Source: Bacteroidota bacterium
Lineage (GTDB): Bacteria > Bacteroidota > Bacteroidia > Chitinophagales > Chitinophagaceae
Reading direction: 5' to 3'
NCBI GenBank assembly: GCA_005800655.1
Contig: SYEV01000038.1
Location: 1 to 56,529, forward strand
DNA length: 56,529 nt
Within the stretch, counting starts at the first letter, position 1; the number at the start of each line of letters is the position of its first letter. The notes under the pieces were generated by a model. That model saw only the letters and a list, made by a program, of their open reading frames with translations, had not been told where the DNA came from and made no database searches. Position numbers and translations under genes: made by a program. This document shows, piece by piece, positions 1 through 56,529 of this stretch.

Positions 1-1202
1 CATTGGATATCATCCCGTAGGTTCAGTTTCCAGTTGATAATTCTATTTAAATAATCAATTGCTTTCGCGGGCTTTCCAGCACCAAAATACAAGCAAGCAA
101 TTTTATAGTAAAACACCAATATACGGTGACTATCCAGGTATAATTCAATTTCTTTTAACTTGGCTTCCATGGAGGGTATCATGGCTAAGCCCTCGCTAAA
201 ACTACCCTCTAAAAAGTGCTGGTTTATTTTTGCAATGTATAAATAAATAAAACTTTGAATGAGGTTGTTTTTGTTATTTAAAACAATGTGCGTTTCGCTA
301 TAATTTTCTAAAATTGAAATAGTTTCCTTTAATTTTTGAAAGTTTTTCAAATCAAAATGCGAAGTAATTAAATTATGAAGGCCTTTAATATACTGTGCTG
401 TTTCAATTTGTTTCATATTCTCATTTGCTTCAAACAAGTCCACCCATTTTTGAGAATACCTATAGTGCGATAAAAAATCCTGTGTTATAAATCCATACCA
501 ACAATAACATTGGTACCGATATAAGTTTTCATAAAATCCATTAGATGATTTTACCATATCCATGATGGGATCATGCATGAGTTTGTCAAGCTCAATTCTG
601 TCTTCCTCATTGCGTGCATGTCCATGTTGAATATACCAACCATATAATTGTAAGGAAAGGTTGGACGATTTTGCAATTAATTCTAAGCGATGATTAACAT
701 CATCAATTTCAACACTTAATTGTTGTGCGCGATCTTGCATACTTCTGGTAATATGCAAGGCCTCAATCTTTTTTTCTAAAAATAATACCTGTAATAAATA
801 AGTAACCTGATTATTTTGTTTGGTTAATGTTTTTATTTTTTCAAGTAAGCGTAAGCTTTGAATGTATAAACCTTTGTTGTATAAAATTTTTGCATGGTCC
901 AGTTGCTCATGAATTTGTAAGTCAATGTTTTCATTTTGTTTTACAATTCTTAAACTGGATAAAATTTGATCGTACAAATGCGCCTTTAAATTGGACAGTT
1001 GCTGTTTTTGAATGGACTCGTTTTTGCGTAGCAATTCCTCCTCGTCGTATTCCTTCATTTTGTCCAGGGCGTCAAATAATTGGATAATCTTCAAATCAGC
1101 CGATGCCGAGTTCCGCTTCACATATAACTTGAAGTTGCGTTTTTCAGCCCTTTCCAGGGATTTAACCAAAATAAATAAAACCTCGGTACTAAGGTTGGGC
1201 AT
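1..1202 (-). CDS. Partial helical (TPR-like) hypothetical protein, 5' end present, cut by window edge
   Basis: An uninterrupted minus-strand frame runs from an ATG at 1202-1200 to the left edge, about 400 codons with no stop seen. The product begins MPNLSTEVLFILVKSLERAE and continues with KRNFKLYVKR, LFDALDKMKEYDEEELLRK and many leucine- and lysine-rich amphipathic stretches. It has no signal peptide, no membrane segment and no catalytic motif. The pattern suggests a cytoplasmic all-helical, TPR-like repeat protein. I recall similar N-termini from hypothetical proteins of Chitinophagaceae, but no function is known to me. It is divergent from leuA, with 250 bp between the two starts. The frame was read by eye, so a hidden frameshift cannot be fully excluded. 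Confidence 0.75.
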   Translation of the reverse strand, partial: MPNLSTEVLFILVKSLERAEKRNFKLYVKRNSASADLKIIQLFDALDKMKEYDEEELLRKNESIQKQQLSNLKAHLYDQILSSLRIVKQNENIDLQIHEQLDHAKILYNKGLYIQSLRLLEKIKTLTKQNNQVTYLLQVLFLEKKIEALHITRSMQDRAQQLSVEIDDVNHRLELIAKSSNLSLQLYGWYIQHGHARNEEDRIELDKLMHDPIMDMVKSSNGFYENLYRYQCYCWYGFITQDFLSHYRYSQKWVDLFEANENMKQIETAQYIKGLHNLITSHFDLKNFQKLKETISILENYSETHIVLNNKNNLIQSFIYLYIAKINQHFLEGSFSEGLAMIPSMEAKLKEIELYLDSHRILVFYYKIACLYFGAGKPAKAIDYLNRIINWKLNLRDDIQ

Positions 1203-1259
1203 CGTAGCTAATTTATATTCAATTACTTGATAATCAGTAGTTTATTTAAAATTGACCCT

Positions 1260-1276
1260 AATTACACATTGTAATT
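1260..1276. promoter_or_regulatory. Palindrome in the leuA / hypothetical divergent region
   Basis: AATTACA (1260-1266), centre CAT, then TGTAATT (1270-1276) form a perfect 7-bp inverted repeat. It lies 58 bp upstream of the minus-strand gene and about 180 bp upstream of leuA. It looks like a site for a dimeric regulator, but it is AT-rich and could be chance. Confidence 0.3.
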
Positions 1277-1315
1277 TAGTCATAAAAATGATGTGGATTA
1301 CTTGTGAATAGGGGT

Positions 1316-1323
1316 TAAATTTG
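1316..1323 (+). promoter_or_regulatory. Candidate -7 box for leuA
   Basis: TAAATTTG fits the Bacteroidota -7 consensus TAnnTTTG. No well-spaced TTG is seen at -33. If used, transcription would start near 1330, right at the hairpin at 1333. Confidence 0.3.
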
Positions 1324-1332
1324 AACAATAAG

Positions 1333-1353
1333 CGGGCGAAAAGCCCGTTTTTT
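1333..1353 (+). terminator. GC hairpin plus T6 in the leuA leader (terminator/attenuator-like)
   Basis: CGGGC (1333-1337) pairs with GCCCG (1343-1347) across a five-base loop and is followed at once by six Ts. This is the form of an intrinsic terminator reading rightward. No plus-strand gene lies upstream within the window, and the next gene is leuA 100 bp downstream, so attenuation of the leu transcript is plausible. No convincing leader peptide rich in Leu, Ile or Val codons was found. Confidence 0.5.
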
Positions 1354-1452
1354 ATCTGTAAGAGGTTCATAATCAATAAGATGCTTGCAATCTGAACCCT
1401 ACAAAAACTGAGAAAAGAGACCAGAATTATACATATTTTAAACGATTGAACG

Positions 1453-2604
1453 ATGGGGCAACAAGTTTTCATTTTTGATACCACTTTGCGTGATGGCGAG
1501 CAGGTTCCGGGTTGTAAATTAAACACCAAGGAAAAGTTAGCGCTTGCGGTAAGACTAGAGGAGTTGGGCGTTGATATTTTAGAAGCCGGATTTCCAGTTT
1601 CAAGTCCAGGTGATTTTGAATCGGTGAATCAAATTGCCAAGACTTTAAAAAATACGGTGGTGTGTGGTTTGTCAAGAGCTGTACAAAATGATATTGAAGT
1701 AGCAGCTGCAGCATTAAAACCTGCGAAGCGTTTTAGGATTCATACGGGGATTGGTACTTCTGATTTGCATATCAAATATAAATTTAATGCAACGCGTGAA
1801 GAAATTATTGAACGCGCAATTAGCGCAGTAAAATTAGCGCGCAACTTTACGGACGATGTTGAATTTTATGCAGAGGATGCAGGACGTACCGATAACGAAT
1901 ATTTAGCGCGTGTCATTGAAGCCGTGGTAAAAGCGGGTGCAACTACTTTAAACATTCCAGATACAACAGGCTATTGTTTGCCTTATCAATACCAAGCAAA
2001 AATGGAATACTTGGTCAACAATGTTCCCAATATTGACAAAGCAATTTTATCCTGTCATTGTCACAATGATTTAGGATTAGCCACTGCAAATTCAATTGCA
2101 GGTGTGATGGGTGGCGCACGACAAATTGAGTGTACCATCAATGGCTTGGGTGAGCGTGCAGGTAACACTGCGTTAGAGGAAGTAGTGATGGTATTGAATC
2201 AACATAGTGATTTGGGCTACCGTACAAATATCAATACCAGATTATTAAATCCAATCAGCCATGAGGTTGCAGAGATCATGCGCATGGGTGTGCAACCCAA
2301 TAAAGCCATCGTAGGAGCGAACGCGTTTTCACATTCCTCAGGCATACATCAGGATGGATTTTTAAAGGAAGCCCAAACTTATGAAATTATTAATCCAGAA
2401 TTAGTAGGCGCGGAAGCAAGTAAAATTGTTTTAACTGCACGCAGTGGTCGTAGCGCACTAGCGCATCGTTTAAATAAATTAGGCTATCCGTATACAAGAA
2501 ATGATATCGATGTTTTATATCCTATCTTTTTACAATTAGCGGATCGAAAAAAAGAAGTCACACATGACGACCTTGTAGAAATAGCCACAGCGTATACAAA
2601 ATAA
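1453..2604 (+). CDS. leuA: 2-isopropylmalate synthase, short form
   Basis: Catalyses the first committed step of leucine synthesis, condensing acetyl-CoA with 2-oxoisovalerate in the cytoplasm. The DRE-TIM-metallolyase signature [10 protein letters not shown] is at residues 8-17 and the metal-binding SCHCHND (His202, His204) is in place. Further family motifs are GLGERAGN and SGIHQDG. At 383 aa it ends after the catalytic barrel and linker, so the roughly 130-residue C-terminal LeuA regulatory domain of 510-aa enzymes is absent. Homocitrate or citramalate synthase are alternatives for this superfamily. However, leuCDB follow directly (leuC 26 nt away) and ilvA supplies 2-oxobutanoate, so LeuA is the best call. 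The start at 1453 gives the expected short N-terminus. Confidence 0.93.
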
Positions 2605-2630
2605 AAAAGCGACAAAAATATTTTATAAAA

Positions 2631-4034
2631 TTGGGCAAAACAATATTTGATAAAATCTGGGATAGGCATGTGGTAAAGATCATTGAAGATGGTCCATCGG
2701 TATTGTATATCGATAAGCATTTAATTCATGAAGTAACCAGTCCGCAAGCATTTAGTGGTATTGAAAAAAGAGGCGCAAAATTATTTCGTCCAAAACAAAT
2801 TGTAGCTACTGCCGATCATAATGTACCTACGATCAATCAGCATTTACCTATTGCCGATCAACTATCAAAATTTCAAGTAGATACCTTAATTGACAATTGT
2901 AAAAAGCATGGTGTTGAATTATATGGATTAGGTCATGAGCACCAAGGTATTGTGCATGTGATTGGACCAGAATTAGGAATTACACAACCAGGTATGACCA
3001 TTGTATGTGGCGACAGTCACACATCCACCCATGGGGCATTTGGATCAATTGCATTTGGTATTGGTACGAGTGAAGTGGAGATGGTTTTTGCATCGCAATG
3101 TGTGATGCAATCCAAGCCTAAGGTAATGCGTATTAATATTGAGGGAGCCATACAAAATGGCGTGGTATCAAAAGATATCATCTTATTTATCATTGCACAA
3201 ATTTCGGCAAGTGGTGCAACCGGCTACTTTGTGGAATATGCAGGATCTGCTATACGTGCATTAAGCATGGAAGCGCGCATGACCATTTGTAATATGAGTA
3301 TTGAGATGGGTGCACGTGGTGGCATTATTGCACCGGATGAAACTACTTATGCGTATATCAAAGGACGCCCATTCGCGCCGAAGGATGCGGAGTGGGAAAT
3401 AAAATTAGCTGAGTGGAAACAATTATTTACAGATGCAGATGCTAAGTTTGATGTTGAAATAAATATCAACGCTGCTGATATACAACCCATGGTTACTTAT
3501 GGAACCAATCCGGGTATGGGATTGGCTGTCACAGGAACTGTACCTACACTTGAAAGTATAACCGATCCAACAGAGCAACAAAATTTTGAGAAGGCATTAA
3601 AATATATGGGATTAACCCCAGGACAAAGTTTATTAGGTATGCCGGTACAAAATGTATTTATAGGCTCATGTACTAATTCACGCATTGAGGATTTTAGATT
3701 AGTCGCAAGTATTATTAAAGGCAAACAAAAAGATCCGAATGTAAAAACATTAATTGTACCAGGATCGCAAGCGGTTGCCAAACAAATTATTGCGGAAGGT
3801 TTGGATAAAATATTTGCAGCAGCAGGTGTGGAAATAAGACAAGCGGGATGTAGTGCATGCTTGGGTATGAATGAAGATAAAATTCCTGCAGGTGAATATT
3901 GTATCAGTACCAGTAACCGAAATTTTGAAGGGCGTCAAGGTGCAGGTGCAAGAACTATGTTGGTAAGCCCACTCACAGCAGCAGCGGCTTTATTGACCGG
4001 AAAGATTAGTGATATCAGAACAATGTTAAATTAA
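2631..4034 (+). CDS. leuC: 3-isopropylmalate dehydratase large subunit
   Basis: Large, aconitase-like subunit of isopropylmalate isomerase, which pairs with LeuD to convert 2- to 3-isopropylmalate. The [4Fe-4S] cysteines are visible as Cys347 in GSCTNSR and Cys407/Cys410 in [17 protein letters not shown] is also conserved. The length of 467 aa is standard. The start is TTG at 2631, giving [15 protein letters not shown], which matches the usual LeuC N-terminus; no ATG fits. It is 26 nt after leuA and 8 nt before leuD, so it is certainly cotranscribed. Confidence 0.97.
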
Positions 4035-4042
4035 AAATATAC

Positions 4043-4627
4043 ATGCAATCATTACAAAAAATAACAAGTAGGTTTATTCCATTACGCATTGAAAATGTGG
4101 ATACGGATCAAATTATACCTGCGCGTTTTTTAAAGGCCACTACGAAACTGGGTTTTGGAAAAAATTTATTTAGGGATTGGCGTTATGAAAATGATGACGA
4201 AACAAAACCAAAAGCCGATTTTGTATTAAACCAAAAACAATACAGCGGCGATATACTAGTTGCAGCTAAAAACTTTGGATGCGGTTCATCTCGCGAGCAT
4301 GCAGCTTGGTCCATACAGGATTATGGATTTAAAGTGGTGGTGTCTAGTTTTTTTGCCGACATCTTTAAAAACAATGCACTGAACAATGGGGTGCTTCCAG
4401 TAACAGTAACCGATGCATTCTTGCAACAAATATTTGCCGAAGATGCTGATGCAACTTTAACAATTGACTTAGAAAAGCAAACCATCACTATAGACAATAC
4501 TGGGGCAAGCGAAACCTTTGACATTAATGCGTATAAAAAAACATGTATGTTAAATGGCTATGATGATATTGATTATTTATTAAGTATGAAAGAAGAGATA
4601 GCCGCATTTGAAAAAGCAAGGGGCTAA
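4043..4627 (+). CDS. leuD: 3-isopropylmalate dehydratase small subunit
   Basis: Swivelling small subunit of isopropylmalate isomerase, partner of the LeuC encoded 8 nt upstream. Conserved segments are [12 protein letters not shown] near the N-terminus and the substrate-loop motif [11 protein letters not shown] near residues 80-90. The length of 194 aa is typical of bacterial LeuD (about 200). The gene is 12 nt before leuB, inside the leuACDB operon. Confidence 0.97.
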
Positions 4628-4639
4628 AATAAAAATTGA

Positions 4640-5761
4640 ATGAATATGAAAAAGAAAATAGCAGTCATATTAGGAGACGGGATTGGTCCTGAAGTAACAC
4701 AGCAATCTATTAAGGTATTAAATACCATTGCCAAGCTTTATCAGCATGAGTTCAGCTACGAGCATGGTTTAATGGGCGCTATCGCTATTGACGAAACAGG
4801 AAATCCTTTACCGGATGAAACTATAAAAATTTGTTTGTCGAGTGATGCTATTTTATTTGGCGCTATTGGTGATCCAAAGTATGACAATGATCCCAATGCA
4901 AAAGTGCGCCCAGAGCAAGGCTTATTAAAATTAAGAAAGGAGTTACAATTATTTGCCAATATCCGACCGGTAAAAACCTATGACGCCTTACAACATTTAA
5001 CACCGTTGAAACCAAAGTTGTTGGAGAACGTTGACTTTGTTATTTATCGTGAATTAACGGGTGGAATTTATTTTGGTGCAAAATCAATCAGTGATGATGG
5101 CAATGTGGCAACCGATAATTGTTCTTATTCCGTAAACGAAATTGAACGCATTGCACATCTTGCATTTCAGCATGCACAAAAAAGAAGAAAAAAGTTAACC
5201 CTTGTTGATAAAGCAAATGTTTTAGAAACATCAAGATTGTGGCGCAAAGTGGTACAAAAAATGAGCGCACAATATGCGGACGTAACAGTGGATTATTTAT
5301 TTGTAGATAATGCAGCGATGCAAATTATTTTAAATCCTGCACAGTTTGATGTGATGTTAACTGAAAATTTATTTGGTGATATATTAAGTGATGAAGCATC
5401 AGTGTTGGCAGGATCATTAGGTATGTTACCATCTGCTTCAGTTGGAAATACAGTGGCTTTATTTGAACCGATTCACGGATCTTATCCGCAAGCAAAAGGA
5501 AAAGATATTGCAAATCCAATGGGCTCTATTTTATCAGCCGCTATGTTATTGGATCATTTTGGTTTAACCGCTGAAGCAGCTATTGTTCGTGAAGCAGCGG
5601 ATTGGTGTTTGAGTAACAAATTTGTTTCCAAGGATATTGATCCTATTAATAGTTATAGTACTTCAGTATTAGGTGATTTGATTTCGGAATACATTGAGCG
5701 ACATATTTCGGGCGAAGGGCATGTGCATCACGAACGTTTACATAAATCAACGATTATTTAA
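4640..5761 (+). CDS. leuB: 3-isopropylmalate dehydrogenase
   Basis: NAD-dependent oxidative decarboxylation of 3-isopropylmalate to 2-oxoisocaproate, the last leu-specific step before transamination. Recognisable parts are the N-terminal IAVILGDGIGPEVT, the RPEQGLLKLRKEL substrate helix, ELTGGIYFG, and FEPIHGSYPQAKGKDIANP around the nucleotide site. The length of 373 aa is slightly over the usual 350-365. Two ATGs six bases apart (4640 and 4646) are both possible starts. The gene ends the leu group, and 102 bp separate it from ilvD. Confidence 0.96.
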   Translation: MNMKKKIAVILGDGIGPEVTQQSIKVLNTIAKLYQHEFSYEHGLMGAIAIDETGNPLPDETIKICLSSDAILFGAIGDPKYDNDPNAKVRPEQGLLKLRKELQLFANIRPVKTYDALQHLTPLKPKLLENVDFVIYRELTGGIYFGAKSISDDGNVATDNCSYSVNEIERIAHLAFQHAQKRRKKLTLVDKANVLETSRLWRKVVQKMSAQYADVTVDYLFVDNAAMQIILNPAQFDVMLTENLFGDILSDEASVLAGSLGMLPSASVGNTVALFEPIHGSYPQAKGKDIANPMGSILSAAMLLDHFGLTAEAAIVREAADWCLSNKFVSKDIDPINSYSTSVLGDLISEYIERHISGEGHVHHERLHKSTII

Positions 5762-5863
5762 ACAAAGTGAGAACAAACCTAAATCAACGTTTAACTAACG
5801 ATTGTTTTAAGGTTTAGAAGTAAAACAAGATTAAATTTATACACTCATTTATAAGTATACATT

Positions 5864-7543
5864 ATGGAACTAAATAAATATTCAAAAATAATTACACTGG
5901 ATCCAACCCAGCCAGCAGCGCAAGCGATGTTTTATGGTATTGGATTAACGGATGCTGATTTGCATAAAGGACAAGTAGGTGTGGTGAGTATGGGCTATGA
6001 TGGTAACACTTGTAATATGCATTTGAATGATTTAGCTGCTGAAGTAAAAAAGAGTATTTGGGAAAACGATTTAGTGGGGTTAACCTTTCATACGATTGGT
6101 GTAAGTGATGGCATGAGCAATGGAACACCAGGTATGCGTTACTCTTTAGTGAGTCGCGATGTAATTGCAGATAGTATTGAAACTGTTTGTGGCGCACAAT
6201 ATTATGACGGATTAATTACCGTTCCAGGTTGTGATAAAAATATGCCAGGCACATTAATTGCAATGGGTCGATTAAATCGTCCTTCTTTAATGTTGTATGG
6301 CGGTACCATTGCACCAGGACATTACAATGGACAGGACTTAAATATTGTTTCTGCATTTGAAGCATTAGGTCAAAAAATGGCAGGACAATTAGATGAAGCC
6401 GATTTCATGGGTATCGTAAAACATGCATGTCCGGGCGCTGGCGCTTGTGGTGGTATGTATACCGCAAACACAATGGCAGCAGCTATTGAAGCATTGGGTA
6501 TGAGTTTACCTTATTCTTCTTCCAACCCAGCATTGAGTGATGAAAAAAAACAAGAGTGTAAGGATGCGGGTGCAGCCATTCGATTATTATTAGAACGTGA
6601 TATTAAGCCTAGAGATATTATGACACGCAAAGCATTTGAAAATGCAGTAGCGGTTATTATGGTATTAGGTGGAAGCACGAATGCAGTATTGCATATGATT
6701 GCAATGGCAAAAAGTGTGGGCGTAAGTTTTACGCAGGATGATTTTCAAATAATCAGTGATAAAACTCCAGTGTTGGCCGATTTCAAACCCTCTGGAAAAT
6801 ATTTAATGCAGGATTTACATCAATATGGCGGCGTGCCTGCAGTGATGAAATATATGTTAGCACAAGGATGGTTACATGGCGATTGCTTGACTGTGACTGG
6901 AAAAACCATTGCAGAAAATTTAGCAGGCGTGCCTGATTTAGATTTTGACCAACAAACAATAATCTATCCAAAGGAAAACCCAATCAAAGCAACAGGCCAC
7001 TTACAAATTATGTATGGCAATTTAGCAACAGGTGGAAGTGTTGCAAAAATTTCTGGAAAGGAAGGAGATATGTTTGAAGGTCCTGCGCGCGTATTTGATG
7101 GAGAGCATTCATTGATTGAAGGCATTAATTCAAAAAAGATACAACCAGGTGATGTAGTCGTTATAAAAAATGTTGGACCGATTGGTGCACCTGGTATGCC
7201 GGAGATGTTAAAACCAACCTCTGCCATTATTGGTGCAGGATTAGGAAAGTCAGTGGCATTAATTACGGATGGACGTTTTAGTGGCGGTACCCATGGATTT
7301 GTGATTGGACATATTACACCGGAGGCTTACAAAGGTGGATTGATTGGCGTGGTAGAAGATGGAGACATTATTGAATTAAATGTTCCAAAAAGAACCATGA
7401 CTTTAAAAGTAGATGAAGCAACGATTGCAAAAAGAAGAGCAGCACAACCAGCGCCAGTGTTAAAAGTGACCAATGGAGTGCTTTGGAAATATGCAAAGTT
7501 GGTGAAGGATGCAAGTGAAGGATGTGTAACGGACGAAAATTAA
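5864..7543 (+). CDS. ilvD: Dihydroxy-acid dehydratase
   Basis: Dehydrates 2,3-dihydroxy-isovalerate and 2,3-dihydroxy-3-methylvalerate to the 2-oxo acids of the valine, leucine and isoleucine pathways. Three Fe-S ligand cysteines are visible: Cys50 (GNTCNMH), Cys123 (PGCDKNMPG) and Cys195 ([12 protein letters not shown]). Further family blocks are [14 protein letters not shown] and [11 protein letters not shown] in the C-terminal half. The length of 559 aa is normal. The 102-bp gap from leuB holds no terminator that I can see, so transcription may continue through it. The ilvB start follows after 12 nt. Confidence 0.97.
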
Positions 7544-7555
7544 AAAAATGATTTT

Positions 7556-9301
7556 ATGGAAACGATAATTGCAAAAACAACAGAAGATAAAGTAGTCGCG
7601 AAAATAGCACCAACTACTTTGACCGGTTCGCAAGCGGTACTCGAAGCATGTATTGCAGAAGGTGCTGATACCATATTCGGTTATCCGGGGGGTGCCATCA
7701 TGCCCATCTATGATGCGTTGTATGATTATAATGACAAACTAAAACATATTTTAGTAAGACATGAACAAGGTGGCATACATGCTGGACAAGGTTATGCGCG
7801 TACCTCTGGAAAAGTGGGTGTGGTTTTTGCAACGAGTGGTCCAGGGGCAACTAATTTAGTAACAGGCTTAGCAGATGCAATGATTGATAGTACACCCTTG
7901 GTATGTATCACTGGCCAAGTGTTTGCACATTTATTAGGTACAGACGCATTTCAGGAAACAGATATTATAAATATCACCATGCCGGTAACGAAATGGAATT
8001 ATCAAATTACCGATGCCACTGAAATCCCAGGTATATTAGCTAAGGCATTTTATTTGGCAAAAAGTGGACGACCTGGTCCTGTATTCATTGACATTACAAA
8101 AAATGCACAAATACAATCTTTCAATTATGAAGGATACACGCCTTGTAATCATATCCGCAGTTATCGCCCAAAGCCGGTGATTCGTAAAAACTTTATTGAT
8201 GAGGCCGTGGCATTAATTAATAATGCAAAAAAACCATTGGTCATTTTTGGACAAGGGGTGATATTAGGAAAAGCAGAAAATGAATTTAAAAAGTTTATTG
8301 AAAAATCGGGTATGCCAGCTGCATGGACCATTTTAGGATTGAGTGCACTATCTACAGATCATCCACAAAATGTGGGCATGTTGGGTATGCATGGAAATTA
8401 CGGCCCCAATGTATTAACGAATGAGTGTGATGTATTAATTGCAGTGGGTATGCGTTTTGATGATCGCGTTACAGGCCGATTGGATAAATATGCAAAGCAA
8501 GCAAAAGTGATTCACTTAGATATTGATCCTTCTGAAATTGATAAAAATGTAAAAGCAGATGTGGGCGTATGGGGTGATTGTAAAGAAACATTACCATTAC
8601 TTACTTTAGGCATTGAACAAAAGGATCGATCTGAATGGTTAAAAGTTTTTGCATCTTATACGCAACAGGAATATGATCAATGTATCAAAGATGAAGTATA
8701 TCCAGCAACAGATGAAATGACGATGGGTGAAGTTATCCGATTAGTCAACGAAACTACGCTAGGAAACGCAGTCATGGTAACGGATGTAGGGCAACACCAA
8801 ATGGTGACATGTCGTTATGCAAAGTTTAATGAATCCAGGAGCAATGTAACATCAGGTGGATTAGGTACTATGGGATTTGGCTTGCCTGCAGCTATTGGTG
8901 CAAAGTTTGGCGCACAAGATAGAACAGTGATTGCGGTGATTGGTGATGGTGGCATACAAATGACCATACAGGAATTAGGCACTATTATGCAAACAGGCGT
9001 GGAGGTGAAAATTATGATATTGAACAATCAGTTTTTAGGAATGGTGCGTCAATGGCAACAGTTGTTCAATGACAAGCGCTATTCATTTGTGGATATTCAA
9101 AGTCCTGATTATGTAATGGTGGCAAAAGCTTATGGCATTGAAGGTGCAAAAATCTCACACCGACATGAATTGGAGGCAGGAATAAAAACCATGTTGGCAC
9201 ACAAGGGGTCCTATTTATTAGAGGTGATGGTCGGAAAGGAAAACAATGTATTCCCAATGGTACCACAGGGTTGTAGCGTTTCAGAAATCAGATTAAAATA
9301 A
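7556..9301 (+). CDS. ilvB: Acetolactate synthase large (catalytic) subunit
   Basis: Thiamine-diphosphate enzyme that makes acetolactate (Val/Leu) or acetohydroxybutyrate (Ile). It has the three-domain TPP-enzyme layout: PYR domain with catalytic Glu70 in RHEQGG, a central domain around residues 200-330, and a C-terminal PP domain with GDGGIQM and a following LNNQ (Mg/TPP motif). QWQQLF near the C-terminus is the AHAS active-site segment. The length of 581 aa is typical. It is 12 nt after ilvD and 10 nt before the regulatory subunit gene, as expected for a two-subunit enzyme. Confidence 0.97.
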   Translation: METIIAKTTEDKVVAKIAPTTLTGSQAVLEACIAEGADTIFGYPGGAIMPIYDALYDYNDKLKHILVRHEQGGIHAGQGYARTSGKVGVVFATSGPGATNLVTGLADAMIDSTPLVCITGQVFAHLLGTDAFQETDIINITMPVTKWNYQITDATEIPGILAKAFYLAKSGRPGPVFIDITKNAQIQSFNYEGYTPCNHIRSYRPKPVIRKNFIDEAVALINNAKKPLVIFGQGVILGKAENEFKKFIEKSGMPAAWTILGLSALSTDHPQNVGMLGMHGNYGPNVLTNECDVLIAVGMRFDDRVTGRLDKYAKQAKVIHLDIDPSEIDKNVKADVGVWGDCKETLPLLTLGIEQKDRSEWLKVFASYTQQEYDQCIKDEVYPATDEMTMGEVIRLVNETTLGNAVMVTDVGQHQMVTCRYAKFNESRSNVTSGGLGTMGFGLPAAIGAKFGAQDRTVIAVIGDGGIQMTIQELGTIMQTGVEVKIMILNNQFLGMVRQWQQLFNDKRYSFVDIQSPDYVMVAKAYGIEGAKISHRHELEAGIKTMLAHKGSYLLEVMVGKENNVFPMVPQGCSVSEIRLK

Positions 9302-9311
9302 AAAAGAAACT

Positions 9312-9914
9312 ATGGATACAAATACGGAAAAACAGGAATACACTATTACGGTGTACACTGAAAATCAGGTAGGATTGTTGAATCGTATTGCCATTATTTT
9401 TTCACGTCGAAAAATTAATGTTGAAAGCTTAAACACTTCCCCTTCTGAAATTGATGGCATACACCGATTCACCATCGTGATCCATGAATCAAGATCAGTG
9501 GTGATTAAACTAGTTCGTCAAATTGAAAAGCAAGTAGAAGTATTAAAAACCTATTTTAATACCAATGATGAAATAGTATGGCAGGAATTGGCATTGTATA
9601 AAGTATTGTCTGAGGAAATTACAGAGCGCGCAAAGGTGGAAAGGTTATTGAGAGAGTTTGGTGCGCGCGCGATAGCGATTCGTAAGGACTTTATTGTATT
9701 TGAAACTACAGGCCATCGCGAGGAAACGAATAAATTAATGAAAGCCTTGGAACCCTTTGGCTTAGTGGAGTTTGTTAGAAGCGCGCGCGTAGCCATCATT
9801 AAAGAGAGCAGCGGGTTTCATGAAAAGTTAAAAGATTTTGAAAACAGAGAACCTAGTGAGGAAGTGATTGAAAACGAATACTTGGGGAAAAGAGAAGCGG
9901 TATTCACGATGTAA
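9312..9914 (+). CDS. ilvN: Acetolactate synthase small (regulatory) subunit
   Basis: Regulatory partner of the adjacent catalytic subunit; in this family the ACT domain binds valine and confers feedback inhibition. The N-terminal ACT domain spans roughly residues 8-85, with the typical NQVGLLNRIAIIFSRRKINV followed by ESLNTSPSE. The C-terminal ALS small-subunit domain fills residues 90-175. The length is 200 aa. The gene is often called ilvH instead. The last 25 residues (EEVIENEYLGKREAVFTM) look like a hydrophilic tail beyond the conserved core. Confidence 0.94.
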   Translation: MDTNTEKQEYTITVYTENQVGLLNRIAIIFSRRKINVESLNTSPSEIDGIHRFTIVIHESRSVVIKLVRQIEKQVEVLKTYFNTNDEIVWQELALYKVLSEEITERAKVERLLREFGARAIAIRKDFIVFETTGHREETNKLMKALEPFGLVEFVRSARVAIIKESSGFHEKLKDFENREPSEEVIENEYLGKREAVFTM

Positions 9915-9986
9915 AAATAAACAAGCAACACAAATAATAATAACAAATAAATAAAATTTTTAAATCTTAATTAAACTAAAAGTAAA

Positions 9987-11042
9987 ATGGCAAAATTAAA
10001 TTTCGGAGGTACCGAGGAAAATGTAGTCACCCGTGACGAATTCCCGTTAGCAAAAGCACAGGAAGTTTTAAAAAATGAAACTATCGCCGTGATTGGATAT
10101 GGAGTGCAAGGTCCAGGACAAGCATTAAACCAAAAAGAAAATGGTGTAAATGTAATTATCGGACAAAGAAAAAATTCAAAAAGTTGGGATAAGGCAGTAA
10201 AAGATGGTTTTGTACCAGGTACTACTTTATTTGAAATAGAAGAGGCTTTAGAAAAAGGAACTATTATTTGTTATTTATTAAGTGACGCTGCGCAAATCGC
10301 AATGTGGCCAACAGTAAAAAAACATTTAACCCCAGGAAAAGCATTGTATTTTTCTCATGGTTTTGGTATCACTTTTAATGAGCAAACAGGTATTGTACCT
10401 CCAGCCGATGTGGATGTATTTTTAGTTGCCCCTAAAGGATCAGGAACTTCTTTAAGAAGAATGTTTTTACAAGGACGTGGCTTAAATAGTAGTTATGCCA
10501 TCTTCCAAGATGCTACCGGAAAGGCTTGGGACAGAGTTATTGCCTTGGGTATCGCTATTGGATCAGGTTATTTATTTGAAACAGATTTCAAAAAAGAGGT
10601 TTTTTCTGATTTAACTGGGGAGCGAGGTACATTAATGGGCGCAATTCAAGGTATCTTTGCAGCGCAATATGAAGTGTTGCGTAAAAACGGACACAGCCCT
10701 TCAGAAGCGTTTAATGAAACTGTGGAGGAATTAACACAATCATTAATGCCATTGGTTGCTGAAAATGGAATGGATTGGATGTATGCAAACTGTTCAACTA
10801 CTGCACAAAGAGGTGCATTGGATTGGTGGAAAAAATTCCGTGATGCTACATTACCTGTTTTTAGTGACTTATATAAAAGTGTTGCTACTGGCGTTGAGTC
10901 GGCACGCTCCATTGATTTAAACAGTAAGCCTGATTACCGTGAAAAATTAGAAGTGGAATTAGCTGAATTACACAATAGTGAAATGTGGCAAGCGGGACGA
11001 ACTGTAAGAAGTTTAAGACCAGAAAATCAACCAGGCAAATAA
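9987..11042 (+). CDS. ilvC: Ketol-acid reductoisomerase
   Basis: NADPH-dependent isomerisation and reduction of acetolactate or acetohydroxybutyrate. The Rossmann motif AVIGYGVQGPGQA is near residue 32 and is followed by the cofactor-specificity loop GQRKNSKSW, whose basic and serine residues suit NADPH. The knotted C-terminal domain carries the Mg-binding DLTGERGTLMGA and the later NETVEELTQS / CSTTAQRGALDW. At 351 aa it belongs by length with the short class I enzymes. A 72-bp AT-rich gap separates it from ilvN, and a strong hairpin follows it. Confidence 0.96.
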   Translation: MAKLNFGGTEENVVTRDEFPLAKAQEVLKNETIAVIGYGVQGPGQALNQKENGVNVIIGQRKNSKSWDKAVKDGFVPGTTLFEIEEALEKGTIICYLLSDAAQIAMWPTVKKHLTPGKALYFSHGFGITFNEQTGIVPPADVDVFLVAPKGSGTSLRRMFLQGRGLNSSYAIFQDATGKAWDRVIALGIAIGSGYLFETDFKKEVFSDLTGERGTLMGAIQGIFAAQYEVLRKNGHSPSEAFNETVEELTQSLMPLVAENGMDWMYANCSTTAQRGALDWWKKFRDATLPVFSDLYKSVATGVESARSIDLNSKPDYREKLEVELAELHNSEMWQAGRTVRSLRPENQPGK

Positions 11043-11067
11043 GGTTGGTTAAACGATAGATGATGAT

Positions 11068-11106
11068 AAATTGGGTAGCACAATAATAAAAAGCGCTACT
11101 CAATTT
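11068..11106 (+). terminator. 12-bp stem-loop between ilvC and ilvA
   Basis: AAATTGGGTAGC (11068-11079) pairs with GCTACTCAATTT (11095-11106) over all 12 positions with one G-T wobble and a 15-nt loop. It is followed by ATTTG, so the U-run is poor. It begins 26 nt after the ilvC stop. It may terminate part of the transcription or stabilise the 3' end of the ilv message ahead of ilvA. Confidence 0.55.
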
Positions 11107-11120
11107 ATTTGAATCAAATA

Positions 11121-11138
11121 ATTCATCGAAGGATGAAT
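11121..11138 (+). promoter_or_regulatory. Perfect 7-bp stem-loop just before ilvA
   Basis: ATTCATC, tetraloop GAAG, then GATGAAT: a perfect 7-bp stem ending 17 nt before the ilvA ATG. As RNA it would sit just upstream of the AAAGGGA ribosome site; as DNA it is a possible operator. Confidence 0.4.
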
Positions 11139-11155
11139 CATATTAAAGGGAAAAT

Positions 11156-12430
11156 ATGAGTGAAGCAAAGAATATAAATAAACCTGTACTGGATATTGCC
11201 GGAGCAGCAGAACGATTAAAGTCGGTCGTAACACATACGCCACTTCAGTTTAATGCCAACTTATCTCGCAAATATCAGTGCAATGTATATTTAAAGAGAG
11301 AGGATTTACAAATTGTACGCTCTTATAAATTAAGAGGTGCATATAATATGATGCATCAACTATCACCTGAGCTATTGGCAAAGGGTGTAGTTTGTGCGAG
11401 TGCGGGTAACCATGCACAGGGCTTTGCATATAGTTGTAAAAAACTAGGCGTTAAGGGTGTGGTATTTATGCCCATCCCTTCTCCGCAACAAAAAGTAAAC
11501 CAAACAAAAATGTTTGGTGATGAGTTTGTCGAAGTGGTTTTAGTGGGAGATACTTTTGATGATACTGCTATTGCAGCAAAAGCGTATACCATTGAACATG
11601 GTATGACATTCATTCCTCCCTTTGATCATCCAGCAATTATATCAGGACAAGCAACCGTAGGTGTTGAAATTTTAGATGATATAAAAACATTAACTCCTGA
11701 TCCCATTGATTACATTTTTTTACCCGTGGGTGGTGGCGGACTAAGTGCAGGCGTCGGCACTTATTTTAAACAAAAGTCACCGAACACAAAAGTGATTGGC
11801 TTGGAACCAGAAGGTGCACCAAGTATGTTTTGGGCTTTGAAATCAGGCGAGCCTGTTGAATTAGAAAACATTGACAAATTTGTAGATGGCGCTTCGGTGA
11901 AAAGAGTGGGAGATATTACTTTTTCATTTTGTAAAGATGCACTAGATGATATGCATTTGGTACCAGAAGGAAAAATTTGTACCACTATTTTGCAAATGTA
12001 TAATGAGGAAGCGATGGTGGTTGAGCCAGCGGGTGCCATGTCCATAGCAGCTTTGGATGATTACGCGGAGCAAATAAAAGGTAAAACTATTGTATGTATT
12101 GTAAGCGGTGGTAATAATGATATTGCACGCATGCAAGAAATTAAAGAAAGGTCTTTATTGTATGAAGGCTTAAAATATTATTTCTTAATTCGATTTGCCC
12201 AACGTCCAGGGTCCTTAAAGGAATTTGTAAATAAAGTATTAGGACCTTATGATGATATCACGAGGTTTGAATATGTACAAAAGCACAATAAGGAAGCTGG
12301 TCCAGCATTGGTGGGTTTGGAATTAAGATCTAAAAAAGATCATGAAACACTCATAAACAATATGAAAAAGTATCAGATCAATTACAATGAAATAAACAAA
12401 GACGATAATATTTATGGCTACTTAATATAG
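11156..12430 (+). CDS. ilvA: Threonine dehydratase (biosynthetic type, single C-terminal regulatory domain)
   Basis: PLP enzyme that deaminates threonine to 2-oxobutanoate, the entry to isoleucine synthesis. The PLP lysine is Lys58 in VRSYKLRGA, followed by ASAGNHAQGFA and the glycine loop PVGGGGLSAG. Residues about 340-424 form one ACT-like regulatory domain (FAQRPGSLKEFV), matching the shorter 410-425-aa form rather than the 510-aa double-ACT form. A good ribosome site (AAAGGGA) precedes the ATG. It lies between the ilv and thr genes and so links threonine output to the ilv steps. No citramalate pathway gene is visible, so this is the likely 2-oxobutanoate source. Confidence 0.95.
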   Translation: MSEAKNINKPVLDIAGAAERLKSVVTHTPLQFNANLSRKYQCNVYLKREDLQIVRSYKLRGAYNMMHQLSPELLAKGVVCASAGNHAQGFAYSCKKLGVKGVVFMPIPSPQQKVNQTKMFGDEFVEVVLVGDTFDDTAIAAKAYTIEHGMTFIPPFDHPAIISGQATVGVEILDDIKTLTPDPIDYIFLPVGGGGLSAGVGTYFKQKSPNTKVIGLEPEGAPSMFWALKSGEPVELENIDKFVDGASVKRVGDITFSFCKDALDDMHLVPEGKICTTILQMYNEEAMVVEPAGAMSIAALDDYAEQIKGKTIVCIVSGGNNDIARMQEIKERSLLYEGLKYYFLIRFAQRPGSLKEFVNKVLGPYDDITRFEYVQKHNKEAGPALVGLELRSKKDHETLINNMKKYQINYNEINKDDNIYGYLI

Positions 12431-12465
12431 GGCAGCATAAAATAGGATCAAAAAAAAATAGGGAT

Positions 12466-14931
12466 ATGCAGGTTTTAAAATTTGGCGGGAGTTCGGTAGG
12501 AAGCGAAAAAGCGATAGGGAGCGTGGTTGAAATTGTAGCACAAAGTTTACAAAACAAACCATGTATTGTTGTGGTATCTGCAATGCAAGGGGTTACGGAT
12601 CAACTATTAATGTTAGCACAAACTGCAGCGCAAGGAAATGAGGCCTATAAAACGATTATTGAAAATATTGAGCAAAAGCATTTGGATATTGTTCGCACAT
12701 TATTACCGATACAACAACAAAGTGCTACTTTAAGTATTGTCAAACAATTAATCAACGAGATAGAAGCAAATTGCGAAGGCTTATTCATGTTAAAGGAGTT
12801 ATCGCCGCGCATGAAGGATAAAATTGTTTGTTATGGCGAGTTATTGTCTTCAAAAATTATTGCAGCTACATTTGCAGCTAAAGGAATTAACCAACAATGG
12901 GTGGATGCACGTGAATTAATTAAAACAGATTCTAATTTTTTAAATGCAGTGGTTGACAAGGAATTAACCTATAAAACAATTCAGGATTATTTTAAAAATC
13001 CTGCCAATGCATTTGACTTATATATTGCACCCGGATTTATTTCCTCCGATAAGGAAGGCAACACCACTACATTAGGCAGGGGCGGATCCGATTATACAGG
13101 CGCCATATTTGCTGCAGCATTAGATGCTGAGCGTCTAGAAATTTGGACGGATGTAAGTGGTATGATGACTGCGGATCCAAGGATTGTGCAGAATGCAAAA
13201 GAAATTCCACAAATATCTTATCAGGAAGCGATGGAGCTTTCGCATTTTGGTGCAAAAGTTATTTATCCGCCGACCATACAACCGGTTATGCATAAAAACA
13301 TACCGGTATTAATAAAAAATACTTTTGATGCAAATCATCCGGGAACAATCATTCAAAATGAGTCACCGAAGGATGACAATTTTATCCGTGGTATATCAAG
13401 CATACAAGATATTTGTTTGTTAAGCTTGGAAGGAAGTGGTATGGTAGGCATACCCGGATTTTCAAAAAGATTATTTGAGGCTTTGGCGAATAAGCAAATC
13501 AATATTATTTTAATTACGCAAAGTTCATCCGAACATTCAATATGTGTTGGGGTAAATATACAGGATGCGCATCAAGCTAAAATCGCTGTGGATGCTGAGT
13601 TTGAGAAAGAAATACAAATACAAAAAGTAGAACCCTTAATTATTGAAAAGGAAGTTTCGATATTGGCTTTAGTAGGGGAGCAAATGAAAAGTCACCCAGG
13701 GGTGAGTGGAAAAATGTTTAGTGTGTTGGGTCGCAATGGTATTAATGTACGTGCCATTGCACAAGGGTCTTCTGAAAAAAATATTACAGCGGTCATTGCA
13801 ACATCAGATGTTCGTAAAGCGATCAACGTATTGCATGAAGCATTTTTTGAAACCTCTTATAAGCAAGTGAATTTATATATCGCCGGTGTTGGAAATGTGG
13901 GCGGTAAATTAATAGATCAAATTAAGAAACAAGTAGGATATGTGCAGGAACAACTGCGTTTACAAATAAACATTGTAGGTATTGCCAATAGTAAACGACA
14001 AATCATTAATCAGGACGGCATTGATTTATCTAATTGGCGGGAACAGATGGTAGAAGCGCCTTTGGGCGATATCAATAAGTATGTTAACACTATTATTGAA
14101 AATAATTTACGTAATAGTGTGTTTGTGGATGTAACTGCACATGAACAAGTTGCTAACGCCTATGCACAGTTATTAGGTAAGGCAGTGTCGGTGGTGGCAT
14201 GTAATAAAATAGCCTGCTCATCTCCGTATGATAATTACTTGAAATTAAAATCATTAGCGCGCGAGTACAATGCTTCGTTTTTATTTGAAACCAATGTGGG
14301 CGCTAGCTTACCTATTATTGGCACATTGAATAACTTAATCTTAAGTGGTGATTCTATTAATAAAATACAAGCCGTATTATCGGGCACATTGAATTTTGTG
14401 TTTAATCAATATGATGGAACAGTGCCATTTGCACAAGTAGTGCGTCAGGCACAAGCCGAAGGATATACCGAACCAGATCCAAGAATGGACTTGGGCGGAA
14501 CAGATGTTATGCGTAAAATAATGATTTTGGCAAGAGAGGCGGGCAATAAAATTGAGATGTCAGATATTGAGAATGAAGGATTTTTACCTGCAACATATTT
14601 TGATGGATCGGTGGAAGATTTCTATAAAGAAATGGAAAAGCAAGAGGCTCATTTTAAAAAGATATATGATGCAGCGGCTGCAAAAAATTGTAAATTAAAA
14701 TTTGTGGCTAATTTTGAAAATGATGCGAATGGAAAAGGGGTTGCCAAAGTTGGATTACAACATATTGAACCTAGCTCCGATTTTTATCATTTGTATGGCA
14801 AGGATAATTTGGTCTTGTTTTATTCAGGCCGTTATCCTGAATTACCACTAGTGGTAAAGGGTGCGGGTGCTGGAGCTGACGTTACAGCATCGGGTGTGTT
14901 TGCAGATATTATCAGAGCTGCAAGAGTTTAA
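12466..14931 (+). CDS. thrA: Bifunctional aspartokinase / homoserine dehydrogenase
   Basis: Fusion of the first and third steps from aspartate to homoserine. The N-terminal aspartokinase has VLKFGGSSVGS at residue 3 onward and TLGRGGSDYTGA near residue 205. Two ACT-type segments occupy roughly residues 310-450. The homoserine dehydrogenase part starts near residue 465 with IAGVGNVGG and holds LSGTLNFVFNQY and EGYTEPDPRMDLGGTDV. At 821 aa it matches other ThrA/MetL-type fusions. The intermediate enzyme, aspartate-semialdehyde dehydrogenase (asd), is not in the window. The gene is 35 nt after ilvA and 10 nt before thrB. Confidence 0.96.
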   Translation: MQVLKFGGSSVGSEKAIGSVVEIVAQSLQNKPCIVVVSAMQGVTDQLLMLAQTAAQGNEAYKTIIENIEQKHLDIVRTLLPIQQQSATLSIVKQLINEIEANCEGLFMLKELSPRMKDKIVCYGELLSSKIIAATFAAKGINQQWVDARELIKTDSNFLNAVVDKELTYKTIQDYFKNPANAFDLYIAPGFISSDKEGNTTTLGRGGSDYTGAIFAAALDAERLEIWTDVSGMMTADPRIVQNAKEIPQISYQEAMELSHFGAKVIYPPTIQPVMHKNIPVLIKNTFDANHPGTIIQNESPKDDNFIRGISSIQDICLLSLEGSGMVGIPGFSKRLFEALANKQINIILITQSSSEHSICVGVNIQDAHQAKIAVDAEFEKEIQIQKVEPLIIEKEVSILALVGEQMKSHPGVSGKMFSVLGRNGINVRAIAQGSSEKNITAVIATSDVRKAINVLHEAFFETSYKQVNLYIAGVGNVGGKLIDQIKKQVGYVQEQLRLQINIVGIANSKRQIINQDGIDLSNWREQMVEAPLGDINKYVNTIIENNLRNSVFVDVTAHEQVANAYAQLLGKAVSVVACNKIACSSPYDNYLKLKSLAREYNASFLFETNVGASLPIIGTLNNLILSGDSINKIQAVLSGTLNFVFNQYDGTVPFAQVVRQAQAEGYTEPDPRMDLGGTDVMRKIMILAREAGNKIEMSDIENEGFLPATYFDGSVEDFYKEMEKQEAHFKKIYDAAAAKNCKLKFVANFENDANGKGVAKVGLQHIEPSSDFYHLYGKDNLVLFYSGRYPELPLVVKGAGAGADVTASGVFADIIRAARV

Positions 14932-14941
14932 AATATTTATT

Positions 14942-15898
14942 ATGGTTCCAAGTAATCAATGGATTAAAATAAAAGCCCCTGCCACCGTAGCAAATATGGT
15001 GTGTGGATTTGATATATTGGGCTTTGCCGTGAACGATCCCTATGATGAAATGGAAATGAGATGGGTTGCGCGTACTGAGCAGGAACCAAGTATAGTTATT
15101 ATTAATTTGGATGAATATAACTTACCTACTGAACCAGAAAAAAATGTAGCGGGCGCTGCGTTACTCGCTTTGTTGGAAGAGTATGATAAAACAAATATTA
15201 AGTTTGAAGTAAAAATTAATAAGCGCATCAAACCCGGAAGTGGTGTGGGTTCAAGTGCGGCAAGCTCGGCAGGTGCAGTAGTTGGGGCAAATTATTTATT
15301 AGGAAATATATTTTCCAAGGATGATTTAGTACGTTTTGCCATGAATGGTGAAAAAGTGGCATCCGGTGTAAAGCATGCGGATAATATCGCTCCATGTATT
15401 TTTGGAGGCGTTACGTTAGTGCGGTCCATCTTCCCATTAGAAATAGTTACCTTACCCTCACCTGAATTATTTGTAACTATTGTGCATCCACAAATTGAAG
15501 TTCGTACCGCTGATGCACGAAGTATATTAAGACAAAAGGTATTATTAAAAGATGCTATTAAACAATGGGGCAATATAGCTGGACTAGTGGCAGGGTTAAT
15601 GAAATCAGATTATGATTTAATCGGAAGGTCATTGGAGGATGTGATTATTGAACCCGTGAGATCTATACTAATCCCCGGTTTTGATGCATTAAAATTATCC
15701 TGTAAACAAGCAGGGGCATTAGGTGGTGGTATTTCAGGTTCTGGTCCTTCTATATTTATGTTAAGCAAGACTGATGAAATTGCCAAAGCGGTTGAAAAGG
15801 AAATGCATGAATTGTATGCGGGAATGAATTTACCACATCACACTTATGTAACTACCATCAATCAAAAAGGCGTAGAAATTTTAGCTGATTTTATTTAA
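14942..15898 (+). CDS. thrB: Homoserine kinase
   Basis: GHMP-family kinase that phosphorylates homoserine for threonine synthase. The ATP-binding glycine/serine loop PGSGVGSSAASSAGA is near residue 100, and GGGISGSGPS is the C-terminal motif. From ATG 14942 the protein has 318 aa and begins MVPSNQWIKIKAPATVANM, the normal N-terminus for the family. An earlier in-frame ATG at 14861 would overlap thrA by 71 bp and adds a non-homologous leader, so it was not chosen. Spacing from the thrA stop is 10 nt, implying co-translation. Confidence 0.94.
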   Translation: MVPSNQWIKIKAPATVANMVCGFDILGFAVNDPYDEMEMRWVARTEQEPSIVIINLDEYNLPTEPEKNVAGAALLALLEEYDKTNIKFEVKINKRIKPGSGVGSSAASSAGAVVGANYLLGNIFSKDDLVRFAMNGEKVASGVKHADNIAPCIFGGVTLVRSIFPLEIVTLPSPELFVTIVHPQIEVRTADARSILRQKVLLKDAIKQWGNIAGLVAGLMKSDYDLIGRSLEDVIIEPVRSILIPGFDALKLSCKQAGALGGGISGSGPSIFMLSKTDEIAKAVEKEMHELYAGMNLPHHTYVTTINQKGVEILADFI

Positions 15899-16105
15899 CA
15901 CCGGGACTTAAACTTATTGGATGCTATATATGTTTATTGATTTTTTAGATTTTAATTATAACTAAATGTGGGGTTGCTAGAACTCAATGGTAGTAAGGAT
16001 CATATAGTCTAACATTTTACTTTAAACTAAAAACATAATAAATAGCAATTTCAATTCGAAATAAAACTAAATTAAAATCAACTGAAAATATAAATAGTAG
16101 TCTAA

Positions 16106-17521
16106 ATGCAGTATTATAGTTTACAAAAACAATCACTCAATGTTGATTTCAGAGCCGCGGCTATTACAGGGCAGGCGCCTGATAAGGGATTGTATTTTCC
16201 AATAGAGATACCAAAATATACTGCAGCACAAATTGAGAATTTTAAAACATTAGATAAAGCAAGTTTGGCTTTTGAGGTAATGCGCCCTTATGTAGGCGGT
16301 ACCATTGATGATGCTACTTTAAAAAATATTTGCGCCGAAACCATCAATTTCGATTTTCCATTAGTTCCTATCACCGATACCATTTCTTCTCTTGAATTAT
16401 TTCATGGCCCCACACTTGCATTTAAGGATGTGGGCGCGCGATTCATGAGTAGGTGCTTGGGTTATTTTTCTAAACAAGCGCGCGCAGAAAATGCTGCAGC
16501 GGATGATCACAAATCTCAAGAAGATAAAAAACAAGGTGAAAAACCAAGCACTGTACTAGTCGCAACAAGTGGAGATACTGGAGGGGCAGTGGCCAATGGG
16601 TTTTTAGGGGTGGCGGGGGTAGATGTTATTATATTATATCCCAAAGGGAAGGTGAGTCCTATTCAGGAATTACAATTGACCACCTTGGGGCAAAATATTA
16701 CGGCTTTGGAAGTGGATGGAAGTTTTGATGATTGTCAAGCAATCGTGAAAGAAGCATTTATGGACGGGGAATTAAATGCAGCCTATAATTTAACCTCTGC
16801 TAATTCAATTAATGTAGCTAGATGGTTACCGCAGCAATTATATTATTTTTTCGCATGGCAACAATGGGTAGCAAAATATCAGGATGCGGATGGTAACTAT
16901 CCGCCAATGCATATTGTAGTACCGAGTGGTAATTTTGGAAATATATGCGCAGGCATGATTGCAAAGGCGAGTGGTTTACCCTTGGGACATTTTGTTGCGG
17001 CATGTAACGCAAATGATGTGGTCACAAGATACATGGCTACTGAAAAATATGAAGTAAAGCCTTCTGTTGTGACTATATCTAATGCCATGGATGTAGGCAA
17101 TCCTAGCAATTTTGTTCGTATCCTAGAAATGATGCAAAACAATTTTACTACATTAAGTAATGCATTGACTAGTTATAGCATTACAGACGCTGATACCAAA
17201 GCAACCATTGCACGCGTATATAAGACCAATAATTATATTCTGGATCCGCATGGAGCAGTTGCATTTATTGCGGCTGAACAATTTTTATCGGAACAACAAG
17301 TAAACAATAAAACGATTAGTACCACTGAAGACACTTTCAACGCAGGTGCCATTATATTAGAAACAGCACATCCAGTGAAATTCCCTGAAGTGGTGGAAGA
17401 AGCAATAGGAAAAGCCTTATCCATCCCAGCATCTGTTCAAAATTTATTTGAAAAGGAAAAAGTATCAATACCCTTAGCGCCTAATTATACTGCATTTAAA
17501 AATTGGATGCTTAATAAATAA
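16106..17521 (+). CDS. thrC: Threonine synthase
   Basis: PLP enzyme converting O-phosphohomoserine to threonine. Lys107 in GPTLAFKDVGARF is the PLP lysine, VATSGDTGGAVANGF binds phosphate, and SANSINVARWLPQQ and PSGNFGN are family blocks. The length of 471 aa fits the bacterial class. A charged stretch at about residues 124-147 (ARAENAAADDHKSQEDKK and neighbours) lies between two conserved blocks and looks like a lineage-specific surface loop. A 207-bp AT-rich gap from thrB suggests its own promoter or internal control, but none stands out. Confidence 0.95.
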   Translation: MQYYSLQKQSLNVDFRAAAITGQAPDKGLYFPIEIPKYTAAQIENFKTLDKASLAFEVMRPYVGGTIDDATLKNICAETINFDFPLVPITDTISSLELFHGPTLAFKDVGARFMSRCLGYFSKQARAENAAADDHKSQEDKKQGEKPSTVLVATSGDTGGAVANGFLGVAGVDVIILYPKGKVSPIQELQLTTLGQNITALEVDGSFDDCQAIVKEAFMDGELNAAYNLTSANSINVARWLPQQLYYFFAWQQWVAKYQDADGNYPPMHIVVPSGNFGNICAGMIAKASGLPLGHFVAACNANDVVTRYMATEKYEVKPSVVTISNAMDVGNPSNFVRILEMMQNNFTTLSNALTSYSITDADTKATIARVYKTNNYILDPHGAVAFIAAEQFLSEQQVNNKTISTTEDTFNAGAIILETAHPVKFPEVVEEAIGKALSIPASVQNLFEKEKVSIPLAPNYTAFKNWMLNK

Positions 17522-17534
17522 TTTTCTATTGGAT

Positions 17535-17565
17535 AAAAAAGCCTCCCCGATAAATCGAGAAGGCT
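17535..17565 (-). terminator. Intrinsic terminator of the nitroreductase gene
   Basis: AGCCT...AGGCT outer arms with an inner CGAT/ATCG stem; on the minus strand the hairpin is followed by six Ts (As at 17535-17540). It lies 22 nt past the nitroreductase stop. The plus-strand side lacks a T-run, so it mainly serves the minus gene. Confidence 0.75.
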
Positions 17566-17587
17566 ATATAAAAAAGGTAAGTACTAA

Positions 17588-18217
17588 TTATTTTTTGATG
17601 ACTAATTTGTCATGCGTTCTTCGCACTTTTTTAGCATTTACTAAATAATCGTTTGCTGCGTCGCGGTAACCTAATGTTAAAGCAACTGCGCTATGCAATC
17701 CTAATTCTTTTAATCCTAAAACTGCATCAACTGCATCAGGTGCAAATCCTTCCATTGGTGTAGCGTCTACTTGTTCAGCAGCAGCTGCAACTAAACCAAA
17801 ACCTAATGCAAGATATGTTTGCTTATCTGCCCATACTCTTGCTTGTTCTGGCGTTAAGTTTTTTAATGAACCGTTGATATAACCTGCAAAATCATTTAAT
17901 GATTCAACTGGAACACCTCTTTGTTCAGCAATGTCTTGCATGTACTCCCCAACTTCTTTTTCAGTGATACTGTTCCATGCAGCAAAAACAATTACAGCTG
18001 AACCATCAACAACTTGAGATTGATTGTAAAAAGCAGGTTGTAATTTTTTTCTAGTCTCTTCATCTTCCACCACAATAATGGTGTAAGGCGTTAAACCAAA
18101 AGCACTTGGCGCCAAACGAGTTGCCTCGATAATGGTGTTTAATTTGTCCGCAGGAATCTTATTCCCGTTCATTTTTTTAACAGCATAACGCCATTCTAAA
18201 GCTTCTATTAATTTCAT
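17588..18217 (-). CDS. NAD(P)H-dependent nitroreductase-family oxidoreductase
   Basis: FMN-binding nitroreductase fold, 209 aa, probably a cytoplasmic homodimer. Typical features are the N-terminal ALEWRYAVKKMNG (the conserved R in RxxVRxF-like position), LAPSAFGLTPYTIIVVED, and near the C-terminus ATPMEGFAPDAVD with GYRDAANDYLVNAKKVRR. This is close to NfsB/YfkO-type enzymes that reduce nitro compounds, quinones or flavins; the true substrate cannot be told from sequence. It is monocistronic, convergent with thrC and divergent from the phosphatase-like gene. Confidence 0.88.
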   Translation of the reverse strand: MKLIEALEWRYAVKKMNGNKIPADKLNTIIEATRLAPSAFGLTPYTIIVVEDEETRKKLQPAFYNQSQVVDGSAVIVFAAWNSITEKEVGEYMQDIAEQRGVPVESLNDFAGYINGSLKNLTPEQARVWADKQTYLALGFGLVAAAAEQVDATPMEGFAPDAVDAVLGLKELGLHSAVALTLGYRDAANDYLVNAKKVRRTHDKLVIKK

Positions 18218-18368
18218 ATTTTGTTTGATTTCAATGTTTGAACATTAAAAGTAAGCTTTATATCTATTCCCACCAAATATCTTTATAATATCATCACATC
18301 CGAACCCATCAAACTTTCTTAATTTTAAGCTGATTAATTTCAACATATACATAGATAAAATAAATAAT

Positions 18369-19472
18369 ATGAAACGTTTCCCTTTAGTAATGATGATGCT
18401 GTGTTTTGCTGTAGTGCAATTAAATGCACAAAACAATAATACTACTGCAACAAAAGAAGCACCTAATTTTTTTATCATCACCACAGATGGTTTAAGATGG
18501 CAGGAACTTTTTAACGGTATGCAAGATGATATCGTAAATCAAAAAAAATTCCATCGTGGGGATAGTAATTATTTATTTAATAATTATGGTGGTGCAACTC
18601 CGGAAGTTCGTCGTGAAAAATTAATGCCGTTTTTTTGGAACACGATTGCTACACAAGGACAGATTTATGGCAACCGCAACAAAAATAATAAAGTGGATGT
18701 TGCTAATGACCAATGGTTTTCCTATCCAGGCTATAATGAAATATTAACGGGTTATTTTGATACAGCTATTCAAAGCAACGACTATCCACCTAATCCAAAT
18801 AGTAATTTGTTTGCTTATTTAAACAAGCAAGAACCCTATAAAAATAAAATTGCCGCCTTTGCTGCTTGGAATGCATTTGATCGCATCTTAAATGAGAAAG
18901 TATCTGGGTTTCCGGTGATTAATAGTAGTGAACCCATTTCATCAATATTAAAAGATGAAAAATCTATTTTAATTTCAAGTATGCTGCGTGATTCTTATCA
19001 ACCATGGCGCGAAACAGAATGTTTGGACGTATTTACTTATTATCAAGCAATGCATTATTTAAATACAAAAAAACCAAAAGCGATGTTTATTAGTTTTGGT
19101 GAAACAGATGAGTGGGCGCATTATGGTGCATACAATCATTATTTAGATGCTGCGCATAAAGTGGATGCGTGGATTAAAGAAATTTGGAATTGGGCTCAAG
19201 CAACCCTTGGCTATAAGGACAATACTTATATATTAGTTACAACCGATCATGGACGAGGCTTTGTTGATAAATGGACAAGTCATGGCGCAAAAGTACCAGG
19301 TGCGTCAAGTATTTGGTTTGCTTTATTAGGACCTGAAGTTAAAAAAATAGGACCCTTGGGTGAACAAACCAAGGACCAACAATTATTCCAAAAGCAATTA
19401 GCCGCCACCATTACCAAATTAATTGGCCAGCCCTTTAAAGCAGAACACCCTATTGGAGATCCTATATATTAA
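18369..19472 (+). CDS. Secreted alkaline-phosphatase-superfamily (sulfatase-like) protein
   Basis: 367 aa with a clear Sec signal peptide (MKRFPLVMMMLCFAVVQLNA, cleaved before Q). The mature part has the superfamily metal-site pattern: IITTDGLRWQELFNGMQ at the start, FGETDEWAHYG in the middle, and VTTDHGRG with a following SHGA near the C-terminus. This fits an alkaline phosphatase/phosphodiesterase-like metalloenzyme acting in the periplasm or on the surface. The substrate is unknown, and the shortness argues against a classical sulfatase; no C-x-P/A-x-R formylglycine motif was seen. It is a single gene with no obvious partner. Confidence 0.75.
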   Translation: MKRFPLVMMMLCFAVVQLNAQNNNTTATKEAPNFFIITTDGLRWQELFNGMQDDIVNQKKFHRGDSNYLFNNYGGATPEVRREKLMPFFWNTIATQGQIYGNRNKNNKVDVANDQWFSYPGYNEILTGYFDTAIQSNDYPPNPNSNLFAYLNKQEPYKNKIAAFAAWNAFDRILNEKVSGFPVINSSEPISSILKDEKSILISSMLRDSYQPWRETECLDVFTYYQAMHYLNTKKPKAMFISFGETDEWAHYGAYNHYLDAAHKVDAWIKEIWNWAQATLGYKDNTYILVTTDHGRGFVDKWTSHGAKVPGASSIWFALLGPEVKKIGPLGEQTKDQQLFQKQLAATITKLIGQPFKAEHPIGDPIY

Positions 19473-19525
19473 ATATGCAACTGATTTTATTGTAACTTTA
19501 CATTCAAATAGATGATTTTATATTA

Positions 19526-19867
19526 ATGTTATACCAAAAAACCATACGGAAGTTTATAGCGCTAGCGATGCTGGTGGTTTTTGCATTTAGTATAACGCCC
19601 CAAAAATCAATCCATGATGTAGTTGCCAAGCATATCGACCCAGCAAGATGTTCGGTACATAAGGATTTGCCCATTGAACAAATTGAAAAAGCAGACCTTC
19701 ATTGCACATTCGATTTTCAAGTAGCGACTACCCCTTTCGCAGAGTATGATTTTACTATAATTATACCAGCACCAATTTTTACTAATACAAAACGCGGTGC
19801 TGTAATAATATCGGGAATTAAAAAAATATCAATTATTTCCGATTCAAGGGGCCCCCCTATCTGTTAA
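19526..19867 (+). CDS. Small exported protein preceding a TonB receptor
   Basis: 113 aa with a hydrophobic N-terminal segment (FIALAMLVVFAFSI) that serves as signal peptide or anchor. The remainder holds three cysteines (ARCSVHKD, DLHCTFDF, and the last residue) and ends SRGPPIC. I recall small Bacteroidota proteins of this length, with an HC motif and an RGPP-like C-terminus, encoded directly before TonB receptors, but could not check this. It starts 54 nt after the phosphatase-like gene and ends 54 nt before the receptor. A role in the same uptake module, possibly metal-related given Cys and His, is only inference. Confidence 0.6.
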   Translation: MLYQKTIRKFIALAMLVVFAFSITPQKSIHDVVAKHIDPARCSVHKDLPIEQIEKADLHCTFDFQVATTPFAEYDFTIIIPAPIFTNTKRGAVIISGIKKISIISDSRGPPIC

Positions 19868-19921
19868 TTTTATTTTCTCTTAAAGTTTACCGGGGTCTTT
19901 TAAAAATCAAATTGAATTATT

Positions 19922-22222
19922 TTGAATGCACAAAAATGCTTACTGTCTTTACTGTTTATAATGGCATTATCAATATCCTTAGCACAATCACAAAAATGTA
20001 AAATTGTCTTGTCTGGGGTTGTTGTAGACGCGTCTAATAATGCACCATTAGATAGAGCTGTAGTTGAAATTCGAGAACTAGGTTTAAAGTTCATAACGGA
20101 TCTCGAAGGGCATTATCATTTTTATAACCTTTGTGAAGGTAATTATACGATGGTGGTGAACCATATCAGTTGTGATAGCATTACATTAAAAATACAAATA
20201 CAAAAAAATTTAATTAAGAATTTTAGACTACCTCATTCTTTAAATGAATTGGAAACCGTAAGCGTAAGTGCAAAAAAAGACATAACGTTAAATACGATTA
20301 AAGAAGAGTTAAGCAATAAAATTATAGATGCAACTAGGGGACAGTCTTTAGGAGAAATATTAAAAAATGTGAATGGTGTAGCGGTATTACAAACTGGGAG
20401 TACAATTTTTAAACCAGTTATCCATGGGCTGCATAGTCAACGAATTTTATTAGTAAATAATGGCGTTAGATTAGAAAGTCAACAATGGGGTAGTGACCAT
20501 GCACCAGAAATCGATCCATTTATTGCAGATAAATTTATTGTTTTAAAAGGGGCAGGCGCTTTAAGATTTGGTAATGATGCAATTGCGGGAGCTGTTTTAA
20601 TTGAACCAAAGCCATTACCTAAAAAAGCCGGAAAAATGGGTGAAATTAATACCACTTATTTCTCTAATAGTCGTCAATATGTTATCAATGGAATGTTTGA
20701 AGCTAGTCCAATAAATTTACCTGAATTTAGTTATAGAATCCAAGCGACATATAAGAAAGGAGGAAATGCTAAAACACCAGATTATTGGTTATATAACACT
20801 GGATTAGAAGAATTTAATTATTCTGCAACAGCGGGATGGAGAAAGAACAGGTTTAATACGGAGTTTTTTTTCAGTAGCTTTCAAACATCATTGGGTATAT
20901 TTTTAGGCGCGCATGTTGGAAATTTAACGGACCTTCAAAATGCTATAGAAAGTAGTAGGCCGATTCAAAACATTGATCAATTTAGTTATGATATTATAAG
21001 GCCAAGTCAATCCGTACATCATGTTACGGCTAAATCAAAAATCCAATATTTATTTTTGAATGATCATAAATTAAACCTTGTAGTATCTTATCAAAACAAT
21101 CAAAGAAAAGAATTCGACAGAGCATTGTTAAGTCCAAGACCTGAGCTTGATTTAGCTATGACAACAACAATAGTTGATGTTAATTATGAAAGTGCTTCCT
21201 CAAAAAATTCACAATATAGTTTTGGTACAAATGCAACACTACAGGAAAATATTTGGACCGGCAGTAGATTTTTTATTCCAAACTTTCGTTCTCAAAATGT
21301 TGCTATGTATGTAACTCATGCTATTAATATTAATAAATGGATGATTGACGGTGGAATAAGGTATGATTTTAAAAGTTTAACAACTTACAGAAATAAGAGT
21401 GATGCAGTAAGTTCAATTGACAGGACATTTGGAAATCCCTCCGGAACTATTGGGTCAACGTATAAAATAAATTCAAAATTAAAATGGTTATTCAATACCA
21501 CTTTTGCATGGCGTGCACCACAAGTCAATGAATTGTATGTAAATGGCTTGCATCATGGAACAGCTAGTTTTGAAATTGGTGATCCAAATTTAAACAGTGA
21601 GAAAGCAGTTAATTTTTCAACACAATTTAAATACCAATACGATTCTAGCTGGAAACTTGATCTTACAATTTACAATAATATCATTAATGATTTTATAAAT
21701 ATAATACCAACTACACCTGCTACCCTAACCTTACGAGGCGCATATCCTACATTTAAATATATTCAAACAAATGCAATCTTACGAGGCGTGGATTTTAGTC
21801 TACAAAAAAATATAACGACTCATTTATCAACTGGGACTAAAACAGCGCTTTTATGGGCAGTAGATCAGAAAACCAATGACTGGTTAATTCAAATGCCTGC
21901 AAATAGAATTGAAGGAAATATAACTTATTCATTTAACACTAAGTATTTAAAGCAATCAGAAATTGAATTTAGTTGGTTACATGTAATGGAACAAACTAGA
22001 GTTCTTAAAAATTTTGTTGATTACATACAACCACCAAGTGCATATAATTTATTAAATCTTGACTTTGGCACACAAATAATGTTTAGCAAAAAATCAATAA
22101 ACTTTCGAATAACAATATTTAACTTGTTGAATGAAAGGTATAGAGATTATATGAATCGTTTTAGATACTTTAATGACGAATCCGGTAGATCAATTAATTT
22201 AAGATGTAAAATAAAATTATGA
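19922..22222 (+). CDS. TonB-dependent outer-membrane receptor (module with small protein and lipoprotein)
   Basis: 766 aa. The start is TTG at 19922, giving a signal peptide (CLLSLLFIMALSISLAQS). Residues about 28-110 form a carboxypeptidase-regulatory-like beta domain (LSGVVVDASNNAPLDRAVVE). The plug follows (LGEILKNVNGVAVLQTG, then the HGLHSQRILLVNNGVRLE region and YGSDA-like FGNDAIAGAV). The rest is a 22-strand-type barrel with WRAPQVNELYVNG and a C-terminal NLRCKIKL. The plug motif QQWGSDHAPEID resembles plugs of zinc-type (ZnuD-like) receptors, so metal uptake is possible but unproven. The stop overlaps the next gene's start by ATGA, so the two are translationally coupled. Confidence 0.88.
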   Translation: MNAQKCLLSLLFIMALSISLAQSQKCKIVLSGVVVDASNNAPLDRAVVEIRELGLKFITDLEGHYHFYNLCEGNYTMVVNHISCDSITLKIQIQKNLIKNFRLPHSLNELETVSVSAKKDITLNTIKEELSNKIIDATRGQSLGEILKNVNGVAVLQTGSTIFKPVIHGLHSQRILLVNNGVRLESQQWGSDHAPEIDPFIADKFIVLKGAGALRFGNDAIAGAVLIEPKPLPKKAGKMGEINTTYFSNSRQYVINGMFEASPINLPEFSYRIQATYKKGGNAKTPDYWLYNTGLEEFNYSATAGWRKNRFNTEFFFSSFQTSLGIFLGAHVGNLTDLQNAIESSRPIQNIDQFSYDIIRPSQSVHHVTAKSKIQYLFLNDHKLNLVVSYQNNQRKEFDRALLSPRPELDLAMTTTIVDVNYESASSKNSQYSFGTNATLQENIWTGSRFFIPNFRSQNVAMYVTHAININKWMIDGGIRYDFKSLTTYRNKSDAVSSIDRTFGNPSGTIGSTYKINSKLKWLFNTTFAWRAPQVNELYVNGLHHGTASFEIGDPNLNSEKAVNFSTQFKYQYDSSWKLDLTIYNNIINDFINIIPTTPATLTLRGAYPTFKYIQTNAILRGVDFSLQKNITTHLSTGTKTALLWAVDQKTNDWLIQMPANRIEGNITYSFNTKYLKQSEIEFSWLHVMEQTRVLKNFVDYIQPPSAYNLLNLDFGTQIMFSKKSINFRITIFNLLNERYRDYMNRFRYFNDESGRSINLRCKIKL

Positions 22223-22767
22223 AACAATTAAAAAAATATATTTTTGGAGTACTATTTATATTAATTATAATAAGCTGCACTAAAAGTGTAAGTACGCCAA
22301 ATGATGAAAATGAGCATGAATCCATCAATAGAGTTGAGCTTATTTTTACAGATAATGGTGCTACTCCAAAATCGTATATTGTGGAAGACCCTGATGGAGA
22401 TGGAGGAAATCCGCCATCGAGGATAGACACAATTTTTGTAATTACTGGAAAACAATATTCTGTATCGGTTAAACTATTTAATATAAGTTCTGGTGTAGTT
22501 AAAGAGGTGACAGCTAGTATAGTTTCACAAGCGGCTGCACACGAATTATATTTTATACCCTCAGGAATTACTGCAGTTATTCAAAAAACTGATAAGGATA
22601 AGAACGGATATCCAGTTGGATTCCAAAGCAATTGGCAATTTTCAACTACAGGATCGGGGTCAATTCTATTAAAGTTAATGCACAAAACTGCATTAAAGGG
22701 GGCCAATGATGGCCCAAATGTTGGACATAGCGACATACAAACTAGTATGCCAACAATTATTAAATAA
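22219..22767 (+). CDS. Lipoprotein coupled to the TonB receptor
   Basis: 182 aa with a lipoprotein signal: FGVLFILIIISC, lipidated Cys20. The mature part begins with a linker, then a beta-rich domain including VEDPDGDGGNP, GKQYSVSVKLFNISSG, a conserved-looking AAAHELYF, and the C-terminal GPNVGHSDIQTSMP. Similar lipoproteins with a DPDGDG segment and a final DIQ motif occur beside TonB receptors in Bacteroidota, as far as I recall. It is probably a surface or periplasmic binding partner of the receptor. The 4-nt ATGA overlap with the receptor gene supports a shared function. The substrate is unknown; the His/Glu/Asp content would suit a divalent metal. Confidence 0.7.
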   Translation: MKQLKKYIFGVLFILIIISCTKSVSTPNDENEHESINRVELIFTDNGATPKSYIVEDPDGDGGNPPSRIDTIFVITGKQYSVSVKLFNISSGVVKEVTASIVSQAAAHELYFIPSGITAVIQKTDKDKNGYPVGFQSNWQFSTTGSGSILLKLMHKTALKGANDGPNVGHSDIQTSMPTIIK

Positions 22768-22795
22768 ATTAAAAATTATAAACAAACCACTTATC

Positions 22796-23398
22796 ATGAA
22801 AAAAATCGTAACAATTTTAATGGCTGTAATTTTAACAAATTCAGCAATAGCGCAAGTAAGTTTTGGATTAAAAGCAGGATTTAACTCAGCAACAACAAAA
22901 TCAAGTGACGAAGAAATTACAGCTGACGGAAAAGCATTAACTGGATTGAACTTAGGTGCAATAGTTGATATCAAAGTATCTAATACTATTTCTTTTCAAT
23001 CTGGATTAAATTATGGTACAAAAGGAGTAGCTGTATCACATGAAGGCCACGCAGATAAATATAAATTTTCTGCTTTAGACATTCCACTTAATTTAGTTTT
23101 TAATTCTAAAAGTGGTTTTTTCGTTGGTTCAGGCTTAAACTTAGGTTATAATTTATCAGGCAAATTAGATGCCGAAGATGATCCCGCTGAAAACTATTCT
23201 TTTACATTTGGCTCTGGAAAAAATTTCACAAGAGCAGATCTAGGGTTAAATATACTTGCTGGGTATAAAACTAAATCTGGTATGTTCATAAGTGGAAATA
23301 GCCTTATGGGATTAACAGATATTAAACCAGGTGCAGAAACCTGGAAAAACAATTTATTTAGTATTTCTTTAGGTTATATGTTTAAGTCTTCTAAATAA
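22796..23398 (+). CDS. Small outer-membrane beta-barrel protein (OmpW/PorT-like)
   Basis: 200 aa from ATG 22796, which gives a clean signal peptide (MKKIVTILMAVILTNSAIA, cut before Q). Upstream in-frame ATGs would overlap the lipoprotein and destroy the signal. The mature chain alternates in barrel fashion: VSFGLKAGFNSATT, FQSGLNYGTKGV, FFVGSGLNLGYNLSG and a final SISLGYMFKSSK. It belongs with the outer-membrane beta-barrel domain family common in Bacteroidota, with about eight strands. It follows the lipoprotein by 28 nt and is closed by a good terminator, so it may be the last gene of the TonB module. No specific role can be read. Confidence 0.8.
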   Translation: MKKIVTILMAVILTNSAIAQVSFGLKAGFNSATTKSSDEEITADGKALTGLNLGAIVDIKVSNTISFQSGLNYGTKGVAVSHEGHADKYKFSALDIPLNLVFNSKSGFFVGSGLNLGYNLSGKLDAEDDPAENYSFTFGSGKNFTRADLGLNILAGYKTKSGMFISGNSLMGLTDIKPGAETWKNNLFSISLGYMFKSSK

Positions 23399-23422
23399 AT
23401 CGACCTAGTTTATCTATTTAAA

Positions 23423-23450
23423 AGTCATCCCAAAAATGGGGTGGCTTTTT
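23423..23450 (+). terminator. Intrinsic terminator after the small barrel gene
   Basis: AGTCATCCC and GGGGTGGCT pair over nine positions with G-T wobbles, followed by five to six Ts. It lies 24 nt after the stop at 23398 and separates this unit from the second TonB receptor. Confidence 0.75.
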
Positions 23451-23513
23451 ATTTCGACACACATGTAATACCTAGCATTGCTGCAAGATTTATACACATT
23501 TAATCATTTGAAT

Positions 23514-25931
23514 ATGAAAAAATATAAATATATCTCTCTTTTAGTGATTGTATGGATGGGATTTACAACTGCAATCAATGCACAAGTATTTACATTAACC
23601 GGTAAAATATTGGATAAGTCATCAGGAAAAGTTTTGCCAGGCGCAAGTGTGTATTTGCCAGAAATTAAAAAAGGCACTATTACTGACGCGGATGGCAAAT
23701 TTAAATTACAATTGGAAGCAGGGTCACATGTTATGGAAATTAGTTATGTTGGATATGCTACTGATGTTGAAAATGTAGTTCTTCAAAAAAATACAGAACT
23801 TAATTTTACACTGGTTAGTTCAGTGCTTGAAGGAGGTAATGTTATCGTAACAAGTTTTTTAAGCGCAACTTCAACTCGGAGAACACCCACGCCTGTTACC
23901 ATTATTAAAAAAGAGGAACTATTTAGAGGTGGAGCAACAAATTTAATTGACGCCTTATCTAAAGTGCCAGGTGTTTCGCAGGTTACTACGGGCCCTGCTA
24001 TTTCAAAACCTATTATTCGTGGTTTAGGTTATAACAGAGTAGTGGTGATCAATGATGGAGTTCGTCAAGAAGGGCAACAGTGGGGAGATGAACATGGCAT
24101 TGAAATAGATGAATATAATGTAAGTAGGGTTGAGGTTTTAAAGGTTCCAGCCTCTTTAATTTATGGATCAGATGCGTTGGCTGGCGTTATTAATATTATT
24201 TCAAATGTTCCAGTAAGTGATGGTGTGATAAAAGGTAATTACAGTTCAAATTATCAAACTAATAATAGATTATTTGGCAATCATTTTGATATAGCTGGAA
24301 ATAAAAAAGGATTATTATGGGGGTTTAATTTAAGTCAAAAAAAAGCTGGAGATTATAAAAACAAATATGATGGAAATGTTTTCAACTCCAGATTTTTTGA
24401 ACGCAACGACGGGGGCTATGTTGGATTAGATAAAAATTGGGGTTATTCAATGCTCTCATTTAGTAATTTTTATCAACATCTGGGTATCGTTGAAGGAGAT
24501 CGTGCTGATGATGGTCGATTTATGATGTTAAAGGACATTGGAGGTATCGCGGAGGAGGTCATTGTAGATGCTGCAGAAGCAAAAAGATTTATGCCGCGCG
24601 TACCGATGCAAAAAATCCAACATACTAAATATACACTCGATAATAATATTAAGATTGGTAACGACCGATTGAAAGCCACATTTGGATTACAAAGAAACCA
24701 AAGAATGGAATTTGGCAATATATTGGATATCGATGAAAAAGAATTGTTTTTCGATTTAAAAACATTCAACTATGCGGTACAGTATTTACAATCAGAAAAG
24801 AACAACTGGAAAAACACGTATGGGGTAAATGGTATGCAACAAATCAATACCAATAGAGGTTTGCAAGTGTTGGTGCCGAACTATACTAGTTTTGATATTG
24901 GGGCATTTTACTATACGCAAAAGCGCATAAATAAAACTATTTGGACTGGCGGCTTTCGTTATGATCAAAAATTCATGAATTATATCAACCCCGCACAGTT
25001 TTTATGTCCACCAGGAATGGCATGTATTGCATTATATGATCCAAAAGAAAGTAATAAGAAGTTCAGTAATTTTTCAGGGGCTATTGGTGTAGCCCATGAT
25101 TTAAGTGAAAAGCTTACTATAAAATTTAATATTGCGCGCGGGTTCCGCGCGCCTAACATGGCCGAACTTGCTTCCTTTGGTGCGCATGAGGGAACCAACA
25201 GATTTGAGTATGGCAATGAAGCATTAATTTCTGAAAAAAGTTTACAATTTGATGCTGCCCTAGAATGGAGTAATGAGCATATGAGTGTTGCTGGAAATGT
25301 ATTTTACAATACCGTGAATGATTATATTTTTTATCAAAAATTAACAGCAAAATCAGGAGGCGACTCCATTATTGTTGAAAATGGGGATGATCTGTATGCA
25401 TTTGCATTTAGACAAAAAGATGCACACTTATATGGTGCAGAATTAAATGTTGATTTTCATCCACATCCATTAGATTGGTTGCATGTTGAAAATAGTGTTA
25501 GTTTAATTCGCGGACAATTTAAAGAAGCTCTAGATGGATCAACTAATTTACCAGGTATACCAAGTGCAAGATGGTTGTCTGAAATAAGAATTGAAATGTT
25601 TAAGAAATCCAAAGCCATCCGAAATAGCTTTATCAATTTTCAATTAGATAATGTGTTTGCACAAAATAATCCATTTGTTGGATATAATACGGAAACGGTT
25701 ACATCCGCATATACGCTTTTAAATATTGGCTTTAGTACACAAGTGCAACGAAAAAATAAAACATTATTCAATGTTTCATTGGTTGGTCAAAACATGGCTG
25801 ACGTTGCTTATCAAAACCATTTGAATCGTTTAAAATATGGCCCAACGAATGAGGCCACAGGTCGAATGGGCGTTTTTAATATGGGCCGAAATTTTAGTTT
25901 AAAAATAAATGTCCCTTTGCAGTTTGATTAA
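23514..25931 (+). CDS. TonB-dependent outer-membrane receptor
   Basis: 805 aa from ATG 23514, with signal peptide MKKYKYISLLVIVWMGFTTA ending at INAQ. Carboxypeptidase-regulatory-like domain at about residues 25-105 (LTGKILDKSSGKVLPGASVY), plug at about 120-235 (PVTIIKKEELFRGGATNLID, KPIIRGLGYNRVVVINDG, YGSDALAGVINII), then the barrel with ARGFRAPNMAELASFG. The plug motif EGQQWGDEHGIEID is a close relative of the one in the receptor at 19922, so the two are paralogs that may handle related substrates. The gene stands alone between two terminators. The substrate is unknown; a ZnuD-like or siderophore role are alternatives. Confidence 0.88.
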   Translation: MKKYKYISLLVIVWMGFTTAINAQVFTLTGKILDKSSGKVLPGASVYLPEIKKGTITDADGKFKLQLEAGSHVMEISYVGYATDVENVVLQKNTELNFTLVSSVLEGGNVIVTSFLSATSTRRTPTPVTIIKKEELFRGGATNLIDALSKVPGVSQVTTGPAISKPIIRGLGYNRVVVINDGVRQEGQQWGDEHGIEIDEYNVSRVEVLKVPASLIYGSDALAGVINIISNVPVSDGVIKGNYSSNYQTNNRLFGNHFDIAGNKKGLLWGFNLSQKKAGDYKNKYDGNVFNSRFFERNDGGYVGLDKNWGYSMLSFSNFYQHLGIVEGDRADDGRFMMLKDIGGIAEEVIVDAAEAKRFMPRVPMQKIQHTKYTLDNNIKIGNDRLKATFGLQRNQRMEFGNILDIDEKELFFDLKTFNYAVQYLQSEKNNWKNTYGVNGMQQINTNRGLQVLVPNYTSFDIGAFYYTQKRINKTIWTGGFRYDQKFMNYINPAQFLCPPGMACIALYDPKESNKKFSNFSGAIGVAHDLSEKLTIKFNIARGFRAPNMAELASFGAHEGTNRFEYGNEALISEKSLQFDAALEWSNEHMSVAGNVFYNTVNDYIFYQKLTAKSGGDSIIVENGDDLYAFAFRQKDAHLYGAELNVDFHPHPLDWLHVENSVSLIRGQFKEALDGSTNLPGIPSARWLSEIRIEMFKKSKAIRNSFINFQLDNVFAQNNPFVGYNTETVTSAYTLLNIGFSTQVQRKNKTLFNVSLVGQNMADVAYQNHLNRLKYGPTNEATGRMGVFNMGRNFSLKINVPLQFD

Positions 25932-25966
25932 GTGCAATTAGCAATAAAATATTTTTAAAAATTTTA

Positions 25967-26007
25967 ATGGCCAGAGGACTGATATAAATCATATGGCCAT
26001 TTTTTTA
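25967..26007 (+). terminator. Intrinsic terminator after the second TonB receptor
   Basis: ATGGCCA (25967-25973) and TGGCCAT (25994-26000) form a perfect 7-bp stem with a 20-nt loop, followed by a run of seven Ts. It starts 36 nt after the receptor stop. Confidence 0.75.
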
Positions 26008-26103
26008 TATAACAAAAAATTATCAAAACACCTCTTAATAAAATTCGTACCTTTATTTTGAATAATGAATTTTAACAATCATTTATTCAAGCAAATAAAA
26101 TTT

Positions 26104-26667
26104 ATGAATCTAAAATTAAAATTAACGAGTGTATTAAGTTTTATCATAATTCTTTTACTCATTGGTATGACGCAAACAGCCAGTGCGCAAAAAGTGTTTG
26201 CGACTAAATCAGGACAAATATATTTTAATGCAGCAGGTGCTCTTGTAAAAATTGCTGCAGTCAATAATCAGGTGGATTCAAAATTTGTGGATGCCACTGG
26301 ACAAATCATCTTTGGTGTGTTAATTAAAGGCTTCAAGTTTGAGAATCAATTAATGGAGGATCATTTTAATGAAAATTATATGGAATCCACGCAGTTCCCT
26401 AAGGCGGACTTCAAAGGCTATATCACGAACATAAAAGAAATTAATTTTTCAAAGGATGGTACTTATCCCATTCAAGTGGAAGGGACATTAACCATACATG
26501 GGGTAGCCCAAAAAATCACGACCAAAGGAACACTAACTTTAACGCAAGGCAAGCCGACCATTGTAGGAGAGTTTAATGTTAAGATTAAGGATTATGGGAT
26601 ATCTGGAATGTATATTGGAGATAAAATTGCCAACCAAGCTGTTATTAAATTGAATTGTAAATATTAA
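26104..26667 (+). CDS. YceI-family periplasmic protein
   Basis: 187 aa from ATG 26104; an in-frame ATG at 26065 would add 13 residues before the signal peptide and is less likely. The signal is LTSVLSFIIILLLIGM, ending at ASAQ. The mature part shows the YceI lipocalin-like pattern: an FNAAGALVKIAAVNNQVDSKF strand pair near the start, ENYMESTQFPKADFKG in the middle, GTLTIHGVAQKIT, and the closing YGISGMYIGDK...VIKLNCKY. The family binds polyisoprenoid-like lipids in a beta-barrel; the physiological role is unclear. It is followed after 25 nt by the DUF5777 gene, with which it forms a likely operon. Confidence 0.88.
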   Translation: MNLKLKLTSVLSFIIILLLIGMTQTASAQKVFATKSGQIYFNAAGALVKIAAVNNQVDSKFVDATGQIIFGVLIKGFKFENQLMEDHFNENYMESTQFPKADFKGYITNIKEINFSKDGTYPIQVEGTLTIHGVAQKITTKGTLTLTQGKPTIVGEFNVKIKDYGISGMYIGDKIANQAVIKLNCKY

Positions 26668-26692
26668 TATCTTTAGTATTAAATTACCCATT

Positions 26693-27595
26693 ATGATTAA
26701 ATTGAAAGCCTGCTTACTTTTTTTATGCATCTTAGGAATGCAATTGAACGCAACAGCGCAAACAATTGATTTATTTGCTGATAGCGTATCCAAACCCTCC
26801 AATGATATTATTACTAGCAGTTTTAAAACTACCCGTATTGTTAACGGCCATTCCATTGAAAATGTAGGGGCAGGGATTTTAGACTTTAAAATTATGCATC
26901 GTTTTGGAGCCATCAATCAGGGAGGCTATGAATTTTTTGGTTTAGATCAGGCGACCATGCGTATGGGCTTGGATTATGGGCTTACCAAAAACTTAATGAT
27001 TGGTATTGGGCGTAGCACATTTCAAAAACAATTTGATGGGTTTGTAAAATATAAAATTATTCGCCAACAAGTAGGGGAACATAATATCCCGATTAGTATA
27101 AGTTACGTCGGAAGTACTATTTATAAATCACTGAAGAATGCCACGACTATCTACGAACCCTATGTTTCAGATAAGTTTTCATTTGTGCATCAAATTTTAT
27201 TTGCAAGAAAATTTAATGACTATTTTTCATTACAGTTGACGCCAATCCTTTTACGTTATAATATTATTGAAAATGTAAATATCCCCAATGACTTTTATTC
27301 TTTGGGTATTGGCTTTAGACAAAGAATCAGTAAGCGCGTGAATATTACTACTGAATATTTTTATCGTATTGATAAATTGGATGGTTACTACGATCCTTTG
27401 ACAGTAGGGGTTGACATTGAAACTGGCGGCCATGTGTTTCAGTTACATGTATCTAATTCAACAGGCATGACAGAGCGTACTTTTATCAATGAAACCACAG
27501 GCAGCTGGGGCAAAGGTGATTTACGATTTGGATTTAATATCTCTAGGGTGTTTACTTTAAAAAAGCCGAAAGAGTTGAAGAACTTAAAGTTTTAA
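26693..27595 (+). CDS. DUF5777-type outer-membrane beta-barrel protein
   Basis: 300 aa with signal peptide MIKLKACLLFLCILGMQLNA (TAQ cleavage). The mature chain contains TRIVNGHSIENVGAGILDFK, then KIMHRFGAINQGGYEFFGLD, ATMRMGLDYGLTKNLMIGIG and a C-terminal GDLRFGFNISRVFTL, all typical of the Bacteroidota DUF5777 barrels. In other genomes such genes sit beside YceI and cytochrome-like genes; here YceI is directly upstream. The protein is probably an outer-membrane barrel of unknown function. Confidence 0.8.
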   Translation: MIKLKACLLFLCILGMQLNATAQTIDLFADSVSKPSNDIITSSFKTTRIVNGHSIENVGAGILDFKIMHRFGAINQGGYEFFGLDQATMRMGLDYGLTKNLMIGIGRSTFQKQFDGFVKYKIIRQQVGEHNIPISISYVGSTIYKSLKNATTIYEPYVSDKFSFVHQILFARKFNDYFSLQLTPILLRYNIIENVNIPNDFYSLGIGFRQRISKRVNITTEYFYRIDKLDGYYDPLTVGVDIETGGHVFQLHVSNSTGMTERTFINETTGSWGKGDLRFGFNISRVFTLKKPKELKNLKF

Positions 27596-27619
27596 TAGGG
27601 CGAATAAAAACCGAAAGTC

Positions 27620-28036
27620 ATGTCTACAAAAAATAAAATAATTATTGTAATAGCTTTGATAGCTGCTATTGCTTTTGGTATTTACTATTACGTATTTGTA
27701 TATTCAAGTCAACATCGTAGACAAGTACAATCAGAAACCGGCATTGTAATTACCTCGGATTCCTTGATTGCAAAATACCAGGTCGATGAAAAATTAGCGA
27801 ATAGCTTATATTTAAATAAGGCGGTAGTAGTAACCGGGGTAATTTTGAGTATCGATAAAAATCAGGAAGGAAAAACAACCTTAGTCATTGGCCGAAGCGA
27901 TTCATTTTCCAATCTATCCGTCACCATGATCAGCACCGCACCCATTACTCAAAAAGTGGGCGAATCCATCACCATCAAAGGCTTATGCACCGGCGCCTTA
28001 AGCGATGTAGTGATAACCGATGGGGTGGTGGAGTAG
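27620..28036 (+). CDS. Membrane-anchored OB-fold (tRNA_anti-like) protein
   Basis: 138 aa. A single N-terminal membrane segment (IIIVIALIAAIAFGIYYYVF) is followed by a short linker and an OB-fold-like domain: SDSLIAKYQVDEKLANSLYL, then KAVVVTGVILSIDKN and a C-terminal ESITIKGLCTGALSDVVITD. This matches the pattern of the tRNA_anti-like family in Bacteroidota, whose domain name reflects fold rather than tested tRNA binding. It lies 24 nt after the DUF5777 gene and is probably the last gene of that unit. The function is unknown. Confidence 0.75.
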   Translation: MSTKNKIIIVIALIAAIAFGIYYYVFVYSSQHRRQVQSETGIVITSDSLIAKYQVDEKLANSLYLNKAVVVTGVILSIDKNQEGKTTLVIGRSDSFSNLSVTMISTAPITQKVGESITIKGLCTGALSDVVITDGVVE

Positions 28037-28072
28037 GAATAAGACCTAAAAATCTGCAAATTTTGGCGGGAA

Positions 28073-28120
28073 TTCGGGAAAAAAGACCCGAAAAACCTAA
28101 AATTTAGGTGTCAAATTCGG
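28073..28120 (+). promoter_or_regulatory. Mutually exclusive stem-loops after the OB-fold gene
   Basis: TTCGGG (28073-28078) can pair with CCCGAA (28087-28092). The same CCGAA can instead pair with TTCGG (28116-28120), enclosing a perfect ACCTAAA/TTTAGGT stem (28095-28101 with 28103-28109). No U-run follows either form, so a simple terminator is unlikely. Confidence 0.4.
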
Positions 28121-28333
28121 TTGAAAAGTTGTACCCTAATCAGGGCAACCTATTAGCCCCCATTAAATTGCTATAAATCATATAGTTTCCTTACTTTTAA
28201 GGGAGCGCAGACAGCCCCCGATGCTGCTAAAAAGCCATTAATTAACCTCCAATTTTAGGTGGATAATAATAATTAGAATAAATTTGTTATATACTGATAA
28301 ACCTTTGTCTTTTAGTCATTTGCATGTCAAAAA

Positions 28334-28354
28334 TGTGACTAAGAATGGCGAAGC
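28334..28354 (+). promoter_or_regulatory. Leader motif copy 1 (GACTAAGAA ... GCGAAGC)
   Basis: 21-nt block sharing GACT(A/C)AGAA and GCGAAGC (28348-28354) with the copies at 50014 and 55741, without gaps. It lies 61 nt before the lipoprotein that opens the polysaccharide locus, in what should be the 5' untranslated leader. Possibly an ops-like recruitment or pause element (inference). Confidence 0.6.
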
Positions 28355-28415
28355 ATTATAAAAAATTATAATATACCAACAAGGTTAGGAATACCTAAAA
28401 TCATAAAAATCAATT

Positions 28416-29084
28416 ATGAACATTCAAACAGTTACAAAAAAAGCTCAAATAATTATCACAATATCGTTGCTCATGTTAGTAATGGGATGTGCAAAGTCGG
28501 GATATAACGAAGTGATGGTTTACAATAATAATTTTAAATCAGGATCAACCGATAAATTAACGGGCGCTATCTTATATAAAAACAATGGCGAGTATTTAAT
28601 AGGTCGTTATAATAAAAATGGGTTTACCATAAATCTGGATAATTTACCAGCGCATCAAGCAATAGAAATAATCGCGGAACCGCGCTTTCATGATAGCTGG
28701 GATGGCAACAATAATTATGGTGGTATAGATGGTCCAGATATTTGGAATATCAATATGGATGGAACAACGGTGTTAAATGCAACTTTTTCTAATACACCAT
28801 GTAATTCAATTTATTGTTTATATCAATCTTACCCAGCAGATTATGGTTTAATCAATAATCCACCTAAAACTGGTGCTTATATGGATATTGCAGGTATATG
28901 TCATATGGCAGATGTATTTAAAACTTCAGTATATAAAATTGATAAAACAATAAAACATAGTGCTTCAAAAGTAACTATAAGTTTTAAAGATTTGTTGGTT
29001 CAAAAAAATGTTGCGGATCAAATGTGCGATGAATCATGGTCTATGGGAAGTTTAATTATCAAAATAATTAACACACCAGAGTAA
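28416..29084 (+). CDS. Lipoprotein of unknown function heading the polysaccharide locus
   Basis: 222 aa. A lipoprotein signal (IIITISLLMLVMGC, Cys25) is followed by a beta-rich domain with many aromatic and glycine/asparagine turns: HDSWDGNNNYGGIDGPDIWN, then MDGTTVLNATFSNTPCN, QSYPADYG and a final MGSLIIKIINTPE. Four or more cysteines (CNSIYC, GICHMAD, DQMCDE) could form disulfides in the periplasm. The WDG/DIW/TFSN pattern resembles beta-sandwich or jelly-roll modules attached to Bacteroidota surface proteins, as far as I recall. The first leader-motif copy is directly upstream and the flippase gene follows after 57 nt. It may bind glycan or act at the outer membrane; neither can be shown from sequence. 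Confidence 0.65.
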   Translation: MNIQTVTKKAQIIITISLLMLVMGCAKSGYNEVMVYNNNFKSGSTDKLTGAILYKNNGEYLIGRYNKNGFTINLDNLPAHQAIEIIAEPRFHDSWDGNNNYGGIDGPDIWNINMDGTTVLNATFSNTPCNSIYCLYQSYPADYGLINNPPKTGAYMDIAGICHMADVFKTSVYKIDKTIKHSASKVTISFKDLLVQKNVADQMCDESWSMGSLIIKIINTPE

Positions 29085-29141
29085 GTATTTCAAGCAATCA
29101 ATTTTGCGAAATATTCATACAATTTTAATTGTAAAAAATAA

Positions 29142-30389
29142 ATGAAGTTACACTTTCCCACTATTAACCAATTTGTATCATTATTGATCTTCAGTATAAC
29201 CAATGCTGTTTTTCAATTAATGGTTATACCTATATTGGTACATCATATTAATGCTGAAAAACTAGGCATGTATTTTTTAGCATTGTCCTTTGGTTCACTC
29301 ATCGCAATATTTGTTAACTATGGCACCATGCAAACAAGCATGGTTGAAATAAAAAAGGCGGTCACAATGGAAGATAAAAAAAGGGTAATAGCCAATACCA
29401 TGGCTATGCGATTCATACCCTTGCTAATTGCTATTGTTATTGTGTCTACCTTACCCATCTTTATTAAAAATGGGGTGTATTATTTTATGATACTCCCAAT
29501 GATATTAGCGGAGTTTATCAATCCGCAATTTTATTTAATAGCGACTTATAATATCAACAAGTACACCTTCATCAACTTATTTTTTAGATTGGTTTTACTG
29601 CTATTGATTTATATAATGCGAGATAGTGTTTATATAATTCAAATCAGTTTATTGGGAACTGGAATAGTCATGTTGTTACTCAATGCATTTTATTTGAAAA
29701 GTATATTTTTCCAAGAAGGCTTATCCGAATATTACCCAAGCACTGACAAACTACTCGAGTTATTAAAAACAAATAGTTTGGTATTGGGCAATGGATTAAC
29801 AGTGCATTTACAACAATCTTTGTTTTTATTCGCGATACCTTCCTTTGTAACTCCATTGTATTTATCTGCTTATGGCTTTGTAGATAAGTTAATATCTAGT
29901 TTTAGGATGTTGGTGAATGCTTATGGATCAGCCGTGATGCCCCATGCTGCAGGTACGCATCAATTGGGATTTAAAGAATGGAAGCAATTAAAACAACAAC
30001 AAAATATTTTATTATCATTATTTTGTTTACTCGCTGGTGCTGTTATGTTTTTTTTCCCAGAACAATTGTTAACCATATTACTTATGGGGAAGCATGATAA
30101 TAACTTGGCATTTTTTATGGAAGTACAACAGCTAATACAATATATCAGTATTGTTCCAATGTTGATTGCCTTAAACGTATTAAATGTGACAGAAATATTT
30201 TTAGAAAAAAAGTATACCTCCTATTTTGGCGCAGGGGTATTTATTTTATTTATATCCATATTAAGTATTGACGCGTTTCAGTTAGGTGTAGATGCAAAGT
30301 ATGTAGGATTTTATCCAATGTTAATTGAAGCAGTTGCATTAGCCACCTCATTTTTTATTGTACAAAGAATTAGGTTTGCAAAAAATTAA
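29142..30389 (+). CDS. Wzx-like polysaccharide flippase (MATE/PST superfamily)
   Basis: 415 aa with about 12 hydrophobic segments spread over the whole length, e.g. FVSLLIFSITNAVFQLMVIP at the start, then FIPLLIAIVIVSTLPIFI, LLSLFCLLAGAVMFFFPE and FGAGVFILFISILSI. This is the topology of oligosaccharide-unit flippases that move lipid-linked repeats across the inner membrane. Sequence identity among Wzx proteins is low, so the call rests on topology and locus. Its 3' end overlaps the next gene. Confidence 0.8.
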   Translation: MKLHFPTINQFVSLLIFSITNAVFQLMVIPILVHHINAEKLGMYFLALSFGSLIAIFVNYGTMQTSMVEIKKAVTMEDKKRVIANTMAMRFIPLLIAIVIVSTLPIFIKNGVYYFMILPMILAEFINPQFYLIATYNINKYTFINLFFRLVLLLLIYIMRDSVYIIQISLLGTGIVMLLLNAFYLKSIFFQEGLSEYYPSTDKLLELLKTNSLVLGNGLTVHLQQSLFLFAIPSFVTPLYLSAYGFVDKLISSFRMLVNAYGSAVMPHAAGTHQLGFKEWKQLKQQQNILLSLFCLLAGAVMFFFPEQLLTILLMGKHDNNLAFFMEVQQLIQYISIVPMLIALNVLNVTEIFLEKKYTSYFGAGVFILFISILSIDAFQLGVDAKYVGFYPMLIEAVALATSFFIVQRIRFAKN

Positions 30390-31941
30390 GTTATTTTTTA
30401 TATTTTTTATATTTCCATTTGTTGTAAAAGCACAAACGGATTTTAAGCAGGATAATTATATTCTCACTAAAAATTTATGGGGAGATAGTTCAAAATTTGG
30501 AACAGTTAAGCTATATAAAAAAGATAGTATCCAAGTAAGATGGGTGCCCTTCTTAAACAAATTGCAATATGTACAAGCACATCCCTATAACTGGAATGAT
30601 GGCGCAATGGTTCCTGCAAAAGGGTGGCAACAATTTATACGAGCAGGGGTAAATGCACAATGGAAGTTTGTTGAAGTACAAATAGCCCCAGAAATGGGAA
30701 TGGCGCAAAATCAATTATTTGATGGTCTGCCCTTAGATGCAGATGAAGTATTGTGGCGTGATTATTACCGTTTTTATAATTTTATTGAGTTGCCAGAACG
30801 CATGGGGGATAATCCTTATAAAAAAATGTCTTGGGGGCAATCTTATTTAAAATTGCATTATAAAAATTGGCAGGTAGGGCTATCAAATGAAAATAAATGG
30901 TGGGGTCCTGCACAACGCAATGCATTATTGCTTTCAAATACCGCGGCAGGATTTCCGCACATAACTTTAGGAACTAGCAAACCGGTCAATTCAAGAATCG
31001 GAAATTTTAATATTGAACTCATCACTGGTAAGCTCACCAATGGTGGATGGTTGCCGCCTAGTATTTTTATGCCATTACGCGGCAATCAGTTATTTTTTCC
31101 AAAAGAAAATAATACCAGAATAATTAATGGTATAAATATTAGCTATCAACCCAAATGGTTTTCAAACTTACATATTGGTTTTGAACAAACCCATGTTCAG
31201 TATCAAAAAGATATGACCAAATGGACGGATTATATACCAGTCAAAAATATTTTACATAATATCCCTGATGATGGAATTATAAAACCCATTATACTAACAG
31301 CATTTTATTTTAATTACACCATGCCAGAGGCTAACACCACAATATATGGTGAAGTGGGATGGAATTTACAAAGAACAAGTTTGAGAAATTGGGTATTACA
31401 ACCCGATAAAGGATACGCAAGTACCTGGGGGATTAAAAAAATATTCACCACTACCAAAAAACATTATTGGGAACTATTGGGTGAACTAACGCAAGTGCAA
31501 TTGTTAACACGCGCCGAACAATTTAGTACAGATATTCCGACCAGCTGGTATTTGGGATCGCATGTAAGGCAAGGCTATACGCATGATGGACAATTATTAG
31601 GCGCGGGCGTAGGTCCTGGCGGCTCCTCACAAACTGTTGAATTTAATTGGCGAAAAAATAATAATCGAATAGGTATTACAGGGGAAAGACGCGTGCATAA
31701 CAATGACTACTATCAATTAGCCTATGCAGCATCAGGACAGTTTAAACAATACTATGTTGATTTTATCACTACCCTCAAAGTTGATTGGCGTATAAAAAAA
31801 TATACAATCGGCCCAAGGGTAAGTTATATGCAAACCAATAATTACCAATGGGAGTGGTTTCCTACTAAAAAAACGGGATGGATTCCTGGCCGAGATATAC
31901 AACAGGTAATGTTACAGTTCAACTTGCAGTACGATTTATGA
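30376..31941 (+). CDS. Wzi-like capsule assembly outer-membrane protein (paralog 1)
   Basis: 521 aa from TTG 30376, which gives the signal peptide MQKIKLFFIFFIFPFVVKAQ and a 14-nt overlap with the flippase. A TTG at 30358 adds six residues. No ATG fits. The mature chain is a beta-barrel type with the Wzi family blocks LHYKNWQVGLSNENKWWGPA, LLSNTAAGFPHITLG, and WLPPSIFMPLRGNQLFF. Known Wzi is an outer-membrane lectin that anchors capsule at the surface. This is one of three paralogs in the locus (also 33972 and 44310). Confidence 0.8.
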   Translation: MQKIKLFFIFFIFPFVVKAQTDFKQDNYILTKNLWGDSSKFGTVKLYKKDSIQVRWVPFLNKLQYVQAHPYNWNDGAMVPAKGWQQFIRAGVNAQWKFVEVQIAPEMGMAQNQLFDGLPLDADEVLWRDYYRFYNFIELPERMGDNPYKKMSWGQSYLKLHYKNWQVGLSNENKWWGPAQRNALLLSNTAAGFPHITLGTSKPVNSRIGNFNIELITGKLTNGGWLPPSIFMPLRGNQLFFPKENNTRIINGINISYQPKWFSNLHIGFEQTHVQYQKDMTKWTDYIPVKNILHNIPDDGIIKPIILTAFYFNYTMPEANTTIYGEVGWNLQRTSLRNWVLQPDKGYASTWGIKKIFTTTKKHYWELLGELTQVQLLTRAEQFSTDIPTSWYLGSHVRQGYTHDGQLLGAGVGPGGSSQTVEFNWRKNNNRIGITGERRVHNNDYYQLAYAASGQFKQYYVDFITTLKVDWRIKKYTIGPRVSYMQTNNYQWEWFPTKKTGWIPGRDIQQVMLQFNLQYDL

Positions 31942-31968
31942 TGAGTACTAATTTTTATCAACAAGCGT

Positions 31969-32901
31969 ATGTCTAAAAAGTTAGCCATCATATTAGTGAA
32001 TTGGAATAGTTATGAATTAACCAATGACACCTTACAATCACTGTATCAAACTTCGTATCAGGACTATGATATTATTTGTGTTGATAACGCTTCAACCGAT
32101 GAATCCTTAAATCAATTAAGGACAAATCATAACAATATTATTATTTTAACCTGTGATCAAAATACAGGATTCACAGGTGGGAATAATAAAGGAATGCAAT
32201 ATGCGATACTACATGGATATACTTACACGCTATTGTTGAATAATGATGTAGCGGTTGAAAGTGATTTTTTAGAACCATTATTAGGCGCTTTGGATGCCAA
32301 TAAAAATATGGGAGCTGTACAACCATTAATATATTTTCATCACGACAGAACTTTAATTTGGAATGCGGGCACCAAATTTAATCAATGGCTGGGTATCACA
32401 AAAACTATTGGGTATAATAAAAAAGATGCGCAACATACGTATCGAAATCAAAACCAAGGCTTTGCAAGTAAAATAGATTGGATTACTGGATGTGCTTTTA
32501 TGGTGAGAACAGAACTGTTAAAAAAAGTGGGATTATTATACGATCCATTTTTTATTTATTATGAGGATGTGGATTTGTCGTTTCGAATAAAAAATGCAGG
32601 GTATGATTTAGGCTATGTGCCAGCATCCGTTATTTATCATATAGCTGGGATGTCACATAAATCAACCAAAAAAACCACTGAAGGTTATGTGAGCCCAAAG
32701 GTGCATTACTTAAATGCGCGTAATCATATTTGGTTGTTAAAAAAATATACGAACCTATTGCATGCGCCTACAGTGATATTGTACCAAAGTTTATATTACT
32801 TAAGTGTCACAGCTTATTTTATACTCCGAGGCAGATGGCAAAAAATAAAAGCATTGTATAAAGGAATTGGCGAGGGTTTAAAATTTGGAATACAATCGTA
32901 A
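31969..32901 (+). CDS. Family 2 glycosyltransferase
   Basis: 310 aa GT-A fold enzyme, probably adding one sugar to the lipid-linked repeat at the cytoplasmic face. Motifs: LAIILVNWNSYELTNDTLQS at the N-terminus, VDNASTDES, the DxD-like LLLNNDVAVE near residue 90, and FFIYYEDVDLSFRIKNAGYD near residue 200, typical of rhamnosyltransferase-like GT2 enzymes. The C-terminal part has weak hydrophobic stretches but no clear multi-pass domain. It is 27 nt after the Wzi-like gene. Confidence 0.9.
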   Translation: MSKKLAIILVNWNSYELTNDTLQSLYQTSYQDYDIICVDNASTDESLNQLRTNHNNIIILTCDQNTGFTGGNNKGMQYAILHGYTYTLLLNNDVAVESDFLEPLLGALDANKNMGAVQPLIYFHHDRTLIWNAGTKFNQWLGITKTIGYNKKDAQHTYRNQNQGFASKIDWITGCAFMVRTELLKKVGLLYDPFFIYYEDVDLSFRIKNAGYDLGYVPASVIYHIAGMSHKSTKKTTEGYVSPKVHYLNARNHIWLLKKYTNLLHAPTVILYQSLYYLSVTAYFILRGRWQKIKALYKGIGEGLKFGIQS

Positions 32902-32940
32902 TAAATTCAATAAGAAACTTAAAATATTAAATTAAAACAT

Positions 32941-33930
32941 TTGAAAAAAATTATCATCACAGGCGTAGCGGGTTTATTAGGTTCCCGCATGGCAGAATGG
33001 ATTTTGGAAAATCAACCAGAGACACAAATTATTGGTATCGATGACTTATCGGGCGGTTATCAAGAACATGTACCCAAGGGGGTTGTATTTCATCAATTGG
33101 ATATAAGCAAGGATAATATTGATGAATTATTTAAAGAGGTATCCATCGTTTATCATTTTGCTGCTTATGCGGCTGAAGGATTAAGTCCGTTTATTCGAAA
33201 ATTTAATTACAACTGCAACTTGGTCGCTACTGCGAATGTAGTAAATGCTTGTATTACGCATAATGTACAAAGGTTGGTATTCACTTCGAGTATGGCAGTG
33301 TATGGCATAGGAACACCTCCGTTTAAGGAAACAGATAAACCAGCACCCATTGATCCATATGGTGTAGCTAAATATGCTTGTGAAATGGATATTCAAATTG
33401 CAGGAGAACAACATGGCTTGGATTGGTGCATTATACGACCACATAATGTATATGGCCGTAATCAAAATATTTGGGATCGCTACCGAAATGTATTAGGCAT
33501 TTGGATGTATCAATATATCAACGGGTTACCATTTACCATTTTTGGTGATGGGTCACAACAACGCGCATTTTCAAGTATTGACGATTGCCTATTGCCATTG
33601 TGGAAGGCGGGGAATGACGCGAGGGCTTCTAAACAAATTATCAATATTGGCAGTTGGAAATATTATTCCATTAAGCAAGCGGCTGATGTTTTAAAACAAG
33701 TAATTGGTTCTGGTGAAATAAAACATGAACAAGCAAGACACGAAGTAAAGGATGCATTACCGGCACATGAGTTAAGTGTGCAATTGTTGGATTATAAAGA
33801 TAACACTAGTTTAGAAGCTGGATTAACAGACATGTGGCAGTGGGCACAACAACAACCTAAGCGAGAACAAAAATCATGGGAAACCTATGAGTTAGAAAAA
33901 GGCTTGTATGGATTTTGGAAAAACAAATAA
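32941..33930 (+). CDS. NAD-dependent sugar epimerase/dehydratase (extended SDR)
   Basis: 329 aa from TTG 32941 (MKKIIITGVAGLLGSRMAEW); no ATG fits this N-terminus. GxxGxxG is in TGVAGLLG, the catalytic serine in FTSSMAVYG, and the YxxxK pair in DPYGVAKYACEMD. This is the fold of UDP-glucose 4-epimerase and related nucleotide-sugar enzymes. The substrate is unknown; a UDP-hexose epimerase is the simplest guess given the locus. Position between a GT2 and a Wzi paralog suggests production of a sugar for this glycan. Confidence 0.88.
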   Translation: MKKIIITGVAGLLGSRMAEWILENQPETQIIGIDDLSGGYQEHVPKGVVFHQLDISKDNIDELFKEVSIVYHFAAYAAEGLSPFIRKFNYNCNLVATANVVNACITHNVQRLVFTSSMAVYGIGTPPFKETDKPAPIDPYGVAKYACEMDIQIAGEQHGLDWCIIRPHNVYGRNQNIWDRYRNVLGIWMYQYINGLPFTIFGDGSQQRAFSSIDDCLLPLWKAGNDARASKQIINIGSWKYYSIKQAADVLKQVIGSGEIKHEQARHEVKDALPAHELSVQLLDYKDNTSLEAGLTDMWQWAQQQPKREQKSWETYELEKGLYGFWKNK

Positions 33931-33971
33931 GCAATTCAAACAGCGGCAAGGAATATTATATTGAAATATAA

Positions 33972-35762
33972 GTGAAGCAAAGAAAAAAAGAAATAGGTAA
34001 AATTTATATAAAGGCACAGGCCATTGTTTTTGCAATTGTTATTTGCGCAAGCATTTTAACTTTTCAAAATGCAAAAGCACAAACCATCAGCATGGATCAA
34101 TTACCCATTGAGGATGCGTTAAGGCGTTTGCAATTGATGGGGAAAATTGAATCTGATATTTCATTTATGTCACGTCCGTTGCAACCCACCAAAATTGGTG
34201 CATGGGATAGCGCTTTGAAATGGTTGGATCCGGTGTATTTTAAAAAGGGATTACACCCCATTGGTAAAAAGTTTTTAGGCAATACATTTTACGCAACTAT
34301 ATTACCATTACAAGTAACTGGGCAATATGTAACGGAACATCCATTTCAGGAATTGGATGGCCCCATGGTTGCAAGTAGCGGAAGGCAAACATATATCAGT
34401 GGTGGCGTATTTTTAAAACTAGGACCATTAACTATACAATACCAACCCCAATTTGTATGGGCTGAAAATAAAAATTATCGTGGCACCCTTCAAACGCCTA
34501 ATTATAATTTTCCCGATAACTATAGCTATGATCATTTAAAAAACAATTTAGTTTTTAATGAAATATTTGATGCACCTTTTTTGAGAAATAATTTATTGGG
34601 CAATTCAAGTATACGCTTAAATGCGGGCCCGGTAAGTGTGGGGGTGAGTTCCGAAAACTTAATCTGGGGACCTTCTATAATGAATCCATTAATTATGAGT
34701 TCGCACCCCGGAGGCTTTATGCATTTAAGTTTTAATAGTCGCCGCCCTTGGCGCACTAAAATTGGAAGTTTTGAATGGCAATGGGTTGCAGCTTATTTGG
34801 AGGAAATAAATCCAGCGTATCGCGGATTGGCCGAAAATTATTTGGGCTATGGACCAGGACAAACTAAGGATGAAAAAAGATATTTTAATGGTGCCATGTT
34901 AAGCTATCAACCCAAATGGATTAAGGGGTTAAGTATGGGGTTGACTAGAATTGTGCAAGAACCAGAATTATTATTATTGGATTATAGCGGTGCTTCCCCA
35001 AGTACAACAATACCAGAATGGAGTTTAATATTAAAAAATGCTTCAAGGGCAAATGATGTAAAACAATTTAGTAATTGGTTGACTGGATCTGTGGAAGATA
35101 ATACGGATCAATACGCTGGTGCATTCTTAAGATGGGTTTGGGAACCATCGCATGCTGAATTTTATACGGAATGGTCCCGCAACGATGCATTTTACAATTT
35201 GCGCGATTTTATACAGAATCCGGAACATTCCAGGGCCTATACTTATGGTTTTCGAAAATTATTTAATTATAATGAACAACAGCCTTTAAAGTATTGGCAG
35301 TTGATGAGCGAGTATACCCGTATTCAACAAGCATCAAATTTCCCAGTACGAAGTGCAGGTACCTGGTATGTACATGGAGGATATCGTCCATCTGGTTATA
35401 ACAATTTAGGCCAAAATTTAGGGGCACCCATTGGATCAGGTGGAAATTACTTTATGATGCGTGTAAGTAAATTTGAAGGTATGAAGCAGTTAGCTATCCA
35501 ATTGGAAAGCACCACTAAAAATACCGATGATTATGAAGCTAGATTTGCTTTTCAAAATCCGAGCAAAACAAAATGGGTGGATATAGGCTTTAGAATATTG
35601 TATGATCATCCTTACAAACATTTTTTATTATCGGCTAGCTTGATTGGGAAGCGTTCGTTTAATTATAATTTTTCACAACCGGCAACGGCTTCCGGATTCG
35701 GCTTTGAGAATCCCAATGATGTAGATAGTTTTTTATTAAAAATTGGCATACGCTATTTATAG
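33972..35762 (+). CDS. Wzi-like capsule assembly outer-membrane protein (paralog 2)
   Basis: 596 aa from GTG 33972. The N-terminus is basic, then a signal segment AIVFAIVICASILTF ending at AKAQ. The mature part has an N-terminal helical region (QLPIEDALRRLQLMGKIE) and then a barrel with VGVSSENLIWGPSIMNPLIM, SSHPGGFMHLSFNSRRPW and LSYQPKWIKGLSMGLTR. The ENxxWGP and GFxHxxxxS blocks align by eye with paralog 1 at 30376. The extra N-terminal region distinguishes it. It is 41 nt after the epimerase and 5 nt before the Wzy-like gene. Confidence 0.75.
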   Translation: MKQRKKEIGKIYIKAQAIVFAIVICASILTFQNAKAQTISMDQLPIEDALRRLQLMGKIESDISFMSRPLQPTKIGAWDSALKWLDPVYFKKGLHPIGKKFLGNTFYATILPLQVTGQYVTEHPFQELDGPMVASSGRQTYISGGVFLKLGPLTIQYQPQFVWAENKNYRGTLQTPNYNFPDNYSYDHLKNNLVFNEIFDAPFLRNNLLGNSSIRLNAGPVSVGVSSENLIWGPSIMNPLIMSSHPGGFMHLSFNSRRPWRTKIGSFEWQWVAAYLEEINPAYRGLAENYLGYGPGQTKDEKRYFNGAMLSYQPKWIKGLSMGLTRIVQEPELLLLDYSGASPSTTIPEWSLILKNASRANDVKQFSNWLTGSVEDNTDQYAGAFLRWVWEPSHAEFYTEWSRNDAFYNLRDFIQNPEHSRAYTYGFRKLFNYNEQQPLKYWQLMSEYTRIQQASNFPVRSAGTWYVHGGYRPSGYNNLGQNLGAPIGSGGNYFMMRVSKFEGMKQLAIQLESTTKNTDDYEARFAFQNPSKTKWVDIGFRILYDHPYKHFLLSASLIGKRSFNYNFSQPATASGFGFENPNDVDSFLLKIGIRYL

Positions 35763-35767
35763 TTTTT

Positions 35768-37144
35768 ATGTTTTTATTTCCACTCGCTTATTTAGGTTCT
35801 TTTTTTTATGCATTAACACAAATGTTTAAAAAGCAAATCGAAGGCTTTTTAATTTTTGTTATTGTTGGCCTGCCTATTTATATCAACGCGATGTCGGTTA
35901 GTTTTATGTATGGGTTTGGTAGGTGGATACCCTTATTACAATCTTTTAAGGAAGTGGCCGTATTGTCGGCTTGTTTATTAGTGGCAACACAAATAAAACA
36001 AAAGCCAGTATTGCATATTATTGATAAATTAATTATTGGTTTTTTTGTATATACTTTATTGTATGTCATTGTCCCAATTGGGTCCTATACTATAATAGCC
36101 AAATTGATGGCGTTAAAAAACTTATCCTTTTTTTGTATATTGTACTTTATAGGAAGGCTTTGTGATAAGGATCAAGTGAATATTAATAAATTATTTTCAT
36201 TTATTGTTACGGTAATGTTGGTTGCCGCCATGGTTGTTTTTGGCGAACGAATATTAAATCAGCACCTGCAGAGTTTTACTGGTTTTAGTGATTATAACTT
36301 TTATTTTTTTAATACCGCGGCTTCAGGTAATTATGGATTGTTGTGGACCTTTGAAACAGAATCAACGGCAAAAAGGTTTGGAAGTATTTTTGCGAATCCA
36401 TTGGAATTTGCTTCTGCGATTGTAATGTGCTTAGCTATTATGCTGGCTTTAATAAGTTCAAAGAATAATAACGAAATAAATAAGCAAGTACAAATAAAAA
36501 TCAATTCATTAGTATCTATTGGTTTAATTGCTAGTTTTATATGTATTGTTTTAGCCTTGTCAAGAGCCGCCTTTATAAGCTATTTTTTAGTTATCTATAT
36601 TTTTGGTTGGATTATAGGAAATAAAAAAATTGTATATTTTTTTCATATCGTAGTTGCTATTATTGTATTGTATGTCATTTATATATTGGAAGGTGACTTA
36701 TATGATTTTATATTGAATACTATTACATTTCAAAATGAGTCAAGTTTAGGCCATGTATTAGAATGGTTGGATGGATTAAACGCCATGGCAACACAACCCT
36801 GGGGCTTGGGCTTGGGTGAATCGGGTAGGGTATCTATGACGAATCAAAATAATATTGGCGGTGAAAATCAATTCATAATTATTGGCGTACAGGCAGGTGT
36901 ATTAGCGATGGCGTTGTATATATACATCTATTTTAAATTAATTAAAACTGGATTGCAGCAATTAAAAATCACAGCCGGAAAGGAATGGAAAATAATTTTA
37001 GCAATTGTACTTATCAAAATTGGCATGTTTGTACCAATGTTTACTGCTTACGTTGATTCTTATATGTACTTAAGTTATTTCTCTTGGTATTTGTCAGGCT
37101 ACATGATTAATCACATACAAAACAGGCAAGTGATTACGGCATGA
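35768..37144 (+). CDS. Wzy polymerase / O-antigen ligase-like membrane protein
   Basis: 458 aa with about 10-12 membrane segments (e.g. FLFPLAYLGSFFYALTQMF, VTVMLVAAMVVFG, LIASFICIVLALSRAAFISY). A long soluble loop lies between residues about 310 and 370 (TFQNESSLGHVLEWLDGLNA, then MATQPWGLGLGESGR). The LSRAAF segment and the PWGLGLGESG loop are typical of the O-antigen ligase/polymerase family. It likely polymerises the repeat unit in the periplasm. The stop overlaps the next start by ATGA. Confidence 0.8.
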   Translation: MFLFPLAYLGSFFYALTQMFKKQIEGFLIFVIVGLPIYINAMSVSFMYGFGRWIPLLQSFKEVAVLSACLLVATQIKQKPVLHIIDKLIIGFFVYTLLYVIVPIGSYTIIAKLMALKNLSFFCILYFIGRLCDKDQVNINKLFSFIVTVMLVAAMVVFGERILNQHLQSFTGFSDYNFYFFNTAASGNYGLLWTFETESTAKRFGSIFANPLEFASAIVMCLAIMLALISSKNNNEINKQVQIKINSLVSIGLIASFICIVLALSRAAFISYFLVIYIFGWIIGNKKIVYFFHIVVAIIVLYVIYILEGDLYDFILNTITFQNESSLGHVLEWLDGLNAMATQPWGLGLGESGRVSMTNQNNIGGENQFIIIGVQAGVLAMALYIYIYFKLIKTGLQQLKITAGKEWKIILAIVLIKIGMFVPMFTAYVDSYMYLSYFSWYLSGYMINHIQNRQVITA

Positions 37145-38274
37145 GTAAGGAATTAATAAAAGTAGCAGTGGATGTTCGCGATTTACAAATCGCAGCCTCT
37201 GGTGCGCGCAGTTATTTAGAAAGCTTGATCATTGAATTTAAAAAGGAGCATGCAGGTTTTAGGTTTTATTTTTTAGATTCGAATACTAAGGCATACACAG
37301 GAAACCACTTTTTGTTAAAAGTAAAAGAGCAGCTCAATTATTTTTTATGGAAACAAATCATATTGCCTTATCAATCCAAACAACTAGGTTGTTCCGTTTT
37401 ATTTTGTTCTGATTTTATGGTTCCGTATTTTTCATTGGGTATCAAAACCATCCCTGTATTCCACGATGCTTTTTTTTGGGAGTATCCAGAACATTATAAT
37501 AAGTATTGGTTAGTATTTTTTAGGAATTTAGGACTCGCAGCAGCAAAAAAGTCAGCATACCTAGTTGCACCTACACAATATGCCGCCAATCAATTGTCAA
37601 AATACACAGGCCCATCGCAAGCTAAAATTGCGGTGATTGGGGAGGCGCCCAAAACAATATTGGATCAAAATATGGAGGGTAACGTTTCTCAAAACATACA
37701 AGCTATATTAAATTCGTCGTATATTTTACATGTGGGTACTTTAGAAAAACGAAAAAATATACCAGCGCTAATTCGTGCTTTTAAAATAGTAAAATCGAAT
37801 GGCTTCCCAAATTTAAAATTGGTGTTGGTGGGAAAAGCATCTAATAAAATAACATTAGACGATAGTTTGGCAATTAGGGATGTAATCAATCAGAAGCAAC
37901 TATCAGCGGATGTAATTTTAACCGGTTACTTACATGATAAGGATGTACAACAATTGTATCAAAATGCTAAACTGTATGTATTCCCCTCCATCAACGAGGG
38001 ATTTGGGATACCAGTATTAGAAGCCTTTAAACATAATGTGCCAGTAGTGATTGCAAACAATACTTGTTTACCCGAAGTGGCTGGTTTAGGGGCTAAAAGC
38101 TTTAATCCATATGATATCACTGAAATTGCGCAAACAATTACACTATTGTTGAATGATCAAACCTTGCGCCAATCTTATATTGAAAAAGGAAAGGAGCAAC
38201 TACAAAAATTTTCTTGGGAAAAAACAGCCGGTTCATTAATGCAACTATTTAAAAAAGCAGTAGTAGATTCATGA
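37141..38274 (+). CDS. Family 4-like glycosyltransferase (group 1)
   Basis: 377 aa GT-B enzyme. The N-terminal domain contains VAVDVRDLQIAASGARSYLE. The C-terminal nucleotide-sugar domain has YILHVGTLEKRKNIPALIRA, the donor-loop FPSINEGFGIPVLEAF (ExxxxxxxE-type motif) and ANNTCLPEVAG. It probably uses a UDP- or GDP-sugar in assembly of the repeat. It overlaps the preceding and following genes by 4 nt each (ATGA), a sign of tight translational coupling. Confidence 0.9.
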   Translation: MSKELIKVAVDVRDLQIAASGARSYLESLIIEFKKEHAGFRFYFLDSNTKAYTGNHFLLKVKEQLNYFLWKQIILPYQSKQLGCSVLFCSDFMVPYFSLGIKTIPVFHDAFFWEYPEHYNKYWLVFFRNLGLAAAKKSAYLVAPTQYAANQLSKYTGPSQAKIAVIGEAPKTILDQNMEGNVSQNIQAILNSSYILHVGTLEKRKNIPALIRAFKIVKSNGFPNLKLVLVGKASNKITLDDSLAIRDVINQKQLSADVILTGYLHDKDVQQLYQNAKLYVFPSINEGFGIPVLEAFKHNVPVVIANNTCLPEVAGLGAKSFNPYDITEIAQTITLLLNDQTLRQSYIEKGKEQLQKFSWEKTAGSLMQLFKKAVVDS

Positions 38275-38939
38275 GTATATTTAAATTTTTAGTGGATCAT
38301 AATAAAAAAGGTTCATTTGTAAATCAGTTTCGACAAAAGCGGTTTGACATTTTAAAAAATCGGATTGAAAAATTAATACAAAAGGATCATTTTAAAATAT
38401 TAGATATTGGCGGAGATATTCAATATTGGAAAAATATTGGCTGGCAGCATCCATCATGCCAAATTCATTTATTGAATTTATACACCAGTGAAATACCACA
38501 AAGCGATGTAAATAAATTTTCTAGTAGTGTGGGTAATGGATTAGCATTGGAATATAAAAAAGGGGATGTGGATTTGATTTTTTCAAATTCAGTGATTGAA
38601 CATGTGGGTAGTTATGAAAATCAGCAAATATTTGCGAATGAAGTAAGGCGTGTTTCAGATAAGTATATTATACAAACCCCTTCCCTGTGGTTCCCATTAG
38701 AGCCGCATAGTTTGTTACCCTTATTCCAGTTTTTACCGCATTCATTTAGGGCGTTATTGATCATGACTTTTAATATTAACTATTTTCCAAAGGCTACAAC
38801 TTATAAAGCAGCAATAATAGTTTCACACTCCACTTTAATGTTTACGCATAAACGCTTTAAACAGCTTTTCCCAGATGCCGAAATTCAAGTGGAAAGGTTT
38901 TTAGGTATACCTAAATCGTATACGGCTATAAAATTATAG
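38271..38939 (+). CDS. Class I SAM-dependent methyltransferase
   Basis: 222 aa. The SAM-binding glycine motif is KILDIGGDIQYW near residue 45, and the motif-IV-like DVDLIFSNSVIEHVG (around residue 100) is typical of Methyltransf_11/25 enzymes. It may O-methylate a sugar of the glycan, or be a lipid/quinone-type methyltransferase; the locus favours the former. The start overlaps the upstream glycosyltransferase by 4 nt. It ends 2 nt from the convergent methyltransferase gene. Confidence 0.8.
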   Translation: MSIFKFLVDHNKKGSFVNQFRQKRFDILKNRIEKLIQKDHFKILDIGGDIQYWKNIGWQHPSCQIHLLNLYTSEIPQSDVNKFSSSVGNGLALEYKKGDVDLIFSNSVIEHVGSYENQQIFANEVRRVSDKYIIQTPSLWFPLEPHSLLPLFQFLPHSFRALLIMTFNINYFPKATTYKAAIIVSHSTLMFTHKRFKQLFPDAEIQVERFLGIPKSYTAIKL

Positions 38940-38941
38940 TA

Positions 38942-39895
38942 TTATTTAATTTTTCTTAGCCATATGGAGGCAGGCTGATCCTGCTCCGACAAATTAGTCA
39001 ATGATTGCTGAACAGCCTTAAAATGAGTGGTTTTAAGATGGTTTAAGGAATAAATAATCTCAAAACTATCATTATAATATAAAAAAGCTTCTAATAGGTA
39101 TTGTTCATTCCAAAGGCGAAGGTCCTTTTGTAACCAGTCGGCACGATAATGTCTGGGTGAAAAAATATCATGAATATGAATGATGACTCCTTTATTTAAG
39201 GCAGGTAAAATTTCAAGGTATTCAAATAATACATCGTTTTCGGGGCGGATAATATGTGAGGAATCAATAAATAGAATATCATTTTCCTGTAATTGTTTAA
39301 AATAATCAACAGAAATATTTTCCACTTTTTCACGACGCAAGTGAATTATTTTAGTAGTATCCAGCCATGTTATTTCATAGGGTTCGATACAGGTGAGAGA
39401 AGTAATTGCACCTGCTTCCTTATTTTTTTCAATGGCAAGTAAACAAACCATGGTTGAAAATCCGGATCCGATTTCGATAATATTTTTTGGTTGCAGGTTA
39501 CGCACCATTAAATAGTATAAATCAGCATCACCGGGGCCATAGGCGGGGTTGTTAATATAAAAATCGCCTTGGTAAGGATCGCCTTCTTTTTTAAATTCAA
39601 GTTCTTCAGTAAAATTGAGTCGCGCTAATTCCACTAATTGCTTGTCAAGATTAAAGTTTAAATGAAGATTACGAATTTTATTAGCATCAAAACTCTTTGA
39701 ATATACAAATTGTGGGTTATAATAATGGTCCTGCATTGGGAAGATACCGGTTTTGACAAAGGCCTTCACTTGTAAAGGAAAATTAATGATCCCATATTTT
39801 TTTACTAATTTATATATGGGCAACAAAAGATAAGTCAAAGGAAGTAGGACTATATCTAATACTTTAATAAATATATATTTAACTTTTTCTTTCAT
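38942..39895 (-). CDS. SAM-dependent methyltransferase (Methyltransf_24-like), opposite strand
   Basis: 317 aa. The N-terminal segment is hydrophobic (VLDIVLLPLTYLLLPIYKLV), possibly membrane-associating. The SAM-binding block is NIIEIGSGFSTMVCLLAIE near residue 140, followed by TCIEPYE and ILFIDSSHIIRPENDV. This pattern matches class I methyltransferases often found in polysaccharide loci. It is the only minus-strand gene between 28416 and the right edge, with 62 bp to the divergent acyltransferase and 2 bp to the convergent methyltransferase. Insertion or inversion of one gene within the operon would explain this. Confidence 0.78.
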   Translation of the reverse strand: MKEKVKYIFIKVLDIVLLPLTYLLLPIYKLVKKYGIINFPLQVKAFVKTGIFPMQDHYYNPQFVYSKSFDANKIRNLHLNFNLDKQLVELARLNFTEELEFKKEGDPYQGDFYINNPAYGPGDADLYYLMVRNLQPKNIIEIGSGFSTMVCLLAIEKNKEAGAITSLTCIEPYEITWLDTTKIIHLRREKVENISVDYFKQLQENDILFIDSSHIIRPENDVLFEYLEILPALNKGVIIHIHDIFSPRHYRADWLQKDLRLWNEQYLLEAFLYYNDSFEIIYSLNHLKTTHFKAVQQSLTNLSEQDQPASIWLRKIK

Positions 39896-39957
39896 TTTGT
39901 ATTGGATGCCACAATTTACTTCATATTCTATTACCTTAAAAGTATTTTTACAATAGC

Positions 39958-40629
39958 ATGAATAATCAATTAAAAAATAGATTTCAAGAAGGATGGAGCT
40001 ATCAAAATAAACTCATCACCTATTATTATTTAATTTTCTTTTTTCTAAGGGGATTGAAAATACGCTTTTGGATTAAGTCAGCCAAAGGGTTATTATTGGT
40101 TGGTAAAAATGTGCGCTTATTTTATCCTAAAAATTTACAAGTAGGCTATAATACCATTATCGAAGATGGTGCCGAAATTAATTGCTTGTCCCAACAAGGT
40201 ATTAAATTGGGGAATAGAGTTACAATAGGAAAATATGCCATCATAAGGCCATCCAATATATATGGAGGGCCTATTGGCGAGGGTTTAACTATGGGGGATA
40301 ATTCAAATATTGGGCCCTATAATTACATCGGCTGCTCAGGAAAAATTACCATTGGCAATAATGTGATGTTAGCACCTAGGGTAAGTATCTATGCCGAAAA
40401 CCATGTGTTTGATCATCCAGAACTATTAATCAGAGATCAGGGCGTTGAAAAAAAAGAGGTTATAATCGAGGATGATTGTTGGATAGCGGCAAATAGCATC
40501 ATTTTAGCAGGGGTAACTATTGGTCAAGGAAGTGTAGTGGCAGCAGGGTCAGTGGTAACGGAAAATGTGCCAGCTTATAGTGTAGTGGCAGGAGTTCCTG
40601 CAAAGTTTATTAAATCAAGAAAGCCCTAA
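39958..40629 (+). CDS. Hexapeptide-repeat (left-handed beta-helix) acyltransferase
   Basis: 223 aa. After an N-terminal amphipathic region, repeats of the [LIV]-G-x4 type run from about residue 60 to the end: [61 protein letters not shown], and the closing [20 protein letters not shown]. The histidine in AENHVFDHP is in the usual catalytic spot for such O-acetyltransferases. It probably acetylates a sugar of the glycan. It begins the rightward set after the inverted methyltransferase and is 9 nt from the next glycosyltransferase. Confidence 0.88.
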
Positions 40630-40638
40630 CATTGCTAA

Positions 40639-41790
40639 ATGCGCATTTTATTTTTACATAGTTCTTCGGATTTATATGGCGCTAGTAAAATATTTTTACA
40701 AACAGTACAAATATTAAATGGGCAAGGGCATACTTGTCATGTAGTAGTTTCATCTGCAGGCCCATTGGTTGATAAATTAAAACAGGACAGTGTCCCAGTA
40801 ACTGTAATAAATCTTGGCATAATAAGAAGAAAATATTTCACTCCATTTGGTATTTTAAATAGAATCAATAAATGGCAAAAAGCGAATACCTTTTTAAATA
40901 AATATATACAGCAAAATAATATTGAATTAGTTTACGCCAATACCACTGCAGTTATACTAGGGGCCTATTTAGCCCATAAAAATAAAATCAAACATGTTTG
41001 GCATGTACATGAAATTATAGGGAAGCCTAAATTTTTATTCTTTGCCATTCAATGGATCATGAAGCGTTATACTTCAACAATCATTTGTGTTTCAAAAGCA
41101 GTGCAGGATCATTGGAGTAAAAATACCTTATCATTACGCTATAAAATGCAAGTCATATATAACGGGATTGCGCCCATTGAAAAATCAACTGAAGCAAATT
41201 TTCGAACAAAATATCAAATCCCAAAGGAAGCTATTGTGATTGGAATGGCCGGTCGGGTTCACTATTGGAAAGGGCAACAATATTTTTTACAAATCGCACA
41301 GCAATTATTAAATCAATATTCATATAGCAATAAAGCAACACCTTTGTATTTTATCATTACTGGAGATGCATTTCCGGGTTATGAATATTTGGTTGATGAG
41401 ATGCAAGATTTCATCAAAAAGAATAATCTGGGCGAACGAATTTTTTATACCGGATTTGAGGATAAGATGGATAAATTTTACTCTTCTATTGATTTACTCA
41501 TTCTTCCCTCCAAATTACCTGATCCATTACCTACGGTTGTATTAGAAGCAATGCAGTATGGAGTTCCTGTTGCAGCCACTGAACAAGGAGGGGCGCTAGA
41601 AATGATTGCAGAAAATGAAACTGGTATTTTCATCCCAATCAACAATGTTCAAGTTGCAGTCGATAAAATATTTGAATTAATTCAAAGTAATAATTACAAT
41701 AACCTCCATGCGCATTCAATAAAAAGAGTGCAAACCTATTTTAGTATGAAGTCCTTTGAAAACCAAATTGGGAAAATAATTTATTCATGA
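40639..41790 (+). CDS. Family 4 glycosyltransferase
   Basis: 383 aa GT-B enzyme. N-terminal domain: ILFLHSSSDLYGASKIFLQ, and WHVHEIIGKPKF around residue 120. C-terminal domain: VIGMAGRVHYWKGQQYFLQI, and LLILPSKLPDPLPTVVLEAM with the E of the donor site. Likely a cytoplasmic enzyme adding a sugar to the lipid-linked repeat. The stop overlaps the next start by ATGA. Confidence 0.9.
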   Translation: MRILFLHSSSDLYGASKIFLQTVQILNGQGHTCHVVVSSAGPLVDKLKQDSVPVTVINLGIIRRKYFTPFGILNRINKWQKANTFLNKYIQQNNIELVYANTTAVILGAYLAHKNKIKHVWHVHEIIGKPKFLFFAIQWIMKRYTSTIICVSKAVQDHWSKNTLSLRYKMQVIYNGIAPIEKSTEANFRTKYQIPKEAIVIGMAGRVHYWKGQQYFLQIAQQLLNQYSYSNKATPLYFIITGDAFPGYEYLVDEMQDFIKKNNLGERIFYTGFEDKMDKFYSSIDLLILPSKLPDPLPTVVLEAMQYGVPVAATEQGGALEMIAENETGIFIPINNVQVAVDKIFELIQSNNYNNLHAHSIKRVQTYFSMKSFENQIGKIIYS

Positions 41791-42905
41791 GTCAACCTCC
41801 CTTAAAAATTTCGATCATTGGTTCACGTGGCTACCCCTATGTATATAGCGGCTATGAAACATTGGTAAAAAATATTGGGGAACGGATGGTAGCCAAAGGA
41901 GTGCAGGTGACTGTGTACTGCCATTCCTATTTATTTGAGGAAAAACCAAAACAATTGAATGGGATACATCTAAAATATATACCAACTATAAAAAGTAAAA
42001 GCTTAAGCCAACCCATACATTCATTTTTTGCTTTTTGGCATGCTGCATTTTCAAATGCAGATGTGGTGTTGGTCTTAAATGTTTCCAATGGACCCTTTGG
42101 ATTTATTACCAGATTATTTAAAAAGCCTACCCTTATAAATGTTGATGGATTGGAATGGATGCGCCCTAAATGGAAAGGGTTTGGCGCCATATATTTTAAA
42201 TGGGCAGCAAAAATGGCGGTTAAGTGGATGGACTTAATTGTTACTGACGCCATTGCCATGCAAACCATTTATAAAAAAGAGTTTAATACTGATTCGGTGG
42301 TAATCACTTATGGGGCCGACAGCAATAAAGGAGCTTCGGAAGCTTTATTGAATAAATGGCAATTACAATCGCAGGATTATTATTTAATTGTGGGCAGAAT
42401 GATACCTGATAATAATAGTGATATTATTATTGAAGGTTTTATAAATTCAAGTAGCACAAAAAAATTGGTGATCGTGGGTGATGTTCCTTATCAAGATGCG
42501 TATGCAACAAAAATAAAATCTTACCAGGATGACCGGTTGGTATTTACAGGTTATATCACCAACGGGGATGAATTGGCAAGTTTATATAAATATTGTTTTG
42601 CATATATGCATGGCCATGAATTTGGAGGCACCAATCCTACTTTATTAAAAGCTATGGCCAATGGATGTGCGATAGGCGCCATTGATACTGTTTTTAGTAG
42701 GGAAGTACTACAAAACGATAAATTTGGCACTTATTTCAAAAAAGATATATCGACACTAAGCCACTGGTTCCAATGGGCCGAAGCAAATCCCGAAAAACTG
42801 ACTGCTTTAAGATCAATAGTTGCCAATGGATTAAATGAGAAATATGATTGGGATTTGATAACTGAATTATATCTTTACCATATCAATTCCTTGATCAATA
42901 AATAG
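41787..42905 (+). CDS. DUF1972/Cps2T-type glycosyltransferase (possible rhamnosyltransferase)
   Basis: 372 aa. The N-terminus ISIIGSRGYPYVYSGYETLV is the signature of the DUF1972 glycosyltransferase group, which includes rhamnosyltransferases that add the second sugar in capsule repeats (family knowledge). The C-terminal half has YYLIVGRMIPDNNSDIIIEG and CFAYMHGHEFGGTNPTLLKA, the donor-binding part. It lies immediately before the initiating transferase gene, which fits a role as second-step enzyme. The donor specificity is not provable here. Confidence 0.87.
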   Translation: MSQPPLKISIIGSRGYPYVYSGYETLVKNIGERMVAKGVQVTVYCHSYLFEEKPKQLNGIHLKYIPTIKSKSLSQPIHSFFAFWHAAFSNADVVLVLNVSNGPFGFITRLFKKPTLINVDGLEWMRPKWKGFGAIYFKWAAKMAVKWMDLIVTDAIAMQTIYKKEFNTDSVVITYGADSNKGASEALLNKWQLQSQDYYLIVGRMIPDNNSDIIIEGFINSSSTKKLVIVGDVPYQDAYATKIKSYQDDRLVFTGYITNGDELASLYKYCFAYMHGHEFGGTNPTLLKAMANGCAIGAIDTVFSREVLQNDKFGTYFKKDISTLSHWFQWAEANPEKLTALRSIVANGLNEKYDWDLITELYLYHINSLINK

Positions 42906-42913
42906 TGAGCTGA

Positions 42914-44299
42914 ATGAAATGGAATCATAAGTACTACAAAAAACTCCAAATAGGCATTGATTCGGTTTGTTTACTATTATCTTTATTATTAGCGGTATTT
43001 ATTAAAAAAGGCGGGTTTGTTTTTCCTAAAACCTTTTATGATTTTTCTTTTATTTTTTTATTGTTGGTCATTTGGTTTTTGGCAGCGAATGAATGTAGGT
43101 TGTATCGCAATAGAATTAATAAAAAATTTCCAGAGGAGATACTGTATAATGCCTATACTAATATTTTATTTTTAATTTTAGTAAGCTCCTTTTTATTTTT
43201 AAGTAAATCGGTTTATGGTGATTATTTCAGATTCAGTCATTTTATTACTATTCATTTTTTTGTATCCATTGCTTTAAAATATTTTATTCGAAAGCAACAA
43301 CATTCTGCATTTGCCGAAGGGTTTGTTTATGATGCATTGGTTATTATAGGATATAATGCAACTTCGGTTGAATTTAATAAAACAATTTCTGAAAATTTAT
43401 ACTACGGGTATAAATGTATCGGGTTTATTGATGAAAATAATATAGAAGCGCCAGGCATGCCATACTTGGGCAGGGTGCAGGATTTGGAAAATATTTTTAA
43501 GCAACAACATATCGATGAGGTGCTCATTTCCTTAGCTCATCACGAACAAGCCACTATCCGAAAGTGTATTGAGGTATGTGATCACTACAATGTGCGTGTT
43601 CGTATCATGCCAAAGCTGGAGGATTTAACTTCAAAAACAGAGGAAATTGATACCATCGGATTGATCTCCGTTATTAATTTAAATATTTTACCATTGGATA
43701 AATGGGAGAATAAATTACTAAAAAACATTTTTGATGTTGTGTTTTCGATACTGTTTTTTGTCACGATTGGTTTTTGGTTATTACCCATTATTTGGCTACT
43801 CGTTCGCATATCCTCAAGAGGTCCAGTGATATATAAGCAAGAAAGATGGGGACTCAATAACAAGCCCATTATTTGCTATAAGTTTAGAACCATGTATATT
43901 AAGGATGTGCAAGATTCCTTTGATCAAACATCGCGCCATGATCCTAGAATTACACCCTTAGGAAGTATTTTACGCAAATTTAGTTTGGATGAACTTCCTC
44001 AATTTTGGAATGTATTAAAAGGGGAAATGTCGGTGGTAGGGCCAAGGCCACATCCAACCCCTATGAATATTGCTTCCATGGAAACTGTAAATAACTATTT
44101 AAAAAGGCATATTGTAAAGCCGGGCATATCGGGATGGGCTCAAATCAATGGTTCAAGGGGCGAAGTGCGCACCCATCAGGAAATGGAACAGCGCGTTAAT
44201 TTTGATTTATATTATATACATCGTTGGTCATTTACATTGGATTTGCAAATTATTTTGCAAACCATTATTAAAATGTTACGCGATCAAGGCGCATATTAA
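42914..44299 (+). CDS. Undecaprenyl-phosphate sugar phosphotransferase (WcaJ-like, initiating)
   Basis: 461 aa. Four to five N-terminal membrane segments, a central CoA-binding-like domain (GYKCIGFIDENNIE, then LISLAHHEQATI) around residues 140-250, another membrane hairpin near residue 280 (VVFSILFFVTIGFWLLPIIW) and the C-terminal Bac_transf catalytic domain with CYKFRTMY, SLDELPQFWNVLKGEMSVVG and PGISGWAQINGSRGE. The enzyme starts the repeat by moving a hexose-1-phosphate to undecaprenyl phosphate. It makes the locus self-sufficient for chain initiation. Confidence 0.93.
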   Translation: MKWNHKYYKKLQIGIDSVCLLLSLLLAVFIKKGGFVFPKTFYDFSFIFLLLVIWFLAANECRLYRNRINKKFPEEILYNAYTNILFLILVSSFLFLSKSVYGDYFRFSHFITIHFFVSIALKYFIRKQQHSAFAEGFVYDALVIIGYNATSVEFNKTISENLYYGYKCIGFIDENNIEAPGMPYLGRVQDLENIFKQQHIDEVLISLAHHEQATIRKCIEVCDHYNVRVRIMPKLEDLTSKTEEIDTIGLISVINLNILPLDKWENKLLKNIFDVVFSILFFVTIGFWLLPIIWLLVRISSRGPVIYKQERWGLNNKPIICYKFRTMYIKDVQDSFDQTSRHDPRITPLGSILRKFSLDELPQFWNVLKGEMSVVGPRPHPTPMNIASMETVNNYLKRHIVKPGISGWAQINGSRGEVRTHQEMEQRVNFDLYYIHRWSFTLDLQIILQTIIKMLRDQGAY

Positions 44300-44309
44300 A
44301 ACATACACA

Positions 44310-45953
44310 TTGAATTCAGTAAAATTATTTTTCATTATTGTTGGGTGCATTTTTTTATTTAATGCTAATCCAGGAACTGCGCAGGTATTTACACATCAAC
44401 AAACGGTTGTTGCCTATTTAGAAAGGATGGCACAAAAAGGCGCAATAGAATTTAATGATTTAATGAAGCCAGTAGATAGGGCAACTGTATTTAATTTATT
44501 AAATCAATTACAACAAAATAAAAATCTTACAAAGATTGAGCGTGATGAACTTACTTTTTATATAAGTTATTATAGTTTTGATAATTTAGAAAAAGCATAT
44601 ATCCCTAAAAGTTTAACGGTCTTTAAACAAATCAAAAAAAACTTATTTAAGGAACCACATATCTTGAATTATAGTGATGATAATTTTAGATTAATGGTAG
44701 ATCCATTGGCTGAAATAGGATTTCAGGGTTCAAAAAAAACAAGTCAGTTGGTGAGTACTGGTTTTCAAATGATGGGTTATGCTGGTAAGCGTATTGGTTT
44801 TCAGTTAAGTGTTAGAGATGTGAATGAGACGGGTGATTATGATTCCTTAAGAATTGATAATACACTCATGGGCTTTAATCGCAAACAAACCATTAACACC
44901 AACTTATTATCTTATAGTCAGTTTAATGCCAATATGAGTTATCGATTTAATAAGGGGATGATCACCGTGGGACAGGATCAAAATGTATTGGGTTATGGTA
45001 AAACGGGTAATTTGGTTTTGTCAAGCAAATCGCCTTCTTATCCCTATTATCGATTTCAATATAATCCAACAAAATGGATGAGTGTTAACTATATGCATGC
45101 ATGGTTGCAAAGTGGGGTAATTGATTCCTTAAAAAGCTACGGCACAGGTAATTCGGTGTATGGTGGTCAGAGGGAATCCTTTATACCTAAGTTTTATGCA
45201 ATACACTTTGTTGAAGTTAGGCCGATGAAGGGATTAAGTATTCATTTAGGAGAATCCATAGTGTATACCGATCAATTGGAACCTGCTTATCTTATGCCTT
45301 TAACTTTTTTTAAGGCCTATGACAACAATAAATACAATGATAAAATTACTACAGGTGCCAATGGACAGTTTTTTATGGGAATTAGTAGTCGAAATCAAAT
45401 TCCTAAAACGCATTTGTATGCCCAATTATTTATTGATGAAATTAGGGTAAGTAATATTTTTAATTCCACTAAGTCGCGCAATCAAATAGCTTATCAAATA
45501 GGAGCGAGTGTTACGGATATAGGTTTGCCTTATCTTACATTAACTGCCGAGCTTAATAAAGTATACCCATTTGTGTACCGTAATTTTTTACCGGCACAAA
45601 ATTATTCAAATAGTAATTATCCCCTTGGTGATTGGATGGGCACTAATGCAGATCGTTTTGAATTCATTGCCAATTATCATCCTAAGCCACGGCTTAATTT
45701 AAGGGTGTATTATCGTGTTATGGCAAAGGGCGGGGCTGGATCAATAGAGCAGCAATATTTTTTAACCCCTTCACCTATCTATGGCTTTGATCCTCAATAT
45801 AAAACAAACAAATTCAGTTTTGAAAGTAGCTATGAGTTATATAGTAATGTAAACATTCTATTTGGTTATAGTGCATATCAAATGAAGCCATTATTGCAAA
45901 ATCCCATAACTAGTGATATGGTAAATATTGGGCTCGTATTTTCGCCCTATTAG
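44310..45953 (+). CDS. Wzi-like capsule assembly outer-membrane protein (paralog 3)
   Basis: 547 aa from TTG 44310, giving signal peptide VKLFFIIVGCIFLFNANPGTA before Q and a 10-nt gap from the previous gene. A longer in-frame start (44148) would overlap the transferase by 150 bp and was rejected. The mature chain starts with a helical part (VVAYLERMAQKGAIEFNDLM) like paralog 2, then a barrel with MITVGQDQNVLGYGKTGNLV, LSSKSPSYPYYRFQYNP and a late YNVNILFGYSAYQ-like region. Similarity to Wzi is weaker than for paralogs 1 and 2, so an unspecific barrel is possible. Confidence 0.65.
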   Translation: MNSVKLFFIIVGCIFLFNANPGTAQVFTHQQTVVAYLERMAQKGAIEFNDLMKPVDRATVFNLLNQLQQNKNLTKIERDELTFYISYYSFDNLEKAYIPKSLTVFKQIKKNLFKEPHILNYSDDNFRLMVDPLAEIGFQGSKKTSQLVSTGFQMMGYAGKRIGFQLSVRDVNETGDYDSLRIDNTLMGFNRKQTINTNLLSYSQFNANMSYRFNKGMITVGQDQNVLGYGKTGNLVLSSKSPSYPYYRFQYNPTKWMSVNYMHAWLQSGVIDSLKSYGTGNSVYGGQRESFIPKFYAIHFVEVRPMKGLSIHLGESIVYTDQLEPAYLMPLTFFKAYDNNKYNDKITTGANGQFFMGISSRNQIPKTHLYAQLFIDEIRVSNIFNSTKSRNQIAYQIGASVTDIGLPYLTLTAELNKVYPFVYRNFLPAQNYSNSNYPLGDWMGTNADRFEFIANYHPKPRLNLRVYYRVMAKGGAGSIEQQYFLTPSPIYGFDPQYKTNKFSFESSYELYSNVNILFGYSAYQMKPLLQNPITSDMVNIGLVFSPY

Positions 45954-45957
45954 TGAA

Positions 45958-45989
45958 TTGTGCTTTATGACGCAATTGTCGTATTTTTA
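45958..45989 (+). promoter_or_regulatory. Candidate promoter for the first SLBB/Wzz pair
   Basis: TTG (45958-45960), 21-bp spacer, then TATTTTTA (45982-45989), close to the Bacteroidota TTG / TAnnTTTG form. It would start transcription near 45996, 13 nt before the export gene. Confidence 0.4.
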
Positions 45990-46008
45990 CGCTTATAAGT
46001 TAATTTAA

Positions 46009-48327
46009 ATGATCAAATTATTAGGAAAGTTTTTAGTGATATTTGTGCTTATTTTATTGGTTTTTAAACCATTACAAGCACAAATTAGCAGTGGCGCAAA
46101 TGTAAATATGGGTAGCGCTAGAATTAGTCAATTTTCGGACCAACAAATCATGCAATTGTGGATACAAGCATCTGCCAATGGGATGTCTGAAAGTGATGCA
46201 ATGAGTTTTTTGGTAAAAAAGGGCTTGAGACCCTCTGAAGTAGGTCAATTTAAAAAGCGATTAGTTGCTTTACAAGGTGCCAAAAAAAGTTCCTTTAGCG
46301 ACATGAGTATGATAAAAGATACTTCTAGTTTTATGCGTGATAGCACTTGGGTATTAGAAGTGCCTATTATAAAAAAAATTACGAACAAGTATGGGTATGA
46401 ATTTTTTGCAAATCCAAATATAAAATTTGAACCCAACTTACGACTTGCCACCCCTAAAAATTACATACTAGGGCCCGATGATGAATTAGATGTTACATTA
46501 ACAGGCTTAAATGAAACAACAGCTAATTGTACCGTTAACACCGATGGTAACATAAAAATTGAATATGTTGGACTAATTAATGTCAGTGGATTAACCATGG
46601 ATGAAGCAAAGGCAAGGATTTTAGCAAAAATGTCAACAGCTTATCCAGCTTTAAAATTAAATAGAACACAGTTGACAATTACAATGACTAATTATCGAAG
46701 TGTAAGAATAACAATCATTGGCGAGGCGGTATGGCCAGGAGGCTATCAAATTTCAGCATTATCATCGGTATTCAATGCATTGTATTATTCTGGGGGACCT
46801 ACTGAAAACGGTACTTTAAGGGATATTAAAGTAATTAGAAATAATAAAACTATTGCCAATATTGATTTGTATGAGTTTTTACAAAATGGCAAAATGGCGA
46901 AGGATATCAGATTGGAGGACCAGGATGTGATCATGTATAGCCCATATATAAAAAGGGTAGAATTTGGGGGAATGGTAAAAAGGCCTGGCGTATTTGAATT
47001 AAGACCTAATGAAAGTATACAACAAGCAATAGAATATGCTGGTGGGTTTAACGATTCTGCCTTTACTGATAGATTAAAAATTGTTCAGTTAAATGGCTCA
47101 GAAAAAACATATAAGGAAGTAGATGCCAATTTATTTGCAAACTACATTCCTTCACCAGGCGATTCTATTTATGCAGAAAAAAAAGCACCAGTATATATTA
47201 ACAAAGTAAGCATCACAGGTGCAGTATATCGCCCTGGTGATTATGGGTTTCAACCAAAATTAACTTTACAAGCATTAATAAAAAAAGCGGATGGCTTACG
47301 ATCAGATGCATTTATGCAAAGAGCAACCATTTATCGATTAACTAATGCAAGGGATCGTGTTTTGGTAGCAGTTGATTTAAACAAGTTTGCTCAAAATAGT
47401 ACTGATTTTATTTTGGAACGCGAGGATAGCATTCAAATATATACAAAGCAAGAATTAGAGGAAGTGCAATATATCACCGTTGGCGGTCATGTGCGTAACC
47501 CAGGCAAAATAATGTTCCGTGCGGGTATGCAAATACAGGATGTGATTGCTATGAGTGGGGGATTTATGAAAGATGCCGCTTATCATAGGGTTGAGCTGTC
47601 AAGAATAAAAAACAACCGAACTGATTCATTGGCTAATCAATTAGTGGACTTGATCAAACTTGAATTAGATTCAAATTTATCCAGTAGAGATAACACTTTC
47701 ACTTTGCAAGCGCAAGATTATATTTTTGTACCCAGATTATTGAACTCCGTATTTTTAGGGGATATTAAAGTAGCAGGGGAAGTTTATTTTCCAGGCAATT
47801 ATGTATTGGAAAAAAGAGATGAAACTATTGAAAACATTTTAGCAAGGGCAGGTGGTTTAACTAAGTACGGCTCATTAAAGGATTTGCAAGTATACAGAAA
47901 AGGGGTTTTGATTGGGGTGAACTTAGATGTTGCCAATAATAATTCTCGTGATTTGTCATTGGCATTATTACCCGGAGATAGTTTGTTTATTTCACGTAAC
48001 GATCCATTTGTACAAGTTATTGGTGCTGTATATAGTCCACAATTAACTAGGTATGAATCAGGAAGTTTTAAGTCCTATATTTCAGCTGCAGGTGGTGTAA
48101 AAAATAGAGCTTCATTAGCGAAAGCCTATATACAATATGGAAATGGGATTAATAAAAAACAAAAACACTTTTTGTTTTTTAAATTTTATCCAAGAGTCAC
48201 GCCAGGTAGTAAAATATTTGTACCTGAAATGCCTGATAAAGAAAAAGGATTATCGGTCGCTGAATTATCGGCGATCACCAGTATTTTATCAGCATTAGTT
48301 GGTTTAGCGGCTATATTAAAATTATAA
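46009..48327 (+). CDS. SLBB-domain polysaccharide export protein, copy 1 (Wza-like)
   Basis: 772 aa. Signal segment FLVIFVLILLVFKPLQA; an N-terminal region of about 130 residues; the polysaccharide-export domain at about 150-240 (LGPDDELDVTLTGLN, IKIEYVGLINVSGLT); then six SLBB-like repeats with G-x-V-x-x-P-G cores near residues 238, 317, 400, 488, 585 and 668 (GGMVKRPGVFEL, TGAVYRPGDYGF, GGHVRNPGKI, AGEVYFPGNY). A hydrophobic end (ITSILSALVGLAAILKL) resembles a C-terminal membrane helix. The export pore in the outer membrane/periplasm is the expected role. It is 8 nt before its Wzz-like partner. Confidence 0.9.
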   Translation: MIKLLGKFLVIFVLILLVFKPLQAQISSGANVNMGSARISQFSDQQIMQLWIQASANGMSESDAMSFLVKKGLRPSEVGQFKKRLVALQGAKKSSFSDMSMIKDTSSFMRDSTWVLEVPIIKKITNKYGYEFFANPNIKFEPNLRLATPKNYILGPDDELDVTLTGLNETTANCTVNTDGNIKIEYVGLINVSGLTMDEAKARILAKMSTAYPALKLNRTQLTITMTNYRSVRITIIGEAVWPGGYQISALSSVFNALYYSGGPTENGTLRDIKVIRNNKTIANIDLYEFLQNGKMAKDIRLEDQDVIMYSPYIKRVEFGGMVKRPGVFELRPNESIQQAIEYAGGFNDSAFTDRLKIVQLNGSEKTYKEVDANLFANYIPSPGDSIYAEKKAPVYINKVSITGAVYRPGDYGFQPKLTLQALIKKADGLRSDAFMQRATIYRLTNARDRVLVAVDLNKFAQNSTDFILEREDSIQIYTKQELEEVQYITVGGHVRNPGKIMFRAGMQIQDVIAMSGGFMKDAAYHRVELSRIKNNRTDSLANQLVDLIKLELDSNLSSRDNTFTLQAQDYIFVPRLLNSVFLGDIKVAGEVYFPGNYVLEKRDETIENILARAGGLTKYGSLKDLQVYRKGVLIGVNLDVANNNSRDLSLALLPGDSLFISRNDPFVQVIGAVYSPQLTRYESGSFKSYISAAGGVKNRASLAKAYIQYGNGINKKQKHFLFFKFYPRVTPGSKIFVPEMPDKEKGLSVAELSAITSILSALVGLAAILKL

Positions 48328-48335
48328 TTATTACT

Positions 48336-49421
48336 ATGTCAGTTGAAAATAATCAAAACAACACTTCCAATATAATTAATGAACCCAATTTTTCAATGAG
48401 TGAATGGGTAAAAGAATGGGCAAGTTTAATAATTCAAATTTTGAAAAATAATTTCAAAATAATTTTATTAGCTACTCTTGTAGGTGGCGTGTTGGGCATT
48501 ACTTATAGTTTTTTAAAATCACCCAGGTATATTGCGGACACTGTTTTTTTAGTGGAAGAAAGTAAAAGTATGGCTGGTGGCGGATTGTTGTCATCACTAG
48601 GTGGGTCATTAGGTATGGATATTACTGGATTAACGGGTTCTAATAATACTGTATTATCAGGCGACAATGTATTGGAGCTTTTAAAATCCAAAACATTTAT
48701 GGCACAATGTTTGAAAATGCCATATTCAAATGACAGTAATTATAGCATAGCCGATAAATATGCTGAGGTTTATAAATACAAATCGAAATGGGCAAATGAC
48801 TCTAAAATAGGTCGGGAAATATCATTCGCTAAGCCCGATAAGGATTATAGATTACAAGACAGTCTATTAAAAATTATTATTAACCGAATTGAGGAAAAAG
48901 AATTAACTGTTGTAAAGCCAGATAAAAAATTAGGCTTTTTTAAAATGACAGTAATTACCAAAGAAGAAAACCTAAGTAAGTTAATTTCCGAAAAAATATT
49001 AAAAATAGCGACCGACTTTTATATTGAAACAAAAGTAGGAAGGTTAAGAAAAAATGTAGCACGACTTGAGAAAAGGACGGATAGTATTTATGTATTATTA
49101 AATTATAAAACACAATCAACTCGTCAGGACGCCTTACTTTTGCTTAATGGTAATTTTTCAAATGTGAACGAGGCAATAAATTCAGAAATATCTCAAAGGG
49201 ACAAGGGAATGCTTACTTCTATATATGGCCAACTTGTTACTAATTTAGAAGCTTCTAAAGCTTCTTTAATTCAGGAAACACCTACTGTACAAATAGTGGA
49301 TAGCCCTGTGTTCCCTTTAGAAAAAAGTGAAACAAAATGGTATATGGGCTTGCTCATTGGTTTATTTATAAGCTTTTTTTCAAGCATACTTTACTTTTTA
49401 GTGTTTAAAACTAGTCTTTGA
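48336..49421 (+). CDS. Wzz-like chain-length/polysaccharide co-polymerase, copy 1
   Basis: 361 aa inner-membrane protein with a membrane helix near residues 38-58 (NFKIILLATLVGGVLGITYS), a periplasmic domain with coiled-coil potential at about 210-300 (VARLEKRTDSIYVLL), and a C-terminal helix at 337-357 (WYMGLLIGLFISFFSSILYF). PxxPxxP-like VDSPVFPLEKSE precedes the last helix, as in Wzz proteins. A glycine-rich LLSSLGGSLGMDITGLTG stretch follows the first helix. No C-terminal tyrosine kinase is fused. It is paired with the SLBB protein upstream. Confidence 0.88.
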   Translation: MSVENNQNNTSNIINEPNFSMSEWVKEWASLIIQILKNNFKIILLATLVGGVLGITYSFLKSPRYIADTVFLVEESKSMAGGGLLSSLGGSLGMDITGLTGSNNTVLSGDNVLELLKSKTFMAQCLKMPYSNDSNYSIADKYAEVYKYKSKWANDSKIGREISFAKPDKDYRLQDSLLKIIINRIEEKELTVVKPDKKLGFFKMTVITKEENLSKLISEKILKIATDFYIETKVGRLRKNVARLEKRTDSIYVLLNYKTQSTRQDALLLLNGNFSNVNEAINSEISQRDKGMLTSIYGQLVTNLEASKASLIQETPTVQIVDSPVFPLEKSETKWYMGLLIGLFISFFSSILYFLVFKTSL

Positions 49422-49921
49422 TTTAACGCCATTGCCACCATATTTAGGTCACTTAAAATATCAATATTTCTGTAACGATATTAATCATCTCTTTTACAGT
49501 TTTCAATATTTGCCCATTTTTAGCCTAAAATCCTCAAAAATTACCCCAAATTGCCTCTTTTAAGCTAAAAACTGTACTATTTCTCTTAATTACCATCAAT
49601 TAAAAGGAAATTTAATACCCCATCTCACAGGTAAATACCGATTTTAGAGGCTTGAATTTAAGTTTTTCGCCAATTTTAAGTTTATTCTACATTCACTACA
49701 ATAGTATAGCTGCAAAAACGTTATTAAAAGGACAGTTTATTTAAGTACATAATTAACATTAAATTAAGTATAAAAAATGATGCTTAACCAAATGTAAATA
49801 AGCACTGTATAAATTTTTTTTTGAGTAATTATTCGAGTACTTTTGTCTGATAAATCCACCCCCCTAAATTTATTGGTATGAATTTTAATATGCTTTGCTT
49901 GTTAAAACAAATACGAACCTA

Positions 49922-49971
49922 TTTTTAAGTACCACTTCATTTGTTTTATTGGCACTTAAAAATTGATTTTG
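49922..49971 (+). promoter_or_regulatory. Candidate promoter with inverted repeat for the second export unit
   Basis: TTTTTAAGT (49922-49930) and ACTTAAAAA (49954-49962) are perfect 9-bp inverted arms 23 bp apart. Within and beside them lie TTTG (49940-49943) and, 20 bp later, TGATTTTG (49964-49971), one base from TAnnTTTG. Transcription would begin near 49978, about 36 nt before the leader motif. Confidence 0.45.
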
Positions 49972-50013
49972 TACATATAAATAGTTGTTTATTAGCCCTT
50001 TTTGTATCTATAA

Positions 50014-50034
50014 TGGGACTAAGAAAAGCGAAGC
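50014..50034 (+). promoter_or_regulatory. Leader motif copy 2 (GACTAAGAA ... GCGAAGC)
   Basis: Ungapped 21-nt match to the copies at 28334 and 55741; GCGAAGC is at 50028-50034. It lies 54 nt before the start of the second SLBB gene, inside the expected leader. Confidence 0.6.
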
Positions 50035-50088
50035 TTTGCACAAAAATCAAACAACTCCCCTTTTAACGTTTAAATTTTCAAGATCACA

Positions 50089-52515
50089 ATGATAACAAAA
50101 GCAACATTCAAGCATTTTTTTCGCAGTTTAACCCTGGTCCTGTTATTTGCTATAATTGCCCAAACTGCTAACGCGCAAGGCTTTTTAGCCCAAAAGGACT
50201 TAAGCCAATTTAAAGTGGAAATGTTATCCGAAGCGGATATAAGCAAAATAAAGGAACGCTTACAAAGCTCCGAATTAAGCATTGATCAAATCAAAACACA
50301 GGCTACAGCAAAAGGCATGCCCGCAGCTGAGTTTGAAAAATTACGCACTAGGTTAAGTGCCACCAATAATTCTGTAAACAATATTGGAAATAAACTGGAC
50401 AATTTTAGTAATAACCGTACCATGCAAACAGGCAGTGATTCGGTGAGTAAAACTAATATTGAACAAAGCAATCCCATATTCGGATCCGAACTTTTCCAAA
50501 ATGCAGGTTCATTAACCTCTAATGCAAATATTGCTACTCCCTTAAATTACGAAGTAGGCCCCAATGATATATTAAAACTTGTTTTATACGGTATACAGGA
50601 ATTTGCGACTGAACTAAGAGTAAGTTATGAAGGCAGTGTAACCGTTCAAAACGTAGGTGTAATTCGAGTAGCAGGCTTAACCATTGAAGCAGCCACCGAC
50701 AAAATACGCCAACAAATGGCGCGCACGGCTTATGTAAGTTTACGTACAGGCGAATCTAAATTATCAGTGACTTTATCTAATATTCGCACTATACATGTGA
50801 CTATTATTGGTGCAAAAAAACCAGGCACCTATGACTTAAGTTCCTTAAGTACGGTGTTTAGTGCTTTGTCATTAGCTGGTGGTCCTTCTCCAATAGGTAG
50901 TTACCGTAATATTGAATTGGTGCGTAATAACAAAGTAATTCGTAAAGTGGATTTATATCATTTCATACTTAACGGGGATCAAACGGATAATATCGGATTA
51001 AAGGACAATGATGTAATTCGTATACCGGCTTATGAAAACCGCGTTGAATTGAACGGACAAGTAAAACGTCCAGGCATATTTGAATTAACAGGTAAGGAAA
51101 ATTTTCAAAACATTTTGGCATTTGCAGGTGGCTTTGATGAAGCAGCATATACCAGCAATGTAAAAGTGATTCAAAAAAATGGCCGTGAATTATTAGTAAA
51201 GGATTTAGGGAAAGAAGAATTTGCTAGCTATGCTCCCCAAGGAGGTGATGTTTATGTGGTGAGTAAAATATTAAACCGTTACCAAAATAGGGTAAAGCTA
51301 ACAGGTGCAGTATACCGTCCTGATACTTATCAATTGGTGGAAGGCATGCGCGTTTCGGATTTAATAAAAAAAGCTGATGGATTAAAGGAAGATGCTTACA
51401 CTGGAGGCGCTCAATTATTTAGATTAAAGCCCAACTTAGTTAAAGAAATGGTGAACATTGATTTAAACAAAGCATTGGCTGGAGACAAAACTGAAAATAT
51501 TTATTTGCAAAGAGAGGATGAGTTGTATGTAAGTTCGGTATTGGACTTACGTGATAGTTTTAATGTAAAAATATTTGGTGAAGTGCATAACCCAGGAAAG
51601 TTTACTTATGCTGATAGCATGACAGTGAAGGATTTAATTACACTTGCAGGTGGAAGCACATTTGCAGCGAATAAAAAAGTAGAAGTTGCAAGGTTATACA
51701 AACAACAAGACGGTAAAGTAAACAACACTGAAATTGCTACTTTGCTGACTACTGAGTTAGATGCCAATTTAAATTTCACCCCAGGCAATAGCGATATTAT
51801 CTTACAACCTTATGATGTAGTAAGTATTGCAAAAAGAGTAGGCTTTGCCGAAAATCAAATTGTATCTATTATTGGTCAAGTGCAATTTGCAGGCAAATAT
51901 AGTTTAGTGAGTAGGGTGGAAAGAGTGAGCGACGTAATAAAACGTGCAGGTGGATTAATTGGTGATGCCTATGCAAAAGGAGCCTTTATAAAAAGAGAAA
52001 GTATCAAAGCAGATACGGTATCACAATTGATGAAGGATAGCTTAAAGAAAATGGGCATTACCTATGAACTGCCATCTAATGTTCAAAACATTGCTTTAGA
52101 TATTGAACAAATTCTAAAAAATCCCGGCAGTTATTATGACTTGGTTTTAACTGATAAGGATGAAATTGTAATTCCTAAATTGGATAACAAAATAACTATT
52201 CGTGGCGGTGTGTTGAGACCTATAACGATTACCTACCATGAAGGCATCACCTTGGGCGAATGTATTAGTGCAGCGGGTGGTATTAACGAAAACGCAAGGC
52301 GCAATAAAGCTTATGTAGTGTATTATAATGGAAGATCAAAACGAACCAAAACATTTGGATTTTTTAGATTTAATCCACGCATTGAACCAGGATCGGAAGT
52401 GGTATTACCTGAAGGTGCAGTAAGAAAAGATGCAATGACAACGATATTGCAATATGTAACCATTATTGCACAAATAGGTACTTCACTTGCAACACTACAA
52501 TTGTTAAGCAAATAA
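50089..52515 (+). CDS. SLBB-domain polysaccharide export protein, copy 2
   Basis: 808 aa. Signal segment FRSLTLVLLFAIIAQTANA before Q; an N-terminal region that includes DISKIKERLQSSELSIDQIK; polysaccharide-export domain at about 155-245 (VGPNDILKLVLYGIQEF, VQNVGVIRVAGLTIE); and six SLBB-like repeats (IGAKKPGTYDL, NGQVKRPGIFELTG, TGAVYRPDTYQL, FGEVHNPGKFTY, IGQVQFAGKYSL, RGGVLRPITITYHE). The C-terminus again has a hydrophobic stretch. It is colinear with copy 1 at 46009, including the GSYRNIELVRNNK-type block, but clearly diverged. It carries leader motif copy 2 upstream. Confidence 0.9.
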   Translation: MITKATFKHFFRSLTLVLLFAIIAQTANAQGFLAQKDLSQFKVEMLSEADISKIKERLQSSELSIDQIKTQATAKGMPAAEFEKLRTRLSATNNSVNNIGNKLDNFSNNRTMQTGSDSVSKTNIEQSNPIFGSELFQNAGSLTSNANIATPLNYEVGPNDILKLVLYGIQEFATELRVSYEGSVTVQNVGVIRVAGLTIEAATDKIRQQMARTAYVSLRTGESKLSVTLSNIRTIHVTIIGAKKPGTYDLSSLSTVFSALSLAGGPSPIGSYRNIELVRNNKVIRKVDLYHFILNGDQTDNIGLKDNDVIRIPAYENRVELNGQVKRPGIFELTGKENFQNILAFAGGFDEAAYTSNVKVIQKNGRELLVKDLGKEEFASYAPQGGDVYVVSKILNRYQNRVKLTGAVYRPDTYQLVEGMRVSDLIKKADGLKEDAYTGGAQLFRLKPNLVKEMVNIDLNKALAGDKTENIYLQREDELYVSSVLDLRDSFNVKIFGEVHNPGKFTYADSMTVKDLITLAGGSTFAANKKVEVARLYKQQDGKVNNTEIATLLTTELDANLNFTPGNSDIILQPYDVVSIAKRVGFAENQIVSIIGQVQFAGKYSLVSRVERVSDVIKRAGGLIGDAYAKGAFIKRESIKADTVSQLMKDSLKKMGITYELPSNVQNIALDIEQILKNPGSYYDLVLTDKDEIVIPKLDNKITIRGGVLRPITITYHEGITLGECISAAGGINENARRNKAYVVYYNGRSKRTKTFGFFRFNPRIEPGSEVVLPEGAVRKDAMTTILQYVTIIAQIGTSLATLQLLSK

Positions 52516-52546
52516 TTATCCCCCCAATAGTTTAATACAAAAAATT

Positions 52547-53632
52547 ATGGTTGATCAAAATAATACACCCCAAATTGATAACGACGAAATATCGTTAAAG
52601 GAACTGGTGTTAAAAATAAAAGAGTGGTATCAGTTTCTATTAAGTCAATGGAATTTAATTGTACTTGCTGGCATCATTGGTGGATTGATTGGATTCACTT
52701 ATGCTTATTTTCAAAAGCCAACTTATAAGGCTGTACTTACTTTTGCCATGGAGGAAGAAAAAAGCGGTGGCGGAGGTTTGAGTGGCGCATTGGGTTTAGC
52801 TAGTACGCTAGGTATTGACTTAGGTTCAAGTGCGGGTGGCGCATTTGCAGGTTCTAATTTAATAGAGTTAATGAAGAGCCGAAAATTGGTTGAAAAAACA
52901 TTGTTATCTCCTATAACCGTAAATGGCAAAACACAAAGCTTGGCCGACTATTATTTGGAATTTAATGAAGTGAAAAAGAGTTGGGAGGAAAAACCGGCAT
53001 TAAAGGGCATTAATTTCCCTGTTGATGCAGATCGCGAAAAATTTACGCTACAACAGGATTCAATATTAAAAAATATTTCAACGGGGTTGGTAAAAACAGA
53101 CGTTGTTGTAAGTCAAAAAGATAAAAAAATTAGCATCTTAAGTATCGAAGTAAATTCAATCAATGAAAAATTTGCTAAAGCATTTTGTGAAACATTGGCA
53201 TTTGAAACTTCCGAATACTATATTGAAATAAAAAGCAAAAAGGCGCGCTTGAATGTTGAAATATTACAAAAGCAAACAGATAGTATCCGTGCCGAACTAA
53301 ATAGTGCAATCACAGGTGTAGCTAGCGCAGCTGACAATGTTTTTAATTTAAACATGGCTATGAATGTAAAGCGAAGCCCAGGTGCACGCAGGCAGGTAGA
53401 TGTACAAGCCAATACAGCGATGCTTACAAGTTTAGTAACAAATTTAGAAATGTCAAAAATGGCTCTTCGCAAGGAAACTCCATTGATACAGGTGATTGAT
53501 AAACCTATCTTTCCTTTGGAAAAAGAAAAAGTAGGTAAACTAAAGTCGCTGGTATTAGGAGGTTTTTTAGCCGGCTTTTTAACCATATTGTATTTAGTGT
53601 TTTCGAGTTTATATAAAAAATTGATCGCGTAA
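52547..53632 (+). CDS. Wzz-like chain-length/polysaccharide co-polymerase, copy 2
   Basis: 361 aa, the same length as copy 1. Membrane helix near residues 37-56 (LIVLAGIIGGLIGFTYAYF), glycine-rich GGLSGALGLASTLGIDLGSS after it, coiled-coil-prone region near 220-250 (LNVEILQKQTDSIRAEL), then VIDKPIFPLEKEKVG and a final helix (LVLGGFLAGFLTILYLVF). Motif order and spacing match copy 1, so the SLBB/Wzz pair was duplicated as a unit. The starting ATG gives a cytoplasmic N-terminus of about 35 residues. Confidence 0.88.
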   Translation: MVDQNNTPQIDNDEISLKELVLKIKEWYQFLLSQWNLIVLAGIIGGLIGFTYAYFQKPTYKAVLTFAMEEEKSGGGGLSGALGLASTLGIDLGSSAGGAFAGSNLIELMKSRKLVEKTLLSPITVNGKTQSLADYYLEFNEVKKSWEEKPALKGINFPVDADREKFTLQQDSILKNISTGLVKTDVVVSQKDKKISILSIEVNSINEKFAKAFCETLAFETSEYYIEIKSKKARLNVEILQKQTDSIRAELNSAITGVASAADNVFNLNMAMNVKRSPGARRQVDVQANTAMLTSLVTNLEMSKMALRKETPLIQVIDKPIFPLEKEKVGKLKSLVLGGFLAGFLTILYLVFSSLYKKLIA

Positions 53633-53684
53633 TTAATTAGCTTTTTTTAGGCTTTAAAAATAATTAATACAATCCCCCCGTTGT

Positions 53685-55631
53685 ATGATTCAACCAAAAA
53701 CAAACGTTATGTTTAAAAATTTTACTATTGTCCCTAGGTGGATTATATTTTTATTAGACATTGGGGGTACTTTGTTCTCGCTTTTCTTAGCCATTGCGAT
53801 AAAGCAAAACCTAACCTTAATTGGATTAAGCTGGGAAGCTGTATTTAATACATTTGTATTGGTTACTATAATTAATACATTGGTGTTTACTTCCATTAAA
53901 ACCTATTCAGGTATTGTAAGGTATACTGGTATACAGGATGCCTTTAGAATAAGCATATCTATTATTGCTTCAGCAGGATTTTTATTTGTAGTGAATAGTA
54001 TTTCAAATAGATATAGTCAGGAATTTACTTTAGGCTCGGTGGTTGTCATAGTTTATGCAGGATTTAGTTTTTTAATTTTAGTAAGCTACCGCGTACTAGT
54101 TAAGTTTTTGTTTGCTTATGCAAAAAACTACAAAATGAAAAAAAAGAGCGTCGTTATTTTTGGCGCTGCAGATACAGGTGTTGCTACACAAAGAGTACTC
54201 GAAAATCACGGAGGCAATAACATACATATTGTAGCATTTATTGATGACGATAAAAAGAAGAGCAATAAAAATTTAAATGGCATCCCTGTTATACGTTTTG
54301 AAGAATTTGTAAAAATTGCTACATTGCAACCTATTGATGAATTAGTTATTGCCAGCTTTACTATCCCTACAAAACGAAAAAATGAATTGGTTGATTTTTG
54401 TTTGGACCATGATATTAAAGTGTTAAGCGTACCTCCTTATAGCAAATGGGCAGAAGGTAAATTTAACAGCAACCAATTACAGACTACTAAAATTGAGGAT
54501 TTATTGGAGCGTGATCCTATTGTGATAAATAATAATCAAATCCGTTCCCAAATAAAAGGTAAGCGTGTATTAGTTACAGGCGCAGCTGGTTCCATAGGAA
54601 GTGAAATTGTTAGACAATTAATACCCTATGCTCCTGAAATGATTATTATGTGTGATCAGGCCGAAACCCCATTACATAATATTGAATTAGAATTACAAGA
54701 ACGCGGTACACGTGTAAACTGCATATCTTTTTTAGCGGATATCACGAATGAAAAAAGAATAGAGGGTTTATTTGAAAGTTTTAAACCGCATTATGTATAT
54801 CATGCTGCAGCCTATAAGCATGTACCTATGATGGAGCTTTGCCCTACTGAAGCAGTTCGTAATAATGTAATTGGCACTAAAATAGTTTCTGATTTAGCTG
54901 TAAAATACAATGCTGAAAGGTTTGTAATGATCAGTACCGATAAAGCGGTGAACCCAACTAATGTTATGGGTGCAAGTAAAAGAATGGCTGAAATTTACGT
55001 ACAAGGATTATCTAGTGAAAAAAATATAGCCACTAAATTTATTACTACTCGTTTTGGAAATGTACTTGGAAGTAACGGATCGGTAATTAATCGGTTTAAG
55101 GAACAAATTGAAAAAGGTGGACCATTAACGGTAACACACCCCAATATTACACGATACTTTATGACCATCCCTGAAGCTTGTCAATTGGTATTAGAAGCTG
55201 GTAGTATGGGTAATGGAGGGGAGATATTTGTTTTTGATATGGGTCAGCCGGTGGCTATTGCCGACTTAGCTAAAAAAATGATTCGTTTGTATGGTATGAT
55301 CCCGAATATTGATATTAATATTACTTACAGTGGTTTACGTCCTGGTGAAAAATTATATGAGGAATTATTAAACGACGCTGAAAACACCTTGGCCACTTAC
55401 CATGATAAAATATTGATTGCTAAAGTTAGGGAGGTGGAACTAACCAGCATTAATGAAAGCTTTAATGACCTTAGGTTATTAGTGACTTCGGCTTCCAAGG
55501 TATCCAATGAAATGGAACTGGTGGGTAAAATGAAGGAATTGGTTCCTGAGTTTATTAGCAATAATAGCATTTTTGAACGCCTGGACCCTAGCCTTCAAAC
55601 CAAGATATTGGATATGACGGGGGGGGGGTAG
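53685..55631 (+). CDS. WbpM/CapD-like nucleotide-sugar dehydratase with membrane domain
   Basis: 648 aa. Four N-terminal membrane segments to about residue 145, a first Rossmann domain (VVIFGAADTGVATQRVL, about 158-280) and a catalytic extended-SDR domain from about 295 with VLVTGAAGSIGSEIVRQL, YHAAAYKHVPMMEL and STDKAVNPTNVMGASKRMAE. The SxxK-type MGASK in place of YxxxK is typical of WbpM/FlaA1-like UDP-GlcNAc 4,6-dehydratases. It likely makes a deoxy-amino sugar precursor. ATG 53685 and 53709 are both possible starts. The gene ends in a run of ten Gs just before the stop. Confidence 0.9.
   Translation: MIQPKTNVMFKNFTIVPRWIIFLLDIGGTLFSLFLAIAIKQNLTLIGLSWEAVFNTFVLVTIINTLVFTSIKTYSGIVRYTGIQDAFRISISIIASAGFLFVVNSISNRYSQEFTLGSVVVIVYAGFSFLILVSYRVLVKFLFAYAKNYKMKKKSVVIFGAADTGVATQRVLENHGGNNIHIVAFIDDDKKKSNKNLNGIPVIRFEEFVKIATLQPIDELVIASFTIPTKRKNELVDFCLDHDIKVLSVPPYSKWAEGKFNSNQLQTTKIEDLLERDPIVINNNQIRSQIKGKRVLVTGAAGSIGSEIVRQLIPYAPEMIIMCDQAETPLHNIELELQERGTRVNCISFLADITNEKRIEGLFESFKPHYVYHAAAYKHVPMMELCPTEAVRNNVIGTKIVSDLAVKYNAERFVMISTDKAVNPTNVMGASKRMAEIYVQGLSSEKNIATKFITTRFGNVLGSNGSVINRFKEQIEKGGPLTVTHPNITRYFMTIPEACQLVLEAGSMGNGGEIFVFDMGQPVAIADLAKKMIRLYGMIPNIDINITYSGLRPGEKLYEELLNDAENTLATYHDKILIAKVREVELTSINESFNDLRLLVTSASKVSNEMELVGKMKELVPEFISNNSIFERLDPSLQTKILDMTGGG
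55619..55628 (+). repeat. Ten-G homopolymer at the 3' end of the WbpM-like gene
   Basis: Ten consecutive Gs encode the final Gly-Gly-Gly and abut the TAG stop. This is striking in AT-rich DNA. One G more would replace the end with VGTSKAN before a stop; one less gives RNF before a stop. Confidence 0.9.
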
Positions 55632-55665
55632 GAACTTCTAAAGCAAATTAATTGTTCTTTATCTT

Positions 55666-55726
55666 ACTCAATAATTATTAATTAAACTACTCAATATTGC
55701 GCTATATTTGTTGAAAAATATTGAGT
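55666..55726 (+). promoter_or_regulatory. Promoter with three ACTCAATA half-sites before the regulator gene
   Basis: TATATTTG (55703-55710) is a perfect TAnnTTTG -7 box. ACTCAATATT (55689-55698) and AATATTGAGT (55717-55726) form perfect 10-bp inverted arms around it with an 18-bp spacer, and a further ACTCAATA lies at 55666-55673. This looks like an operator array, possibly for autoregulation by the adjacent winged-helix protein (inference). No clear -33 TTG is present. Confidence 0.55.
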
Positions 55727-55740
55727 TTACATAATTAAAA

Positions 55741-55761
55741 TGTGACTCAGAAAGGCGAAGC
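55741..55761 (+). promoter_or_regulatory. Leader motif copy 3 (GACTCAGAA ... GCGAAGC)
   Basis: Third ungapped copy; GCGAAGC is at 55755-55761. It lies 35 nt before the regulator start and about 24 nt after the predicted transcription start. GAAGC (55757-55761) can additionally pair with GCTTC (55770-55774). Confidence 0.6.
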
Positions 55762-55796
55762 CGTCATATGCTTCCTCGAACATCTCATCTACCCCA

Positions 55797-56333
55797 ATGA
55801 TCTTAGATAAAATTTTTACTGGTAAAATAAGAGTGCAGTTACTCACCAAATTACTACTCAACCCCGCTAGCACAGTGTATTTGCGCGGTTTGGAACGTGA
55901 CTTAGGTGTAAGTAGTAATACAGTGCGTTTGGAATTAAATAAGTTATCGGACATGCAACTCATACAGGAGCAAACCGATGACGAAAACACAAAAACAAAA
56001 CATTACGCAGTAAACACAAAACACCCCATGTTTAAATCCTTGCGAGGTGTAATTATGCAATATGTTGGCTTGGATCAGATTATTGAGAATGTATTGGATA
56101 AGTTGGGTAATGTAGATGAGGTATACCTAACCGGAGATTTAGCTTTAGGAAAAAACAATCCCTTTGTGGATTTAGTAATAGTGGGTGATGTTGATAAGAG
56201 TTATTTATATCAGTTAATTGAAAAGGCGGAAACCTTGATTGATAAAAAAATACGCGTTGCCTTATACCAACCCCTAGAATTTACCGAGAAAATGTTGAAA
56301 GATGTTGGGGTGTTTATGAAGTTGATGGGATAG
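55797..56333 (+). CDS. Winged-helix regulator with degenerate nucleotidyltransferase-like C-terminus
   Basis: 178 aa, no signal peptide. Residues about 1-85 form a winged helix (VQLLTKLLLNPASTVYLRGL, then LGVSSNTVRLELNKLSDMQL as helix-turn-helix). Residues about 105-178 look like a minimal nucleotidyltransferase fold: VYLTGDLALGKNNPFVDLVI, then DVDKSYLYQLIEKAETLIDK. In active enzymes the pattern is G-S-x(8-10)-D-x-D; here the serine is replaced by Asp and only one Asp is kept, so catalysis is unlikely. I infer a DNA-binding regulator of the polysaccharide locus, perhaps sensing a ligand with the NTase-like part. Its own leader carries motif copy 3 and the ACTCAATA sites. Confidence 0.75.
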   Translation: MILDKIFTGKIRVQLLTKLLLNPASTVYLRGLERDLGVSSNTVRLELNKLSDMQLIQEQTDDENTKTKHYAVNTKHPMFKSLRGVIMQYVGLDQIIENVLDKLGNVDEVYLTGDLALGKNNPFVDLVIVGDVDKSYLYQLIEKAETLIDKKIRVALYQPLEFTEKMLKDVGVFMKLMG

Positions 56334-56341
56334 GAATTTGG

Positions 56342-56362
56342 ATTAGTGTGGTCCACACTAAT
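56342..56362. promoter_or_regulatory. Perfect 21-bp palindrome downstream of the regulator gene
   Basis: ATTAGTGTGG (56342-56351), centre T, CCACACTAAT (56353-56362): 10-bp arms without mismatch. It begins 9 bp after the regulator stop and 150 bp before the next gene. An operator for the next unit, or a terminator stem with weak U-tail (TTTGG), are both possible. Confidence 0.5.
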
Positions 56363-56511
56363 TTGGAGTATTCGCAGATAATCATAAATCATTAATAAGT
56401 TGAAAATCAAGTACTTTACATGTTTGATCTTTTGTTTATAGGTTACCAGAAAAGGTTGAAAAATAGGTTAAATGTGCGCAGTTTTGTGCGTTATTTTAAA
56501 GAATAATATAC

Positions 56512-56529
56512 ATGAAAAAAAATATCTTA
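56512..56529 (+). CDS. Start of a further gene, cut by the right edge
   Basis: ATG at 56512 opens MKKNIL, six codons up to the edge. Such an N-terminus is common to Rossmann-type sugar enzymes, but too little is present for any call. The 178-bp upstream gap with a palindrome supports a new transcription unit. Confidence 0.35.

Follow-up and report, generated by a model that had tools for sequence, protein, structure and literature searches.

The array and its surroundings

The window, by which we mean the whole 56,529-nt stretch of DNA analyzed here, corresponds to contig C20 of a genome of 1.9 Mb (88% complete) assigned to the Chitinophagaceae. Near its 3' end, a 165-bp gap separates a CapD-type gene (53685-55631) from an ORF of 178 amino acids (55797-56333), and this gap holds the repeat array that the initial annotation had singled out as operator-like. 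The genes and array elements are as follows.

50089..55631, + strand: genes of Wza, Wzz and CapD type for polysaccharide export/biosynthesis, 5' of the array
50089..52515, + strand: the Wza-type export gene among them, behind a second copy of the leader described below
55666..55673, + strand: ACTCAATA half-site 1, the outer direct copy, kept in some but not all close relatives
55688..55699, + strand: TACTCAATATTG, predicted operator core (half-site 2), conserved upstream of orthologs and the sole exact 12-mer in the genome
55703..55710, + strand: TATATTTG, probable -7 promoter box, fitting TAnnTTTG and kept in 5 of 10 close regions
55717..55726, - strand: inverted half-site 3 (AATATTGAGT), probably at the transcript start, located by the exact-copy and arm search and by alignment
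55797..56333, + strand: 178-residue winged-helix protein whose other domain resembles a degenerate MNT-like nucleotidyltransferase; it is the candidate regulator for the operator (family scores fall short of the cut-offs, and the model has pLDDT 59)

The array is exactly as first reported: two direct copies of ACTCAATA (55666-55673 and 55689-55696) and one inverted copy (55719-55726), the inner pair extending to perfect 10-bp arms, ACTCAATATT and AATATTGAGT, at 55689-55698 and 55717-55726. The arms lie 18 nt apart and bracket TATATTTG. Housekeeping promoters of Bacteroidetes carry a -7 element, TAnnTTTG, and a -33 element, TTTG or TTG, 17 to 23 bp farther upstream. A scan of 55677-55686 found no TTTG or TTG at this distance from TATATTTG, so the -33 half is absent here. 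The arms are just 10 bp long and their spacer 18 bp, and for this reason we did not adopt the reading as an invertible promoter of the kind found in Bacteroides.

We gauged the array against dinucleotide shuffles of the 165-bp intergenic region. Some 8-mer occurs three times, counting both strands, in 107 of 5,000 shuffles (about 2%), 10-bp arms within 40 bp occur in 62 of 5,000, and both features occur together in 10 of 5,000 (0.2%). The window has two further copies of ACTCAATA, both single, at 30783 and 43852, and five copies across its whole length are not unusual (12 of 100 shuffles). The array moderately exceeds chance, but figures of 2% and 0.2% are not decisive by themselves, and conservation has to decide.

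The half-sites are conserved upstream of winged-helix orthologs

To that end, we aligned the window's upstream region with those of 10 close relatives, and then collected those of orthologs down to 37% identity across the genus, family and order. Two loci with the gene at a contig edge (L019 and L022), three with less than 100 bp upstream (L002, L007 and L015) and duplicates, including L008, were excluded, which left 30 nonredundant regions of up to 260 bp. The comparison set comprised 109 upstream regions of 150 bp from other leader-bearing operons with a different first gene, and comparisons at equal length used the 150 bp from -190 to -40.

The half-site TACTC[AG] is present in all 30 ortholog regions and in just 1 of the 109 others. 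Restricted to -190 to -40, it is found in 28 of 30, with L017 and L021 carrying the site nearer the gene start. A stricter core, TACTC[AG].T.{1,2}TG, occurs in 19 of 30 regions versus 0 of 109 over equal stretches (P = 5e-16, with relatedness ignored). Twenty regions belong to orthologs at 75% identity or less, and 16 of these carry a strict dyad, GAGT-N9-ACTC (13 bp from start to start), while the next most frequent GAGT-to-ACTC spacing accounts for five pairs. A perfect TAnnTTTG starts 17 to 21 bp 5' of GAGT in 7 of the 16 dyad regions.

The strict dyad is found in none of the 10 closer regions (nonredundant, 84 to 100% protein identity, the window's included). The window clade has lost the left half of the dyad, and its half-sites are arranged as ACTC-23-ACTC-34-GAGT around the promoter, the pattern that the initial annotation had picked up; one relative, L013, carries a fused palindrome, ACTCAATATTGAGT. 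In these 10 regions TACTC is universal, whereas TAnnTTTG is kept in 5. The box that had been called a perfect -7 element does fit its consensus but is less conserved than the half-site. The expectation that half-sites would be kept upstream of orthologs was borne out in other genera and down to 37% identity. Symmetry was a mixed case: the half-site is conserved, mostly as a strict dyad in other genera, while the symmetry about the -7 box is a local rearrangement and not the unit that is conserved.

The 12-bp core TACTCAATATTG has a single exact match in the genome, which fits self-regulation. One-mismatch copies number 20, near the 12 matches of a reversed control, and we rejected them as further operator targets. 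From conservation and position, the view that the ACTCAATA half-sites are the predicted operator of the adjacent gene's own product is well supported, as is reading it as an ordinary autoregulatory site, which a dimer would bind and repress.

Another regulator could instead own the array, or the winged-helix protein could activate rather than repress, and the missing -33 element at 55677-55686 is what one would find at an activated promoter. The motif tracks the winged-helix gene (30/30 versus 1/109), which counts against another regulator though not against activation; together we consider these options unlikely. Very unlikely, in our estimate, is that the ACTCAATA/GAGT-ACTC dyad acts as a 5'-terminal hairpin in the RNA, in stability or attenuation, with no DNA operator involved. 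In seven distant orthologs the dyad starts 9 to 13 bp past TAnnTTTG and would be transcribed, and a few arms have U-G-compatible changes. Yet the half-sites of the window group are partly direct repeats, one of their arms precedes the -7 box, and L041, L088, L018 and L020 have TACTC with no dyad partner, so that no hairpin is common to all. A chance pattern in AT-rich DNA, for which the 107 of 5,000 shuffles would speak, is contradicted by conservation across genera and has a negligible probability.

A putative winged-helix protein with a degenerate MNT-like domain

The 178-amino-acid protein looks like a winged helix in its N-terminal half and is similar to MNT nucleotidyltransferases in its C-terminal half. 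Its score against Pfam NTP_transf_2 is 18.8 bits, below the gathering cut-off of 21, and its orthologs give weak PaaX, DeoR, GntR and TFIIE-alpha matches. In a structural model, residues 1-92 align with CzrA (Z 7.9) and residues 83-178 with an MNT antitoxin (Z 8.8), although the low confidence of the model (pLDDT 59) makes these fold matches leads only. The second acidic residue of the catalytic signature GS-x-DxD is missing from the conserved GDxAxGKxxxxxDL stretch, and we therefore read the MNT-like domain as probably ligand-sensing and inactive.

A winged helix and a dyad near the start site are shared with the autoregulated operators of the ArsR/MarR type, the CzrA alignment coming from the same weak model, but here the winged helix would be joined to a domain resembling a degenerate MNT-like nucleotidyltransferase. 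Few genomes have the gene: it is present in 17 of 194 of the family (E 1e-15). In other genera, upxY lies directly 3' of it at 8 of 15 loci (L088-L102).

A conserved leader element lies just downstream of the array

The initial annotation was right about the array but missed a more widely conserved element just downstream. It came to light in the upstream alignment as TGTGACTCAG...GGCGAAGCC, directly 3' of the array, and it starts 14 bp past it. We refer to this element, TGTGACTnAg-nnn-RGC-GNA-GCY-nT, as the leader. The window has three copies, all on the coding strand of the following gene.

55741..55764, + strand: ops-like leader TGTGACTCAGAAAGGCGAAGCCGT, with a mini-hairpin GGC-GAA-GCC at 55754-55762
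50014..50037, + strand: TGGGACTAAGAAAAGCGAAGCTTT, a second copy of the leader, 75 bp ahead of the Wza-type gene 50089-52515
28334..28357, + strand: third leader copy TGTGACTAAGAATGGCGAAGCATT, 82 bp before ORF 28416-29084

ORF 28416-29084 is followed by ORFs that, by appearance, are of flippase and polysaccharide types. The genome as a whole has five matches at up to two mismatches; C95:28042, which lies inside a coding sequence, and C86:7043 were not counted as real.

Within the genus sample, 63 of 121 genomes carry the leader at up to two mismatches, and a reversed-pattern control matches in 8. At up to one mismatch, 47 of 194 family genomes and 33 of 92 genera are positive, with 66 leader matches against 2 for the reversed control. 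A looser pattern found the leader in 58 of 296 genomes of the phylum; the control matched in 7, so some of the 58 are chance matches. Other classes of the phylum have a variant, TGTGACTGAA...RGCGRAGCTTT. In one of these classes (L189-L201) it is common in two genera (g151 and g156), with many G-T pairs at positions 14 and 22. Viral sequences gave no exact match to GTGACTNAGNNNGGCGAAGCC. Rfam, whose families include JUMPstart, yielded no match at gathering score over the window and none with E up to 5 over 49700-56529, and a known Rfam RNA element was accordingly rejected.

The array and the leader partly overlap in sequence, as ACTCA at 55745-55749 forms a partial fourth half-site inside the leader. 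Many regulator-linked leader copies contain ACTCA, which is possibly a fourth half-site that lets the regulator cover the leader.

The leader contains a predicted 3-bp, GNA-triloop hairpin

Most of leader positions 1 to 21 were held to one mismatch by the search pattern, which left positions 22 to 25 free, so invariance within the fixed part, including the GNA triloop in the family and genus census, is partly imposed. Across 117 distinct copies the consensus reads TGTGACT-N-A-G/C, three weakly constrained bases, R-G-C-G-N-A-G-C-Y, a free base and T. This last T (T24) is found in 113 of 117 copies. The base after it is G in 60 of 117 and C in the window copy, and the match to a pause site is therefore incomplete.

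Positions 14 and 22, the third pair of the predicted stem, covary. The 117 copies have G-C in 100, A-T in 8, G-T in 5 and G-A in 4, every A14 pairing with T22, a pattern matched by 0 of 5,000 shuffles. Both bases were free in the phylum search, and its 62 distinct copies have A-T in 26, G-C in 22, G-T in 10 and other combinations in 4 (0 of 10,000 shuffles). The loop is GNA in 60 of these 62, the middle loop base having been free in the search. Covariation is at shuffle level for positions 13 and 23 in both copy sets and for positions 12 and 24 in the 117 copies. Since these outer pairs do no better than shuffles, the common stem has 3 bp and closes on a GNA triloop, and we rejected a longer stem as a general feature. 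Individual copies differ, in that the 28334 copy has no third pair and the 50014 copy is able to fold a longer stem.

Standard energy rules do not clearly set the leader hairpin above shuffles in stability; two of the three window copies were uninformative, and the 50014 copy folded as DNA gives z -1.83. Passages of one study describe CGCGAAGCG and its relatives as extraordinarily stable DNA mini-hairpins (PMC10527192). One locus, L102, has a leader-like TGTAACTCAG upstream of its regulator gene in which TGCC-AAC-GGCA replaces GGC-GAA-GCC, with the stem kept and both strands changed.

The leader often follows promoter-like boxes and precedes polysaccharide genes

We took a census of 120 hits at up to one mismatch, distinct by a 60-base key; two-mismatch hits such as the 50014 copy were excluded. 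TAnnTTTG occurs 5' of 42 of the 120 leaders, against 12.3 expected and 3 for the reverse complement, and 33 of 43 boxes start 25 to 76 bp ahead of the leader. The fuller form, TTG-N17-23-TAnnTTTG, precedes 9 of 120. Given these positions, the leader most likely belongs to the 5' untranslated region. The distance from leader start to first ORF start has a median of 62 nt and quartiles of 45 and 97 nt.

An ORF of at least 80 amino acids starts within 400 nt of 114 of the 120 hits. These first ORFs include 42 Poly_export, 9 NusG (with the same number of UpxY matches) and 7 Polysacc_synt_2 genes. Matches to the window's Wza, Wzz, CapD, winged-helix or 28416 lipoprotein genes, or to the genome's UpxY, account for 74 of 114. 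The other 40 have no reference match, and several of them are other polysaccharide genes by appearance; three integrase-family and two four-helix-bundle (23S IVP) genes are not evidently so. The leader lies directly 5' of integrase-family genes at L072, L156 and L167, loci picked by sequence similarity, and three such first ORFs were counted. One genome, G256 (L145-L148), has five leader copies, four of which precede genes with no clear polysaccharide link; here either the element or the set of UpxY targets may have spread.

Several observations concern variability around the winged-helix gene. Assembly breaks are frequent within a few hundred base pairs of it (56334-56529 in the window; also L002, L004, L007, L008, L013 and L014), and the genes 3' of it differ in many relatives. 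The region past the gene is perhaps a junction where polysaccharide clusters are exchanged. One genome, G014, has the operator-leader-regulator module twice (L004 and L005), each with a protein 98% identical to the window's and each followed by different polysaccharide-type genes. On the other side of the array, the extreme end of the CapD-type gene carries a run of 10 G (55619-55628). This run is 9 to 12 G long in seven of nine relatives examined and absent in L010 and L013; because its length varies, the last residues and stop codon of the CapD-type gene shift between strains. It is possibly a slippage site or a neutral tail.

Leader-positive genomes nearly always encode UpxY

The genome has one detected UpxY (L027:1474-1992, contig C86), which scores 140.9 bits against NF033644, over the curated cut-off of 100. 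Its score against the RfaH model TIGR01955 is 67.4 bits, short of the cut-off of 144.5, and its nearest solved relative by sequence is RfaH (E 3e-6).

We compared the leader and UpxY genome lists of the family by eye. UpxY is present in 162 of 194 family genomes, including all 47 that are leader positive, and the leader is found in none of the 32 UpxY-negative genomes (hypergeometric P = 5e-5, with shared ancestry ignored). In the remaining 115 of 162 UpxY-positive genomes, the one-mismatch search finds no leader. We also checked, in two lots, every one of the 53 leader-positive phylum genomes outside the family. The first gave 22 of 22 over the curated cut-off; the second gave 26 of 31 over the cut-off and 29 of 31 at E 1e-18. 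UpxY is thus found in 51 of 53 at E 1e-18 or better and in 48 of 53 over the cut-off, three genomes having UpxY-like matches below the cut-off only. Leader-negative genomes of two of these families have UpxY in 9 of 18 (P = 3e-5 against 51/53 and P = 6e-4 against 48/53, again ignoring shared ancestry). The leader-positive family genomes and the other phylum genomes checked together give 98 of 100. Two leader-positive genomes gave no UpxY match. One, G514 (1.6 Mb, 96% complete), has a well-formed leader and is either a real counterexample or an assembly gap; the leader match of the other, G574, has a GAG loop and is perhaps a chance match.

Physical proximity was scored over 47 loci, and in 13 of them upxY lies on the leader's strand and no more than 1.5 kb away. 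A recurrent arrangement is seen in the same-class genus g120, where the order upxY, TATATTTGC, leader, nucleotide-sugar dehydrogenase occurs in 7 of 8 leader-positive genomes; TATATTTGC precedes the leader in 7 same-class loci.

A model of two-stage control

Our preferred reading, to which we assign a probability of about 0.7, is that an operator-controlled promoter feeds an ops-like recruitment signal for UpxY, giving two-stage control in front of an exchangeable exopolysaccharide operon. At the first stage, the ACTCAATA half-sites would be the operator of the winged-helix/MNT protein encoded just 3', whose dimer would most likely span the promoter spacer and the transcript start and repress its own operon. 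Transcription escaping repression would then reach TGTGACTnAg-nnn-RGCGNAGCY-nT, where RNA polymerase would pause, T24 forming the 3' end of the RNA. The non-template strand exposed there would fold into the GNA-triloop mini-hairpin and recruit a UpxY-family NusG paralog, which would carry polymerase through the long polysaccharide operon, in the manner of RfaH acting from ops. An autoregulated winged-helix/MNT protein may, in some lineages, gate entry to the leader-bearing operon.

UpxY, RfaH/ops and LoaP are already known. In E. coli, the leaders of long surface-polysaccharide operons likewise carry a short signal, and the exact ops sequence is not matched by the leader consensus RGCGNAGCYNT. 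Further likenesses to RfaH/ops are a GG...T spacing of 11 nt (G14 to T24 in the leader, the same length as G1 to T11 in ops), a very small non-template-strand hairpin and a NusG paralog in the genome. Unlike ops, which has a four-base loop with a flipped T, the leader has a GNA triloop and an additional conserved upstream block, TGTGACTnAG, and the proposed partner is UpxY rather than RfaH. The parts of PMC5995543 that describe ops give a C3:G8 pair, a G4-A7 loop and a T11 G12 pause dinucleotide.

The UpxY antiterminators of Bacteroides fragilis belong to the same family (NF033644) and have the same type of target operon, and passages of PMC7593976 place them inside the capsule operons that they activate. 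The UpxY found here is instead encoded on contig C86, apart from the window's three leader copies, and would act in trans. In the open-licence literature searched, we found no shared leader for UpxY.

The strongest competitor to our reading, possible but doubtful in our judgment, is that the leader works as RNA, with UpxY or another factor binding a nascent RNA hairpin instead of non-template DNA. The G-T combinations at positions 14 and 22 (10/62) are equally compatible with G-U, and the TGTGACTnAG part would, we infer, sit in or just outside the RNA exit channel. There is also a precedent in LoaP of Bacillus, a NusG paralog likewise paired with a small leader hairpin, which according to an excerpt of PMC12691694 binds the dfn RNA hairpin and reads it as a UNCG hairpin. 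The leader, however, has no UNCG tetraloop. Its 3-bp GNA-triloop stem stands in an ops-like pause register, its length and, in part, its register match ops, and covariation stops at 3 bp, which is short for RNA even if single copies such as that at 50014 fold longer.

A role for the leader in translation initiation or as a core-promoter element, unrelated to UpxY, could explain its median distance of 62 nt from the first ORF start as well as its presence in G514, which lacks a UpxY match. We regard this as quite unlikely given the variable leader-to-start distance (quartiles 45-97 nt), the skew of the following genes toward polysaccharide operons and the 98 of 100 leader-positive genomes with UpxY.

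Passages of PMC7593976 name E. coli RfaH as the only representative whose recruitment mode is known in detail; since then, LoaP has been tied to an RNA hairpin (PMC12691694). With a conserved leader co-occurring with UpxY, the recruitment question in Bacteroidota becomes directly testable through a 24-nt element. The leader also helps to flag polysaccharide operons in unannotated genomes, and the array provides a specific candidate operator with which a poorly known regulator family can be tested. Two layers of control at the head of one operon would allow polysaccharide clusters to be switched at both initiation and elongation.
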